DNA of 41,034 bases from a virus. This document shows, in pieces, positions 1 through 41,034 of the stretch (positions within the stretch are counted from its first letter, which is position 1; each line of letters starts with the position of its first letter). The notes under the pieces are model-generated. The model worked only from the letters and a program-made list of their open reading frames with translations, had not been told where the DNA came from and did no database searches. The stretch is from the IMG/VR virus record IMGVR_UViG_3300018035_000001, positions 1 to 41,034 of that record. The stretch is one strand, 5' to 3'. Position numbers and translations under genes: made by a program.

Positions 1-370
1 AGGTTGCTGCTAATTCAGTTGATGTATACTGACCTAAAGTATCTACATACTCAGGAATCGAAGGAAAACTCGGCATCGTAATTGGGTCAATAACTGGCGG
101 AGCCATATCAGCAGCAATCTGAATATTTAGTAGTGGATTAGCAGCTTTGTTATACACAAACAGTGGATTTTGCAGCCAGTACTGAAAGATAGTAGAAATA
201 CTCTCTATTGAAGACAAGTTCTCTTGCACGAGAGTTAGTAGGCTCGCTTCTGCTTGTGCAATTAGTGACTCAGCAAGAGAAGTAGAAAGCCCGAAGCGAT
301 CTTCCACTGTCTGCAAGGTAACATTGTCAGTTACCAATGCCGGGGAGGTAATCTGGGGAACCGAAATCAT
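1..370 (-). CDS. Partial phage structural protein, N-terminal part
   Basis: An open frame starts at an ATG at 368-370, eight bases after a GGAG ribosome site, and runs off the left edge, so about 123 residues are visible. I do not recognise the family. The visible part begins MISVPQITSP, is rich in Ser, Thr, Ala and Pro, has no cysteine cluster and no membrane segment. It is the last leftward gene in the window, 15 bases after the fibre-like gene, so a tail or appendage role fits by position only. The C-terminus lies outside the window. Confidence 0.75.
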   Translation of the reverse strand, partial: MISVPQITSPALVTDNVTLQTVEDRFGLSTSLAESLIAQAEASLLTLVQENLSSIESISTIFQYWLQNPLFVYNKAANPLLNIQIAADMAPPVIDPITMPSFPSIPEYVDTLGQYTSTELAAT

Positions 371-385
371 ATTATTTCTCCTAGT

Positions 386-1927
386 TTAATTAATTACTAG
401 CTTAGCTTGCACTAATCTAAAGGTTCCTAGACAATATACTGAATTATCTTCATACTGAATATTGGGAATTGTGTGAGCTCCAAATACAGGACTGCTTGGA
501 TCAGTTACTACTACTGGAAACTCAGTTGGGAATGTCCAACCACCACCTGCTCCTGGGCGATAAATGCCATACTGCCACTTAGTTGGAGTTATAGCTACAT
601 CAGCACCAACAGGAGGAGCTTTTTGTTTTCCTCTTTGAATTGAAATAAGAAATTCGTTATTATCATAATAACGAGGATAGACTATTATTGGATTCTCAAA
701 TGTATTATTGTAAAGGCTAAGAGGAGTAATGGTAAATAGGTTACCTGAGACATTAATTTGTTCTTGAATATGCTGGGGCAGTGTACCATATAAATAGGCA
801 TTCATAGTAGTCCAGTCACCAATAGGTACTAATCCACCATCTCCTTTATTTGCATTGGGATCAAGTTTACTACCTGCTGTCACATTTATCGGGCTGATGG
901 TAATATCTCCCCAAAAAGTTCCGCTTTGGTTCTTAGCTGTAATGGTCCCCCCAGGATACCCGCCGGGTATTGATAACACTGTATTAAGGGTGTCTGCACT
1001 ATACTTAACCGTCCAGCTATCTTGTCCGTCAACGCTAGGACTTGTAGGAGCCGGACGTGCGTTCAAGACCGCGATTGCTCTGCCACCATCAACTCCGTCC
1101 CATACCTCTGCATATCCACCACCTTGCCGGATATCAGTAAAATAATAGTTTTTAAGTACATTGCCACCAGCTACTAGCCTACCACTATAACTGCGTTCAT
1201 AAGCATAAGTGTATGGTCGCTGTGCCCATACTCCATGACTTACCCCACTATCAAAAGTTGCTGCACTGCCTTGCCATCCACCACTTGTTGTATTAATGTT
1301 TGTATCTAAAGTCAGCTGCGGGACGCTCTCACCCCGAGCAGGTAAGTCTATAAGTTGCCCATGTATGGTATCAGTATAAAATACTTTAAGAGGCAGGTCT
1401 CCCTCAAAAGGCCTAGTGTCACCGCTCCAACTAAGGCCCTTATCCGTGGGGCTTTGCGTAGGTCCCCCAGCAGCCCAATTCTCATACCCAAATGGATTAA
1501 GATTTTGTACTTTTACTAAGACAAGCTGATAAGGAGGAGCCCATGTTCCTGAAAGACAAAGAACCAGACCAATAAAATTTCCGTTTGAGTCTACTACTTC
1601 AAACGCAGGAATGATATTTACAACTTCCAATTCCTTCTTCTGTACTTGGGTTGGAATACCAGGAAATTCTATCAGTACTGATTCTATCCCAGCTACTTTC
1701 TTGTAAGAAAAAACAGTTCCATCAGGAAGTTCACTATGATACTGGAAGTGCTCCAAGTCCATCAAGTTCATACCCCTGACATTTCTTACAAAGGGGTATA
1801 CTTGCTTTAGATTTTGGTTAGTAGAATCACTATCCCCGCCAACTACTGTAACTTTGGTCGGGAGAAGTACATCCCTCATAGGATCTTCAATCCAGAAGTT
1901 AAAGAATTGATAATTACTACTTGCCAT
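386..1927 (-). CDS. Putative tail fibre/appendage protein, 513 aa
   Basis: I chose the ATG at 1925-1927 (protein begins MASSNYQFFNF) because a GGTGGGAG ribosome site lies just upstream; the frame stays open a further 32 codons, but that extension is a hydrophobic, Leu-rich stretch lying in the end of the upstream gene. The protein is beta-rich, with many Gly, Asn, Thr and aromatic residues and few charged clusters, as in virion appendage proteins. No catalytic motif or known domain is recognised. It sits 13 bases after the 154-aa gene in a run of tail-region genes, so a fibre or receptor-binding role is inferred from position and composition. Confidence 0.75.
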   Translation of the reverse strand: MASSNYQFFNFWIEDPMRDVLLPTKVTVVGGDSDSTNQNLKQVYPFVRNVRGMNLMDLEHFQYHSELPDGTVFSYKKVAGIESVLIEFPGIPTQVQKKELEVVNIIPAFEVVDSNGNFIGLVLCLSGTWAPPYQLVLVKVQNLNPFGYENWAAGGPTQSPTDKGLSWSGDTRPFEGDLPLKVFYTDTIHGQLIDLPARGESVPQLTLDTNINTTSGGWQGSAATFDSGVSHGVWAQRPYTYAYERSYSGRLVAGGNVLKNYYFTDIRQGGGYAEVWDGVDGGRAIAVLNARPAPTSPSVDGQDSWTVKYSADTLNTVLSIPGGYPGGTITAKNQSGTFWGDITISPINVTAGSKLDPNANKGDGGLVPIGDWTTMNAYLYGTLPQHIQEQINVSGNLFTITPLSLYNNTFENPIIVYPRYYDNNEFLISIQRGKQKAPPVGADVAITPTKWQYGIYRPGAGGGWTFPTEFPVVVTDPSSPVFGAHTIPNIQYEDNSVYCLGTFRLVQAKLVIN

Positions 1928-1940
1928 TACTGACTCCCAC

Positions 1941-2405
1941 CTACCACCTAGTACGAGTAACAACAGCAGCAGTATATATCTTATCAAAGCTAAAGCTTTC
2001 ACCGTCAACGTTCTCCACACCAAACAACCAGTATGTTCCTTCTACACTCTTGCCAATAATAACTTCGTTTGTTTTATGCTTACACTTAGCCAACGCCATT
2101 ACATGATATTGCCTAGGACTGCCATCATCAGCTTCAGTGTAAACTACTAAATCCCCGCTTGCCCCATACTGCAATTTGAGTGATCTTATCTTCTTAATCT
2201 TATAGTCACCAAAGCAAGTATAAAGCTCAAAGCAAGCAGGAATTGCAGCATTGTTATCAAAGTCACTATCGAAAAGAGTATAAACTCCGTCACTCTTCAG
2301 CCCCCAAACCTTCCCTGCAAATACTCCGAAGGAGTTAAAGTCCCAGTTATTGTACATCGTAGCTGGGTGTCCTTTAGCCTCAAGATTTATTCTGAAAGAT
2401 ATCAT
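1941..2405 (-). CDS. Hypothetical tail-region protein, 154 aa
   Basis: Start ATG at 2403-2405 overlaps the TAA of the upstream 419-aa gene (TTAATG), implying translational coupling. The protein alternates short beta-like segments (for example DGVYTLFDSDF, GTYWLFGVENV) and has three to four cysteines without a zinc-like spacing. No family is recognised. By position between two fibre-like genes it is probably a small virion or tail protein. Confidence 0.75.
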   Translation of the reverse strand: MISFRINLEAKGHPATMYNNWDFNSFGVFAGKVWGLKSDGVYTLFDSDFDNNAAIPACFELYTCFGDYKIKKIRSLKLQYGASGDLVVYTEADDGSPRQYHVMALAKCKHKTNEVIIGKSVEGTYWLFGVENVDGESFSFDKIYTAAVVTRTRW

Positions 2406-3664
2406 TAAGTCTCACTTTCAAACATCGGAAGTGATATGCTCAGATTCATACTCCCCATAACCCCTACAAGTCCATGTATTTTCAAACTTGGAAGAGGGGT
2501 ATCAAGATACATTTCCCTATAAGACTTTTGGCATATCTCAAACCTTGGATTGTAACAAACTCCTAGTGATTCTACAATATTCTTGAAATAAGGAATAGGG
2601 AGTGTCAAATTTATACTGCCATGCACATCTGGGGCATCAAGGTTAGTAATAGGAAGCGGAACTTCAAGATCCATACTACCACCTACCCCAGTAATTCCAT
2701 GCATCTCTAACTCAGGAAGTGGAATACCGTACTCTGATTCAACAGGAACCTCAGAAATATGACCAGTCATTTTGAGCCGGGGCAAGTTGGCCCCAAATGG
2801 GAAATACCTGTTTCCACCACCAGACAGTAGAAAAGCAATAGGAATTGGAGTACTGCCAGAGAAGTTACTACCGCTGTTCCTGGTAATATTAAGTCCTGGA
2901 AGAGGAGTACTAAGATTAGCATCTCCTGTTATATTACTAATTACCTCATCCATCTCTCCTGTCATACTAATATCAGGAACTGGAAATCCCATAGATGGAG
3001 GAGATGGGGGAGGAGGAGGCGAGAATGCAACAGCAATAGTAACCATTCCAAGTGTTGTAAGAGATGTACTAAATGTCCCAGCAATACTTGCAGCACTTTC
3101 CTGTGTTAAATACTCCGTCCTAATCCACGGCTCTCCGGCGCCATAACTCCCGAACCAACCACTGGGGTCTTGTGCTAAAGTAAATCCAGTCCCAGCAGAA
3201 ATAGCTCCACCAGATGGAGTACTCGCGAAAGTAACCGCCCAAATTAAATCGCCATCTTGAGTAGGAGTGAAATCCCCAGAGGTTGCTGCGTCAGTACCAT
3301 ACACACTATACTGAGCCTGCCCAGTATAACCATCCGGGGCCAGTGGCCCATCATACTCCTCAATCAAGAAGCCACTATGATACGCACTCGGATCATAAGT
3401 AACATTTACTGTGTTAGCCCCAGCACCAAAGGCATTAACAGCATACCATACATCAACATAGTAGCTATTAGTCCCACGTATAGACGACCCTATCTTGGTA
3501 TAACTATTCCCAAGTGTGTCACTAACAGCAGTAGCTGCATCATCAGTTCCATAGTTAGCTGTAACTACAACCAACAAAAGACTGTTAGCAGCTACATTAC
3601 TTGGGAAAGCCAGTGAGCTAGTGCCATCACTATCGTATGTGCTGGCTCCTTGTAGGAAGGACAT
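2405..3664 (-). CDS. Putative tail fibre protein with Pro-rich hinge and PLP-type repeats, 419 aa
   Basis: Residues about 1-215 look like a beta-sandwich domain rich in Gly, Ser, Thr and Tyr. A hinge SPPPPPSPPS follows at about 216-225. The C-terminal ~200 residues carry about nine degenerate repeats of the form x-P-(L/I/V)-P-x-(L/I)-x-(M/I)-x-G, for example IPLPELEMHG and TPLPSLKIHG, with interspersed GSM-x-L segments. This two-part build fits a virion appendage with a repetitive shaft. No enzymatic motif is visible. The ATG at 3664 follows the AAGGA-type site and a copy of the 15-bp palindrome upstream at 3688. Confidence 0.75.
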   Translation of the reverse strand: MSFLQGASTYDSDGTSSLAFPSNVAANSLLLVVVTANYGTDDAATAVSDTLGNSYTKIGSSIRGTNSYYVDVWYAVNAFGAGANTVNVTYDPSAYHSGFLIEEYDGPLAPDGYTGQAQYSVYGTDAATSGDFTPTQDGDLIWAVTFASTPSGGAISAGTGFTLAQDPSGWFGSYGAGEPWIRTEYLTQESAASIAGTFSTSLTTLGMVTIAVAFSPPPPPSPPSMGFPVPDISMTGEMDEVISNITGDANLSTPLPGLNITRNSGSNFSGSTPIPIAFLLSGGGNRYFPFGANLPRLKMTGHISEVPVESEYGIPLPELEMHGITGVGGSMDLEVPLPITNLDAPDVHGSINLTLPIPYFKNIVESLGVCYNPRFEICQKSYREMYLDTPLPSLKIHGLVGVMGSMNLSISLPMFESET

Positions 3665-3687
3665 TCAGCAATCCTTTATCCCGAGTG

Positions 3688-3702
3688 GGTCAACGGTTGA
3701 CC
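3688..3702. repeat. 15-bp palindrome copy 1
   Basis: GGTCAACGGTTGACC between the 254-aa and 419-aa leftward genes. Here the palindrome extends to 17 bp (GGGTC...GACCC). It lies 14 bp past the stop of the upstream gene and 24 bp before the next start. Confidence 0.95.
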
Positions 3703-3715
3703 CGGTTCCCTCAAA

Positions 3716-4480
3716 CTAGATTACAGCAGCCGGCGTAAAAGTTGCAGTGTCAATAGTCAGTGTGGCATTGTAGAGCAATACTGAACTACTTACATTCAGA
3801 TCATAAGTAGAACCAACACCTACTGTTCCTTGGATACGAGGAAGAACGAAGGTTGAATCAGCTGCGTCGCCATCAGCAGCATTCCCCTTCCATCGGAAGA
3901 AGCTCATTACACCACTGGGGTTGATCAGTCCGAGGCCACTCCATGCATCACTGTTTTTGGAAATTGAGCCGGCGGATGCGGGAGAAAGGACAAGACCATT
4001 TGCAAAAGCTCCAGCAGCCCAGGCCCCGCTACCTACAGTAATTCTACAAATCAGTGATCCCGTAACTGCTTCATCGGCACTAGCTGGGATGCCACTACCA
4101 ACAGTGAAGATATCAATTACTCCACCAAGGAGCGCTCCCATAAGGTTTGAAAGGGCAACACCGACAACAAGTCCAGTAGCAGGAAATGCTTCGCTTCCTG
4201 CCAAGGCATTGGTTGTAGAAAGGGTTAGGGTTCCTGCAGCAACACTTACGATCTCCACTGCTGATATATCATTTCCTGCTGTGGTAGCATTATAAGTGAA
4301 TACAAACATTCCAGGAGCAAAGCCGGCTGTAATGAAGCCATTTCCACTGTCGGTGATTGTATCCGGAGATCCTTTTACGTAGGAAAGAGTTGTTCCCAAC
4401 TCCGCAACGGGTTCTCTGACAGAGCTGCCAAGAAAGATGTTCCTCAGACAGGTGCTGTAGTACAGTGTTCCATTTGCCAT
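3716..4480 (-). CDS. Putative virion structural protein, 254 aa
   Basis: The ATG at 4478-4480 (MANGTLYYST) is chosen because GGAGAAGG precedes it directly; an in-frame ATG six codons earlier lies in the end of the upstream gene and has no better site. The protein is rich in Ala, Gly, Ser, Thr and Val with very few charged residues, typical of beta-structured phage decoration or tail proteins. I do not recognise a named family. It lies between the tail-hub-like gene and the fibre-like gene. Confidence 0.75.
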   Translation of the reverse strand: MANGTLYYSTCLRNIFLGSSVREPVAELGTTLSYVKGSPDTITDSGNGFITAGFAPGMFVFTYNATTAGNDISAVEIVSVAAGTLTLSTTNALAGSEAFPATGLVVGVALSNLMGALLGGVIDIFTVGSGIPASADEAVTGSLICRITVGSGAWAAGAFANGLVLSPASAGSISKNSDAWSGLGLINPSGVMSFFRWKGNAADGDAADSTFVLPRIQGTVGVGSTYDLNVSSSVLLYNATLTIDTATFTPAAVI

Positions 4481-4491
4481 TTCCTTCTCCT

Positions 4492-5433
4492 TTACCACAA
4501 GTTAAAGTAGAATTTATTCTTGTAGACAAATCCAGATCCTTGTGTAACTTCCTTAGGAAGAACAAGTCGCTTTGACGATAAATCGAAGTAATGACCACCA
4601 GGGCCAGCATAGCATACCTGATGCTTAGAAACCCACAGAATCCCTTTTCCGTGGAATTGCTCTGAAATCAAACTTCCGTCACATGGAGTAACTGTCCCCT
4701 CGATAACAGGAGCATACTCATTTGGAAGTGAAATGTTATCCAGCTGCAATGTATCAATACCTTCATGTACCCTTTTCTCGGGACACCACACTACTTCCTC
4801 TTGACTACCCATATAGACTCCACCAGTCACCCCTGCTATCATATTAACAGGGGATGAAAAAGGAAATCTATTACTGTCAAGATCGAAGTATGAATACCAC
4901 CAAGGCTCGCTTGCATAAACACTCTTGCCTTGAGCAATAAGAACTCTGCCATTGTAAGTAGCAAGATACTTCCCAACGGGAGGATCATCCCATTCCCTAT
5001 TGCTAGGAGGATAGTCAGGAGGTCTAGGCTGCCCACCTGGACGTGCCCAAGATACCAAGGCTCCATTAACAATAGCTCCCTGATCCCCAAAGCCGTTGGC
5101 ATAAAATACTGCATCCCCACAAAGTGTCCACCACATTCTAGCCTTTGGAGTGACAACTGCAAGTTGCTGAACATTATTACTATCATCCATACGAAAGAGT
5201 CCATTCCCACTTACAAAGTAGGCATAGATTCCCACGCCTGAGTAATAGAAACTGTGACAATCAGGAAGGGAAGATTGTCGAGTATATCCCTTTCTGCTGC
5301 AAACTCTGAAGGGGACTTCTACATCACAGTTCATAGCATAGGCTAATTCAATAATTCCTTCTTGATAAAGCAAGTTGGGCTTATCAACTTTGTTATTAAG
5401 CCCGATTGATCCAGTCATTAATGGATAAAGCAT
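4492..5433 (-). CDS. P22 gp10-like tail accessory/DNA-stabilisation protein, 313 aa
   Basis: The sequence has the repeated short beta-hairpin texture of packaged-DNA-stabilisation (tail hub) proteins, including GRVLIAQGKSVYASEPWWY and a downstream ILWVSKHQVCYAGPGG segment. In P22 such a protein plugs the portal complex and links it to the tail needle and spikes; it is about 470 aa there, so this one is shorter. The ATG at 5433 follows GGAG and directly follows the stop of the adaptor gene. A TTG six codons earlier is possible. Assignment rests on texture plus order (portal, scaffold, capsid, adaptor, this gene), so it is moderate. Confidence 0.6.
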   Translation of the reverse strand: MLYPLMTGSIGLNNKVDKPNLLYQEGIIELAYAMNCDVEVPFRVCSRKGYTRQSSLPDCHSFYYSGVGIYAYFVSGNGLFRMDDSNNVQQLAVVTPKARMWWTLCGDAVFYANGFGDQGAIVNGALVSWARPGGQPRPPDYPPSNREWDDPPVGKYLATYNGRVLIAQGKSVYASEPWWYSYFDLDSNRFPFSSPVNMIAGVTGGVYMGSQEEVVWCPEKRVHEGIDTLQLDNISLPNEYAPVIEGTVTPCDGSLISEQFHGKGILWVSKHQVCYAGPGGHYFDLSSKRLVLPKEVTQGSGFVYKNKFYFNLW

Positions 5434-5435
5434 TG

Positions 5436-6146
5436 CTAATATCTCCAGCAACTGGTAATAACATGCCTTGTTCGTCGGGCAATATGTTCTCGGTACTTAG
5501 TAATTCCGTCTTCGTACATTAACCTATTTGCTGCAGTCTGCACTTTAGGCTGTTCGATGTCAGTTTCAATCGTATCCCAAATCTTCCAAGCAGCTCCATT
5601 GACGAGTAACCGACGTTGTAAGTTAGAAGGATAGATAGGCTCATCACTATCTAAGACTAGTGGTGGCGGATTAGATGTATAAAGGAGCAGTAAAGTTTGC
5701 TGAGGCTGATTAACCCCATCCGGTACTTTCATATACCAAAGGGTATATCCCTCAAGTGCAACTTCCTCAACATCTCCGTGCATGGGAGTAACTGTTGTAG
5801 TGAAGTTGCCAGGAGAATTCTGAATAGTAATTTCAGTTTGCCATTCTCTGTATCTGTCAAAAAGCTGTTCCAACTTTGCAAAGATATGGACAGGTCGGTC
5901 TGTAGTAGTGTTCCTAACTCGACGGAGAACTCCACCAAATCCCCCCGAAAGCGTTGTTACTGTAACATACTGATTCACCCCCAATGGATCAGTTCGTACA
6001 GAATCAATCCTCTTGAGATCAGGTATAATGATCTCATCGGCGACGTCAAGCACAGCTTCATTGATGTACTCATTATACTTGTCATCATCGAAGTCTGGTT
6101 GTGGTGCCAAGAGTTGGACTTCCTGCCTAATCTCACCTAAATTCAT
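5436..6146 (-). CDS. Head-tail adaptor/connector-like protein, 236 aa
   Basis: The N-terminal half begins with a helix and an INEAVLDVADE segment typical of gp6/gp4-like connectors that bind under the portal. A beta domain follows (about 60-150), then a helical C-terminus with LLVNGAAWKIWDTIE, a pattern commonly seen in such adaptors. The start ATG at 6146 has GGAGACACCAG upstream. Its place between the lysozyme-like gene and the tail-hub-like gene supports a connector role. The family call is by pattern, not by search. Confidence 0.6.
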   Translation of the reverse strand: MNLGEIRQEVQLLAPQPDFDDDKYNEYINEAVLDVADEIIIPDLKRIDSVRTDPLGVNQYVTVTTLSGGFGGVLRRVRNTTTDRPVHIFAKLEQLFDRYREWQTEITIQNSPGNFTTTVTPMHGDVEEVALEGYTLWYMKVPDGVNQPQQTLLLLYTSNPPPLVLDSDEPIYPSNLQRRLLVNGAAWKIWDTIETDIEQPKVQTAANRLMYEDGITKYREHIARRTRHVITSCWRY

Positions 6147-6174
6147 CTGGTGTCTCCGTCGAATCAGTGGACCG

Positions 6175-6189
6175 GGTCAACCGTTGACC
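6175..6189. repeat. 15-bp palindrome copy 2
   Basis: GGTCAACCGTTGACC (plus strand). On the minus strand it follows GAGTA, and the TAG inside GAGTAGG is the stop codon of the lysozyme-like gene (6189-6191). Confidence 0.95.
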
Positions 6190-6614
6190 TACTCCATAAT
6201 AACACGATGTCTGTGCAACCATTCAGCCACTGCATTAACCCCATTTTGCCAGGTAACATAGTCAACAGTATTACCTAAGTCATCGTCTCCTATGTTACCT
6301 GGATTATGGAGTCTGGCCCCTTCTCCTAAAGTTCCATACATCGAGTCAAATTGCATCAAGGCCATCATAAGGTACAGACCAGGTTTGTCAAGACCCCATT
6401 CATTACATGCCTGCAATAGCATCGCAGAAGTCAGAGGAGTTCCGGGTGCCCGTACTCGCATAAAGGTGTCGAGTAGGGTAGGACCTCTGGACTCAAAGTA
6501 GTCCTGAATGAACGCAGTCTGCTTTGCTACCTCCTCCCCATGCGGGGGAGGTGCGTAGTCCGTAATGTCAAAGCCGTTGACAATCCATCTGTTAGTAGGT
6601 TTTAGTTCTTCCAA
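6189..6614 (-). CDS. Lysozyme/glucosaminidase-like virion protein, 141 aa
   Basis: The start is a TTG at 6612-6614 with GGAGG six bases upstream. The second half carries HNPGNIG followed by TWQNGVNAVAEWL, a combination known from phage lysozyme-fold (SLT/glucosaminidase-like) proteins where NPGNI lies beside the active site. The usual catalytic Glu in the preceding Q-x-E-S-x-(F/Y)-G-T helix reads QFDSMYGT, with Asp instead. Such proteins are often carried in the particle to open peptidoglycan during entry, which fits its place among head-tail genes. The activity call is inference. Confidence 0.55.
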   Translation of the reverse strand: MEELKPTNRWIVNGFDITDYAPPPHGEEVAKQTAFIQDYFESRGPTLLDTFMRVRAPGTPLTSAMLLQACNEWGLDKPGLYLMMALMQFDSMYGTLGEGARLHNPGNIGDDDLGNTVDYVTWQNGVNAVAEWLHRHRVIME

Positions 6615-6632
6615 GTTGCCTCCACAGTAAAC

Positions 6633-7268
6633 CTAAAAATTGTCCGGAGGACTCACGGCTGCGTTCAGTGCAGGGATTACGGTCAACAGCATGTGAACAC
6701 GCATCTTGCCAACAATAGGAAGAGCGGCGTTAGCGTTGTAGATGAAGGCATAAACAACCGGAACTGTTTCGACAGCGCCTGGGTAGTAGTTTACTCCAGT
6801 AATTGTGTACGGGTATACGGAGCTGGCAGCTACTTTAGCTGCGAGCCAGGCACTGGAGTTAGCTGTAAGTGGGGAGTACAACGCAGCTGTTGTTGCCGTG
6901 ATATCAGCCGGCGGCATGTAGACAATCTCAGTGCTGGTGCTATTCATAGTGATGACGCCACCAGTGGTAATGAGATCAGTGGCAATAGTCCCAGCACCAA
7001 TACTGATTGTAGTACCTGCGCTGAACGCAGTAATTACCTCACAACATACTTGATCTACATACCAAGTATAGGCAAAGGGGAAGCTGAAAAGCAGGCACCC
7101 AAGGCTGTTGAGATTAACCGGCTGGGGGATCATTGTCAAGACGTCGGCATAGTTACTAGCATCTACAACCCTGGACGAAATCCACTGATAACCAAGGTTA
7201 CCAGGGGGCATGCTAGTTCGCAGAGCTGGGTTGCGATATTCTTGAATCGTTCTTGAAGTTGTTGCCAT
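6633..7268 (-). CDS. Decoration-like/structural protein C, 211 aa
   Basis: The start ATG at 7268 has AAGGAGTGCGGA upstream, nearly the same leader as the next gene's. It is rich in Ala, Ser, Thr and Val with few charges, and mainly beta. It lies third after the major capsid gene and its leader matches those of two paralogous proteins, which suggests the same regulation and perhaps the same layer of the particle. I see no clear sequence identity with the other two apart from the leader and the start MAT. The exact role is unknown. Confidence 0.7.
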   Translation of the reverse strand: MATTSRTIQEYRNPALRTSMPPGNLGYQWISSRVVDASNYADVLTMIPQPVNLNSLGCLLFSFPFAYTWYVDQVCCEVITAFSAGTTISIGAGTIATDLITTGGVITMNSTSTEIVYMPPADITATTAALYSPLTANSSAWLAAKVAASSVYPYTITGVNYYPGAVETVPVVYAFIYNANAALPIVGKMRVHMLLTVIPALNAAVSPPDNF

Positions 7269-7278
7269 TCCGCACTCC

Positions 7279-7668
7279 TTAATGAATTATGGTAAAGTCA
7301 ATAAATACGATAAAGGTTCCGAAGGTTCCACTGTTTTTCAGTGTGGTCACTGTAATGTAACCAGGGGCAGACTGAAACCAGTATGCCCCACTACCTGAAA
7401 CCATGAATGGCGCTGTTGCACTCAGCCCAGATGTAATGTTTGCGAACTGAGTAGCTACTGCAGTCGTTGCATTCCCCACAAAGCCTATGGTAATTGAGGC
7501 GGCAGCATCGCTACACGCAGTCGTCACCCATACCTTTGCACCTTTGACGAGAGCAAATCGCGGAATCTTTATGATGTTATACTGACCATCAGTAGGAGCC
7601 GCAATTTCTCCGCTTCTGAACATTCTGAAGTTGTCAGCGGATCTGTTACTGAATATATTTGTTGCCAT
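7279..7668 (-). CDS. Decoration-like protein B, paralogue of the next gene, 129 aa
   Basis: The ATG at 7666-7668 is set by an AAGGAG site 8 bases away; the frame is open 25 codons further but that part covers the end of the upstream gene. It aligns with both ends of the 213-aa protein: NRSADNFRMFRSGE versus NRSADNLRVYRSGE near the N-terminus, GQYNIIKIPRFALV versus GQYNLIRIPRYAVL, and the shared C-terminus DFTIIH versus DYTIIH. This is a clear tandem duplication. Position next to the capsid gene suggests head decoration or stabilisation; that is inference. Confidence 0.75.
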   Translation of the reverse strand: MATNIFSNRSADNFRMFRSGEIAAPTDGQYNIIKIPRFALVKGAKVWVTTACSDAAASITIGFVGNATTAVATQFANITSGLSATAPFMVSGSGAYWFQSAPGYITVTTLKNSGTFGTFIVFIDFTIIH

Positions 7669-7678
7669 TCCGCACTCC

Positions 7679-8320
7679 TTAATGAATGATGGTGTAGTCT
7701 GCAAACACCATAAAGCTTCCTGCGGCCCAGCCAAGCCCAGCAACAGTAGCAGTTATATATCCAGCACTATTGCTGAAGTATATGGACTTACTGCTTGAAA
7801 ACATACCAAGGTTAAGAGCAAGTGCACTAGCAGCATTGAAGAAGTAGTCATTTACTGCAGTAAGCCCATTCCCAGCGAAACCAATTGTTACCGTTGCAAG
7901 GGCTGTGGTTGCAAGTGTAGCAACTACCAGTGTGCCATTAGCTCCGCCAGTTTGAACAACAGTAAGCACATCGCCTACTGTATAATTTAATCCGGCAGAA
8001 TTAACAGCTGCAGCTGTAATAGCACCCCCAATAGCTGTTATATTAGCCTTAGCTCCGGTGCCAGTACCGCCTGTTAGCACACGACCAGTTCCTGTGGTAT
8101 AACCAGTGCCATCTGTTCCAGGTACTGTGAATGTTGCAATACCAGTACCGTTTGCAGCAAATACAGTGCTGATACTTACAAAAACTCCAGTAAGTACAGC
8201 ATACCGCGGAATCCTTATCAGATTATATTGACCGTCTGCAGGAGCCGCAAGTTCCCCACTCCGATATACTCTTAAGTTATCGGCGGATCTGTTGCTTAAC
8301 TTGTAAGTAGATGTTGCCAT
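7679..8320 (-). CDS. Decoration-like protein A with Gly-rich insertion, 213 aa
   Basis: Paralogue of the 129-aa neighbour, but longer because about 85 residues (roughly 55-140) are inserted between the conserved halves. The insert is Gly/Thr/Ala-rich and contains AGLNYTVGDVLTV, a motif recurring in phage surface and adhesion proteins that form small beta modules. The gene starts with ATG at 8320 after GGGAGC. Both paralogues follow the major capsid gene, so capsid-surface display of the inserted module is plausible but unproven. Confidence 0.75.
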   Translation of the reverse strand: MATSTYKLSNRSADNLRVYRSGELAAPADGQYNLIRIPRYAVLTGVFVSISTVFAANGTGIATFTVPGTDGTGYTTGTGRVLTGGTGTGAKANITAIGGAITAAAVNSAGLNYTVGDVLTVVQTGGANGTLVVATLATTALATVTIGFAGNGLTAVNDYFFNAASALALNLGMFSSSKSIYFSNSAGYITATVAGLGWAAGSFMVFADYTIIH

Positions 8321-8344
8321 AGTAAAAGCTCCCTTTTGAGTTAT

Positions 8345-8494
8345 CTACTTCCCGTGCGGCCGGCCTGGGTTCATTCCATGAGTAATTTTGGGACCACTTC
8401 CCTTCCCGCCCGCATCGGCCTTTCCACCAATTTGCTTACCACCTTTGGAGGAGACCTTACGACCTCCGCCTCCACTTTTTCCGCCTTTTGCCAT
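8345..8494 (-). CDS. Gly/Lys-rich basic mini-protein, 49 aa
   Basis: A small frame with start ATG at 8492-8494, directly after a strong GGAGG site, beginning MAKGGKSGGGG and ending GRPHGK. Almost half of the residues are Gly or Lys and there are no acidic clusters, so it is strongly basic and probably disordered. It lies between the major capsid gene (18 bases away) and the decoration genes. It could bind DNA or the inner capsid face; no family is recognised. Confidence 0.7.
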   Translation of the reverse strand: MAKGGKSGGGGRKVSSKGGKQIGGKADAGGKGSGPKITHGMNPGRPHGK

Positions 8495-8511
8495 GTCACA
8501 CCTCCTTGTTA

Positions 8512-9597
8512 TTAACTGATTCGTTCACCGTAAGTACTTGACACAATAACTCCATAGTCGCCGTTAGTGAAGTTGGTTTTCTTGACCCCAAAAATTCCGC
8601 CTCCGCGAACCATCATAAAGCGGTTGGCATCTTTCATATAAGGAACAAAACTCATTACTGACGACTTCGACTCTCCGGCGCCGCCCCAGGCCCAACAAGC
8701 TGCCTGAGCACCAAGGAGCATGTTGCGGTAGATCCCGCCGTTACCGACTGAGATCATCATGGGAATCCTCTCCGATTTGGAAACCAGAAGGCCGTTGTAC
8801 TCCAGTTCCACGTTGGGCATCTGAAGTTTGTTCGCACTACGAAGTAAGTCGCCCCACTGACCTACGTTGGTGTTCTCCCGAAGCTGGTCGAACACAAAGG
8901 TGTGGAGGATTACTCTATAGTATCGCCGGCCATTCTTGTTGATTGGACGAAGTTTGAAACACCCAGCCCGCGGCATTTCTGCCACCTGCTTCATACGATC
9001 CAAGAAGGTAAGGTCCATTGTTGCGCTGGCGTCCAAGGACGCTTCGCTGGTTGCTACTGACTGACCAGCAATGGTCGTGTCAGATAGGCCAGGAGCCAGG
9101 AAGTGGCTTACGTCAGGATCAGTGATTGACTGCGCAAACGTCTTTCCAGACAGAAGGAAGGTGCTGTTTCCAGCCAGTGTATTTATGACCAAATCACTGA
9201 GCTTGGCTACCCACCATTCTTGCAAGCCATCCTTTCCTTCCTGGAGCAAGTTATATGGAACACGTTGCTCTTCCATTTTACCGCCAGTATCGACTGCCTT
9301 GTTCAACTCTTCGATGGTCATATTGAAGTTGCGGAAGATCAACTTCTCTTCTGTTCCTTCAACAGGGTCATCTCCGACAACGCCGTCTGCGGTGAGCGGG
9401 AGGCGGATTCCGAAGGTAATTGTGTCACCTTCACCCTTGCCGAGTTCAGTCCGGATTTGGACGATACTATCTGACCCCGTTCCAACGAGATCATTGAACT
9501 CCACAGCCGGGAGAATGATGGCAAAGAGTTCTTTTGCCCATTTCTTCCTGGTTAGTGGGTCATTACTAAGAAATTGAGTCTTCGGTGTCATTGCCAT
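8512..9597 (-). CDS. Major capsid protein, N4-gp56 family, 361 aa
   Basis: Recognised by the N-terminal pattern TRKKWAKELF, the DTITFGIRLPL segment, the EELNKAVDTGGKMEEQRVPYNLL region and a C-terminal FVPYMKDANRFMMVRGG stretch, all typical of the N4-gp56 (HK97-fold) capsid family. Length is close to the usual 350-400 aa. The start ATG at 9597 follows AGGAG. It is preceded by the scaffold-like gene and the portal, the normal order of a head module. It assembles the icosahedral shell. Confidence 0.9.
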   Translation of the reverse strand: MAMTPKTQFLSNDPLTRKKWAKELFAIILPAVEFNDLVGTGSDSIVQIRTELGKGEGDTITFGIRLPLTADGVVGDDPVEGTEEKLIFRNFNMTIEELNKAVDTGGKMEEQRVPYNLLQEGKDGLQEWWVAKLSDLVINTLAGNSTFLLSGKTFAQSITDPDVSHFLAPGLSDTTIAGQSVATSEASLDASATMDLTFLDRMKQVAEMPRAGCFKLRPINKNGRRYYRVILHTFVFDQLRENTNVGQWGDLLRSANKLQMPNVELEYNGLLVSKSERIPMMISVGNGGIYRNMLLGAQAACWAWGGAGESKSSVMSFVPYMKDANRFMMVRGGGIFGVKKTNFTNGDYGVIVSSTYGERIS

Positions 9598-9606
9598 AGT
9601 CTACTC

Positions 9607-10524
9607 CTATTTCAAGTCTCCTGCCAACCAAAGTTGGCGGATATCACTAGGTACTTTGATGAGTTCTTCCTCCGACAGTTCGTCAAGTTTTTGTGCAGTC
9701 CATCCGGAGCTTCCAGCGTCAGATCCCGGCTTATCAGCTATTGTGGGGTTAGCCTTTTGGGGAGTGGGCTCCCTGCCTTTTCCAGCGGGAGCAGGTTCTT
9801 TTCCTTCCCCAGGCTTAGCAGGACCGGCTTTACTTGCTGCATCCTGCATTTCTTTGATCTTGCCGTACATCCACTTGTATGGATTAGGCAGTTTCCATAT
9901 TGCAGCTTCAATTTGCAAAGCAGCTGTGTCACGAGTTCCTCCCCGTTCAGCGACCATAGCATCTGCCATTCCGTCAATCAAGTTGCTAAGATTTGCGGTA
10001 CTGCAGATGTCTCTAAGGTCCTTATACTCAGGAGCGAAACTCATTGTCTCTGCAAGGATTGAAAGCGCATCTCCACGTTGATTGCCGATTTCCCTTAGTT
10101 CCTGATGCAACTGCTCAACTTCTTCCAGTGGAATTGGTTCAACTTCTTTTTCAGAAGATAGCTCTCTGCCCCCCTTATCAAGGGCAGCCAGAGGATCTTC
10201 ATCAGACTCTGATTTTGGTGATGCACGTCTGGTTCCACGTAGTTGCTGAAGTTCCTTTTCAAGTCTTATAGCACGAGCATTTGAAAGGGCATTTTGTTGC
10301 CTCATTTCCCGAAGGAGTTGAAGCATTTCTGCCCGGTCGTCAACTACTGGTTGAGCCTGCAGCCCCTCCTTATCTGCAGGAGAGGAGGTGGCCCCAGCGT
10401 CAGGAGAAGCTGCTGGCTCTCCTTCTTTTCCTTTGTCACCTTCAGGTACTATGTCAGAGGCATCCAGACCCTCTGCAAGATCATCAATAACGGCATCCGG
10501 ACTCTCTAGTTGAGGTGCTCCCAT
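9607..10524 (-). CDS. Scaffolding-like protein, 305 aa
   Basis: Strongly charged and low in aromatics: an acidic, Asp/Glu/Ala/Gly-rich N-terminus, a coiled-coil-like helix around residues 65-100 (EMLQLLREMRQQNALSNAR), a Pro/Gly/Lys-rich linker around 235-275, and a C-terminal helix. That composition and the location between portal and major capsid genes are classic for scaffolding proteins, which direct shell assembly and leave before DNA packaging. The start ATG at 10524 has AAGGA eight bases upstream. No protease motif is visible. Confidence 0.75.
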   Translation of the reverse strand: MGAPQLESPDAVIDDLAEGLDASDIVPEGDKGKEGEPAASPDAGATSSPADKEGLQAQPVVDDRAEMLQLLREMRQQNALSNARAIRLEKELQQLRGTRRASPKSESDEDPLAALDKGGRELSSEKEVEPIPLEEVEQLHQELREIGNQRGDALSILAETMSFAPEYKDLRDICSTANLSNLIDGMADAMVAERGGTRDTAALQIEAAIWKLPNPYKWMYGKIKEMQDAASKAGPAKPGEGKEPAPAGKGREPTPQKANPTIADKPGSDAGSSGWTAQKLDELSEEELIKVPSDIRQLWLAGDLK

Positions 10525-10549
10525 CTGTTATCCTTTCATCAGTGAGGAC

Positions 10550-10564
10550 GGTCAACGGTTGACC
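10550..10564. repeat. 15-bp palindrome copy 3
   Basis: GGTCAACGGTTGACC in the 47-bp gap between the portal stop and the scaffold start. On the minus strand it follows CCGAGTA, just after the TAA of the portal gene. Confidence 0.95.
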
Positions 10565-10571
10565 TACTCGG

Positions 10572-12638
10572 TTATTTAACTCGTCTTAGTTGTTGTCTCC
10601 CAGATTTCTTCGGATTAGCCATCTTACTCCCTTCTCCCTCCTTTTCTTTCTTGTCAAAATTTTGTGCAGACTTCATTTTTATTGTATTACTCTCATGTTG
10701 AACATGATGAGTTGTTTCAATTTCAAGTTGCTTCAGGGCAAGTTCCTGCCTCTTCAAGTCAATCTCAGCCCACTTAAGTTCTACTTCTGCTTCTGCCTTG
10801 TCCCTCTCAAGCTCAAGCTTTTTAGCATTTTCCTGGGCTTGCTGCATCTTGATTTGCTGTTGCTGTTCCCAGTTTTCTTTTACTCTTTGCTTGACTGAGA
10901 ATGGGACATCAGCGTATTCAAGAAGAATATCAGGAGGGATAGACTCAGGATTATTGTGATTGTACTCTTGTAGTAAGGCTGCAATAGTCATTCTCATTGT
11001 TGCTGTCTCAGCAGTATCCTCAACAGCAAGATCAAACTCCATTGCACTAACGTCGTTGAATCCCTGGAGTTGGCGGTTAAGTTGGGTGTTAACTTTGAGA
11101 AGTTCCATACCCTTCTCGCCTTCGATACGAATGACCTCAGGCATCTGGCAGAATTGCTGAATTAGGCTAAGTAAAAGATGAGTGCCATTGTGTCTACTTT
11201 CATGGAAGTTCGAGTAAAGGATATACAAAACAGCAACGTTGGTTTCATGATGCTGTCTTTGCGTAACACCCGGCTCTCGGGAGCTCGTTTGAATCCCAAG
11301 CAACGCATCCTGAACACCGCCAGTGTTCTTAAGCGCAGCTCCGGCCATGTCATAGAATCGTTCGTAGACAGGGGAGATAGGAGGTTGCTTCTCAAATTTG
11401 TAAGCAGTAATTTGGCCCTTCGCAATCTCCATATGGAAACTAGGATCAGCACTTCTCTCTTCGTATTCCTCGATATTGAGAATAGCTCCTACTTCGTGAG
11501 CAAGGATTCCCTTCGGGAGGGTCTGAAGTAGGTGCTGCAACTGACGCATCATAGTGTTGATAGCTCGCTGAGGATCTTTCATCATAGTGACAGCGCCGAA
11601 CCAGGCATTGCTATCTTCATTCCTGTAGGCGCCGTATTGGATGACTGGGAATGAGGGCCACTTGAGTTGGCTGGGGCCTTGTTCAAAGACATAAGTTCCA
11701 CTGAAGATCATGTAGTGCGGGACTTTCTTCCAGCCAAGTTCCCCTTTGATCCCGTTGGGATCAATCTTGACTAATCCATTCGCAGTAGGTACGCCCCCTT
11801 GTTGATTGAATTTATCCAGTGTCGAAAGGAACTCAGCAAACTGCTCAGGCATAAGATCTTCGACCTTTCCTGACATTGGATTGACAAAGTACATGACTTG
11901 CATGTACTTGTAATACCACCCCTCAACAATTCGATAAAGGTCTCTTGCCTCATTGAAGAACCTTGGTAGATCGTTATAAGCTTCGCCGTATGGATTGCTG
12001 TAACCATAGCTAAATGATTGAAGCTGGTTAATGTCGAAAGAGGGATAGAATCGTTTGAAGTCATCTTCTGACATCCATTTGTCGAGGAAGAAGTAACGAG
12101 CGTCACTCATGTCGTATTCACTGGACATCGGGTCAGGAAAACAATTGTAACCCCTAAGGCGTTTTGCGCAAATCTTTGGTTTGAATGGATTACTTGTGTC
12201 AACATAGAAGTACATATAACTCCGGCCACTTTTTACTGTGTGCTCAAAGCAGTCGAGTTCGAGCCGAGTCTGCTTCATATTCCTGCGATAGTGGGAAAGG
12301 ACCCCAGCCATCAGTTCACTGAAAGGTTCGTCAACCTCACTGACTGGGACTACAGTAGTGTCATTTCGGACTTGTGCAGCCATACCTACGAGGGCATCAA
12401 TCTTGGGCTTGATTTCATTGAACTTGGTATTAGGACGCCTTTGTTCTTCAAGTCTCCTTTTGACCTCGTAGTCATCTTGTTCACCAGCATAAAAACGATA
12501 ATCTTCAGCAGAGGTGTGTCTCCACTCAGTCTCTGGGGTGGAGTTCTCGGCGTCTCGGAGCCAGATTAATGCCCGGCCTACATCACTGTCTGCTCGGAAC
12601 TCTTGTTCAGTAAACGGTAAAGTCTGTGCGATTGGCAA
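10572..12638 (-). CDS. Portal protein, P22-like, 688 aa
   Basis: Forms the dodecameric ring through which DNA enters and leaves the head. Seen: the N-terminal EDYRFYAGEQ motif, RRPNTKFNEIKPKIDALVG, an aromatic-rich middle, GVTQRQHHETNVAVLY near the clip/stem region, and a long Gln/Lys/Glu-rich helix after residue ~590 that would extend as a barrel-like coil as in P22. The length fits P22-type portals (about 700 aa). The start is TTG (12636-12638) with TAGGAG upstream; that ribosome site overlaps the TAG stop of the terminase gene, so the two are coupled. Confidence 0.9.
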   Translation of the reverse strand: MPIAQTLPFTEQEFRADSDVGRALIWLRDAENSTPETEWRHTSAEDYRFYAGEQDDYEVKRRLEEQRRPNTKFNEIKPKIDALVGMAAQVRNDTTVVPVSEVDEPFSELMAGVLSHYRRNMKQTRLELDCFEHTVKSGRSYMYFYVDTSNPFKPKICAKRLRGYNCFPDPMSSEYDMSDARYFFLDKWMSEDDFKRFYPSFDINQLQSFSYGYSNPYGEAYNDLPRFFNEARDLYRIVEGWYYKYMQVMYFVNPMSGKVEDLMPEQFAEFLSTLDKFNQQGGVPTANGLVKIDPNGIKGELGWKKVPHYMIFSGTYVFEQGPSQLKWPSFPVIQYGAYRNEDSNAWFGAVTMMKDPQRAINTMMRQLQHLLQTLPKGILAHEVGAILNIEEYEERSADPSFHMEIAKGQITAYKFEKQPPISPVYERFYDMAGAALKNTGGVQDALLGIQTSSREPGVTQRQHHETNVAVLYILYSNFHESRHNGTHLLLSLIQQFCQMPEVIRIEGEKGMELLKVNTQLNRQLQGFNDVSAMEFDLAVEDTAETATMRMTIAALLQEYNHNNPESIPPDILLEYADVPFSVKQRVKENWEQQQQIKMQQAQENAKKLELERDKAEAEVELKWAEIDLKRQELALKQLEIETTHHVQHESNTIKMKSAQNFDKKEKEGEGSKMANPKKSGRQQLRRVK

Positions 12639-12647
12639 TTCTTACTC

Positions 12648-14177
12648 CTATACAGTCATCCAAGCATGAGGCCCTTGGTTTGAGTCGTAGCCAGGACCGT
12701 AGATTCGACGATCACGCTTTCTTTTTTCAATCTTTGCTAGTTGTTGCTTAACCCTATCTCCCCAGATATTGTAAGCACTAGAACTAAAGTACTCTGACAA
12801 ACAAAGAGCATCAGCAATGTTTGGGGAGTCAACTCCTCGGAGTTTCATTTGCTTTTTGGATTCTACTTTCATAGCACCGTTGTCGTCGAACTCATATGTT
12901 GGCTGACTGAGTTCATTGGCCAGTTCGTGGCCTATGTTGATCTCCATTTTCCCTTTCAAAATGACTTGGTCGGGAAAGGAGTATTGCATTTTCATACATC
13001 TCTCACGAACCAGCCACCAGAGTTCGTCACGAAGTCGATGGTATTTTGTTTTGTCTGAAGAAGCCATACCTACGTTTATGCCAAAGCATAAGCGGTCCAT
13101 CATAGGCTTCCGGCGTACCCAGTCAACGACTCCAGCACCTACTCCGATCTCGTCTATAGCAACACCGTCTGCCATCATTTCAGCAAAACGAGCAACTACT
13201 TGATCGCCGAGAGAGATGGTGTTAAGGCCATAGAACTCATACCACGGGAAGATTTTAAGTCCCTGACGCGGAAGAATAACACTGTTGTCTTCTCCATACC
13301 TTGCAACGTCAACACCGAAGTAGAGTGGTTCTTCTGTTGGAGGTTCTATTTCGTTTCCAACACACTGCATTGCCCAAGCAAGAGGAATAAGGTTAGTTTC
13401 AGCGTCAGAGGGAGGATCTCCCGTGACACGGATTCTGAAGACGTTAGACTCAATACCATACTTTTCAGCCATATAGGAAACATACTCCATACGTTCCAGT
13501 TCCCATAATAACGGCTGTTTAGATATATGCCTAGAATCCCAATGAAGCTTTGTCCATCTTTTCGAAATGCTTGAGTGAAAGTGAGAGTCGTAGAAATATC
13601 CAGTGCTCTTAGTCATATTCCCAATTAGGAGGACTATGTTATCCTCTTGTGTTAATGCCCCCTCGAGGGGGATAAATACAGGGTCTACAACACCACTTGC
13701 CTCGTCAACTACTATTAGGAGGTGATCTCCGTGGAAGCCGGACAAGGTTTCTGACTGCTCTTCCTTACTTGCCCGGGCTGAAGTGCTACGTGCTAAAGCC
13801 CACCAGCGATCCTTTCCTCCATCTGCATTTTTGTTATATAATTTGTCCTTTTGAAGCGCGAACTCAGACGACAAGTTCGACTGTGCAAGCCACTTGGATA
13901 GCTCACTCCAGAGAATATCTGACAACTGATGCCCGGTCGGGGCAGTGCAGACAACCTTTGAATATGGTCTGGTAGTGAGGAACCAAAGTATGATCCACGA
14001 TGCACAGGCATCTTTTCCAGTTCCATGACCACTCCTAACTGAGACTCGCTTACTCTTAGCAATAGAAGTAAGAAGTTCTTTTTGTTGATCACTTGGGTCA
14101 ATCCGAATACAGTCTGAGACAAATTGCAAGGGATCGTGACGCCATTCCCTTAGTTTTTGTTTTATAGCAATGGACAT
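12648..14177 (-). CDS. terL: Terminase large subunit, 509 aa
   Basis: DNA-packaging motor ATPase and nuclease. The Walker A motif is SGHGTGKD at about residues 49-56 and the Walker B motif LLIVVDEA at about 153-160. The C-terminal RNase H-fold nuclease is marked by FGVDVARYGEDNS (Asp near residue 290), AIDEIGVG (about 340-346) and DSPNIADALCLSEY near the end. Length is typical. The portal follows immediately. A palindrome copy lies 17 bp upstream of the ATG at 14177; the ribosome site there (AGGCTG) is weak compared with neighbours. Confidence 0.95.
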   Translation of the reverse strand: MSIAIKQKLREWRHDPLQFVSDCIRIDPSDQQKELLTSIAKSKRVSVRSGHGTGKDACASWIILWFLTTRPYSKVVCTAPTGHQLSDILWSELSKWLAQSNLSSEFALQKDKLYNKNADGGKDRWWALARSTSARASKEEQSETLSGFHGDHLLIVVDEASGVVDPVFIPLEGALTQEDNIVLLIGNMTKSTGYFYDSHFHSSISKRWTKLHWDSRHISKQPLLWELERMEYVSYMAEKYGIESNVFRIRVTGDPPSDAETNLIPLAWAMQCVGNEIEPPTEEPLYFGVDVARYGEDNSVILPRQGLKIFPWYEFYGLNTISLGDQVVARFAEMMADGVAIDEIGVGAGVVDWVRRKPMMDRLCFGINVGMASSDKTKYHRLRDELWWLVRERCMKMQYSFPDQVILKGKMEINIGHELANELSQPTYEFDDNGAMKVESKKQMKLRGVDSPNIADALCLSEYFSSSAYNIWGDRVKQQLAKIEKRKRDRRIYGPGYDSNQGPHAWMTV

Positions 14178-14193
14178 TGTTTTCAGCCTAGAT

Positions 14194-14208
14194 GGTCAAC
14201 GGTTGACC
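14194..14208. repeat. 15-bp palindrome copy 4
   Basis: GGTCAACGGTTGACC between the 62-aa gene and terL. On the minus strand GAGTAGG supplies the TAG stop codon of the 62-aa gene (14208-14210). Confidence 0.95.
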
Positions 14209-14396
14209 TACTCTAATGTTGATAAAATCTTGTCAAGCTTATTAAGAATCTGAACACTATAAGCACGAAGGAGCACACTTACATGTAACCAAGACTCCAT
14301 CTCACGAGACGGTAGTATACCATAGTAAGAATCTTCTACTGCTTTATCTATTTCTTCTTTTGTAAAGTCTATTTCTTCTTTTGTAAAGTCAGTCAC
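14208..14396 (-). CDS. Hypothetical protein with internal 7-residue duplication, 62 aa
   Basis: Begins MTDFTKEEIDFTKEEID, where DFTKEEI is duplicated exactly at the DNA level. The rest is predicted helical (SWLHVSVLLRAYSVQILNKLDKI). Upstream is AAGGAGGGATTATTGTG, giving a ribosome site 10 bases from the ATG. It lies directly before terL. No family is recognised; a small helical terminase-associated protein is possible. Confidence 0.65.
   Translation of the reverse strand: MTDFTKEEIDFTKEEIDKAVEDSYYGILPSREMESWLHVSVLLRAYSVQILNKLDKILSTLE
14347..14388. repeat. Tandem 21-bp duplication
   Basis: Two exact copies of a 21-bp unit (14347-14367 and 14368-14388) inside the start of the 62-aa gene, adding seven residues in frame. 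Perfect identity indicates a recent slippage or duplication event. Confidence 0.9.
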
Positions 14397-14426
14397 AATA
14401 ATCCCTCCTTCTTTTCTTTCTTTAAA

Positions 14427-14440
14427 GGTTGACCAACTCC
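14427..14440. repeat. Degenerate half copy of the 15-bp palindrome
   Basis: GGTTGACCAACTCC matches the right half and flank of the palindrome (GGTTGACCTACTC) with one change, but the left half is lost (AAA instead of GTCAAC). It lies in the 75-bp gap between the 140-aa and 62-aa genes, the type of position where intact copies sit. Confidence 0.6.
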
Positions 14441-14471
14441 TTTTTTCGGATGAGCAAGTTCGCCCTTGACA

Positions 14472-14894
14472 TTAATCACCTTTGCCTACATCAAAGAATA
14501 CGTTACTATACTTATCCAATAACCTGCGATCCATTACCCAAGATGGGGCGTCAGGTGTAGCTAATCGTGATTCTCTTGAAAACGACTCATGATAAGGCGT
14601 TTTCCAATAATCAGTAAAATGTGGTTTCTTATCTATTGGATTTATCCCTGAAACTGCATGAGGATCACCTTCCATCAGTCCTTTATAGAATCCTCTCATG
14701 TCGTAATCTCTATTGTGTTCGGCCCAATATGGTTGCGCAGTATCATAAGGAACTTTATTATGACTAACCCATTGACGAAACTGCTGTTCCGTTCCAGGAG
14801 AAAGTTGAGTAAAGAAATCTTTAACACCTGGCTTAACGTACTTCTTATTTCTCTCATAAAACTCTGATCCACCAGGCATTGCTAAGTTAGGCAT
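14472..14894 (-). CDS. Phage conserved hypothetical protein (DYDMRGF family), 140 aa
   Basis: The pattern DYDMRGFYKGLMEGDPHA, then HFTDYWKTPYHESFSRESRLATPDAPSW, is one I recognise from a widespread but uncharacterised phage protein found near terminase, portal and tail genes. The ATG at 14892-14894 overlaps the TGA of the upstream deiminase gene (TGATG) with GGAG seven bases before; a TTG four codons earlier is less likely. The function is unknown. Confidence 0.75.
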   Translation of the reverse strand: MPNLAMPGGSEFYERNKKYVKPGVKDFFTQLSPGTEQQFRQWVSHNKVPYDTAQPYWAEHNRDYDMRGFYKGLMEGDPHAVSGINPIDKKPHFTDYWKTPYHESFSRESRLATPDAPSWVMDRRLLDKYSNVFFDVGKGD

Positions 14895-15775
14895 CAAAGA
14901 CTCCAAGTCACACAGTTAAGTAGTCCGCCTTCCATTGAGAGGGAACTGCAGTCAATCATGACTATTCTGTGGTTGGGGAAGAAATGCTTTATTGTTAAGA
15001 ATGCCTTTGTGTCCATTTCAAGTTTCATTGCCGGGAGAAGAATGGTTTTCTTTACCTTAAGGAAATTTATATAGTACCCAAAGCCGGGGTTGAAGTCATC
15101 AGCATCAGGGAAACACTTTCGAAACTGTTCTTCAGTTAAATCCCAATCCCACTCATGATAGGCATTATGGAGAAGGTGAACATTTAGTCCTTTTTGGATT
15201 AGGAGTTTGTAAAGCCTATCTTGGTAGACAAGGAATTTCTTATCCCTTTTGGCAGTACCTGCGTAATCATTAATCAGGATGTTCTTATCATCAATAAACT
15301 TGACAATTCCATCTGAGTGACCAAGCTCATCACCTGGTTCCATAGGAACTAAGATTATCTCTGCTTCAAGAATATCTTCAAGTCTTTCAAGAACAGAAAG
15401 GTTGTTGTCTTTTATGACTTTGTCGGTCATTACTACTCTGTCGTTTTGCCTTACTACGTTTCCACCGTCAAGGGTAATTGGGAAATCGCTCCAAGTTTGG
15501 AGCACCTTCCAAGGGCAGTTAGAAATGCTTAACTGCGGAAATCTCGGGTAACCTTTGTAGTTGAACTTTGCCAATCCACTTTTAGTAATCACTGGGAAGT
15601 AGTCCCGAATCCAGATATTACTGGTTCCATGAATGACTTGGACTTTCACCCCAGCCACTTCTAAGTTAATCTTCAAGGGCCAGAATACTTGTGGGTATCT
15701 GTATCCAAGGGTTGCAGTTACGAATACAGTATCCTTAAGATATTCTAACGAGCTGATCGAGTCCCGCTTTGACAT
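14894..15775 (-). CDS. Agmatine deiminase/peptidyl-arginine-deiminase-family enzyme, 293 aa
   Basis: Pentein-fold enzyme that hydrolyses a guanidino group to a ureido group plus ammonia (agmatine to N-carbamoylputrescine, or arginine side chains to citrulline). Using the ATG at 15773-15775, set by AGGAG, the motifs are: WIRDYFPV at about 55-62, LDGGNVV at 102-108, GHSDG at 152-156 (catalytic His) and EGGLLNCVTW near the C-terminus with the catalytic Cys at about 288. All are intact, so it should be active. It overlaps the PSD gene by 41 bp. Family length is usually 330-370 aa, so this is compact. The substrate cannot be read from sequence. Confidence 0.85.
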   Translation of the reverse strand: MSKRDSISSLEYLKDTVFVTATLGYRYPQVFWPLKINLEVAGVKVQVIHGTSNIWIRDYFPVITKSGLAKFNYKGYPRFPQLSISNCPWKVLQTWSDFPITLDGGNVVRQNDRVVMTDKVIKDNNLSVLERLEDILEAEIILVPMEPGDELGHSDGIVKFIDDKNILINDYAGTAKRDKKFLVYQDRLYKLLIQKGLNVHLLHNAYHEWDWDLTEEQFRKCFPDADDFNPGFGYYINFLKVKKTILLPAMKLEMDTKAFLTIKHFFPNHRIVMIDCSSLSMEGGLLNCVTWSL

Positions 15776-16466
15776 GGTAAATCTCCTCATCATCGGGAAT
15801 AAGACTCTTATAACGAGTTCCATTTCGGAAGGGGATTATTAAGTCTACCTGACTTCCAAACCTTACAAGGGAAAAGCGTTCGCCTTGAGTATAGAAAGTA
15901 TTCTGGATGTTAAAGGGGACGATTACATCCACCTCGAAGTCAGCTATTTGGAGGATGTAATAACACTGACGAAGGTATGGAACAAGAATTTCATTCTTCA
16001 TAGCTTCGTTGAAAAAGCTGTACCTCATACAGTCATAGTCTATTTTAGCTGCATCAAGTATGGCTTTTTCAATGGGGCGCATAGATAGGTTTGTCACTTT
16101 CAAGCAAGGAAGTTTCTCATACTTTACGAAGCCATTCGTCGGGACTCTATTAACATGTACGTCGATTACAGTCATGAAGATACCGATTACTAAGCAAGGT
16201 TCTTTGATCTTTTCTCGGAGTAAGGTGTTGACTGTATACTCTCCTCCCTTGACGTTGATAATATCTTCGTCAGGTTTGAAGATTCCGTGGTAAAGTATGA
16301 ATCCGTCAGCTGGGGAGAGCATGATACTCTTGTCAATATAAAGTGGCCGGAACGGGTCCCTATTCATCTCCCGCGACAACTGATCAGAAATAGGCTTATT
16401 AAGTACTTCTTTCGTACACTGAAGTTTGAGGAAGTCAGATAGTTTATCCATCACTAAATATTCCAT
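15735..16466 (-). CDS. psd: Phosphatidylserine decarboxylase (pyruvoyl enzyme), 243 aa
   Basis: Converts phosphatidylserine to phosphatidylethanolamine at the membrane, after self-cleavage that makes a pyruvoyl group. The diagnostic Asp-His-Ser set is present: SPADG at 51-55, DVHVNR at 102-107 and VRFGSQVDL at 201-209, with predicted cleavage between Gly204 and Ser205. The last 38 residues would be the small alpha chain. It lacks a long N-terminal membrane region, like the short bacterial PSD type. The start at 16466 overlaps the 56-aa gene by 23 bp; an ATG five codons later is an alternative. A related decarboxylase with another substrate cannot be excluded. Confidence 0.85.
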   Translation of the reverse strand: MEYLVMDKLSDFLKLQCTKEVLNKPISDQLSREMNRDPFRPLYIDKSIMLSPADGFILYHGIFKPDEDIINVKGGEYTVNTLLREKIKEPCLVIGIFMTVIDVHVNRVPTNGFVKYEKLPCLKVTNLSMRPIEKAILDAAKIDYDCMRYSFFNEAMKNEILVPYLRQCYYILQIADFEVDVIVPFNIQNTFYTQGERFSLVRFGSQVDLIIPFRNGTRYKSLIPDDEEIYHVKAGLDQLVRIS

Positions 16467-16614
16467 CTCTTATTCTATTATATAACTCAAGTTCTGAAGA
16501 ACTGCATCCATCAAGATATGCAGCTGCATTAAGCAAGGACAAGAAATCTCTTATCTCTTCACCTTTTACCTCTATTGTAAAATCGTATTCTTCAAGATCT
16601 TTAATTGTCACCAT
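16444..16614 (-). CDS. Small acidic protein between amidinotransferase and PSD, 56 aa
   Basis: Frame from the ATG at 16612-16614, with TAAGGA (overlapping the upstream stop codon) five bases before, to the TAA at 16444. It begins MVTIKDLEEYDFTIEVKGEE and is acidic and helical. The tight spacing on both sides and the good ribosome site support a real gene. No family is recognised; it could be a partner or regulator of the flanking enzymes. Confidence 0.65.
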   Translation of the reverse strand: MVTIKDLEEYDFTIEVKGEEIRDFLSLLNAAAYLDGCSSSELELYNRIRDGIFSDG

Positions 16615-16621
16615 AGTATCC

Positions 16622-17680
16622 TTAGGCAGGATATGCTATTCTGCTCAAATGTAGGACGCAGCAACTAAGAGCAGCTCCGCTTTTCTCAAGCTCACTCAAG
16701 TTGACCCACACAAGACTGAGGCCTTTGTCACAGCAAATCTTTTCAAGAGTCTCATTCTTGTGAAGTTCAAATCGGTACTCGTCTTCTGATCGCTTCAGTT
16801 CACTAAGAGTAGTAGCGTTATAGATAATGCTCCCGACTCTGACGCAGTTAGTTATCGCTTCCTGACAGTCCTTCTTTGTAACTGGTATTATCTCAGCCAC
16901 ATTCTCAATCTGCTTCCTTTCTCCAGCAGGAATATCATCAGCAAGTAGAACGCACTCACGATTGATAGGGAAAATACTGCAATCAAGATGATAGCGGAGA
17001 GGATCAGTTTCCTGAATGTAAATCCCACGGCAGTCAAACTTCTCTTCCAACCACTTAAAGGCTTTGACATCACTGCGCATTCCGTAGCCAAAGAAGTAGA
17101 TGTTGTCTCGAAGCCATTTGGTTTCAGCTTCTCCCTCCCACTTGTAGGGGCAGAAGTGTTGTTTGAAATCAGTTAGTTTGAGAAAGTAACTAAGAACTCG
17201 TTCTTCGCCCGGCCGGCCTTCAGCTTTGAAATTGCTCAGGATGAATGTCTTTTCAGGAAGATGTGGTAGGTACATTCCTGCATTACTGATATAGACTTCA
17301 TCTTGAAGGTTCGGGTTAGGTGGAAGCAAGTAGGCCATTGCATCCTGAGCTAGAAGGCCGTAGAGAGTGAAGAATTGGGACATTGCCTTGTCAATGTTGA
17401 CTTCTTTTTCCTTCCCTGACATCTTCTTCATCCAGGCATTGTTGGCAATCTCGGTACTGAGATAGCGAGGAGGACAGAGGATGAGTTCGAGGAAGGAGTC
17501 CTGGGTTTTGTTTTTCAGTGTTTTTGGGGCCAGGGAATCTTTCCCTTTCCTTTCCTTGTACGAAGTCAGGACGTTCTTCACTAAATTACTGTCGTTATAC
17601 CTGTTGTCCGGGGCTTTCGAGCGGACCGGGTCAACGGTTGACCTACTGGTTGTTGATTTAGGAGGAAATGCAAGTGCCAT
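16622..17680 (-). CDS. Amidinotransferase/DDAH-like guanidino-modifying enzyme, 352 aa
   Basis: Member of the amidinotransferase (pentein) superfamily that acts on arginine-like guanidino groups. Seen: PPRYLSTEIANNAWM at about 70-84 (N-terminal substrate loop), DEVYISNAGMYLP at 127-139, EGEAE at 182-186 (acidic catalytic residue), YHLDCSIFPI with His231, and GAALSCCVLHLSR with catalytic Cys at 340 or 341. The first ~62 residues are an extra tail not typical of the family, and a palindrome copy lies in frame inside it. The ATG at 17680 follows GAGGTGGGG and directly abuts the stop of the upstream gene. The reaction (hydrolase or transferase) is uncertain. Confidence 0.8.
   Translation of the reverse strand: MALAFPPKSTTSRSTVDPVRSKAPDNRYNDSNLVKNVLTSYKERKGKDSLAPKTLKNKTQDSFLELILCPPRYLSTEIANNAWMKKMSGKEKEVNIDKAMSQFFTLYGLLAQDAMAYLLPPNPNLQDEVYISNAGMYLPHLPEKTFILSNFKAEGRPGEERVLSYFLKLTDFKQHFCPYKWEGEAETKWLRDNIYFFGYGMRSDVKAFKWLEEKFDCRGIYIQETDPLRYHLDCSIFPINRECVLLADDIPAGERKQIENVAEIIPVTKKDCQEAITNCVRVGSIIYNATTLSELKRSEDEYRFELHKNETLEKICCDKGLSLVWVNLSELEKSGAALSCCVLHLSRIAYPA
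17629..17643. repeat. 15-bp palindrome copy 5, inside a coding region
   Basis: GGTCAACGGTTGACC lies in frame in the N-terminal tail of the amidinotransferase-like gene, encoding part of SRSTVDPV. It is the only copy fully inside a confident coding region. Confidence 0.95.
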
Positions 17681-18184
17681 TTAGTAACCCCACCTCTTTC
17701 GCCTGACTAGATCGTTAAGTGCCCCACGAAGGAACGTTTCCATGTACTGTCTTGGGTCTTCTCCAACTCCTGGGGCAACCGTTTTCTCAGGTTCGGCTAA
17801 TCCCTCTTTCCCAACGCCGGTGCCAGTTCGAAGGCGATTGTCTGAAGTTCGTCGGGGAGGTAGGCCACCAAATGGGGGACTTGGTTCATTATCTCTATCA
17901 GCTCCGGTCCCATACCCCGACCGAAGGTCAGCACCTGCTCCAATCAGGGGACGATTACCAGACTCAACGGGATGATTGCCAGACTGGTTAATCGACTCAT
18001 TAGGTTCTGCATAATACCCCTGCCTTCCCTCCCACGGCCTGGACATTGCATTATCCCGAGTCTTCCTTCCCTCCTTCATCTTGTCAAAGACAAAGTCTAG
18101 GAAACTCCCTTGTGCATTGGGCATCCCTTTATCTCCTTCAAGAAGACCTTTTGTTCTCCGCATCTCTAAAGGCATTACTGCCAT
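17681..18184 (-). CDS. Hypothetical low-complexity protein, 167 aa
   Basis: Rich in Gly, Arg, Pro and Asp with few hydrophobics in the middle (about 40-135), so probably largely disordered; the C-terminal ~30 residues (YMETFLRGALNDLVRRKRWGY) look like an amphipathic basic helix. The start ATG at 18184 follows GAGGACAACGCA. It sits between the membrane-protein cassette and the enzyme island. No family is recognised. Confidence 0.65.
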   Translation of the reverse strand: MAVMPLEMRRTKGLLEGDKGMPNAQGSFLDFVFDKMKEGRKTRDNAMSRPWEGRQGYYAEPNESINQSGNHPVESGNRPLIGAGADLRSGYGTGADRDNEPSPPFGGLPPRRTSDNRLRTGTGVGKEGLAEPEKTVAPGVGEDPRQYMETFLRGALNDLVRRKRWGY

Positions 18185-18220
18185 TGCGTTGTCCTCAGTC
18201 CCCGCCTTAGGCGGTGCTTA

Positions 18221-18493
18221 CTACATACTTCCAGAAACAACCATATTGGGAGTATCAGCAGCTTTTACAACCGCTGGGCCTGTTGTTTCTTCACTTTGTT
18301 TAGAAACAGTGGAAGATATTGTAGTTGTACCAGAGTAAGGCATCATAGGCTGATCTGATTTTAGTAGAACAAGCATGATAGCCCATAACTGCGCCAGCAT
18401 TTGGGCAGCAGCTGTGCTTGTGGGAACAAACCAGCCAATACCAATAAGGACAACTGCAAAGCAAAGAAGGATGAAGTTATCGGGGATTTTCAT
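18221..18493 (-). CDS. Small single-span membrane protein, 90 aa
   Basis: The ATG at 18491-18493 follows AGGAAGGTG five bases upstream; a longer frame exists but it overlaps the previous membrane gene. Residues about 6-40 form a hydrophobic segment (FILLCFAVVLIGIGWFVP, then a second hydrophobic part ending in MLVLLK), followed by a polar Ser/Thr-rich tail. It may be a holin-type or anchor protein of the lysis cassette, or another small membrane component. Confidence 0.65.
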   Translation of the reverse strand: MKIPDNFILLCFAVVLIGIGWFVPTSTAAAQMLAQLWAIMLVLLKSDQPMMPYSGTTTISSTVSKQSEETTGPAVVKAADTPNMVVSGSM

Positions 18494-18495
18494 AG

Positions 18496-18687
18496 TCACC
18501 TTCCTACTCGCATGGAACCAAAGTTCCCCAATGGGAAGAACAGTGATAGGAGAATCAGTAAAAGGATGATTGCCACTACTACGTTGAGGATCATCTTGAT
18601 CGGAGGCGGCACAGCGAGAAGATAATTGATGATGTAGAGAATTAAGCAAATAACACACAAGGCAACGATTAGACTTAGCAGTGACAT
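18496..18687 (-). CDS. Thivi_2564-like small membrane protein, holin candidate, 63 aa
   Basis: Two hydrophobic helices (residues about 2-24 and 30-54) separated by a short polar turn VPPPIK, with a basic C-terminus. The layout I-I-N-Y-L-L then IKMILNVVVAI matches the Thivi_2564 family of small membrane proteins often found in phages. Start ATG at 18687 with AAGGAGG upstream, overlapping the end of the lipoprotein gene by 13 bp. Holin function is inferred from size, topology and neighbours. Confidence 0.7.
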   Translation of the reverse strand: MSLLSLIVALCVICLILYIINYLLAVPPPIKMILNVVVAIILLLILLSLFFPLGNFGSMRVGR

Positions 18688-19253
18688 GGCGTATCCTCCT
18701 TACGGGTAGGAATTACACTTACACAGGATTGGCCTAACTTCATATGGATATGTTGCTTCATGCGATTTCGCAGTTCTGTATTAGTCGTACCCTGTGCGGC
18801 TTCTATCCCCTGACAGATGCCTTCAACAACAGCGAGGACGTACTGAACTGTGACTGAAGTTGTGCCGGTACTGTTGATGTCTCCAACGAGTGTATTGATG
18901 TCATTGATGAATGACTGTGCTGCACCCACGATCAGTGGTCCGTAGGTTGGGTTAATGAGGATGTTGTAGGCAGCCGTCCAGTCCAGTTGCAATACGCCAG
19001 GTTGCTGGGTAGTTCCTATCAGTATTGATACCACATTTGCTGGATTACTGGATGCCTGTGGTACCAAGCTGCAAGCGACATTGATGGCGAGTTGACTGAC
19101 TGGGGCCAAACTGGTGAATGCCCAGCCGTAGTAGCCGACATCGTAGGCTGCGGCTTTTACAACAGCAGGAGTAAGAATCGGGACGACTGTAGCACAACCG
19201 AACAGGATTATTGTAAGAACTGCAATAATGCTTTTTGAAAGACTTCGTTTCAT
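18675..19253 (-). CDS. Predicted lipoprotein, 192 aa
   Basis: Signal peptide with Lys/Arg N-region, hydrophobic core and lipobox LFGC, so Cys20 would be lipidated. The mature part is mostly Ala/Thr/Ile/Asn-rich and helical, and ends with a Cys/His-containing tail (IHMKLGQSC, then CHC). It sits among the lysis-type genes, where outer-membrane lipoproteins (spanin-like) occur, but it is much longer than an o-spanin and lacks a Pro-rich region. If the lipobox works, the host has a periplasm-like or cell-surface compartment. The role is unknown. Confidence 0.7.
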   Translation of the reverse strand: MKRSLSKSIIAVLTIILFGCATVVPILTPAVVKAAAYDVGYYGWAFTSLAPVSQLAINVACSLVPQASSNPANVVSILIGTTQQPGVLQLDWTAAYNILINPTYGPLIVGAAQSFINDINTLVGDINSTGTTSVTVQYVLAVVEGICQGIEAAQGTTNTELRNRMKQHIHMKLGQSCVSVIPTRKEDTPCHC

Positions 19254-19269
19254 GTCTGGTTTCTCCTTA

Positions 19270-20001
19270 TTACCCTATGTCCGTAAGAGGCAGGGTTGCC
19301 GGCATCATCTGAGTGGTTGGATTCCTGACCCATGCTTCTCCGCAGATTGCAAGCAGGGAAGGTACATCAATTATGCCTACTGATTCCCAGGTGAATATGG
19401 CATATGCAGGCTGGGTTCCGTCAACATCGTCGGGGATTGCTTCACCAAGTTGCTCTGCCAACCAGGAAATTGGGCCATACCCACAGAGGGAAACGCAATG
19501 GTCTTCGTCGTAGTCTTGCTTATATCCAATGGCAAACCAGCCACTGACACCTTCGCCTACTGATTTGCAGGTGATTTCAAGTTGGCTGGCAGCGACTCCA
19601 ATTTTTACAGGTCCGAGGGTAATGGCGCTTTGTAGGATGGCAGCGTTTGTCCAGTCAATAGATTGGTAAGGGCCGTCGTCCCATTTACTTCCACCCTGTT
19701 CGAAGCCGCCTGTCTGCATCTTGTCCAGGACGTTCTGAAGGTTAGCCCCGTTGAGAAAGCCGTTGGCCTTGGCCCAAGAAGTAACGATATCGTCAGTGAT
19801 GAGGACTCCACCGCCCGGGGTTCTACAGGACTTCGCAAATGCTTCCTCTGCCGTTACGCAGTCGCCGTAGTCTGCATTACCCCACATGGAAAGCTGGGTA
19901 ATCGGCCACAGGAATTGGGTTGGGGCAGCAACTGCTTTGAACGGCGTTGCCCCTGCAAGTTTGTGTCGGGGAGTTGATATTGCACCTCTCATAAAAGACA
20001 T
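19270..20001 (-). CDS. Papain-like cysteine peptidase-fold protein, 243 aa
   Basis: Seen: NADYGDCVTAEEAFAK with the putative nucleophile Cys48 in the helix-start position of papain-like enzymes, DEDHCVSLCGYG with the putative catalytic His168, and a following FTWESVGIID segment where papain-type enzymes carry the third polar residue. C1/C39-type peptidases or amidases of phage share this order. No signal peptide is visible. Its place between a lipoprotein and a coiled-coil membrane protein suggests wall or protein cleavage at lysis. The ATG at 20001 follows GAGGAGG. Confidence 0.65.
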   Translation of the reverse strand: MSFMRGAISTPRHKLAGATPFKAVAAPTQFLWPITQLSMWGNADYGDCVTAEEAFAKSCRTPGGGVLITDDIVTSWAKANGFLNGANLQNVLDKMQTGGFEQGGSKWDDGPYQSIDWTNAAILQSAITLGPVKIGVAASQLEITCKSVGEGVSGWFAIGYKQDYDEDHCVSLCGYGPISWLAEQLGEAIPDDVDGTQPAYAIFTWESVGIIDVPSLLAICGEAWVRNPTTQMMPATLPLTDIG

Positions 20002-20013
20002 TTTCTACCTCCT

Positions 20014-20172
20014 CTAAGTTATAACTTTCGTTATCGTCTCGATATATCCGTCATACTCACCACCAACCAATGTAACTTGCAAATGAGTATCATCTGCCTC
20101 TGTTACCACCCCGGACATATCACTTACAAATGGGCTGTCTATGCTGATCGTTACGTTGTCTCCAACTACCAT
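20014..20172 (-). CDS. SH3-like mini-protein, 52 aa
   Basis: Small frame from the ATG at 20170-20172 (AGGAG seven bases upstream) to the TAG at 20014. It reads MVVGDNVTIS and later DTHLQVTLVGGEYDGYI, with alternating short strands like SH3/KOW barrels. The tight fit between two genes and the strong ribosome site support it. It might be a wall-binding or scaffold module of the neighbouring peptidase; this is inference. Confidence 0.65.
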   Translation of the reverse strand: MVVGDNVTISIDSPFVSDMSGVVTEADDTHLQVTLVGGEYDGYIETITKVIT

Positions 20173-20181
20173 CAACTTCTC

Positions 20182-20658
20182 CTATTTAGAGAACTTAAGT
20201 GTTAACGAAACAATGCTCACAAAAATTGCAACGATAGATATTATGTAGCTGATATTAACTGATTTCTGCGTCGCTACTGCCTGCATTTGATCCTTGAAGG
20301 TCCTAAATTGTTGGAGTGCTTCTTGTATTCCCTTTAGTTCCCCGGTCCATTGAGATCGGGGCACAAGGGTGTTGACCATATCATTTAGGCTCGCACGATT
20401 CTCATTCAGCCCGGACAGCCGGTGCTCCATACTGTCACGAAGCAGTCTGGCCTTCTCATCTATGGATGCCAACTGAATCCTGAATGTCTCACCGGCTGCG
20501 TTGACACGAAGCTCCATAGCTTCCTTTGCTAATGTTGTTTGGTTCTCTATATCCCTCATGTGAGATATAAGCAGCTTTTCAAGCGATGCTATCTTATCCT
20601 CCCAGTATTTATTACAGGTAACAAAACCCCCAAGGCACTGCTTCTGATCTTCAGGCAT
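20182..20658 (-). CDS. Coiled-coil protein with C-terminal membrane anchor, 158 aa
   Basis: Long helical coil from about residue 15 to 125 with heptad spacing (KIASLEKLLISHMRDIE, EKARLLRDSMEHRLSGL), then a hydrophobic anchor near the C-terminus (ISYIISIVAIFVSIVSLTL). This build resembles haemolysin-XhlA-like and i-spanin-like phage proteins that accompany holins. The start has only a weak upstream purine run (GGAAAGATAATAA). It is the second gene of the leftward arm. Confidence 0.7.
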   Translation of the reverse strand: MPEDQKQCLGGFVTCNKYWEDKIASLEKLLISHMRDIENQTTLAKEAMELRVNAAGETFRIQLASIDEKARLLRDSMEHRLSGLNENRASLNDMVNTLVPRSQWTGELKGIQEALQQFRTFKDQMQAVATQKSVNISYIISIVAIFVSIVSLTLKFSK

Positions 20659-20680
20659 TTATTATCTTTCCAGAAAAGAT

Positions 20681-20695
20681 GGTCAACGGTTGACC
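20681..20695. repeat. 15-bp palindrome copy 6
   Basis: GGTCAACGGTTGACC between the first and second leftward genes. On the minus strand it is preceded by AGAGTA and followed by ATCT, matching the extended context of several other copies. Confidence 0.95.
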
Positions 20696-20704
20696 TACTC
20701 TTTT

Positions 20705-21136
20705 CTATAAATTAGGAATTGAGAATTCCCCCTCCAAAATGAGCTGGGGTCCTTCTGCAGCAATTATTTCCTTCTCCTTTTTGTCTTCAGCCTCGATTTC
20801 TAGGAGATAGGAAGCAAGGCCGTGGATTTCAGTAGGCTTTCCTTCAATCAGAAATTCTTTCTCTTTCAGGATGTTGAAGGCAGTTACTATGTCTTTCAAG
20901 GAAGCATCGGCAAGTTTCTCGGGGGTGATGGACTCCAGGAGCATAAACTGGAGTTCAGTGAGTTGGGTTGACTGAACTTTCCTGTATTCAGTTACAACCC
21001 CAACTTTCTTCCTGATGTCGTCAATTCGAGTTGTGATTTCGCTTACTGAACAGCCGGCAACTTTTGCAAGGTCTTTTGCATTGTAGCCTTTTGTGATAAG
21101 CTCGAGAATTTGACCGGGGTTCATACCTTCCTTCAT
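20705..21136 (-). CDS. Small-terminase-like HTH protein, 143 aa
   Basis: First gene of the leftward arm. Residues about 10-35 form a helix-turn-helix (AKDLAKVAGCSVSEITTRI), and the middle contains PEKLADASLKDIVTAFNILKEKEFLIEGKPTEI, a pattern shared by many phage small-terminase and HTH packaging proteins. Small terminases recognise the packaging site and load the large subunit. I prefer the ATG at 21134-21136, six bases after GGAAG; an ATG two codons earlier touches that site. terL is unusually far away (6.5 kb). A transcription regulator is the alternative. Confidence 0.6.
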   Translation of the reverse strand: MKEGMNPGQILELITKGYNAKDLAKVAGCSVSEITTRIDDIRKKVGVVTEYRKVQSTQLTELQFMLLESITPEKLADASLKDIVTAFNILKEKEFLIEGKPTEIHGLASYLLEIEAEDKKEKEIIAAEGPQLILEGEFSIPNL

Positions 21137-21193
21137 AGTCATCTTCCAATCACAACATTATACCATTGGAACTTGGGTTTGTCCTATTGTAAT

Positions 21194-21223
21194 ATGGTAT
21201 GGGTATAATTCTCAGTTTGTCAA
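21194..21223 (-). promoter_or_regulatory. Candidate leftward promoter
   Basis: On the minus strand a perfect TTGACA (21218-21223) is followed 18 bases later by TACCAT (21194-21199), 58 bp before the first leftward gene. The -35 match is exact; the -10 is modest. It is the obvious candidate to drive the leftward arm. Confidence 0.5.
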
Positions 21224-21270
21224 GTAAAAAATTCAAGTTTTTCCTTCTTCTTGATAAATTATTACGAGTT

Positions 21271-21285
21271 GGTCAACCGTTGACC
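21271..21285. repeat. 15-bp palindrome copy 7
   Basis: GGTCAACCGTTGACC, 48 bp upstream of the leftward promoter candidate. The left flank is GAGTT instead of GAGTA and the right flank is CGGTT. Confidence 0.95.
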
Positions 21286-21468
21286 CGGTTGTCTGATAGC
21301 AAATACATCACTTCAGCATTCCATCTCGATGGGGTCGGGGTAGCCTAATGCTGCCGTTACCATCTGCCATTACTCCACTATTAATACCAGTAAGTAATAC
21401 ACTTTAGCCCCGGCGGGGTATTGCTGATATTTTGCGGGAGTAGTGGGGAGTAAGCCTCCTTTGCCCGC

Positions 21469-21517
21469 GAATTGGGCAGTGCTCTTCAACCCGAGAATTG
21501 GGCAGTGCCCAATTCTC
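21469..21517. repeat. Direct repeat ending in an 11-bp perfect hairpin
   Basis: GAATTGGGCAGTGC occurs at 21469 and again at 21495. The second copy is part of a perfect 11-bp inverted repeat, GAGAATTGGGC (21493-21503) and GCCCAATTCTC (21507-21517), with a three-base loop. No T-run follows, so it is not a classic terminator; a protein site or RNA hairpin is possible. Confidence 0.85.
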
Positions 21518-21568
21518 CTGGGAATTATTCCAAGCTTTTGTGGGCCGGGCAATACATCCTTACCAGTA

Positions 21569-21583
21569 GGTCAACCGTTGACC
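21569..21583. repeat. 15-bp palindrome copy 8
   Basis: GGTCAACCGTTGACC in the divergent control region, flanked by CAGTA on the left and ATCC on the right, so oriented with the rightward arm. It is 298 bp from copy 7, the closest pair in the window. Confidence 0.95.
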
Positions 21584-21878
21584 ATCCCCACTGGGGCTTT
21601 GCCTCATGGGATGTTCCGATGTAGTTGATGTATTGATGGAATGATGTAGTCTATATGAGCTTTGTGTGTGCTAAGGGTGTAATCTCTACCCGCTGCGCGG
21701 GGTGCCTGGGGCTCGTGGGGGTATGGTGATCTCGGGTTTGGAAGGGGAAGAATGCCCCGGCGGAGGCCGCTGTGCTCCCAGTTATTCTGTTACTTCCAGT
21801 GAGGAATGATCTTTAGCCCCGGCGTACAGTGTTAGGCTTGGCTTACTAAGGTGGGTGAGACTGAAGTGGTACACCTAA

Positions 21879-21968
21879 CCGGCTCGGCCATGTACCATAT
21901 GGACCAGGCCACACCCAGGTACCCGGCGCAATCCGCGACCTCCCGGCTCGGTCACGGCTCCGGCTCGG
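21879..21968. repeat. Three direct repeats of CCGGCTCGG
   Basis: CCGGCTCGG occurs at 21879-21887, 21943-21951 and 21960-21968 in a GC-rich stretch just before the rightward promoter candidate at 22023. The surroundings are much more GC-rich than the phage genes, so this may be a protein-binding array or an imported segment. Confidence 0.75.
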
Positions 21969-22022
21969 TCGAGGCTTCATTGGATAATGGAAAATTATTT
22001 TGATGGAAGGGTGAAATAATGC

Positions 22023-22051
22023 TTGACAAGCGAGTGGGGTTGTGTTACATT
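22023..22051 (+). promoter_or_regulatory. Candidate rightward promoter
   Basis: Perfect TTGACA at 22023-22028, 17-bp spacer, then TACATT at 22046-22051 followed by ATATTC. It lies about 210 bp before the first rightward gene and is the best sigma-70-type candidate for the start of the rightward arm. Confidence 0.6.
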
Positions 22052-22263
22052 ATATTCAACATCGGGACATCCAATAATGGACGAGCTAAACGAGCCGCAA
22101 GGCTTTTATGCCCGGGGTAAACCTGCCGATGTTTTGCAAAGCATGTATGAACACGTGCGATGGTTGGCAACCTGGCCGCTTTGACCATACATGCCCGGGA
22201 TGAGGTTGAATTAATCCCATAACGCCTGTGGTTATTATTGGAGCGGGCAGAATCGGGGCAATT

Positions 22264-22476
22264 ATGAACAGAGAAAATTGGCTAGTCTGCAATTTTTGTG
22301 GGCAAGTATTTAGCCGTAAGATTGTGAAGTTTGAACAACGTTGTCCTAAATGCCGTGAATATGATATAGAAATTTTCGGTATGACCATATTAGCTAAAGA
22401 TCTTGCGGAAAGATGGTCTATGCGGATTAAGGAGATGCTCAGGCCAGCATACATGAGATCCAATAAGATTGAATAA
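22264..22476 (+). CDS. Zinc-ribbon mini-protein, 70 aa
   Basis: Contains two CxxC knuckles, VCNFCGQVF and RCPKCREYD, about 18 residues apart, typical of a small zinc ribbon. The second half is a charged helix (LAKDLAERWSMRIKEMLR). I use the ATG at 22264, where MNRENWLVCNFC begins; a longer frame from 22228 has no ribosome site, and even the chosen start has only a weak one. It is the first rightward gene. The target (DNA, RNA or host protein) is unknown. Confidence 0.6.
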   Translation: MNRENWLVCNFCGQVFSRKIVKFEQRCPKCREYDIEIFGMTILAKDLAERWSMRIKEMLRPAYMRSNKIE

Positions 22477-22546
22477 AAGCTAACTCAAATAGCCCGCTCA
22501 AATAATGACCACAGGTGTCCAGAAAGCCTTACTCATGTAGTCAGTC

Positions 22547-22637
22547 GTGGTTGTAAACAACCACTGGGTATGGGTAAGGGCAGTAAGAATGGAGAAAGCA
22601 CTATAACTCATTCCGCTGCCCTAATACATACCCAGTG
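22547..22637 (+). ncRNA. Structured intergenic RNA candidate 1
   Basis: Hairpin GTGGTTG/CAACCAC (22547-22553 with 22558-22564, four-base loop) overlaps the left arm of a longer perfect 10-bp stem, CACTGGGTAT (22562-22571) with ATACCCAGTG (22628-22637), which encloses GGGCAG/CTGCCC (22578-22583 with 22616-22621). The two outer helices share three bases, so they compete. No tRNA signature. It precedes the 169-aa gene, whose ribosome site lies 10 bases further on. Confidence 0.5.
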
Positions 22638-22658
22638 ATAACAGGACTGGAGAATGAC

Positions 22659-23168
22659 ATGAGTGAGACAGTAAAGAAGAGGTTTATTACGTGGTCGTTG
22701 AGTGATGACATGATGCACTTGTTTGCAGATGTTCTTGGGGTTGAAAAGTTGGACTTCTACATTCCAGACTTTTGGAAAAGCACGAAATTTGAAAGACTGG
22801 AAGATGTAGAAAAGGCAGATGTTATCAATGGCCTGAAGCAGGGATTAAGCGACAAGACAGCAGCAGATAAGGATATGCTCAGTGCAAAGGAACGAGCAGA
22901 CCTTATGATAACCACCTGGGAAAGATGGTGTGAACAGAGGCAATGGAAAAAGCCAGGCGAAGGACGAAAAACTACTGTTACAAAGATCGACGCAGCTCTG
23001 GCGAAGGCCACTGTGGAGGAACTGGCAGTTATGCTCAAATTGGGCCTGATTGACCAGGGAAAGTATGACGGAGCACTGAAGGCAAAAGCGGAGAGTGAGG
23101 AAGCAGCAGTTAATAACCCCATTGAGTTGGAAGAAGATGAGGAAGTCAGCGAGGTGAGTAATGATTAA
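22659..23168 (+). CDS. Hypothetical rightward-arm protein, 169 aa
   Basis: The ATG at 22659 has GGAGAATGAC upstream; an earlier in-frame start eight codons before lies inside the structured RNA. The protein is charged and helical, with WSLSDDMMHLFADVLG, MITTWERWCEQRQWKK, and an acidic C-terminal tail (ELEEDEEVSEVSND). No known family. The following gene overlaps its end by 8 bp, so they are co-translated. An early host-interaction or DNA-metabolism role is possible by position only. Confidence 0.7.
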   Translation: MSETVKKRFITWSLSDDMMHLFADVLGVEKLDFYIPDFWKSTKFERLEDVEKADVINGLKQGLSDKTAADKDMLSAKERADLMITTWERWCEQRQWKKPGEGRKTTVTKIDAALAKATVEELAVMLKLGLIDQGKYDGALKAKAESEEAAVNNPIELEEDEEVSEVSND

Positions 23169-23361
23169 GAAAATTGAAATCACACTCACCGAGGTTGGAG
23201 GCCTATGCGACGGGTCAGAATATCGCTCCTGGAACTGCACATCCAAACCCGTCTATAACGTCGTGTGGGAGGAGGTATTTGAAGATGGTATGAAGCGGTG
23301 CAGTAAATACCTGTGCAGATATCATACCCAGGTAGCCGTAAAAGAGTTGTTACGGTTCTAG
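23161..23361 (+). CDS. Small Cys/His-containing protein, 66 aa
   Basis: ATG at 23161 inside the end of the upstream gene, with GAGGTGAGT as ribosome site. Residues include C16, C26, C47, C52 and H55 (SKYLCRYHTQ), compatible with one metal site but not a classic zinc ribbon. Beta-rich N-terminus (IEITLTEVGG). No family recognised. Confidence 0.65.
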   Translation: MIKKIEITLTEVGGLCDGSEYRSWNCTSKPVYNVVWEEVFEDGMKRCSKYLCRYHTQVAVKELLRF

Positions 23362-23452
23362 AAATCTGATAAGATGTAAGTAAATGTGGCTGGCTGGCTA
23401 CAGGAGTAAGGCTTTCTGATACCGCAGGCAGGGAAAGAAAGGAGGTGATAAA

Positions 23453-23608
23453 GTGGATACTTATCTCAATGAAATTCGAGAATTTGTGAGACAGTATGAC
23501 GAAGGATTGATTACAGCTCAAGAATGTTACAATAAGATAGTTAGTGCAGTCCTTCAAGCAGCAGATACCATTAACCTTCAAGAGGCATTAGACAGGAGAG
23601 AAGATTAA
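23453..23608 (+). CDS. Small helical protein, GTG start, 51 aa
   Basis: GTG start at 23453 preceded by a very strong AGGAGGTGAT site. The product (begins MDTYLNEIREFVRQYDEG, ends ALDRRED) is helical and amphipathic with one cysteine. Its TAA overlaps the start of the next frame. No family recognised. Confidence 0.7.
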   Translation: MDTYLNEIREFVRQYDEGLITAQECYNKIVSAVLQAADTINLQEALDRRED

Positions 23609-23829
23609 TTTGTCAGTGCCAAAGTTGCGGAACAAAATACTGGAATGGAGAAGATGAAAAGCCAAAAGGGATAAGGATAACCACTGCTGATTATAAAGGC
23701 TTTTGCACTCAAGCGTGTCTTAAAGATAAGGCAAGGAAGCTTGGATGGAAGCCAAAGAACAAAGACGGCTGGTGGAAGGTCTTTAATGGTAAACACTTCG
23801 GAGATATTCCTTACAACAAAGTAGAATAA
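23608..23829 (+). CDS. Cys-rich zinc-ribbon-like protein, apparent ATT start, 73 aa
   Basis: The frame CQCQSCGTKYWNG ... GFCTQACLKDKARKLGW ... GDIPYNKVE is clearly protein-like: a CxC/CxxC cluster, a later CxxxC pair and a conserved-looking basic C-terminus. There is no ATG, GTG or TTG between its upstream stop at 23572 and the cysteines. An ATT at 23608 overlaps the TAA of the preceding gene and lies nine bases after AGGAG, so I propose ATT initiation by coupling. The alternative is a lost start codon (pseudogene). A good terminator follows directly. Confidence 0.55.
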   Translation: MCQCQSCGTKYWNGEDEKPKGIRITTADYKGFCTQACLKDKARKLGWKPKNKDGWWKVFNGKHFGDIPYNKVE

Positions 23830-23832
23830 CAA

Positions 23833-23865
23833 AAAGGCTTCCAGGATAATAACCTGGAGGCCTTT
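23833..23865 (+). terminator. Rho-independent-type terminator
   Basis: A 13-bp stem (23833-23845 with 23853-23865, one G-T wobble), seven-base A/T loop, then CTTTG. It lies four bases past the stop of the zinc-ribbon-like gene and closes the first rightward operon before the origin-like region. Confidence 0.8.
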
Positions 23866-23921
23866 CTTTGTTTAGGCTTGGTTGTTACGTTTGTTACGGA
23901 TTGACGTAACGTAACGCAAAC

Positions 23922-23998
23922 GTAATTCGTAACGGTAATGATAACGTACAGGCGAACAACCTATACCCCATTTCGTAACCATTTTCGTTGACCAGGTT
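23922..23998 (+). repeat. Left arm of large imperfect inverted repeat
   Basis: Its reverse complement aligns with 24322-24400. Best parts: 23922-23949 matches 24372-24400 with one substitution and a G-to-AC change, including a perfect 14-bp core GTACGTTATCATTA; and CGTTGACCAGGTT (23986-23998) matches AACCTGGTCAACG (24322-24334) exactly. The middle ~36 bp are diverged but equal in length within one base. CGTAACG words also lie outside it at 23905 and 23910. Confidence 0.85.
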
Positions 23999-24063
23999 AT
24001 CTTAGACTAATACACCCAGGGGACCGGGTCAACCGTTGACCTACTGGCTATTTAGTCTAAGAT
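23999..24063. repeat. 12-bp inverted repeat enclosing a 15-bp palindrome
   Basis: ATCTTAGACTAA (23999-24010) and TTAGTCTAAGAT (24052-24063) are perfect reverse complements. The 41-bp interior holds a palindrome copy at 24027-24041, with a further CCAG/CTGG pair around it, so the segment can form a cruciform with two nested helices. Confidence 0.85.
24027..24041. repeat. 15-bp palindrome copy 9
   Basis: GGTCAACCGTTGACC, followed by TACTGG, so the GTAG flank is on the minus strand although nearby genes run rightward. It sits at the centre of a 12-bp inverted repeat. Confidence 0.95.
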
Positions 24064-24321
24064 TTTGCAATAATACTTAAAGTGCTTTACTACTCCTTTG
24101 TCTTTGTCAGTTAGTTTTTTCTTAATAACAACTACTTCTTTATTATAGATATATTTATATATATACTATATATTATATATATAATGAAAGAAGCATACCA
24201 TCGCCTTAGGACTTAGGGCTTTAAGGGAAAAGTAAGAGTGCTTGGAAAATCTTTCAGATTGAAATGGAAGGGCTTAGCAAACCCAGATTGAAAGGAAAAG
24301 GCTTAGAGGGAATTATCAGTC

Positions 24322-24400
24322 AACCTGGTCAACGGAATTTGGACCTAAAAGGCCGCCTATGTTGTTGTCGGGTACGTTATCATTATCGTTACACAATTAC
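24322..24400 (-). repeat. Right arm of large imperfect inverted repeat
   Basis: Inverted partner of 23922-23998. It continues rightward into two direct copies of CAATTACCGTTAC (24394-24406 and 24411-24423), adding CGTTAC words at 24387, 24401 and 24418. Confidence 0.85.
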
Positions 24401-24477
24401 CGTTACAATGCAATTACCGTTACCATTGCCTCAATTACGTTATTTTAAAGGTAATGTTACAACCTTTAATTTTATAT

Positions 24478-24506
24478 TTGACAGCTTAGAACTACTATGT
24501 CATAAT
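24478..24506 (+). promoter_or_regulatory. Strong rightward promoter candidate
   Basis: Perfect TTGACA at 24478-24483, 17-bp spacer, CATAAT at 24501-24506, 38 bp before the start of the 219-aa gene and just outside the inverted-repeat region. It probably starts the second rightward operon. Confidence 0.7.
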
Positions 24507-24543
24507 TATTCTATTAAATACAGCTATGACAAAGGAGATTCTA

Positions 24544-25203
24544 ATGAGTAAGACTATGGCATTATTAGCTTTGAATACTGCACTTAGAATGGAGGAAGGA
24601 GAATTTCTTCCTATTAAGTTTTCGTCAAGAGGAGCTAGAGAAAGCTTCCGCGTTCAGTTTCACAGAGAGAAACAGTCACAAGAAAAGTTTAATCCTGACA
24701 CAAGGAAATTAATATGTGAAGCTAAGATGCATGATGGCGAATACTGGCTTTTCATAAGAAAAGGGTCAAAAGAAGTTTATGAAATGTCAAAGATCGTGGT
24801 TGTCAACTCAAAAACTGGAGAAGTAAGAGAAGTAGATGTACAAGTGCCTGCTGCTATCCCACATCCCCGCGACATTAAAACTGGACTAATCCAACAAGAC
24901 ACAGCAATACGACCTCTTACTAAAGAGCTGATTGAAATGGAAAGGTATATGAAAAGAGTCCATTGTAAACAGTTAAATAACAAACAAGAAAGTAACACCT
25001 GCCAAGACTTTTCTGGTATGACTGATGAAGAACTTCAGGCGTATATTGCCTCTCCTGATCCTCCTAGTATTGGGAAAGAAGCAGAAGATGAGCGTTATTC
25101 AGCTGAGGATATAGCTGAGCTTAATGAAGACGCAGAGAAGGAAAAGCAGCGAATAAGAGATGGAATGAATGACTTGAAAGAAGAGGGCGAAACTGGGAAA
25201 TAA
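24544..25203 (+). CDS. Hypothetical protein sharing a peptide with the ssDNA-binding-like protein, 219 aa
   Basis: The ATG at 24544 follows AAGGAG by seven bases; an ATG six codons earlier lacks a site. N-terminal ~130 residues are a mixed alpha/beta domain (FRVQFHREKQ, GEYWLFIRKGSKEVYEMSKIVVV). Near residue 158 is CQDFSGMTDEELQAYIA, almost identical to DFSNMTDDELKAYAA near the start of the 198-aa ssDNA-binding-like protein. The C-terminal ~45 residues are acidic and helical. It is the first gene after the origin-like region, so a replication role is plausible. No known family recognised. Confidence 0.75.
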   Translation: MSKTMALLALNTALRMEEGEFLPIKFSSRGARESFRVQFHREKQSQEKFNPDTRKLICEAKMHDGEYWLFIRKGSKEVYEMSKIVVVNSKTGEVREVDVQVPAAIPHPRDIKTGLIQQDTAIRPLTKELIEMERYMKRVHCKQLNNKQESNTCQDFSGMTDEELQAYIASPDPPSIGKEAEDERYSAEDIAELNEDAEKEKQRIRDGMNDLKEEGETGK

Positions 25204-25282
25204 TGCTTGCACTCTTGGAATTAATGATTATCATTGGTGTATAGATGATATGGTGTAATTACTTTAAGGAAAGGGAAATCCA

Positions 25283-25612
25283 GTGCTAGTCATCTGTGCT
25301 TGGTGTAAGAAACCCCTTGGAGAGAAAGAGCCCCTGGGAGATAATAGAATATCTCATGGGATTTGCAGTGACTGTGCTAAAGAGCTAAGGAAGGAGACAA
25401 GTAATATGTCCTGGCTAACAGCAGAAGAACAAGAGTTTTGGAAAAACAGACAACTTGCCCTAAAACAGAGTGATTTCTTCAACAAACTCAGGAATAGGGC
25501 ACAGTACAGGTCCGCCCGAACTAGTCCACTTGTTGTCATCTTACTCCGAACAGTCTATGTCACAATAATCCTTTACCTTAGCCTCAAACTGATAGAATGG
25601 AGCTTACGTTGA
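25283..25612 (+). CDS. Zinc-finger membrane-anchored protein, 109 aa
   Basis: GTG start at 25283 after AAGGAAAGGG. The N-terminus has CAWCKKPLGEKEPLGD and then HGICSDC, i.e. CxxC plus CxxC with a histidine, a common small phage/bacterial zinc finger. The C-terminus is a hydrophobic helix (PLVVILLRTVYVTIILYLSL), so the finger would be tethered to the membrane. Overlaps the next gene by 16 bp. Function unknown. Confidence 0.7.
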   Translation: MLVICAWCKKPLGEKEPLGDNRISHGICSDCAKELRKETSNMSWLTAEEQEFWKNRQLALKQSDFFNKLRNRAQYRSARTSPLVVILLRTVYVTIILYLSLKLIEWSLR

Positions 25613-25872
25613 GCGACCGTACAGCACTAAAAGGCGTCCTAGAAATCATCATGGCCAACAAAGAGGAGAAGTCCCTTAACTTCGCCATTGGCTACACCAG
25701 CCACGCATTAAAAATGCTTGAGTCAGGGGCTTCTGACGAAGCCCTTTATACTCAGTTACTTTACCTCCGCGGTAACTTGAGTAACTGGCGGGGAGGGAAG
25801 GCAAAGGAAGTACGGTCCATTGTGGACTCTTTTATAAAACGACTGGCACCGACAAGGAGAAAACAGCAATGA
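25597..25872 (+). CDS. Hypothetical helical protein, 91 aa
   Basis: ATG at 25597 within the end of the upstream gene. Fully helical, with TALKGVLEIIMANKEEKSLNF and a basic C-terminus (FIKRLAPTRRKQQ). No metal or catalytic motif. Translational coupling with both neighbours (overlaps of 16 and 4 bp). Not recognised. Confidence 0.65.
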   Translation: MELTLSDRTALKGVLEIIMANKEEKSLNFAIGYTSHALKMLESGASDEALYTQLLYLRGNLSNWRGGKAKEVRSIVDSFIKRLAPTRRKQQ

Positions 25873-26054
25873 AAGAGAAATCATTCAAAGTAATCAGTGA
25901 ACTGACACCAAAATTTACCCTTATCGAAGGGGATTTTCTCTACCTGGAAATCGCAGGGAGGGAAGGGAAGTTCTACAAACTCGCTGACTATGAATGGCCA
26001 ACGGCCGTTCGAGAGGCATTAAAGCCTAAGCTGTCCAGGCTCGACACAGACTAG
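25869..26054 (+). CDS. Hypothetical protein, 61 aa
   Basis: ATGA overlap with the upstream gene; AAGGAG lies upstream. Short beta-rich sequence (KFTLIEGDFLYLEIAGREGKF) then a helix. Last gene before a palindrome copy at 26128. Not recognised. Confidence 0.6.
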   Translation: MKEKSFKVISELTPKFTLIEGDFLYLEIAGREGKFYKLADYEWPTAVREALKPKLSRLDTD

Positions 26055-26127
26055 AACGGTGGCCGGGGAGTATGGGCTAACCTTCCTGGCTATCTTTGTA
26101 GTCTTGGTATGTAGAATCAGCGAACCA

Positions 26128-26142
26128 GGTCAACGGTTGACC
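26128..26142. repeat. 15-bp palindrome copy 10
   Basis: GGTCAACGGTTGACC followed by TACTCC, in the 107-bp gap before the YkgJ-like gene. Its GAGTA flank is on the minus strand, opposite to local gene direction, as in copy 9. Confidence 0.95.
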
Positions 26143-26161
26143 TACTCCAAAGGAGGGCACA

Positions 26162-26509
26162 GTGACCAAATCCGACCTTGATAAGAAGAAGCAAAAACTC
26201 TGCAAAGAGTGCCAGTTATGTTGCAAACTCCTCGTTGTCTACATCCAAGCCCCGACAAGAATAACTGAGGAGAGGGAATTCTGGAAAGCCCGAGGCTGGC
26301 TTCTTCAAGGTACCCCTGACTATCCTGGCTTCAGGATAGTCACTGACAAATTCCCCTGCCCTCAGCTAACTCCCTTCGGTTGTAAGATTTACCACTCCAG
26401 GCCTATAATTTGCCAGAGGTATAGTGGCCTCGCAGATCCCCTTGTCCGGGGAAAGTGTAAGTGGAATGAACTCACTTTAGAATTACTGAAGGAGGAGAAG
26501 AATGGCTGA
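26162..26509 (+). CDS. YkgJ-family cysteine-cluster protein, 115 aa
   Basis: GTG start at 26162 with AAAGGAGGG upstream. CKECQLCCKLL near the N-terminus and PCPQLTPFGCKIYHSRPIICQRYS form the typical YkgJ/UPF0153 arrangement of conserved cysteines thought to bind zinc or an iron-sulfur cluster. Usual family length. Bacterial members are uncharacterised or linked to metal-dependent modification; the role in a phage is unknown. Confidence 0.8.
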   Translation: MTKSDLDKKKQKLCKECQLCCKLLVVYIQAPTRITEEREFWKARGWLLQGTPDYPGFRIVTDKFPCPQLTPFGCKIYHSRPIICQRYSGLADPLVRGKCKWNELTLELLKEEKNG

Positions 26510-26963
26510 ACCCAAGATTACCCTAACCATCTCCTTATCCAAATGGAACTCCCTCTCCCCGCCCGAGAAAGACCTGGCCAAAAAGCTAGGCATCTCCATA
26601 AGCGTTGACAAAGTCAGGCCGGACCGTCCCGAGCGAGTAGTAAAAGTCGTCCCACTTTCTGAGTATTACCTGGGCTTTCACGTAACTTGTGAACTTTGCG
26701 AAGGTAAGGAGGATCAAGTATTCCTTATGAGACTGGATAAGAAAGGCCAGATTCCAATCTTGATCTCCGCGGAGCCGTTTGACTCAGTTGACAAAGTCAG
26801 GTGGGAAGAAAGGAAAACTCCTGCTTGCAGGAATTGTGGACATAATCTTCTTACAACTACAAAGCGGAATTTAATAGAACAACTGAAAAGCTGTTCTGTT
26901 AGGATTGCAGTATTAACTGGAAGAAAGTTCAGGGTGAAGTCCGAAAGGCCCGCATCATCCTAG
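26502..26963 (+). CDS. Zinc-binding hypothetical protein, 153 aa
   Basis: ATG at 26502 after GAAGGAGGAG, overlapping the upstream gene by 8 bp. CELCEGKED at about 62-70 and PACRNCGHN at about 108-116 could form one four-cysteine zinc site with a strand-rich middle between. The N-terminal LSKWNSLSPPEKDLAKKLGI is helical. No family recognised. Confidence 0.65.
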   Translation: MAEPKITLTISLSKWNSLSPPEKDLAKKLGISISVDKVRPDRPERVVKVVPLSEYYLGFHVTCELCEGKEDQVFLMRLDKKGQIPILISAEPFDSVDKVRWEERKTPACRNCGHNLLTTTKRNLIEQLKSCSVRIAVLTGRKFRVKSERPASS

Positions 26964-26980
26964 ACGAAGGAATTACCAAA

Positions 26981-27391
26981 ATGAGCCTAACTAAACACTT
27001 CTTACAAAAAGCCCTTTCCCTCCCTCCCGGCCACGAGCTATTTGTTCCGGCACCTGACTATCGCTCTCAAAAAGAACTATTTGTTGCCTTTCGTAAGGAA
27101 CTCCGTCATATGCTGGAGTATAGTCCAGTAGACGCTACACAACTCCAAATTGAAAAGGCTATTCGCTCCCACAGATACTGGATAATCATTCGGAAGTTAG
27201 CCACCAACCCCTTCGAGGGCTATGTCAAGACCCCGGATGGGGAGGTAAAACGTGCTGAGACTCATGATATTGAAAGGCTAAGGCGATTTCAACTAATGCT
27301 AAATGATGGCTGGACTGTTGCCGAACTTATTAAGGAAGAGGGATTGAAAGATGATGAGGTTCTTTACTTAAATATTAAAGGAGGTATCTAG
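26981..27391 (+). CDS. Hypothetical protein, 136 aa
   Basis: ATG at 26981, GAAGGAATTACCAAA upstream. Mixed alpha/beta; ALSLPPGHELFVPAPDYRSQKELFVAFRKEL near the start resembles phage proteins of unknown function that accompany ligase genes. Its TAG overlaps the GTG of the ligase gene (TAGTG). Not assigned. Confidence 0.65.
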   Translation: MSLTKHFLQKALSLPPGHELFVPAPDYRSQKELFVAFRKELRHMLEYSPVDATQLQIEKAIRSHRYWIIIRKLATNPFEGYVKTPDGEVKRAETHDIERLRRFQLMLNDGWTVAELIKEEGLKDDEVLYLNIKGGI

Positions 27392-28251
27392 TGCCAGCAA
27401 TTAGACAAGAACGCTCAGGCGTAATGCTTGCTCACCCTGTCTCCGACCGCCGCCTTCGCCAAATCTCTGTCGAAGACAAAGTCTTCACCCAGCCGAAGTA
27501 CAACGGGGAGAGATGTAGAACAGTGTGGTTTCAAGGAGAACCATTCCTCCTTTCCTCTTATGGAAATGAGTTTCGTTTCTGCAAACGTCTTAAAAACCAA
27601 ATACTGAAGAAAACAGAGGAGCTTGGCATCGAAGAAATTGCCTTCGACGGAGAAATCTATGTCCACGGCTGGAGTCGGGAGGAGATTGACAGTGCCCTTC
27701 GTAGAACTAAAAACTACAACCCAAAGGTTGAAGAACTGGAGTATCACATATTTGACATTCAAGATAAGACTATGCTTCAATACAATAGGTTTGTCTCACT
27801 CAAGAATCTCCAGAGCAAAGGGTTTTTCGAACAGGGGCTTCACTTTGTTGTCCCTGAAGCTATTGAAATCCAGGAATGGCAAGACAAAGCAGTTAGTTAT
27901 GTGGCGCAGGGGTACGAGGGCATTATCCTTAGATCCCCTGTTGGGGAGTATGTGGATCGACGAACTAACAATCTACTCAAATTTAAGCCGACAGAAGAAG
28001 ACGAGTACACTATAGTTGACTTACTAGAAGGCCAAGGCTGGTGTACTGGAATGCTTGGTGCCTTTCTAGTCCAAGGAAACGATGGCGTATCCTTTGAAGT
28101 CGGCTCGGGCAGGGAGCTTACTAAGAAAAATCGTATTGATTACTGGAAACATCGTACTGAACTTATTGGCCGAGTCTTAACCGTCAAGCACGAGCCAATA
28201 AAAACCTCCGGTGGCAAGCCAGTATGTGCTGTTGCCTATAAACTTAAATAA
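27391..28251 (+). CDS. ATP-dependent DNA ligase, 286 aa
   Basis: Seals nicks during phage DNA replication and repair. Nucleotidyltransferase motif I is PKYNGER at 35-41, with the adenylated Lys36; then AFDGEIYVHG (motif III), YEGIILRSP (motif IV) and NLLKFKP (motif V) follow, and a small OB-fold part ends with TVKHEPIKTSGG. Size fits the minimal viral ligases. GTG start at 27391, coupled to the upstream stop, with AAAGGAGG as ribosome site. Confidence 0.9.
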   Translation: MPAIRQERSGVMLAHPVSDRRLRQISVEDKVFTQPKYNGERCRTVWFQGEPFLLSSYGNEFRFCKRLKNQILKKTEELGIEEIAFDGEIYVHGWSREEIDSALRRTKNYNPKVEELEYHIFDIQDKTMLQYNRFVSLKNLQSKGFFEQGLHFVVPEAIEIQEWQDKAVSYVAQGYEGIILRSPVGEYVDRRTNNLLKFKPTEEDEYTIVDLLEGQGWCTGMLGAFLVQGNDGVSFEVGSGRELTKKNRIDYWKHRTELIGRVLTVKHEPIKTSGGKPVCAVAYKLK

Positions 28252-28260
28252 GGAGATAAA

Positions 28261-28416
28261 ATGGTACGCGTTAAATTCTCACTACCAGAAGAGCTTATTA
28301 TTCGCATACTGATTATGTCTAAGCAATCAGGAATTAACATTGAAGATATTCTTAAGAATATCATTACTGAGAAGTTAGAAGAGTACGCCTCTGAAATAAA
28401 ATTTCCGGGCCTTTAA
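28261..28416 (+). CDS. Ribbon-helix-helix-like protein A, 51 aa
   Basis: ATG at 28261 after AAGGAGATAAA. It begins MVRVKFSLPEELIIRI and ends in EKLEEYASEIKF, the strand-helix-helix outline of CopG/Arc-type DNA-binding proteins. It is a clear paralogue of the 64-aa protein 84 bp downstream (KFSLPEEL versus QCILPEET; ITEKLEEYA versus VTQKLEEYD). A promoter candidate lies between them. A transcriptional role is likely but its operator is unknown. Confidence 0.7.
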   Translation: MVRVKFSLPEELIIRILIMSKQSGINIEDILKNIITEKLEEYASEIKFPGL

Positions 28417-28424
28417 TTTTCTTG

Positions 28425-28453
28425 TTGACAAACTGGTAACCGCATGATTTAAT
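28425..28453 (+). promoter_or_regulatory. Rightward promoter candidate between the two RHH genes
   Basis: Perfect TTGACA at 28425-28430, 17-bp spacer, TTTAAT at 28448-28453, followed by an A/T-rich stretch. It lies 48 bp before the second RHH gene, a place where one of the RHH proteins could act on it. Confidence 0.65.
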
Positions 28454-28500
28454 TATATTAATGAAACAATGCACCCTACAGGAGACTAAAGGAGTCTAAG

Positions 28501-28695
28501 ATGGAACGTTTCACACAGTGTATACTCCCCGAAGAGACTCATCTTCGCCTGGTTGTCCTCGCCAAGCGGAGAAAGACTTCTCTGAAGGAACTCGTCAAAG
28601 AAATGGTCACCCAGAAACTGGAGGAATACGATGGCCAAGAAGCAGTCTCAATCAAAGGTGAAAGAACCAGAACCCCAGACCAGCAAACAGCCTGA
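28501..28695 (+). CDS. Ribbon-helix-helix-like protein B, 64 aa
   Basis: Start ATG at 28501. The N-terminal ~44 residues (FTQCILPEETHLRLVVLAKRR, then TSLKELVKEMVTQKLEEYD) match the RHH fold and the 51-aa paralogue upstream. The last ~20 residues are polar and overlap the start of the next frame. Probably a dimeric DNA-binding regulator. Confidence 0.7.
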   Translation: MERFTQCILPEETHLRLVVLAKRRKTSLKELVKEMVTQKLEEYDGQEAVSIKGERTRTPDQQTA

Positions 28696-29113
28696 AGGAG
28701 GTAGTGTAATGAGTTCAGAAGCACCCATCGAAAGTAGGAAACGCGACGTAAAACTTCAGAAAGACTTTACTAAAATTCCCGGCAGTGTAGTAATCACAGT
28801 CCTTGGAGTCTCCGAAGAGATCGTAGCCACTCCCAGTGACTACCCACAGTCAGTACAAGACAGACTTCCCGCTGTTGCCGTGGGTCATAAATTGGGTGAC
28901 GCAGCTGCCGGCAGGTCGGGGCAGGATGCCTACGACGCCATAATCAAGGTCCATGAAGGCCTTATGGCAGGGGACTGGAATGTCCGTGCTCCGGCAGCTC
29001 CAAAGGTCTCCCTTGCCGATGTTGCAGCCAAGTTTGCTAACCTCTCTGACGAGGAGAAGGAAACAGCAGCCAAACTCATGGCTGCCCTGGGCATTAATCT
29101 TCCCGGTATGTAG
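28631..29113 (+). CDS. Hypothetical Ala-rich protein, two plausible starts, 160 or 134 aa
   Basis: Two ATGs have strong sites: 28631 (GGAGG six bases before; overlaps RHH protein B by 65 bp) and 28709 (AGGAGG, no overlap; starts MSSEAPIES). The extra 26 residues are Lys/Gln/Pro-rich. The core has a beta segment GSVVITVLGVSEEIV, a helical middle and a C-terminal four-helix-like end (LADVAAKFANLSDEEKETAAKLMAALGI). No family recognised. Both isoforms could be made. Confidence 0.65.
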   Translation: MAKKQSQSKVKEPEPQTSKQPEGGSVMSSEAPIESRKRDVKLQKDFTKIPGSVVITVLGVSEEIVATPSDYPQSVQDRLPAVAVGHKLGDAAAGRSGQDAYDAIIKVHEGLMAGDWNVRAPAAPKVSLADVAAKFANLSDEEKETAAKLMAALGINLPGM

Positions 29114-29122
29114 TTAGATCGA

Positions 29123-29380
29123 GTGCAGGGTGCATATGACTAAGGAGAAATGTAGATGCCCTACAAGTCTCACGATTGGGAGGCATCCCAAGCCCTGCAC
29201 TTCCCGATATGTAAACCTTCAACAATAGGTGAGGACGAACCGTGTACAGTCGGTACGTGGAGACAGGTTGGCTGAACTCGTCCTCATTTAAGTACAAAGA
29301 AGTGAGTAGCTAATTAAGGAAGCAAGTAGAAGCAAGCTACCGCTTATGAAAAGCTTCCTCAGGAAGCTAATTAGCTACTC
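29123..29380 (+). ncRNA. Structured intergenic RNA candidate 2
   Basis: Three successive long-range perfect stems: GTGCAGGG (29123-29130) with CCCTGCAC (29193-29200); GAGGACGA (29231-29238) with TCGTCCTC (29278-29285); and GAGTAGCTAATTA (29304-29316) with TAATTAGCTACTC (29368-29380). In the last, AGGAAGC (29317-29323) can pair with GCTTCCT (29353-29359), or that segment can fold on itself (29353-29367). A palindrome copy follows 19 bp later. No tRNA features. Confidence 0.5.
29156..29275 (+). CDS. Possible mini-protein inside the structured region, 39 aa
   Basis: ATG at 29156, nine bases after AAGGAGA, reading MPYKSHDWEASQALHFPI and ending TWRQVG. Two cysteines, no motif. The frame overlaps two of the RNA stems, so either the stems are chance or this frame is. 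Low confidence. Confidence 0.3.
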   Translation: MPYKSHDWEASQALHFPICKPSTIGEDEPCTVGTWRQVG

Positions 29381-29398
29381 TCTTGTTTGCACACAGTA

Positions 29399-29413
29399 GG
29401 TCAACCGTTGACC
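29399..29413. repeat. 15-bp palindrome copy 11
   Basis: GGTCAACCGTTGACC preceded by CAGTA and followed by ACCT, 80 bp before the HIRAN gene, oriented with transcription. Confidence 0.95.
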
Positions 29414-29493
29414 ACCTACACTCCAAAACATAACCTATCCTGAGCGGCCAAGATGCTGCGATCATCCAGTAAGGATGTGGAAAGGAACCAGTC

Positions 29494-29832
29494 ATGAGCA
29501 AGAAAATTCTCCTGTTGTCTACTACTGTCAATGGAATTAAGTTCCACCCCGGCAAAGATCATCTTAGTAAAATCAAACCTAGAAGTATCCTCGTTTCTGA
29601 CCTAGAACCAGACAATAAGTTCGACAAGAATGCAGTTGAGCTACACTTTTGCTATGGGGAAGAAACAGGACCAATAGACTCTGTAAAGCTTGGCTATGTC
29701 CCTGCCAAATTCTCCCAAATCATAGCTGCCTTACTCACTATCATCCCACTCGAATTCAAAGTCACGAGTGTAAATCCATCGGCTTTGGAAGTCCTTATTG
29801 ACATCTATGGAGAATTCTATGACGGAAACTAA
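29494..29832 (+). CDS. Stand-alone HIRAN-domain protein, 112 aa
   Basis: Matches the HIRAN outline: a first strand ending in GIKFHPG, then LEPDNKFDKNAVELHF (the E-P-x-N-x-x-D-x-N-A-V motif), and KLGYVPAKFSQIIAALL. HIRAN domains bind 3-prime single-stranded DNA ends in HLTF/Rad5-type proteins, and in bacteria and phages are often next to nucleases. The next gene, a Cas4-like nuclease, overlaps its end by 14 bp. Likely acts on DNA ends during replication or recombination. Confidence 0.85.
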   Translation: MSKKILLLSTTVNGIKFHPGKDHLSKIKPRSILVSDLEPDNKFDKNAVELHFCYGEETGPIDSVKLGYVPAKFSQIIAALLTIIPLEFKVTSVNPSALEVLIDIYGEFYDGN

Positions 29833-30835
29833 CATCTTTAAGATTGACAACACTAAACGTAGTGATGCTGTAACATGCCTTCGTAAGTATTATTGGAAAT
29901 ACGAGAGGCATATAAAGACAAAGGTTGGAAGTACAGCACTCAGATATGGAATTGTGTATCATGCTGCAATGGACGCCTTCTACACCCACATAGCTGAGCA
30001 TGGCTGGTCCCGAGATGGCAAAGCCCTCGAAGCCGCAGTCACAGCAGCCCAACGGGAGTGGGAGATTGAATCCAGAATCCAAACCTTCTATGACGACTAC
30101 AGAACCCTGAACAATCTTCTTCAAGCCCTACTTCAGTACATTAGCCACTTTGCTTATGACGAGGGGCTGCTGAAGATTCTCAAGTCAGAGGTAGTCTTTG
30201 AGATTCCGATGTTTCCTGAGAACAACGCAGAGCTGCTAATATCGAGGTACGAACAGTGTCCTGAATGTGATTCTCCTGAATGCAGTATGAATAAGCCCGC
30301 CTTCTACTTCACCGGCATCATCGACCTCGAAGTAGAAATGGCAGGAGTCCTGTGGTTCAACGACCACAAGACCACCAGCAAAGGCACATCCTGGCTTGCT
30401 CAGTCCATGCGCCAAGCCCCGCAATTCATAGGCTATACCTACGCTGGCTCCCAGCTCCCTGAATTTAAGGACAACCCTCCCCAGGGATTCCTAATTACAG
30501 TCCACCAACTCCTCGCCCGAAAGAATAAGGATGGCAGGTATGGCAATCCAACTATTGACTTTGATAGAATTCCTGAAATTTACACACCTGAGGATATTGC
30601 AGAATGGCGTCTTGGGCTTTTCGAGACAGTAAGTAGAATCCAAAAGTGTAAGGAAGCCGGTGTCTGGCCAAAGACCAACGATAACTGCAATCAATTCGGG
30701 CAGTGTACTTACTCAATGCTCTGTAGTAATCGGTGCTATCTCGATCCAAGTGTTCCCCTTCCTGAGCAGTATTTTGAAGGAACTCCGTGGGATGTAGCAG
30801 CCATTACAAAAGAACGACAAGAGAGGAGGAAATAA
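29819..30835 (+). CDS. Cas4/RecB-like PD-(D/E)XK exonuclease with Fe-S cysteines, 338 aa
   Basis: The ATG at 29819 has GGAG six bases upstream. Nuclease core: GIIDLE and WFNDHKTTSKG provide the Asp and the D-x-K pair of the PD-(D/E)XK fold, with QAPQFIGYTYA as the following Q-x-x-x-Y motif. One N-terminal Cys (AVTCLRKYYW) and C-terminal GQCTYSMLCSNRC match the four-cysteine iron-sulfur site of Cas4/AddB nucleases. Middle CPECDSPEC is an extra cysteine cluster. Probably processes DNA ends for the neighbouring recombinase. Confidence 0.85.
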   Translation: MTETNIFKIDNTKRSDAVTCLRKYYWKYERHIKTKVGSTALRYGIVYHAAMDAFYTHIAEHGWSRDGKALEAAVTAAQREWEIESRIQTFYDDYRTLNNLLQALLQYISHFAYDEGLLKILKSEVVFEIPMFPENNAELLISRYEQCPECDSPECSMNKPAFYFTGIIDLEVEMAGVLWFNDHKTTSKGTSWLAQSMRQAPQFIGYTYAGSQLPEFKDNPPQGFLITVHQLLARKNKDGRYGNPTIDFDRIPEIYTPEDIAEWRLGLFETVSRIQKCKEAGVWPKTNDNCNQFGQCTYSMLCSNRCYLDPSVPLPEQYFEGTPWDVAAITKERQERRK

Positions 30836-31086
30836 TGGATGACTGTAACTTTACAGAAACATTAGAAGACAGAATAAAGAGGATACAAGAGGAAACCAAG
30901 ATTCTAACCACTGCTTATCGTGCATTAATCGAAGTATCTGAACTTCCACGTCGTAGCTTCCCAAATTACTTTGTATCAACAGTTGGATACTTAGCATTAG
31001 AAAGTCAGCATGGTAAGAGCGAACTTATGTCATTGTATGAGGCAAGAGCAGAAAGAGATCTCCGACAATCAAAGGAGGAAGAGTAG
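30835..31086 (+). CDS. Hypothetical helical protein, 83 aa
   Basis: The ATG at 30835 overlaps the upstream TAA (TAATG) and follows GAGGAGG. It reads MDDCNFTETLEDRIKRIQEE, is helical and charged with a C-terminal QSKEEE tail. Between a nuclease and a RecA-fold ATPase in a tightly coupled operon; no family recognised. Confidence 0.65.
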   Translation: MDDCNFTETLEDRIKRIQEETKILTTAYRALIEVSELPRRSFPNYFVSTVGYLALESQHGKSELMSLYEARAERDLRQSKEEE

Positions 31087-31874
31087 TGAACCTCAAAAAA
31101 GCTGATGACTACATACCAAGCACCGACTTCACAAAATTCTTCATAACTGGTGACTTCGGCACGGGCAAGTCCGAGTTCGCAGCCAGCTTCCCAACCCCTG
31201 GCTTTGTCTTTAACACAGACAAGAAGATAGGAACCTACCAGCGATACGGTGGCTGGGACTACGTAGAATATGACTTAAGTCCACAAGGCTGGGTTGAATT
31301 TGAAAAAGACATGCGTGAAGTTGGAGAAATGGTTGCTGCCGGTAAGTACAAAACTGTAGTAGCCGATAGCACAACTTCTATGTCAGATATTGCAATGGAA
31401 CGGTCACTCCAACTCGACCCCAAGCGCAGTCCAACCCAAGGCCCAATATGGAATGTCCACTTCATGATGGTCAGAAACCTTATGGAAGGGATGATTCGTA
31501 GGATGCTGAACTTCAACTGCAATCTTGTTCTCATTGCTCATCTTAATATCATCACTGATCAGGAGACTGGTGCAGTACTCGGCATAGACCCGCTTCTCAC
31601 TGGCCAGCTGGCAGTCCGGGTCCCAGGCTACTTCGAGGAAGTCTACTGTGCCTTTACTCGAACCAAAGAAGGTGGTGGTGTTCAGTGGTATTTGCGTACT
31701 ATCCCTCGTGGCTTCTACAAAGCCCGAAGTACCCTCAGTGGCCGGGAAGGCTTCATGCCTCCCGAAATCGACAATACTTACGACGCCGTCATCCAGGCTT
31801 ACAAAGATGGTGTCTTAAAGCAAAAGGCCAAGGCAGCCCTTGCTGCTCGGCAGAAGGAGGTAAAAGTTGGATAA
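31086..31874 (+). CDS. Sak4-like RecA-fold ATPase (phage nucleotide-binding protein), 262 aa
   Basis: GTG start at 31086, overlapping the upstream stop (TAGTG), with AAAGGAGG before it. Walker A is GDFGTGKS at 22-29; KTVVADSTTSM is a Walker B-like strand; NLVLIAHLN is the third conserved strand. This pattern marks the phage AAA/Sak4 ATPases that aid single-strand annealing with an SSB partner. An ssDNA-binding-like protein is encoded 450 bp downstream and a Cas4-like nuclease upstream, completing a recombination set. Confidence 0.8.
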   Translation: MNLKKADDYIPSTDFTKFFITGDFGTGKSEFAASFPTPGFVFNTDKKIGTYQRYGGWDYVEYDLSPQGWVEFEKDMREVGEMVAAGKYKTVVADSTTSMSDIAMERSLQLDPKRSPTQGPIWNVHFMMVRNLMEGMIRRMLNFNCNLVLIAHLNIITDQETGAVLGIDPLLTGQLAVRVPGYFEEVYCAFTRTKEGGGVQWYLRTIPRGFYKARSTLSGREGFMPPEIDNTYDAVIQAYKDGVLKQKAKAALAARQKEVKVG

Positions 31875-32076
31875 TCTTGAACTTGAAACAAGGTTTACTG
31901 ACCACAAACCAGTCGGAAATCAGCATTACCGTTATGAGCAACTTCGAGCAAAAGGCCGAGAACTTGCTGAACTTATTGAGCTGTACTGCCCTGAATCTCG
32001 GGAAAAGGCACTTGCCTTTACCAAACTCGAAGAAGCTATAATGTGGGCAAATGCTGCAATCGCAAGGAGGGAATAA
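31867..32076 (+). CDS. Acb2/Tad1-type cyclic-nucleotide sponge, 69 aa
   Basis: TTG start at 31867, overlapping the ATPase gene by 8 bp, after a perfect AAGGAGG site. The sequence RFTDHKP...YRYEQLRAKGRELAELI...CPESREKALAFTKLEEAIMWANAAIAR is the hallmark of the Acb2/Tad1 hairpin family. Acb2 proteins form small helical hexamers that sequester CBASS cyclic di- and trinucleotides and some Thoeris signals, blocking abortive infection. Length is typical. The next gene is its common companion. Whether the binding spectrum is the same is not visible. Confidence 0.85.
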   Translation: MDNLELETRFTDHKPVGNQHYRYEQLRAKGRELAELIELYCPESREKALAFTKLEEAIMWANAAIARRE

Positions 32077-32276
32077 TGGAGGCCTATGTAAAGCGTATGA
32101 TGGAAGAAAAAATCCAACTCAAGGAAAGAATAGATAGGCTAAACATATTTATCTTCGTAGATCCCATCTACGCCGATCTTTCTCAGGAGAATAAAGACCT
32201 TCTGTGTGAACAACTACTTCACATGGAAAAATACTTCGATGTATTATCCCAGCGTATTACACTGGAAACCGAGTAG
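32076..32276 (+). CDS. crAss001_48-like protein, Acb2 companion, 66 aa
   Basis: The ATG at 32076 overlaps the Acb2-type stop (TAATG), with AAGGAGGG upstream. It reads MEAYVKRMMEEKIQLKERID, then LSQENKDLLCEQLLHMEKYFDVLSQRI, the two-helix pattern of the crAss001_48-related family that is often beside or fused to Acb2-type domains. The molecular role is unknown; the association suggests help in counter-defence. Its TAG stop is part of palindrome copy 12. Confidence 0.8.
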   Translation: MEAYVKRMMEEKIQLKERIDRLNIFIFVDPIYADLSQENKDLLCEQLLHMEKYFDVLSQRITLETE

Positions 32277-32290
32277 GTCAACCGTTGACC
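32276..32290. repeat. 15-bp palindrome copy 12
   Basis: GGTCAACCGTTGACC; the preceding GAGTAG ends the crAss001_48-like gene, its TAG sharing the first G of the palindrome. The right flank ATCTCATCT is nearly the same as at copy 13. Confidence 0.95.
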
Positions 32291-32331
32291 ATCTCATCTG
32301 ACAAAAACCCAAACCAGAAGGAACTAAACCG

Positions 32332-32928
32332 ATGGCTAAGACAAACACAGCACCAGAACCACAACAACCCGACTTCTCCAACATGACAGACGACGAACTC
32401 AAGGCTTACGCTGCCGACGACTCTGGTCCTCAACACCCTGACGACACAGGCACCAGTGGCCACCCTGACCTCGACACTGACTTTAACCTCCGAGATGAGT
32501 ACAAGGAAACTCCTCTCATCCCCGGTGGTAACTACCGTGCCAACATAGTTGCAGTAGCCCACGAAGCCAGCAAAGCATCCATTGCCTTCAAGGTTGTAAT
32601 GGTCGAGAACGGCGGCTTCATGTCTGATGGCGAAACTCCTATCGACGGCGCAGCAGACTACTTCCGCATCTGGCTTCCAAAGGCCGGGGATGAGAACGAA
32701 CTTACTTCCTCAGGTCGTATGTCCAAAAGGCAATCGAAAATCAATATGATGAAGCGCTTTGCTGACAGAATGGAAATCGGGATGAATACCAAGGAGGAAA
32801 TAGCCAGGAACATTGTGGAGAATTCCTGGATTGGTATCCCGGTCATTGTGGCTGTGGACATTGAGGAGTATCAAGGGGTCGTGAGGAATCGGATTCAGAG
32901 TATGGTAAAAGACACCTCCCGTTTGTAG
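32332..32928 (+). CDS. ssDNA-binding-like protein (DUF669 type), 198 aa
   Basis: The C-terminal part (PVIVAVDIEEYQGVVRNRIQSM) and the earlier ANIVAVAHEASKASIAFKVVMVENG fit phage DUF669/single-strand-binding-like proteins that form OB-type folds and partner Sak-type annealing ATPases. The N-terminal ~60 residues are acidic and disordered with DFSNMTDDELKAYAA, a peptide shared with the 219-aa protein at 24.5 kb. ATG at 32332 with AGAAGGAAC upstream. Probably coats ssDNA in replication or recombination. Confidence 0.7.
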   Translation: MAKTNTAPEPQQPDFSNMTDDELKAYAADDSGPQHPDDTGTSGHPDLDTDFNLRDEYKETPLIPGGNYRANIVAVAHEASKASIAFKVVMVENGGFMSDGETPIDGAADYFRIWLPKAGDENELTSSGRMSKRQSKINMMKRFADRMEIGMNTKEEIARNIVENSWIGIPVIVAVDIEEYQGVVRNRIQSMVKDTSRL

Positions 32929-32933
32929 TTCGA

Positions 32934-33236
32934 GGGAATTTTGAAGGGAGAGAGTATTACTGGGAAGACCCCAAAATTCCCTTTTAACAACTAAGAGTAC
33001 CCGGCCAGAATCGTCTGGTGCCTTGCGTAACCTGGAAATAAGCTGGGCATATAAATCGGAAGGAAGCGTGAGGCAACGGGTACTCAAACTTATAAGATGA
33101 GTCGTAAGGAGGACACGCCAGTGGACACTTAACAGAGGCATCTAAGCATAATGCACTGACAATCTGAGATAAGCCACTTCCTGCTGATACAAGACATGGG
33201 ACACTCCCATAAACCAAAAGAGACAGTAGGAAGTGG
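32934..33236 (+). ncRNA. Structured intergenic RNA candidate 3
   Basis: Non-coding gap of 327 bp with three perfect long-range stems: GGGAATTTTG (32934-32943) with CAAAATTCCC (32972-32981), followed by TTTT; GAGTACCCG (32995-33003) with CGGGTACTC (33077-33085), enclosing CCAGA/TCTGG and TGCCT/AGGCA; and CCACTTCCT (33174-33182) with AGGAAGTGG (33228-33236), enclosing ATGGGA/TCCCAT (33196-33201 with 33205-33210). The first may end the upstream operon. No T-loop or other tRNA signature. Confidence 0.55.
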
Positions 33237-33255
33237 TATTTAGAAGGAAACGAAA

Positions 33256-33483
33256 ATGAAGTTTGAGAATCTTTATAAGAACCTCCTAGATATGACTGAG
33301 CCAGAGCGCTTGGAGTTTTTTATAAGCTATTCTCAACAGCGAGCTTTTGATATCGCCAATTCTGCAATTATCAAAGAATCTACAAAGCAAGAAAAGAGTG
33401 AGAACAAAGCTACTGCCCGCGGGAAGAAGGTTGCTTTATCTAGTCAACAATATGAACTTCTAAAGAAACTAGGACTAGTCTAA
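33256..33483 (+). CDS. Hypothetical protein, 75 aa
   Basis: ATG at 33256 after AGAAGGAAACG. Helical N-terminus (LYKNLLDMTEPERLEFFISYSQQRAFDI), a Lys-rich linker (about 45-58) and a short C-terminal helix (SSQQYELLKKLGLV). Such EPERLEFF-type N-termini occur in small phage proteins of unknown function. Immediately upstream of the methyltransferase gene. Confidence 0.65.
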   Translation: MKFENLYKNLLDMTEPERLEFFISYSQQRAFDIANSAIIKESTKQEKSENKATARGKKVALSSQQYELLKKLGLV

Positions 33484-33496
33484 AGGGGAATAAGCA

Positions 33497-34795
33497 ATGG
33501 AAATTTTCTACTGCTCACCAAGTACCATTAAGATCAAAGAGGGCTTCGAACGCTTTCGCAAAGACATAGGAGATGTAAAACCTCTTGCTGAATCAATCCA
33601 ACGCACAAGGCAAATAATGCCAGTCATAGTCACCCGCGACATGTACTTAATTGACGGCGGCAGACGCCTTGCTGCCTGCATGATGCTTAACAAAGAAGTT
33701 AAGTGTGTCTTCGAAGACGTAGTTGATGATGCCGAGATGCGTGAATTGGAGATAGAGGCTAATTGCCACCGTAAAGACTTCACTCCTGCCGAAAAGGCCT
33801 TCGCAATCAAAGAATTCCACCGTCTCCGGCAGATCCGCTACGGTAAGTCTCACATTGGAACTTCTGGAGGCCATACCCTTACTGACACCGCCAACGATCT
33901 CAATATGTCCAAAGGAGCAGTCATTCGGGAGATGCAAATCGCAGCTATCGTCGAAATGTTCCCAGACCTCGCATCTGCCAAAAAGCCTGGAGATATACTT
34001 AAAGCTGCAAAGGGGATGCAGCGAATAACCGAAGCCATTATTGGGGCCAGAGCCCACGAGGAGGCAGCAAAAAAGAATGAAACTACTTACAAACTCATTC
34101 TCGAAGATGCTAACACTTACCTCCCAAGCATACCAGACAGTAGTATCCAAATTCTCCTTACTGATCCTCTCTACGGCATTGATGCTGATAAGAATACTAT
34201 ACAAATTGGAGGGGAAACGGGGGGAAGTCTCACGACTTCGGGATTTAAGATCGAAGATCGAAAGGAAGATGCTTTCTTCCTGTATAAACTCCTGGCTCGG
34301 GAGTCTGGAAGATTCTGCACAGATGATGCACATGGATATATCTTTGTTGGACCAGAGCATTTCCACACCGTCAGTAACTTCTTCAGAGAACACAACTGGC
34401 AAGTCCACATCCGTCCACTGATATGGATCAAACGGGAGTCAGGACAAAATAACTCTCCCCACGCTTGGCCATCTTCCTGCTACGAAATGGTCCTCTATAT
34501 GCGCCGAGAAAACTCCAAACTTGTCCGGCAGGGGCAGCCAGACTGGTTTGAGTGCCCTCCAGTAAGCTCTGCAAACAAGACCCATGTATACGAAAAGCCT
34601 GTTGCTGTTCTCGAAAACTTGCTTTCCAGGGTCTCTTTGCCCGGCCAAATAATGCTTGATCCTTTCATGGGATCAGGTTCCTCAATAGAGGCAGCAGTAA
34701 AAATGAAGCTATTCGCTACTGGAGTAGACATTAGCCAAGAAGCATATCTCTTAGCTCAATCCCGTATGGCTAATCTTAAAACAACTAACGAGTAG
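33497..34795 (+). CDS. ParB-domain/HTH-DNA methyltransferase fusion, 432 aa
   Basis: Residues about 1-110 are a ParB/sulfiredoxin domain (PLAESIQRTRQIMPVIV, LIDGGRRLAACM, then ANCHRKDFTPAEKAFAI). An HTH follows (LTDTANDLNMSKGAVIREMQ). Residues ~195-432 are a DNA methyltransferase: catalytic motif TDPLYGI at 222-228 comes before the AdoMet motif LDPFMGSGSS near 387-396, the beta-class order for N6-adenine or N4-cytosine enzymes. The usual PPY is PLY here. Phages use such enzymes against restriction or for regulation. ATG at 33497; its TAG is shared with palindrome copy 13. Confidence 0.85.
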   Translation: MEIFYCSPSTIKIKEGFERFRKDIGDVKPLAESIQRTRQIMPVIVTRDMYLIDGGRRLAACMMLNKEVKCVFEDVVDDAEMRELEIEANCHRKDFTPAEKAFAIKEFHRLRQIRYGKSHIGTSGGHTLTDTANDLNMSKGAVIREMQIAAIVEMFPDLASAKKPGDILKAAKGMQRITEAIIGARAHEEAAKKNETTYKLILEDANTYLPSIPDSSIQILLTDPLYGIDADKNTIQIGGETGGSLTTSGFKIEDRKEDAFFLYKLLARESGRFCTDDAHGYIFVGPEHFHTVSNFFREHNWQVHIRPLIWIKRESGQNNSPHAWPSSCYEMVLYMRRENSKLVRQGQPDWFECPPVSSANKTHVYEKPVAVLENLLSRVSLPGQIMLDPFMGSGSSIEAAVKMKLFATGVDISQEAYLLAQSRMANLKTTNE

Positions 34796-34809
34796 GTCAA
34801 CCGTTGACC
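34795..34809. repeat. 15-bp palindrome copy 13
   Basis: GGTCAACCGTTGACC directly after the TAG of the methyltransferase gene (GAGTAGG). Right flank ATCTCATCT matches copy 12. Confidence 0.95.
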
Positions 34810-34831
34810 ATCTCATCTCGAAAGGAACAAA

Positions 34832-35116
34832 ATGCAGAATTTTAAAAAAGCAGAACCTTTTAAACCAGCAGTACGGCCCCGGCAAATCCCACTTGGCTCC
34901 CAAATTGAGTGTAATTGTGGTAGTAATTCTTTCCAGATGGGGATACAATTATACTACCTCAGTCCAGTACTAAGCCCCACTGGCAGGCCCCACATCAATC
35001 AAGTCCCCGGGTGGATTTGCTGCCAATGCCACAAAATGAATGACTTTAAGGAAACCCCTGAAATCTCAGAATTGTTTGATAAAACTGGTAAACTAAAGCC
35101 AATAGGGATGGCATAG
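34832..35116 (+). CDS. Zinc-ribbon hypothetical protein, 94 aa
   Basis: ATG at 34832 after AAAGGAAC. CNCGSNSF and WICCQCHKMNDF supply two cysteine pairs about 40 residues apart, with strands between, so a zinc ribbon is likely. No further assignment. Confidence 0.65.
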   Translation: MQNFKKAEPFKPAVRPRQIPLGSQIECNCGSNSFQMGIQLYYLSPVLSPTGRPHINQVPGWICCQCHKMNDFKETPEISELFDKTGKLKPIGMA

Positions 35117-35117
35117 A

Positions 35118-35354
35118 ATGAGTAAGCACAAAGGCAGAAATCCTACTAGTAGATACAACATAAAAGGCACTCCGCGTCGAGGCAAAGAAGCTAAAATCCG
35201 AATCTGTAATCGGTGCGATAAAGAGTTCCTTTCTCTTTCTAGGGGGAATCGCCGCTGTGCTAAGTGCCACGACGACATTAATGAAGCTAATTCTCGCTAC
35301 AGTGAGAAGAGTGTTTATGGAACATCAATCTTAGATGTCTATCAGGAGATCTAA
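35118..35354 (+). CDS. Basic zinc-finger protein, 78 aa
   Basis: ATG at 35118, two bases after the upstream stop. Basic N-terminus (MSKHKGRNPTSRYNIKGTPRRGK) followed by ICNRCDKEF and RRCAKCHDD, a compact CxxC/CxxC finger. Possibly nucleic-acid binding. The downstream polymerase gene starts right after it. Confidence 0.65.
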   Translation: MSKHKGRNPTSRYNIKGTPRRGKEAKIRICNRCDKEFLSLSRGNRRCAKCHDDINEANSRYSEKSVYGTSILDVYQEI

Positions 35355-35356
35355 AC

Positions 35357-37798
35357 GTGCTAGTAAAGACCGAAGGTCCTCCAAACGCAAGAATCTTCCT
35401 AGTTGGGGAAGCTCCCGGAGCCGACGAAAACCTCCTCGGTCGCCCATTCGTAAGCCACGCAGGGAAGGTCCTGGATTCCTTACTATCCTACGCTGGAATA
35501 AATCGCCTCGACTGCCTAGTCGGGAACGTGGCCAGAGAACAACCCCCTGGAAACAAAATTGAGTTTTTCTTTGAGGACAGCAAATGTACAAAGCCAAAGA
35601 CTCTTATGCTGAAGTATGTAAATATGCTTCAACAGGAGATCATTCAGTACAACCCAAACATTGTCGTTGGCTTGGGTGCTACTGCACTCTGGGCCCTAAC
35701 AGGAATGAGAGGAATCCAATCATTCAGGGGATATGTGCAAGAATGTACTCTTGTTCCTGGAAAGAAGGTACTTTGTACCTACCATCCAGCAGCTGTGAGC
35801 CGGGACTGGAGTCTTCAATTCCCAGCAGTAATGGATTTAAGGAAGGCACTGAGGAATAGTGATACTCCCGACATCCCTAAAGATACCCGAGCCCTAAGAT
35901 GCAATCCATCTAAGCGAGAGTTTATCCAGTACCTTCAATGGCTTACATTCGACTGGAAAGACCCCATCGCTCTTGATATTGAAACCAAAGCAAATTGCCA
36001 CATCGACATTCTGGGCCTCGCCCACAGCCCCAACAATGCAATATCCTTTGAAATCCTTAGTGGAGGAAGGCCGAAGTATGAACCTAGAGAAGAACTCGAG
36101 ATTTGGTACTGGCTTTCGCGCGCACTGGAAGTCCGTCCCTCTATCATGCACAACGGCCTCTTTGATGCCTGCGTCCTTTGGCTTCGCAACAGAGTCCTCA
36201 CAAAAACCATCTTCGCAGACACTCTTATTGGAGCTCATGTATGTTGGCCTGAGCATCCAAGATCGCTGGGGTTCCTCTCCAGTATTTGTCTTAATGTACC
36301 TGCGTGGAAGCATCAACAGACACTAACCCCAACACTCTACAATGCCGCCGATGCTGCCAATACTTATGGAGTCTGGGAAGTCCTAAGTGAAGAACTTGAT
36401 CGACAGAAGATCCGTCATACCTTTGACTTTGAAATGTCCCAGGTATTCCCGGCCGGAATGCTACAATTACAAGGTATCTCAGTAGACAAAGAGTCTCAAA
36501 ATGATTTACTCAACAGTCCAAAGCAAGATGATCTTGGAAGGGTCATTGGAATCAGACCTAGACTTTCACTCCTTACTAATGAAATCAACAGAATTCTTAA
36601 CAAAAATGTCAACCTTAATTCCCCAAAACAACTCCAGCAAGTACTTTACACTGATCTTGGACTTCCGGAGCAATATAGGCGAAGAGCATCAATCAACGAT
36701 CCCAGAAAAGTGACTGCTGACTCAGAAGCTCTACAAAAACTGAGCAAAATCAACGACAATCCTGCCTTAACTATGATCCTTGAATGGAAAAAGCTCGACA
36801 AGCTCCAGCAATTTGTTGATGTAACTACCTCTCCCGAAGGAAAGGTCCACACATCTTACAACATAACCGGCGCTACGATGCAGCGCGAGGCAAAAGGATT
36901 GGTAGTAGATGATGAAAACGATTACAGATCCTTTGGACGCTGGTCAAGCTCTAAAAGCATTATTCTTCCGTTCGGAAGTGGAAACCTTCAGAATGTACCA
37001 AGAGCTGCTAGGAAAATATACAGATCTCCAACAGGATACTCTTTTATCAGTGCCGACTATATCCAAGCAGAGGCAGTTGTGGTTGCCTACATTATCAACG
37101 ACTTGCAACTCATCAGAATGTTTGAAGATTCTTTCGGAAAGTCTCGGCAGTATCGAAAGGAAAATAACCTCGATGTTCACAGAATTACAGCATCTCAACT
37201 CTTCGGTATCCCTATTGATAAAGTCACTCCCGACCAAAGACAAGTAGGCAAAACCCTTCGTCACGCTAACAACTACTCCGCCGGCCCAGGAGTCCTTGCT
37301 GCCAAACTCGGCATCGGAATGAAGGAAGCAAAGTACCTGATGAACCTTTACCATCAGCGTAATCCAATGCTCCGAATCTGGCACCAAAAAGTACAGAACG
37401 AGCTTCGGTCTACTAAAATACTTTATAACCTTTTGGGCAGGAAGCACCAATTCACTGAAAGGTGGAGTGATGAACTGTTTCGTTCTGCATATTCTTATAT
37501 CCCTCAATCTACTGTCGGTGATCTGCTTAACATGTCACTTGTCAAGATATACAATAACTACGGAGATCGCATTGACATTGCTCTGCAACTCCATGATGCT
37601 GTTTACGTTATTGTTCCTGATCATCTAATTTCCTGGGCAATGCAAGTTATGAGAGAATGTATGCTGCATCCGTTGCAGGTTAATGGGATGGACTTTAAAA
37701 TAGACATAGATTTTAGTATTGGTCCATCGTGGGGAGAAATGGAGGAAGTTGAATATACAGATTATGTCAAATCCAATCTGCCCGTGTTGCCAAACTAA
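35357..37798 (+). CDS. Uracil-DNA glycosylase-DNA polymerase I fusion, 813 aa
   Basis: Replicative polymerase. N-terminal domain (about 1-165) is UDG-like: GEAPGADENLLGRPFVSHAGKVLD from residue 17 and HPAAVSR from residue 143; the cysteines of the Fe-S family-4 enzymes are mostly absent. The 3-prime-5-prime exonuclease starts with LDIETK (Asp207, Glu209). Polymerase motifs: ADYIQAEAV (Asp567; usual DYSQIEL), RQVGKTLRHANNYSAG (Lys632 of the O-helix) and LHDAV (746-748; usual HDE). A similar fusion is known in SPO1-type phages. GTG start at 35357 with CAGGAG upstream. Confidence 0.9.
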   Translation: MLVKTEGPPNARIFLVGEAPGADENLLGRPFVSHAGKVLDSLLSYAGINRLDCLVGNVAREQPPGNKIEFFFEDSKCTKPKTLMLKYVNMLQQEIIQYNPNIVVGLGATALWALTGMRGIQSFRGYVQECTLVPGKKVLCTYHPAAVSRDWSLQFPAVMDLRKALRNSDTPDIPKDTRALRCNPSKREFIQYLQWLTFDWKDPIALDIETKANCHIDILGLAHSPNNAISFEILSGGRPKYEPREELEIWYWLSRALEVRPSIMHNGLFDACVLWLRNRVLTKTIFADTLIGAHVCWPEHPRSLGFLSSICLNVPAWKHQQTLTPTLYNAADAANTYGVWEVLSEELDRQKIRHTFDFEMSQVFPAGMLQLQGISVDKESQNDLLNSPKQDDLGRVIGIRPRLSLLTNEINRILNKNVNLNSPKQLQQVLYTDLGLPEQYRRRASINDPRKVTADSEALQKLSKINDNPALTMILEWKKLDKLQQFVDVTTSPEGKVHTSYNITGATMQREAKGLVVDDENDYRSFGRWSSSKSIILPFGSGNLQNVPRAARKIYRSPTGYSFISADYIQAEAVVVAYIINDLQLIRMFEDSFGKSRQYRKENNLDVHRITASQLFGIPIDKVTPDQRQVGKTLRHANNYSAGPGVLAAKLGIGMKEAKYLMNLYHQRNPMLRIWHQKVQNELRSTKILYNLLGRKHQFTERWSDELFRSAYSYIPQSTVGDLLNMSLVKIYNNYGDRIDIALQLHDAVYVIVPDHLISWAMQVMRECMLHPLQVNGMDFKIDIDFSIGPSWGEMEEVEYTDYVKSNLPVLPN

Positions 37799-37913
37799 AC
37801 TCCTTCGTTGGTCTTGGTGGGAACACCCATCTGAGACCATACAGTATTGGTACTGCCTTTCTTGTGACAAACAAGATCTTGAACCTTGTATTTTTGTCTT
37901 CGATAAATCGTAG
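37764..37913 (+). CDS. Small zinc-ribbon protein, 49 aa
   Basis: The ATG at 37764 lies in the last codons of the polymerase gene; an upstream TTG frame extension exists. CPCCQTKLLRWSWWEH and YWYCLSCDKQD give a two-knuckle zinc ribbon. The stop precedes a palindrome copy by six bases. The ribosome site is distant (GGAGGAAG), so the start is uncertain. Confidence 0.6.
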   Translation: MSNPICPCCQTKLLRWSWWEHPSETIQYWYCLSCDKQDLEPCIFVFDKS

Positions 37914-37918
37914 CAGTA

Positions 37919-37933
37919 GGTCAACCGTTGACC
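37919..37933. repeat. 15-bp palindrome copy 14
   Basis: GGTCAACCGTTGACC preceded by CAGTA and followed by ACCT, 25 bp before the primase/helicase-like gene. It is the last copy in the window. Confidence 0.95.
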
Positions 37934-37957
37934 ACCTCCCCTGGATAGGAAAAACGA

Positions 37958-39160
37958 GTGCCGCGCCGATTAAAGAACTGGATTGATACCTATCTCGAAT
38001 ACACTGAAAACACTGAGTCTGCAACTGTCTTCCACAAGTGGATAGCAATGAGTATGTTATCTGCAGTACTAAGGAAGAAAACCTGGTTCAAGTTTGGCCG
38101 ATTTCCAGTCTACCCAAATCTTTACATAGTCCTAGTAGGTGAACCGGGAATAGTTAGGAAGACTCAGGCGATATCCTACGGAACTCGATTACTAAATGAG
38201 GTTTCTGGAATCCAAGTCTCTGCTGACAGCACAACTCGTGAAGCATTAATAACTGATCTTGAGGGGTGTCAAGTAGTGGACCCCATGCCAGATGGAAGCA
38301 ACTTCACCCACTCAAGCATTACCATAGTTAGCCGTGAGTTTGAGTCATTTCTCGGGCAGAAAAAAGAAAATACCAAAATGCTCGTCCTTCTAACTGACCT
38401 TTATGACTGTGAGGAAATACCGTGGAAGTACCGAACGAAGAGCTCAGGAAGCAACACTGTACCCGCTGTTTATTTAAATCTACTTGCTGCCACTACGCCG
38501 GAATCCCTGGCCAGCAGTCTTCCTCCTACTGCTATTGGTGGAGGACTTACGTCTCGAATGATATTCGTCTGGGCAAGTAGCCGGGGAAAGAAAATCCCTA
38601 TTCCAGAAGATCCCCCGGCGGAAATAAAGGCTGACTTAATTCGAGATCTAAACATAATAAGCCGATACGTAGGCACCTATCAGTTCAGCACAATAGCAAG
38701 AGATAAATGGGTTTCCTGGTACAACGAATTTGACGAGCGTAGCACACATCGTATCTGCAAAGACCCGGCCTTTAATGGCTGGTATTCTCGAAAGCCAATG
38801 CTTGTTATAAAATTAGCAATGATTCTCCAGGCATCAGAAGGCCCTGAAATGCTTATTGAGTGGAGATTCTTTGAGAAAGCTATAACTATTCTTGAAGAAA
38901 TAGAAGATTCTATGAGTAAAACTTTTACGGCCATAGGTCGTAGTAATATTACTGCTGACGTTGACTTGGTAATGAATATAGTAAAGAGACTACGAGCAGT
39001 CAGCGAAAAGGATCTTGTAGAATCAACCTGGAGGGATATTGACTCCAGAAAGTTTGACAATGTAGCTGATACTGCAATTAGAGCAGGTTGTATAACCAGA
39101 AAGTTTCGGTCCCCGACAGGAGAACAAGGTGTATGGTATGTTTGGACAGGAAAGAATTAA
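37958..39160 (+). CDS. DUF3987/primase-helicase-like ATPase, 400 aa
   Basis: GTG start at 37958. Begins with a helical LKNWIDTYLEYTENTESATVFHKWIAMSML segment seen in DUF3987/YfjI-type phage replication proteins. The P-loop position reads YIVLVGEPGIVRKT, where the last glycine of the classic loop is Arg; SITIVSREFESFL follows as a Walker B-like strand, and LAATTPESLASSLP plus GGGLTSRMIFVW look like sensor segments. It probably acts as the replicative helicase or helicase loader for the polymerase encoded just upstream. Confidence 0.75.
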   Translation: MPRRLKNWIDTYLEYTENTESATVFHKWIAMSMLSAVLRKKTWFKFGRFPVYPNLYIVLVGEPGIVRKTQAISYGTRLLNEVSGIQVSADSTTREALITDLEGCQVVDPMPDGSNFTHSSITIVSREFESFLGQKKENTKMLVLLTDLYDCEEIPWKYRTKSSGSNTVPAVYLNLLAATTPESLASSLPPTAIGGGLTSRMIFVWASSRGKKIPIPEDPPAEIKADLIRDLNIISRYVGTYQFSTIARDKWVSWYNEFDERSTHRICKDPAFNGWYSRKPMLVIKLAMILQASEGPEMLIEWRFFEKAITILEEIEDSMSKTFTAIGRSNITADVDLVMNIVKRLRAVSEKDLVESTWRDIDSRKFDNVADTAIRAGCITRKFRSPTGEQGVWYVWTGKN

Positions 39161-39200
39161 GGGAAGGAAAAACCAACGATAGATTGCATAGGAGGATGTG

Positions 39201-40367
39201 ATGGATGAAGGTCTTTATGAATCAATACGTGAGGATGTGGCCAGAGTATGCCACAAACATTTGTACGCTATGCCGCCTGAATTTTCGGATAGCAGTAAGG
39301 GTTGGATACTGGCCGATTTAATACTTATGAAAATCAAGACTCGATTACTGTTCCTATTGCCGCCTCCGCCCGACCAGCTTACAGCAAAGAGTGAGCCGTT
39401 AATCGGCGGTGCAAGAATCCCCGGAATAACGCCTGGAGAACCCGCAATCAACTATCACCTCAAAGTTGAGGAGCCCCCCACGCCCCAGAGCGATGAGGGG
39501 TTGGAAGCGCAGATTACAGAAACCATATTGGGAGTCAGGAACTGGTACAAGAATACCCCCCATGTGGTCAAAGAGATCATCTCCCTCGCCCAATCTCCCC
39601 TGCTGGCGAAGATCGCGGAGTTGGAGGCCGAATTCAATAAGCAAAGTGAACGTGCCGAAGCTGCCGAATCGCGCGTCAACTCCCTCACCGACCAGATTAG
39701 GGAATGGCTGCGCATGAGGAAACAAAGTCTCGCGTCGTTGGAACAGCAGCTTGCCGAGTGCAGGAAGGAAAGGGACCAGTACAAAAAGATGGCCGAAGAT
39801 TGGACAACTGCCGCTGATGCAGCGCAACAACCCGAACAATTCTATGAGGAATATAGTGAGAAGACTATGCAGGTGATGCAGGCACTCCTTGCCAAAGCCA
39901 GGGAAGACCTGACTTGTGTGCAAGAAAGTTATCTCCAAATGGCCGCCGAACGTGACTACCTCATCCAACTATGCCTCCTGCGCTTTCCAACTTCACGACT
40001 GCAACCGAGACGGGATGTCAATTTGGAGATGCGTGCTGAGAAAGCCGAGGCCGAGCGGGACGAACTAAAGGCCCAACTTGCCGCCGAGAAGCCGGTGGGG
40101 GGTGAGCCAACCCGTTTTGCTTGGTTGATTGAGCGCAGAGGGAATACAATAGGGGCGGTGTGGTGGTGTGCAGGATCTGAGCGCTGGACCAGGGATGCTA
40201 ATAAGGCAATTCAATTCCCAGATAAAGAATCAGCAGAAGAAGCCTATATGCTAGTTTTTCCAAACTACTCACCCCTACCTTTCAAAGGTAATACAGGGGA
40301 TTACGAAGATATTTGGGATATTACTGAGCACGGCTTTATGCCAAAGAAGATGGAGGACGAGAAGTGA
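39201..40367 (+). CDS. Long coiled-coil hypothetical protein, 388 aa
   Basis: ATG at 39201, six bases after GGAGGA (a GTG one codon earlier is possible). A globular N-terminus (~1-110), then a long coiled coil from about 135 to 300 (ELEAEFNKQSERAEAAESR, ELKAQLAAEKP), and a C-terminal ~75-residue domain with TRFAWLIERRG and NKAIQFPDKESAEEAYMLV, seen at the ends of many phage and prophage hypothetical proteins. Possibly a composite protein. The role is unknown. Confidence 0.65.
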   Translation: MDEGLYESIREDVARVCHKHLYAMPPEFSDSSKGWILADLILMKIKTRLLFLLPPPPDQLTAKSEPLIGGARIPGITPGEPAINYHLKVEEPPTPQSDEGLEAQITETILGVRNWYKNTPHVVKEIISLAQSPLLAKIAELEAEFNKQSERAEAAESRVNSLTDQIREWLRMRKQSLASLEQQLAECRKERDQYKKMAEDWTTAADAAQQPEQFYEEYSEKTMQVMQALLAKAREDLTCVQESYLQMAAERDYLIQLCLLRFPTSRLQPRRDVNLEMRAEKAEAERDELKAQLAAEKPVGGEPTRFAWLIERRGNTIGAVWWCAGSERWTRDANKAIQFPDKESAEEAYMLVFPNYSPLPFKGNTGDYEDIWDITEHGFMPKKMEDEK

Positions 40368-40546
40368 GGCTTAGAGTTTTCCGTTATCAACACAAGCTAT
40401 CGAACACTTTCGGCCTGACGATGAGCTTCCTGAATTTTGGCCGTAACTCATCACCGCTCAATTTTCGCGGTATTACGCTGACCGTGCATCTTGGCAGAAA
40501 GGAAATCAGGTGGCAGTTGGCGCATCTGACAGATAGGAGGACCTGA
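40364..40546 (+). CDS. Hypothetical protein, 60 aa
   Basis: GTG start at 40364 overlapping the upstream TGA (GTGA). Short, basic, strand-rich sequence (RGITLTVHLGRKEIRWQLAH). No motif; overlap and coding texture support it moderately. Confidence 0.5.
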   Translation: MRLRVFRYQHKLSNTFGLTMSFLNFGRNSSPLNFRGITLTVHLGRKEIRWQLAHLTDRRT

Positions 40547-40547
40547 A

Positions 40548-40736
40548 ATGTTGTACCTGATCTGGTTTATTGTTGTAACGGTGGTCGCGTGGGTTGGCAT
40601 GCTTACCATTGATAGATTTTTGCCCGGCCTCCCGATTGTTAATGCGATATTCGGTGGATTTATAATTGCCGCCTATATCATCATCGCCGTTTGTACCCTT
40701 CACAGTATTTACATGATGATAATGGGAGGTGAGTAA
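40548..40736 (+). CDS. Small two-span membrane protein, 62 aa
   Basis: ATG at 40548 with AGGAGGACC upstream. Two hydrophobic helices (about 2-20 and 33-58) separated by DRFLPGLP; ends MIMGGE. Could be a holin-like or membrane-stress protein, but it lies in the rightward arm away from the lysis-type cassette. Confidence 0.65.
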   Translation: MLYLIWFIVVTVVAWVGMLTIDRFLPGLPIVNAIFGGFIIAAYIIIAVCTLHSIYMMIMGGE

Positions 40737-40831
40737 TGATGAAAAGTATCACGATAGGCATAAATGGCGGCAACACATTAACAAGTGCTGACCGCCGTGT
40801 GATAATCGTGAATAAGTGGAGGAGGTTTTAA
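40736..40831 (+). CDS. Possible mini-protein, 31 aa
   Basis: The ATG at 40736 overlaps the upstream TAA and has GGGAGGTGAG upstream. Reads MMKSITIGINGGNTLTSADRR and ends KWRRF. It resembles the start of a longer protein cut short by TAA at 40829. Low confidence. Confidence 0.4.
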   Translation: MMKSITIGINGGNTLTSADRRVIIVNKWRRF

Positions 40832-40835
40832 CCTT

Positions 40836-41034
40836 TCATGGTCCTGCCGGGGCTGGCGTCGGCCCGCAGCTTGACCATGTGGTGTACCAATTTGGAGTCT
40901 CAATAATCAGTCCCGTGCTGATGCAGTATGTTGTGCCCGTGCAGGTCGTCAGACCATCCGGCGTCACATAGCTGTTTGAGCACGGTGCTGATTGAGTACA
41001 CGCACTACAATCTGTCGTAGGTGTCCAGACAGGA
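40836..41034 (-). CDS. Partial leftward gene, C-terminal end of a Cys/Thr-rich protein
   Basis: A minus-strand frame enters from the right edge and ends with TGA at 40836-40838, giving 65 residues rich in Thr, Ser, Pro and Cys (for example TPTTDCSACTQSAPC and TPNWYTTWSSCG). The repeated CT/CS spacing resembles virion appendage or spike tails. It converges with the rightward arm, only four bases from its last stop. It does not continue in frame the gene cut at position 1, so the window is not a simple circle opened here. Confidence 0.55.
   Translation of the reverse strand, partial: PVWTPTTDCSACTQSAPCSNSYVTPDGLTTCTGTTYCISTGLIIETPNWYTTWSSCGPTPAPAGP

Follow-up and report, generated by a model that had tools for sequence, protein, structure and literature searches.

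We identified an island of four open reading frames in a viral genome that, judged from its sequence, we slightly favour as a soluble, late-arm module predicted to convert L-arginine to a small amine such as putrescine. The window, that is, the whole analysed stretch of 41,034 nucleotides (IMG/VR record IMGVR_UViG_3300018035_000001), carries this island on the minus strand at 14894-17680, where two penteins (ADT and PAD), a decarboxylase homologue (PSD) and a 56-aa reading frame lie together (Table 1). The gene content fits a phage-encoded arginine-to-putrescine biosynthesis, with substrates assigned by prediction.

Island layout and genomic context

The preliminary description had reported four reading frames here with all catalytic residues visible. 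This arrangement holds, with Pfam matches for all but the 56-aa frame, and the catalytic residues of ADT, PSD and PAD are intact and conserved in relatives. The start of PAD is ambiguous between ATG codons at 15823, 15793 and 15775, each of which overlaps the end of PSD. Among the first 100 loci, the sole match to the 56-aa frame is the window itself, so that it is not conserved, and the 144-aa frame beyond PAD finds matches in just two.

Table 1. Reading frames of the island and neighbouring context genes in the window.
Feature	Position	Strand	Best match
ADT, ArgZ/DDAH-like pentein, 352 aa	16622..17680	-	Pfam DDAH_eukar, E 6.6e-10
56-aa ORF between ADT and PSD, overlapping PSD start	16444..16614	-	no Pfam match
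PSD, predicted PSD-fold pyruvoyl-type decarboxylase, 243 aa	15735..16466	-	Pfam PS_Dcarbxylase PF02666, 5.3e-21
PAD, agmatine-deiminase-like pentein, 309 aa from first ATG	14894..15823	-	Pfam PAD_porph PF04371, 5.8e-18
144-aa ORF, TTG start, overlapping PAD end	14472..14906	-	no Pfam match
Terminase large subunit (context)	12648..14177	-	PHROG 2, 2.7e-37
Portal protein (context)	10572..12638	-	PHROG 156, 2.5e-83
Major head protein (context)	8512..9597	-	PHROG 334, 4.1e-57

The island genes are under strong purifying selection, with dN/dS of 0.01-0.09 in the measurable comparisons; in one phage pair, where dS is near saturation, the value for PSD was 0.037 as against 0.048 for terminase. No DNA-level relatives of positions 14000-18200 were found among phage records. 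Because close relatives of both penteins and of PSD exist elsewhere, and because ADT and PSD turn up together repeatedly, the island is not a chance assembly. A role in DNA hypermodification was considered, the module being phage-borne, and set aside, as no base-modification gene linked to the ADT-PSD pair was recognised.

ADT resembles the arginine dihydrolase ArgZ

The catalytic residues of ADT (N133, E182, H231 and C340) are intact and conserved. Its AlphaFold2 model (pLDDT 87, with low confidence in the first 60 residues) matches ArgZ best among PDB structures (6jv1, TM 0.89 on the target), and amidinotransferase folds rank under ArgZ and DDAH. Across 38 ADT sequences, the equivalents of ArgZ N22, D65, N71, R90, E93, E118, R139, H168 and C264 are invariant, that of C264 being placed from its conservation and the fold match. 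On the basis of PDB titles and the alignment, we take N71 to be the dihydrolase asparagine and N22, R90 and R139 to be arginine-binding; two of these ArgZ arginine positions, both kept by ADT, presumably hold the substrate carboxylate.

ADT thus shares with ArgZ/AgrE (Synechocystis Sll1336, Anabaena Alr4995) the pentein fold and every catalytic or arginine-binding position compared, N71 included, but differs in its low identity (~22%) and in lacking an ornithine cyclodeaminase domain. It matches the NCBIfam arginine dihydrolase model (NF052232) at 9.1e-21 and 74 bits, far below the curated cut-off of 450 bits, and for that reason we describe it as predicted to work like an arginine dihydrolase rather than filing it as a family member. 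That ADT is an L-arginine dihydrolase, releasing ornithine, CO2 and ammonia, is nonetheless a well-founded prediction. Of the earlier label "amidinotransferase/DDAH-like", the second half stands, the closest relatives being ArgZ/AgrE and DDAH, while the first does not: amidinotransferases (GATM, StrB1, SxtG, HsvA) were weighed as candidates and rejected, as the sequence-model matches are to DDAH and dihydrolases only.

PSD departs from the lipid decarboxylases

PSD shares with class-II phosphatidylserine/archaetidylserine decarboxylases (PF02666, TIGR00164) the fold, the G-S self-cleavage site and the PADG and DVHxNR motifs. Its catalytic and processing residues (D54, H104 and G204/S205) are intact and invariant, and its AlphaFold2 model is confident (pLDDT 91). 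The PSDs linked to ADT, hereafter pair-type, nevertheless branch as a clade of their own (SH-aLRT 100) that separates them from 31 lipid-type PSDs, and several features set them off from the class-II lipid enzymes. An N-terminal hydrophobic membrane helix is present in all 31 lipid-type proteins and in none of 75 pair-type proteins. The lipid-type arginine pair (window numbering; R180 in 31/31, R181 in 28/31) is replaced in the pair-type mainly by D/N and small residues, with D/N at position 180 in 70 of 75, alongside changes of G176 to D and R206 to Q. The pair-type also carries an extra segment at 126-144 with invariant M129 and E133. Finally, its partner is ADT instead of pssA, which neighbours 22 of 31 lipid-type genes and none of 117 pair-type genes (bacterial 0/34; phage 0/83, the latter by motif).

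From these sequence features, PSD was almost certainly repurposed from a membrane-lipid enzyme. It is predicted to decarboxylate a cationic amino acid, most likely L-ornithine; this rests on the residue swaps, with which citrulline, arginine or another amino acid are also compatible. The literature searched yielded no paper that describes PSD homologues acting on amino acids or belonging to natural-product clusters.

Recurrence of the pair in phages and bacteria

The enzyme set recurs across hundreds of unrelated phages and also in some bacteria. In dozens of phage contigs, T4-like (just after gp23) as well as podovirus-like, ADT lies next to PSD, and both genes are present in 39/39 Campylobacter Fletcherviruses and in the 6 Bacteroides phages found. 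When loci were fetched with ADT alone (n=58), PSD lay within the stretch in 51 and elsewhere in the genome in 6, all Campylobacter phages; in the one remaining, the stretch ends at ADT. PSD lies on the same strand within 1.6 kb of 98 of 107 distinct phage ADT genes, with a 1-nt overlap in 65, and the two proteins co-diverge (r 0.96; at most 0.22 in shuffles). Campylobacter phage NCTC12673 likewise encodes homologues of ADT (gp044, 32%) and PSD (gp085, 38%) in one genome, but these are not adjacent, and no PAD was found there.

PAD joins ADT and PSD in phages of 40-60 kb, with a varying order of the trio, while large phages and bacteria carry the pair without it. Its catalytic positions (D74, D119, H169, D171 and C304) are invariant among 8 phage proteins, and its profile matches the agmatine deiminases 2ewo (2.6e-18) and 2jer (4e-16). 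PAD has the W-x-R-D, [DE]-G-G, G-H-x-D and C positions of agmatine deiminase (AguA; TIGR03380, PF04371), yet it is shorter, lacks a His preceding the catalytic Cys and scores 32 bits against a TIGR03380 cut-off of 382 bits.

A search for the same gene set in other phages, which the preliminary description had proposed, thus yields a widespread ADT-PSD pair with PAD in the 40-60 kb phages, and bears out its view of a real functional island in which two penteins belong with a decarboxylase. It knew of no described phage system with this set. Taken singly, the genes are not new to phages, being annotated separately in Campylobacter phage records as "phosphatidylserine decarboxylase" and "aminidotransferase"; the ADT-PSD linkage and the reassignment are new. 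Papers on the NCTC12673 transcriptome and mutants do not mention the gp044 and gp085 homologue genes, and a marine auxiliary-gene survey that includes PSD and amidinotransferase deals with pssA/psd and creatine genes but leaves the pair out.

In bacteria (Xenorhabdus, actinobacteria and Verrucomicrobia), a MATE or ABC exporter gene lies downstream of PSD-ADT. Of the 34 bacterial pair-type PSDs, 33 lie next to ADT, and 28 of the 29 pairs with room for an exporter have one nearby, compared with 0/31 lipid-type and 0/84 phage loci; this coupling suggests that the product there is probably secreted. No further tailoring enzyme is common to the bacterial neighbourhoods. The pair is patchily distributed in Xenorhabdus, Photorhabdus and actinobacteria, and results were mixed as to whether pair-bearing bacteria lack other putrescine genes.

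Proposed pathway and alternatives

We propose that ADT, as an ArgZ-type pentein cysteine hydrolase, would remove the guanidino group of L-arginine. The PSD proenzyme would cut itself between G204 and S205, forming a pyruvoyl cofactor, and the mature enzyme would decarboxylate the ADT product, most likely ornithine, to putrescine. In PAD-bearing phages, PAD might convert agmatine, perhaps from the host pool or a PSD side activity, to N-carbamoylputrescine; no N-carbamoylputrescine hydrolase was identified among the window proteins scanned. More putrescine late in infection would probably serve as counter-ion for packaged DNA and in translation. The siting of the pair beside gp23 or terminase/portal genes fits such a late supply, and phage virions can package polyamines (PMC7226272); a role in supplying polyamines to DNA packaging is plausible. 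Among the purposes first suggested for the island, altered polyamine pools fit the sequence evidence best. Li et al. (2023; PMC9992855) measured the activity of phage-encoded arginase and of pyruvoyl ODC/ADC of another fold; their set (with PLP as well as pyruvoyl ODC/ADC) likewise leads from arginine to putrescine or agmatine and includes a pyruvoyl decarboxylase that was co-opted from a different role, but the fold of their pyruvoyl enzymes is that of AdoMetDC. Phosphatidylserine decarboxylase, dihydrolase and Campylobacter phages come up nowhere in the main text of that study.

A two-step arginine-ornithine-putrescine scheme offers PAD no evident role, and this speaks against the putrescine route. 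In a minor alternative, PSD converts arginine to agmatine and PAD yields N-carbamoylputrescine, or ADT forms citrulline, which PSD converts to N-carbamoylputrescine; PAD is closest to agmatine deiminases and sits within the trio, pyruvoyl arginine decarboxylases exist in phages, and PBCV-1 encodes both ADC and agmatine deiminase (PMC9992855). Against it, the pair persists without PAD in large phages and bacteria, and the two putative carboxylate-holding arginines and dihydrolase asparagine of ADT fit arginine-to-ornithine conversion better. Such a route would still be polyamine metabolism, through other intermediates. We give a smaller chance to an amine made specifically for secretion as a bioactive compound or signal, rather than a common polyamine, exported by bacteria and, in phages, released by lysis or acting on host or competitors. 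The exporters and the patchy distribution favour it, as do ODC/ADC-family genes for PLP-dependent decarboxylases in Xenorhabdus, which would make a dedicated putrescine export operon redundant there and so also count against the putrescine route; yet two steps from arginine yield known amines only, barring an unusual ADT or PSD substrate, and no shared tailoring enzyme adjoins the pair.

The remaining readings are far less probable; of these, the preliminary description had raised membrane-lipid alteration and protein citrullination. Remodelling of host membrane lipids by a true phosphatidylserine decarboxylase would agree with the Pfam match, the intact processing site and the GenBank names, but is very improbable given the separate clade, the missing helix, the lost arginine pair, the constant arginine-enzyme partner in place of pssA and the fact that 8 of 9 bacterial genomes with a pair-type PSD encode a separate PSD that is stronger. 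Still less credence is due to modification of arginine residues, to citrulline or ornithine, in proteins of the virion or the host: PAD falls in the Porphyromonas-type peptidyl-arginine deiminase Pfam family and ADT adjoins capsid genes, but we found no evidence for it, the closest solved relatives of both penteins act on small molecules, ADT retains positions for binding free arginine, and PSD and the bacterial exporters would be left without a role.

Implications

The AdoMetDC fold has been termed the third for ornithine decarboxylation (2023 virosphere study; PMC9992855), and the arginine-to-putrescine reading, if true, would extend amino-acid decarboxylation to one more protein fold. The gene pair extends across T4-like, podovirus-like, Bacteroides and Campylobacter phages, masked by two misleading names, and a viral gene annotated "psd" in an auxiliary-gene survey may then not point to lipid metabolism. 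Phages would gain a self-contained arginine-to-diamine route beside their capsid genes, and the origin of virion polyamines, an old question, would be open to test via a two-gene deletion. An uncharacterised PSD-ADT-exporter operon in bacteria would also be brought to attention. More broadly, we regard it as a serious possibility, though short of a probability, that the PSD fold gave rise to a clade of soluble pyruvoyl amino-acid decarboxylases tied to an arginine dihydrolase. The two enzymes would then make up an arginine-to-amine pathway, carried by hundreds of phages, that has escaped notice until now; in several bacterial phyla, the addition of an exporter would make of them a minimal operon for producing and secreting an amine. 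This amine, whether secreted or packed into virions, may be new to these organisms.

Organisation and conservation of the island

The enzyme island placed at 14894-17680 by the preliminary description is borne out: four tightly packed or overlapping ORFs are present, in the order ADT (an ArgZ/DDAH-like pentein), a 56-aa ORF, PSD (a phosphatidylserine decarboxylase homologue) and PAD (an agmatine-deiminase-like pentein), the three enzymes being placed by Pfam. PAD is followed by a 144-aa ORF and, farther along, by terminase, portal and major head genes. Relatives of the 56-aa ORF were sought in the first 100 loci fetched for comparison, and none was found. ADT and PSD are under strong purifying selection, with dN/dS of 0.023 and 0.010, respectively, between two relatives with unsaturated dS (L010 and L013); between the window and locus L006, where dS is near saturation, the values are 0.037 for PSD and 0.048 for terminase.

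Features of the island and two further ORFs of the window
Feature	Position	Strand	Length (aa)	Pfam match or other character
ADT	16622-17680	-	352	DDAH_eukar
56-aa ORF	between ADT and PSD	-	56	
PSD	15735-16466	-	243	PS_Dcarbxylase
PAD	14894-15823	-	309	PAD_porph
Apparent fusion	33497-34795			ParB-like domain with DNA methyltransferase
Further ORF	19270-20001		243	no Pfam match; by eye papain-like cysteine protease-like (GDC...HCV motifs)

Recurrence in phages and bacteria

The ADT-PSD module is real, widespread and misnamed. Protein searches of annotated phages found ADT in 39 Campylobacter phage records and PSD in 39 (Fletchervirus wherever taxonomy was read), as well as six Bacteroides phage records matching each; one Xanthomonas phage matched ADT only, and PAD matched the six Bacteroides phages and one unannotated record. 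IMG/VR, queried with all three enzymes, returned large sets, that for ADT being the best 80 of 253 relatives. Linkage was counted from the first ADT-only set (n=58), which avoids counting loci fetched because of PSD: 51 had PSD within the fetched stretch, six came from Campylobacter phages whose PSD lies at another genomic site, and one was a contig ending at ADT. The preliminary description had proposed a search for the same gene set in other phages, and the pair does recur, with PSD on the same strand within 1.6 kb for 98 of 107 distinct phage ADT genes, 65 pairs among them sharing a one-nucleotide overlap. The distances for ADT and those for PSD are strongly correlated (r 0.96, where 1000 shuffles reached 0.22 at most), a value inflated by near-copies.

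Of the 93 phage ADT genes with upstream room, 62 are preceded, at a distance of no more than 1.5 kb, by the gene for the gp23 major capsid protein, and PhoH is often downstream. In the window phage and its podovirus-like relatives, the pair and PAD sit in the packaging/structural arm. PAD, which may stand before, between or after the other two, joins them in phages of 40-60 kb and in the Bacteroides phage; eight records of 100-172 kb, among them Campylobacter phage NCTC12673, yielded no PAD. Locus L244 (7032-8849) has a divergent ADT with PAD immediately after it, and no PSD was found in its 21.8 kb record, possibly a PSD-free variant or a fragment. The longest-branch pair (L083, 9998-11610), with GSH in place of GSQ at the PSD cleavage site, lies in a 120.7 kb virus record rich in small Cys-rich ORFs, while in two small phages (L099, 986-8632; L029, 2258-8050) the module comes immediately after a gene of great length (1930-2548 aa).

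A scan of genome contigs with a PSD alignment gave 65 bacterial loci in two sets. The first (n=34; Xenorhabdus, Photorhabdus, Saccharothrix, Amycolatopsis, Streptomyces, Thermoleophilaceae, Verrucomicrobia and others) is 38-48% identical to the query, with ADT adjacent in 33; the second (n=31) is about 23-34% identical, with ADT adjacent in none. Within 2.5 kb of the first set are a MATE transporter at 15 loci and an ABC exporter at 13; the MATE assignment is above the NCBIfam cut-off, and ABC exporters are the best match for the other transporter. In four of the five loci lacking an exporter the contig ends at ADT or within about 0.6 kb, such that 28 of 29 loci with room carry one, compared with 0 of 31 lipid-type (second-set) and 0 of 84 phage loci. 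In Photorhabdus tasmaniensis (L132, 610-2438), the PSD frame is split by an opposite-strand 345-aa ORF resembling an inserted element, and the ADT and ABC exporter frames are still open.

Probable substrates of the two enzymes

By sequence profile and fold, ADT matches the cyanobacterial arginine dihydrolases ArgZ/AgrE first and DDAH next. Its N81, D127, N133, R156, E159, E182, R202 and H231 stand opposite N22, D65, N71, R90, E93, E118, R139 and H168, counted along the AgrE chain, with C340 in place of C264, and all nine are invariant in 38 sequences. The active-site mutants given in PDB titles are N71S, with a trapped intermediate, and C264S/C264A. We take R90, R139 and N22 to be the arginine-holding positions of ArgZ, and conservation of the carboxylate-binding arginines argues that ADT would act on arginine prior to decarboxylation. 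Because its score is far below the curated cut-off, ADT is not filed as an arginine dihydrolase member.

The interpretation in the preliminary description is supported in part, but alteration of membrane lipids, one of the purposes it offered, is not. In a quick-method tree of 106 proteins, all 75 PSDs of the ADT-linked clade (pair-type) separate from the 31 others with SH-aLRT 100. A CDP-alcohol phosphatidyltransferase family gene adjoins 22 of 31 lipid-type PSDs (19 by motif), 0 of 34 bacterial pair-type PSDs and, by motif, 0 of 83 in phages; a membrane-helix-like segment occurs in the first 70 residues of every lipid-type and no pair-type protein. R180 (31/31 lipid-type) and R181 (28/31) are both lost in pair-type PSDs, where position 180 is D or N in 70 of 75, G176 is D in 74 of 75, R206 adjoining the cleavage site is Q, and segment 126-144 is present with M129 and E133 invariant. 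Moreover, eight of nine bacterial genomes carrying the pair have a second PSD with a better family match. On these grounds of clade, neighbours, helix, residues and second copy, we consider a lipid role for pair-type PSD very unlikely. Since positive charge is lost and negative charge gained, we infer that a cationic amino acid fits better than a phospholipid head group, and because the processing residues D54, H104 and G204-S205 are kept, the protein should still make its pyruvoyl cofactor.

A putative route to putrescine

The simplest route for the module would be conversion of arginine to ornithine by ADT and of ornithine to putrescine by PSD. With PAD, agmatine would become a further source; no N-carbamoylputrescine hydrolase was recognised among the proteins of the window that were scanned. 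A product of the bacterial pair that requires export would most likely be a small molecule, and this exporter is the least explained part. Xenorhabdus has ODC/ADC-family genes besides the pair, which would make putrescine export odd, and the product could therefore be a less common amine.

In phages, polyamines can be packaged in virions and T4 growth is polyamine-dependent (PMC7226272), and in Nitrosomonas infected by phage Nir1 putrescine rose at a late stage (PMC13356812). Late expression of the module is suggested by its adjoining capsid genes. A 2023 virosphere study found that phages and viruses encode arginase with pyruvoyl or PLP ornithine decarboxylases, and named AdoMetDC-derived enzymes as a third fold decarboxylating ornithine (PMC9992855); the ADT-PSD module would be a non-homologous equivalent. 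For the stronger claim, that both the enzyme clade and the pathway are new, we put the odds at somewhat short of even. The two-step reading from arginine to putrescine is a testable prediction, one that would vary a phage-encoded polyamine metabolism already known.
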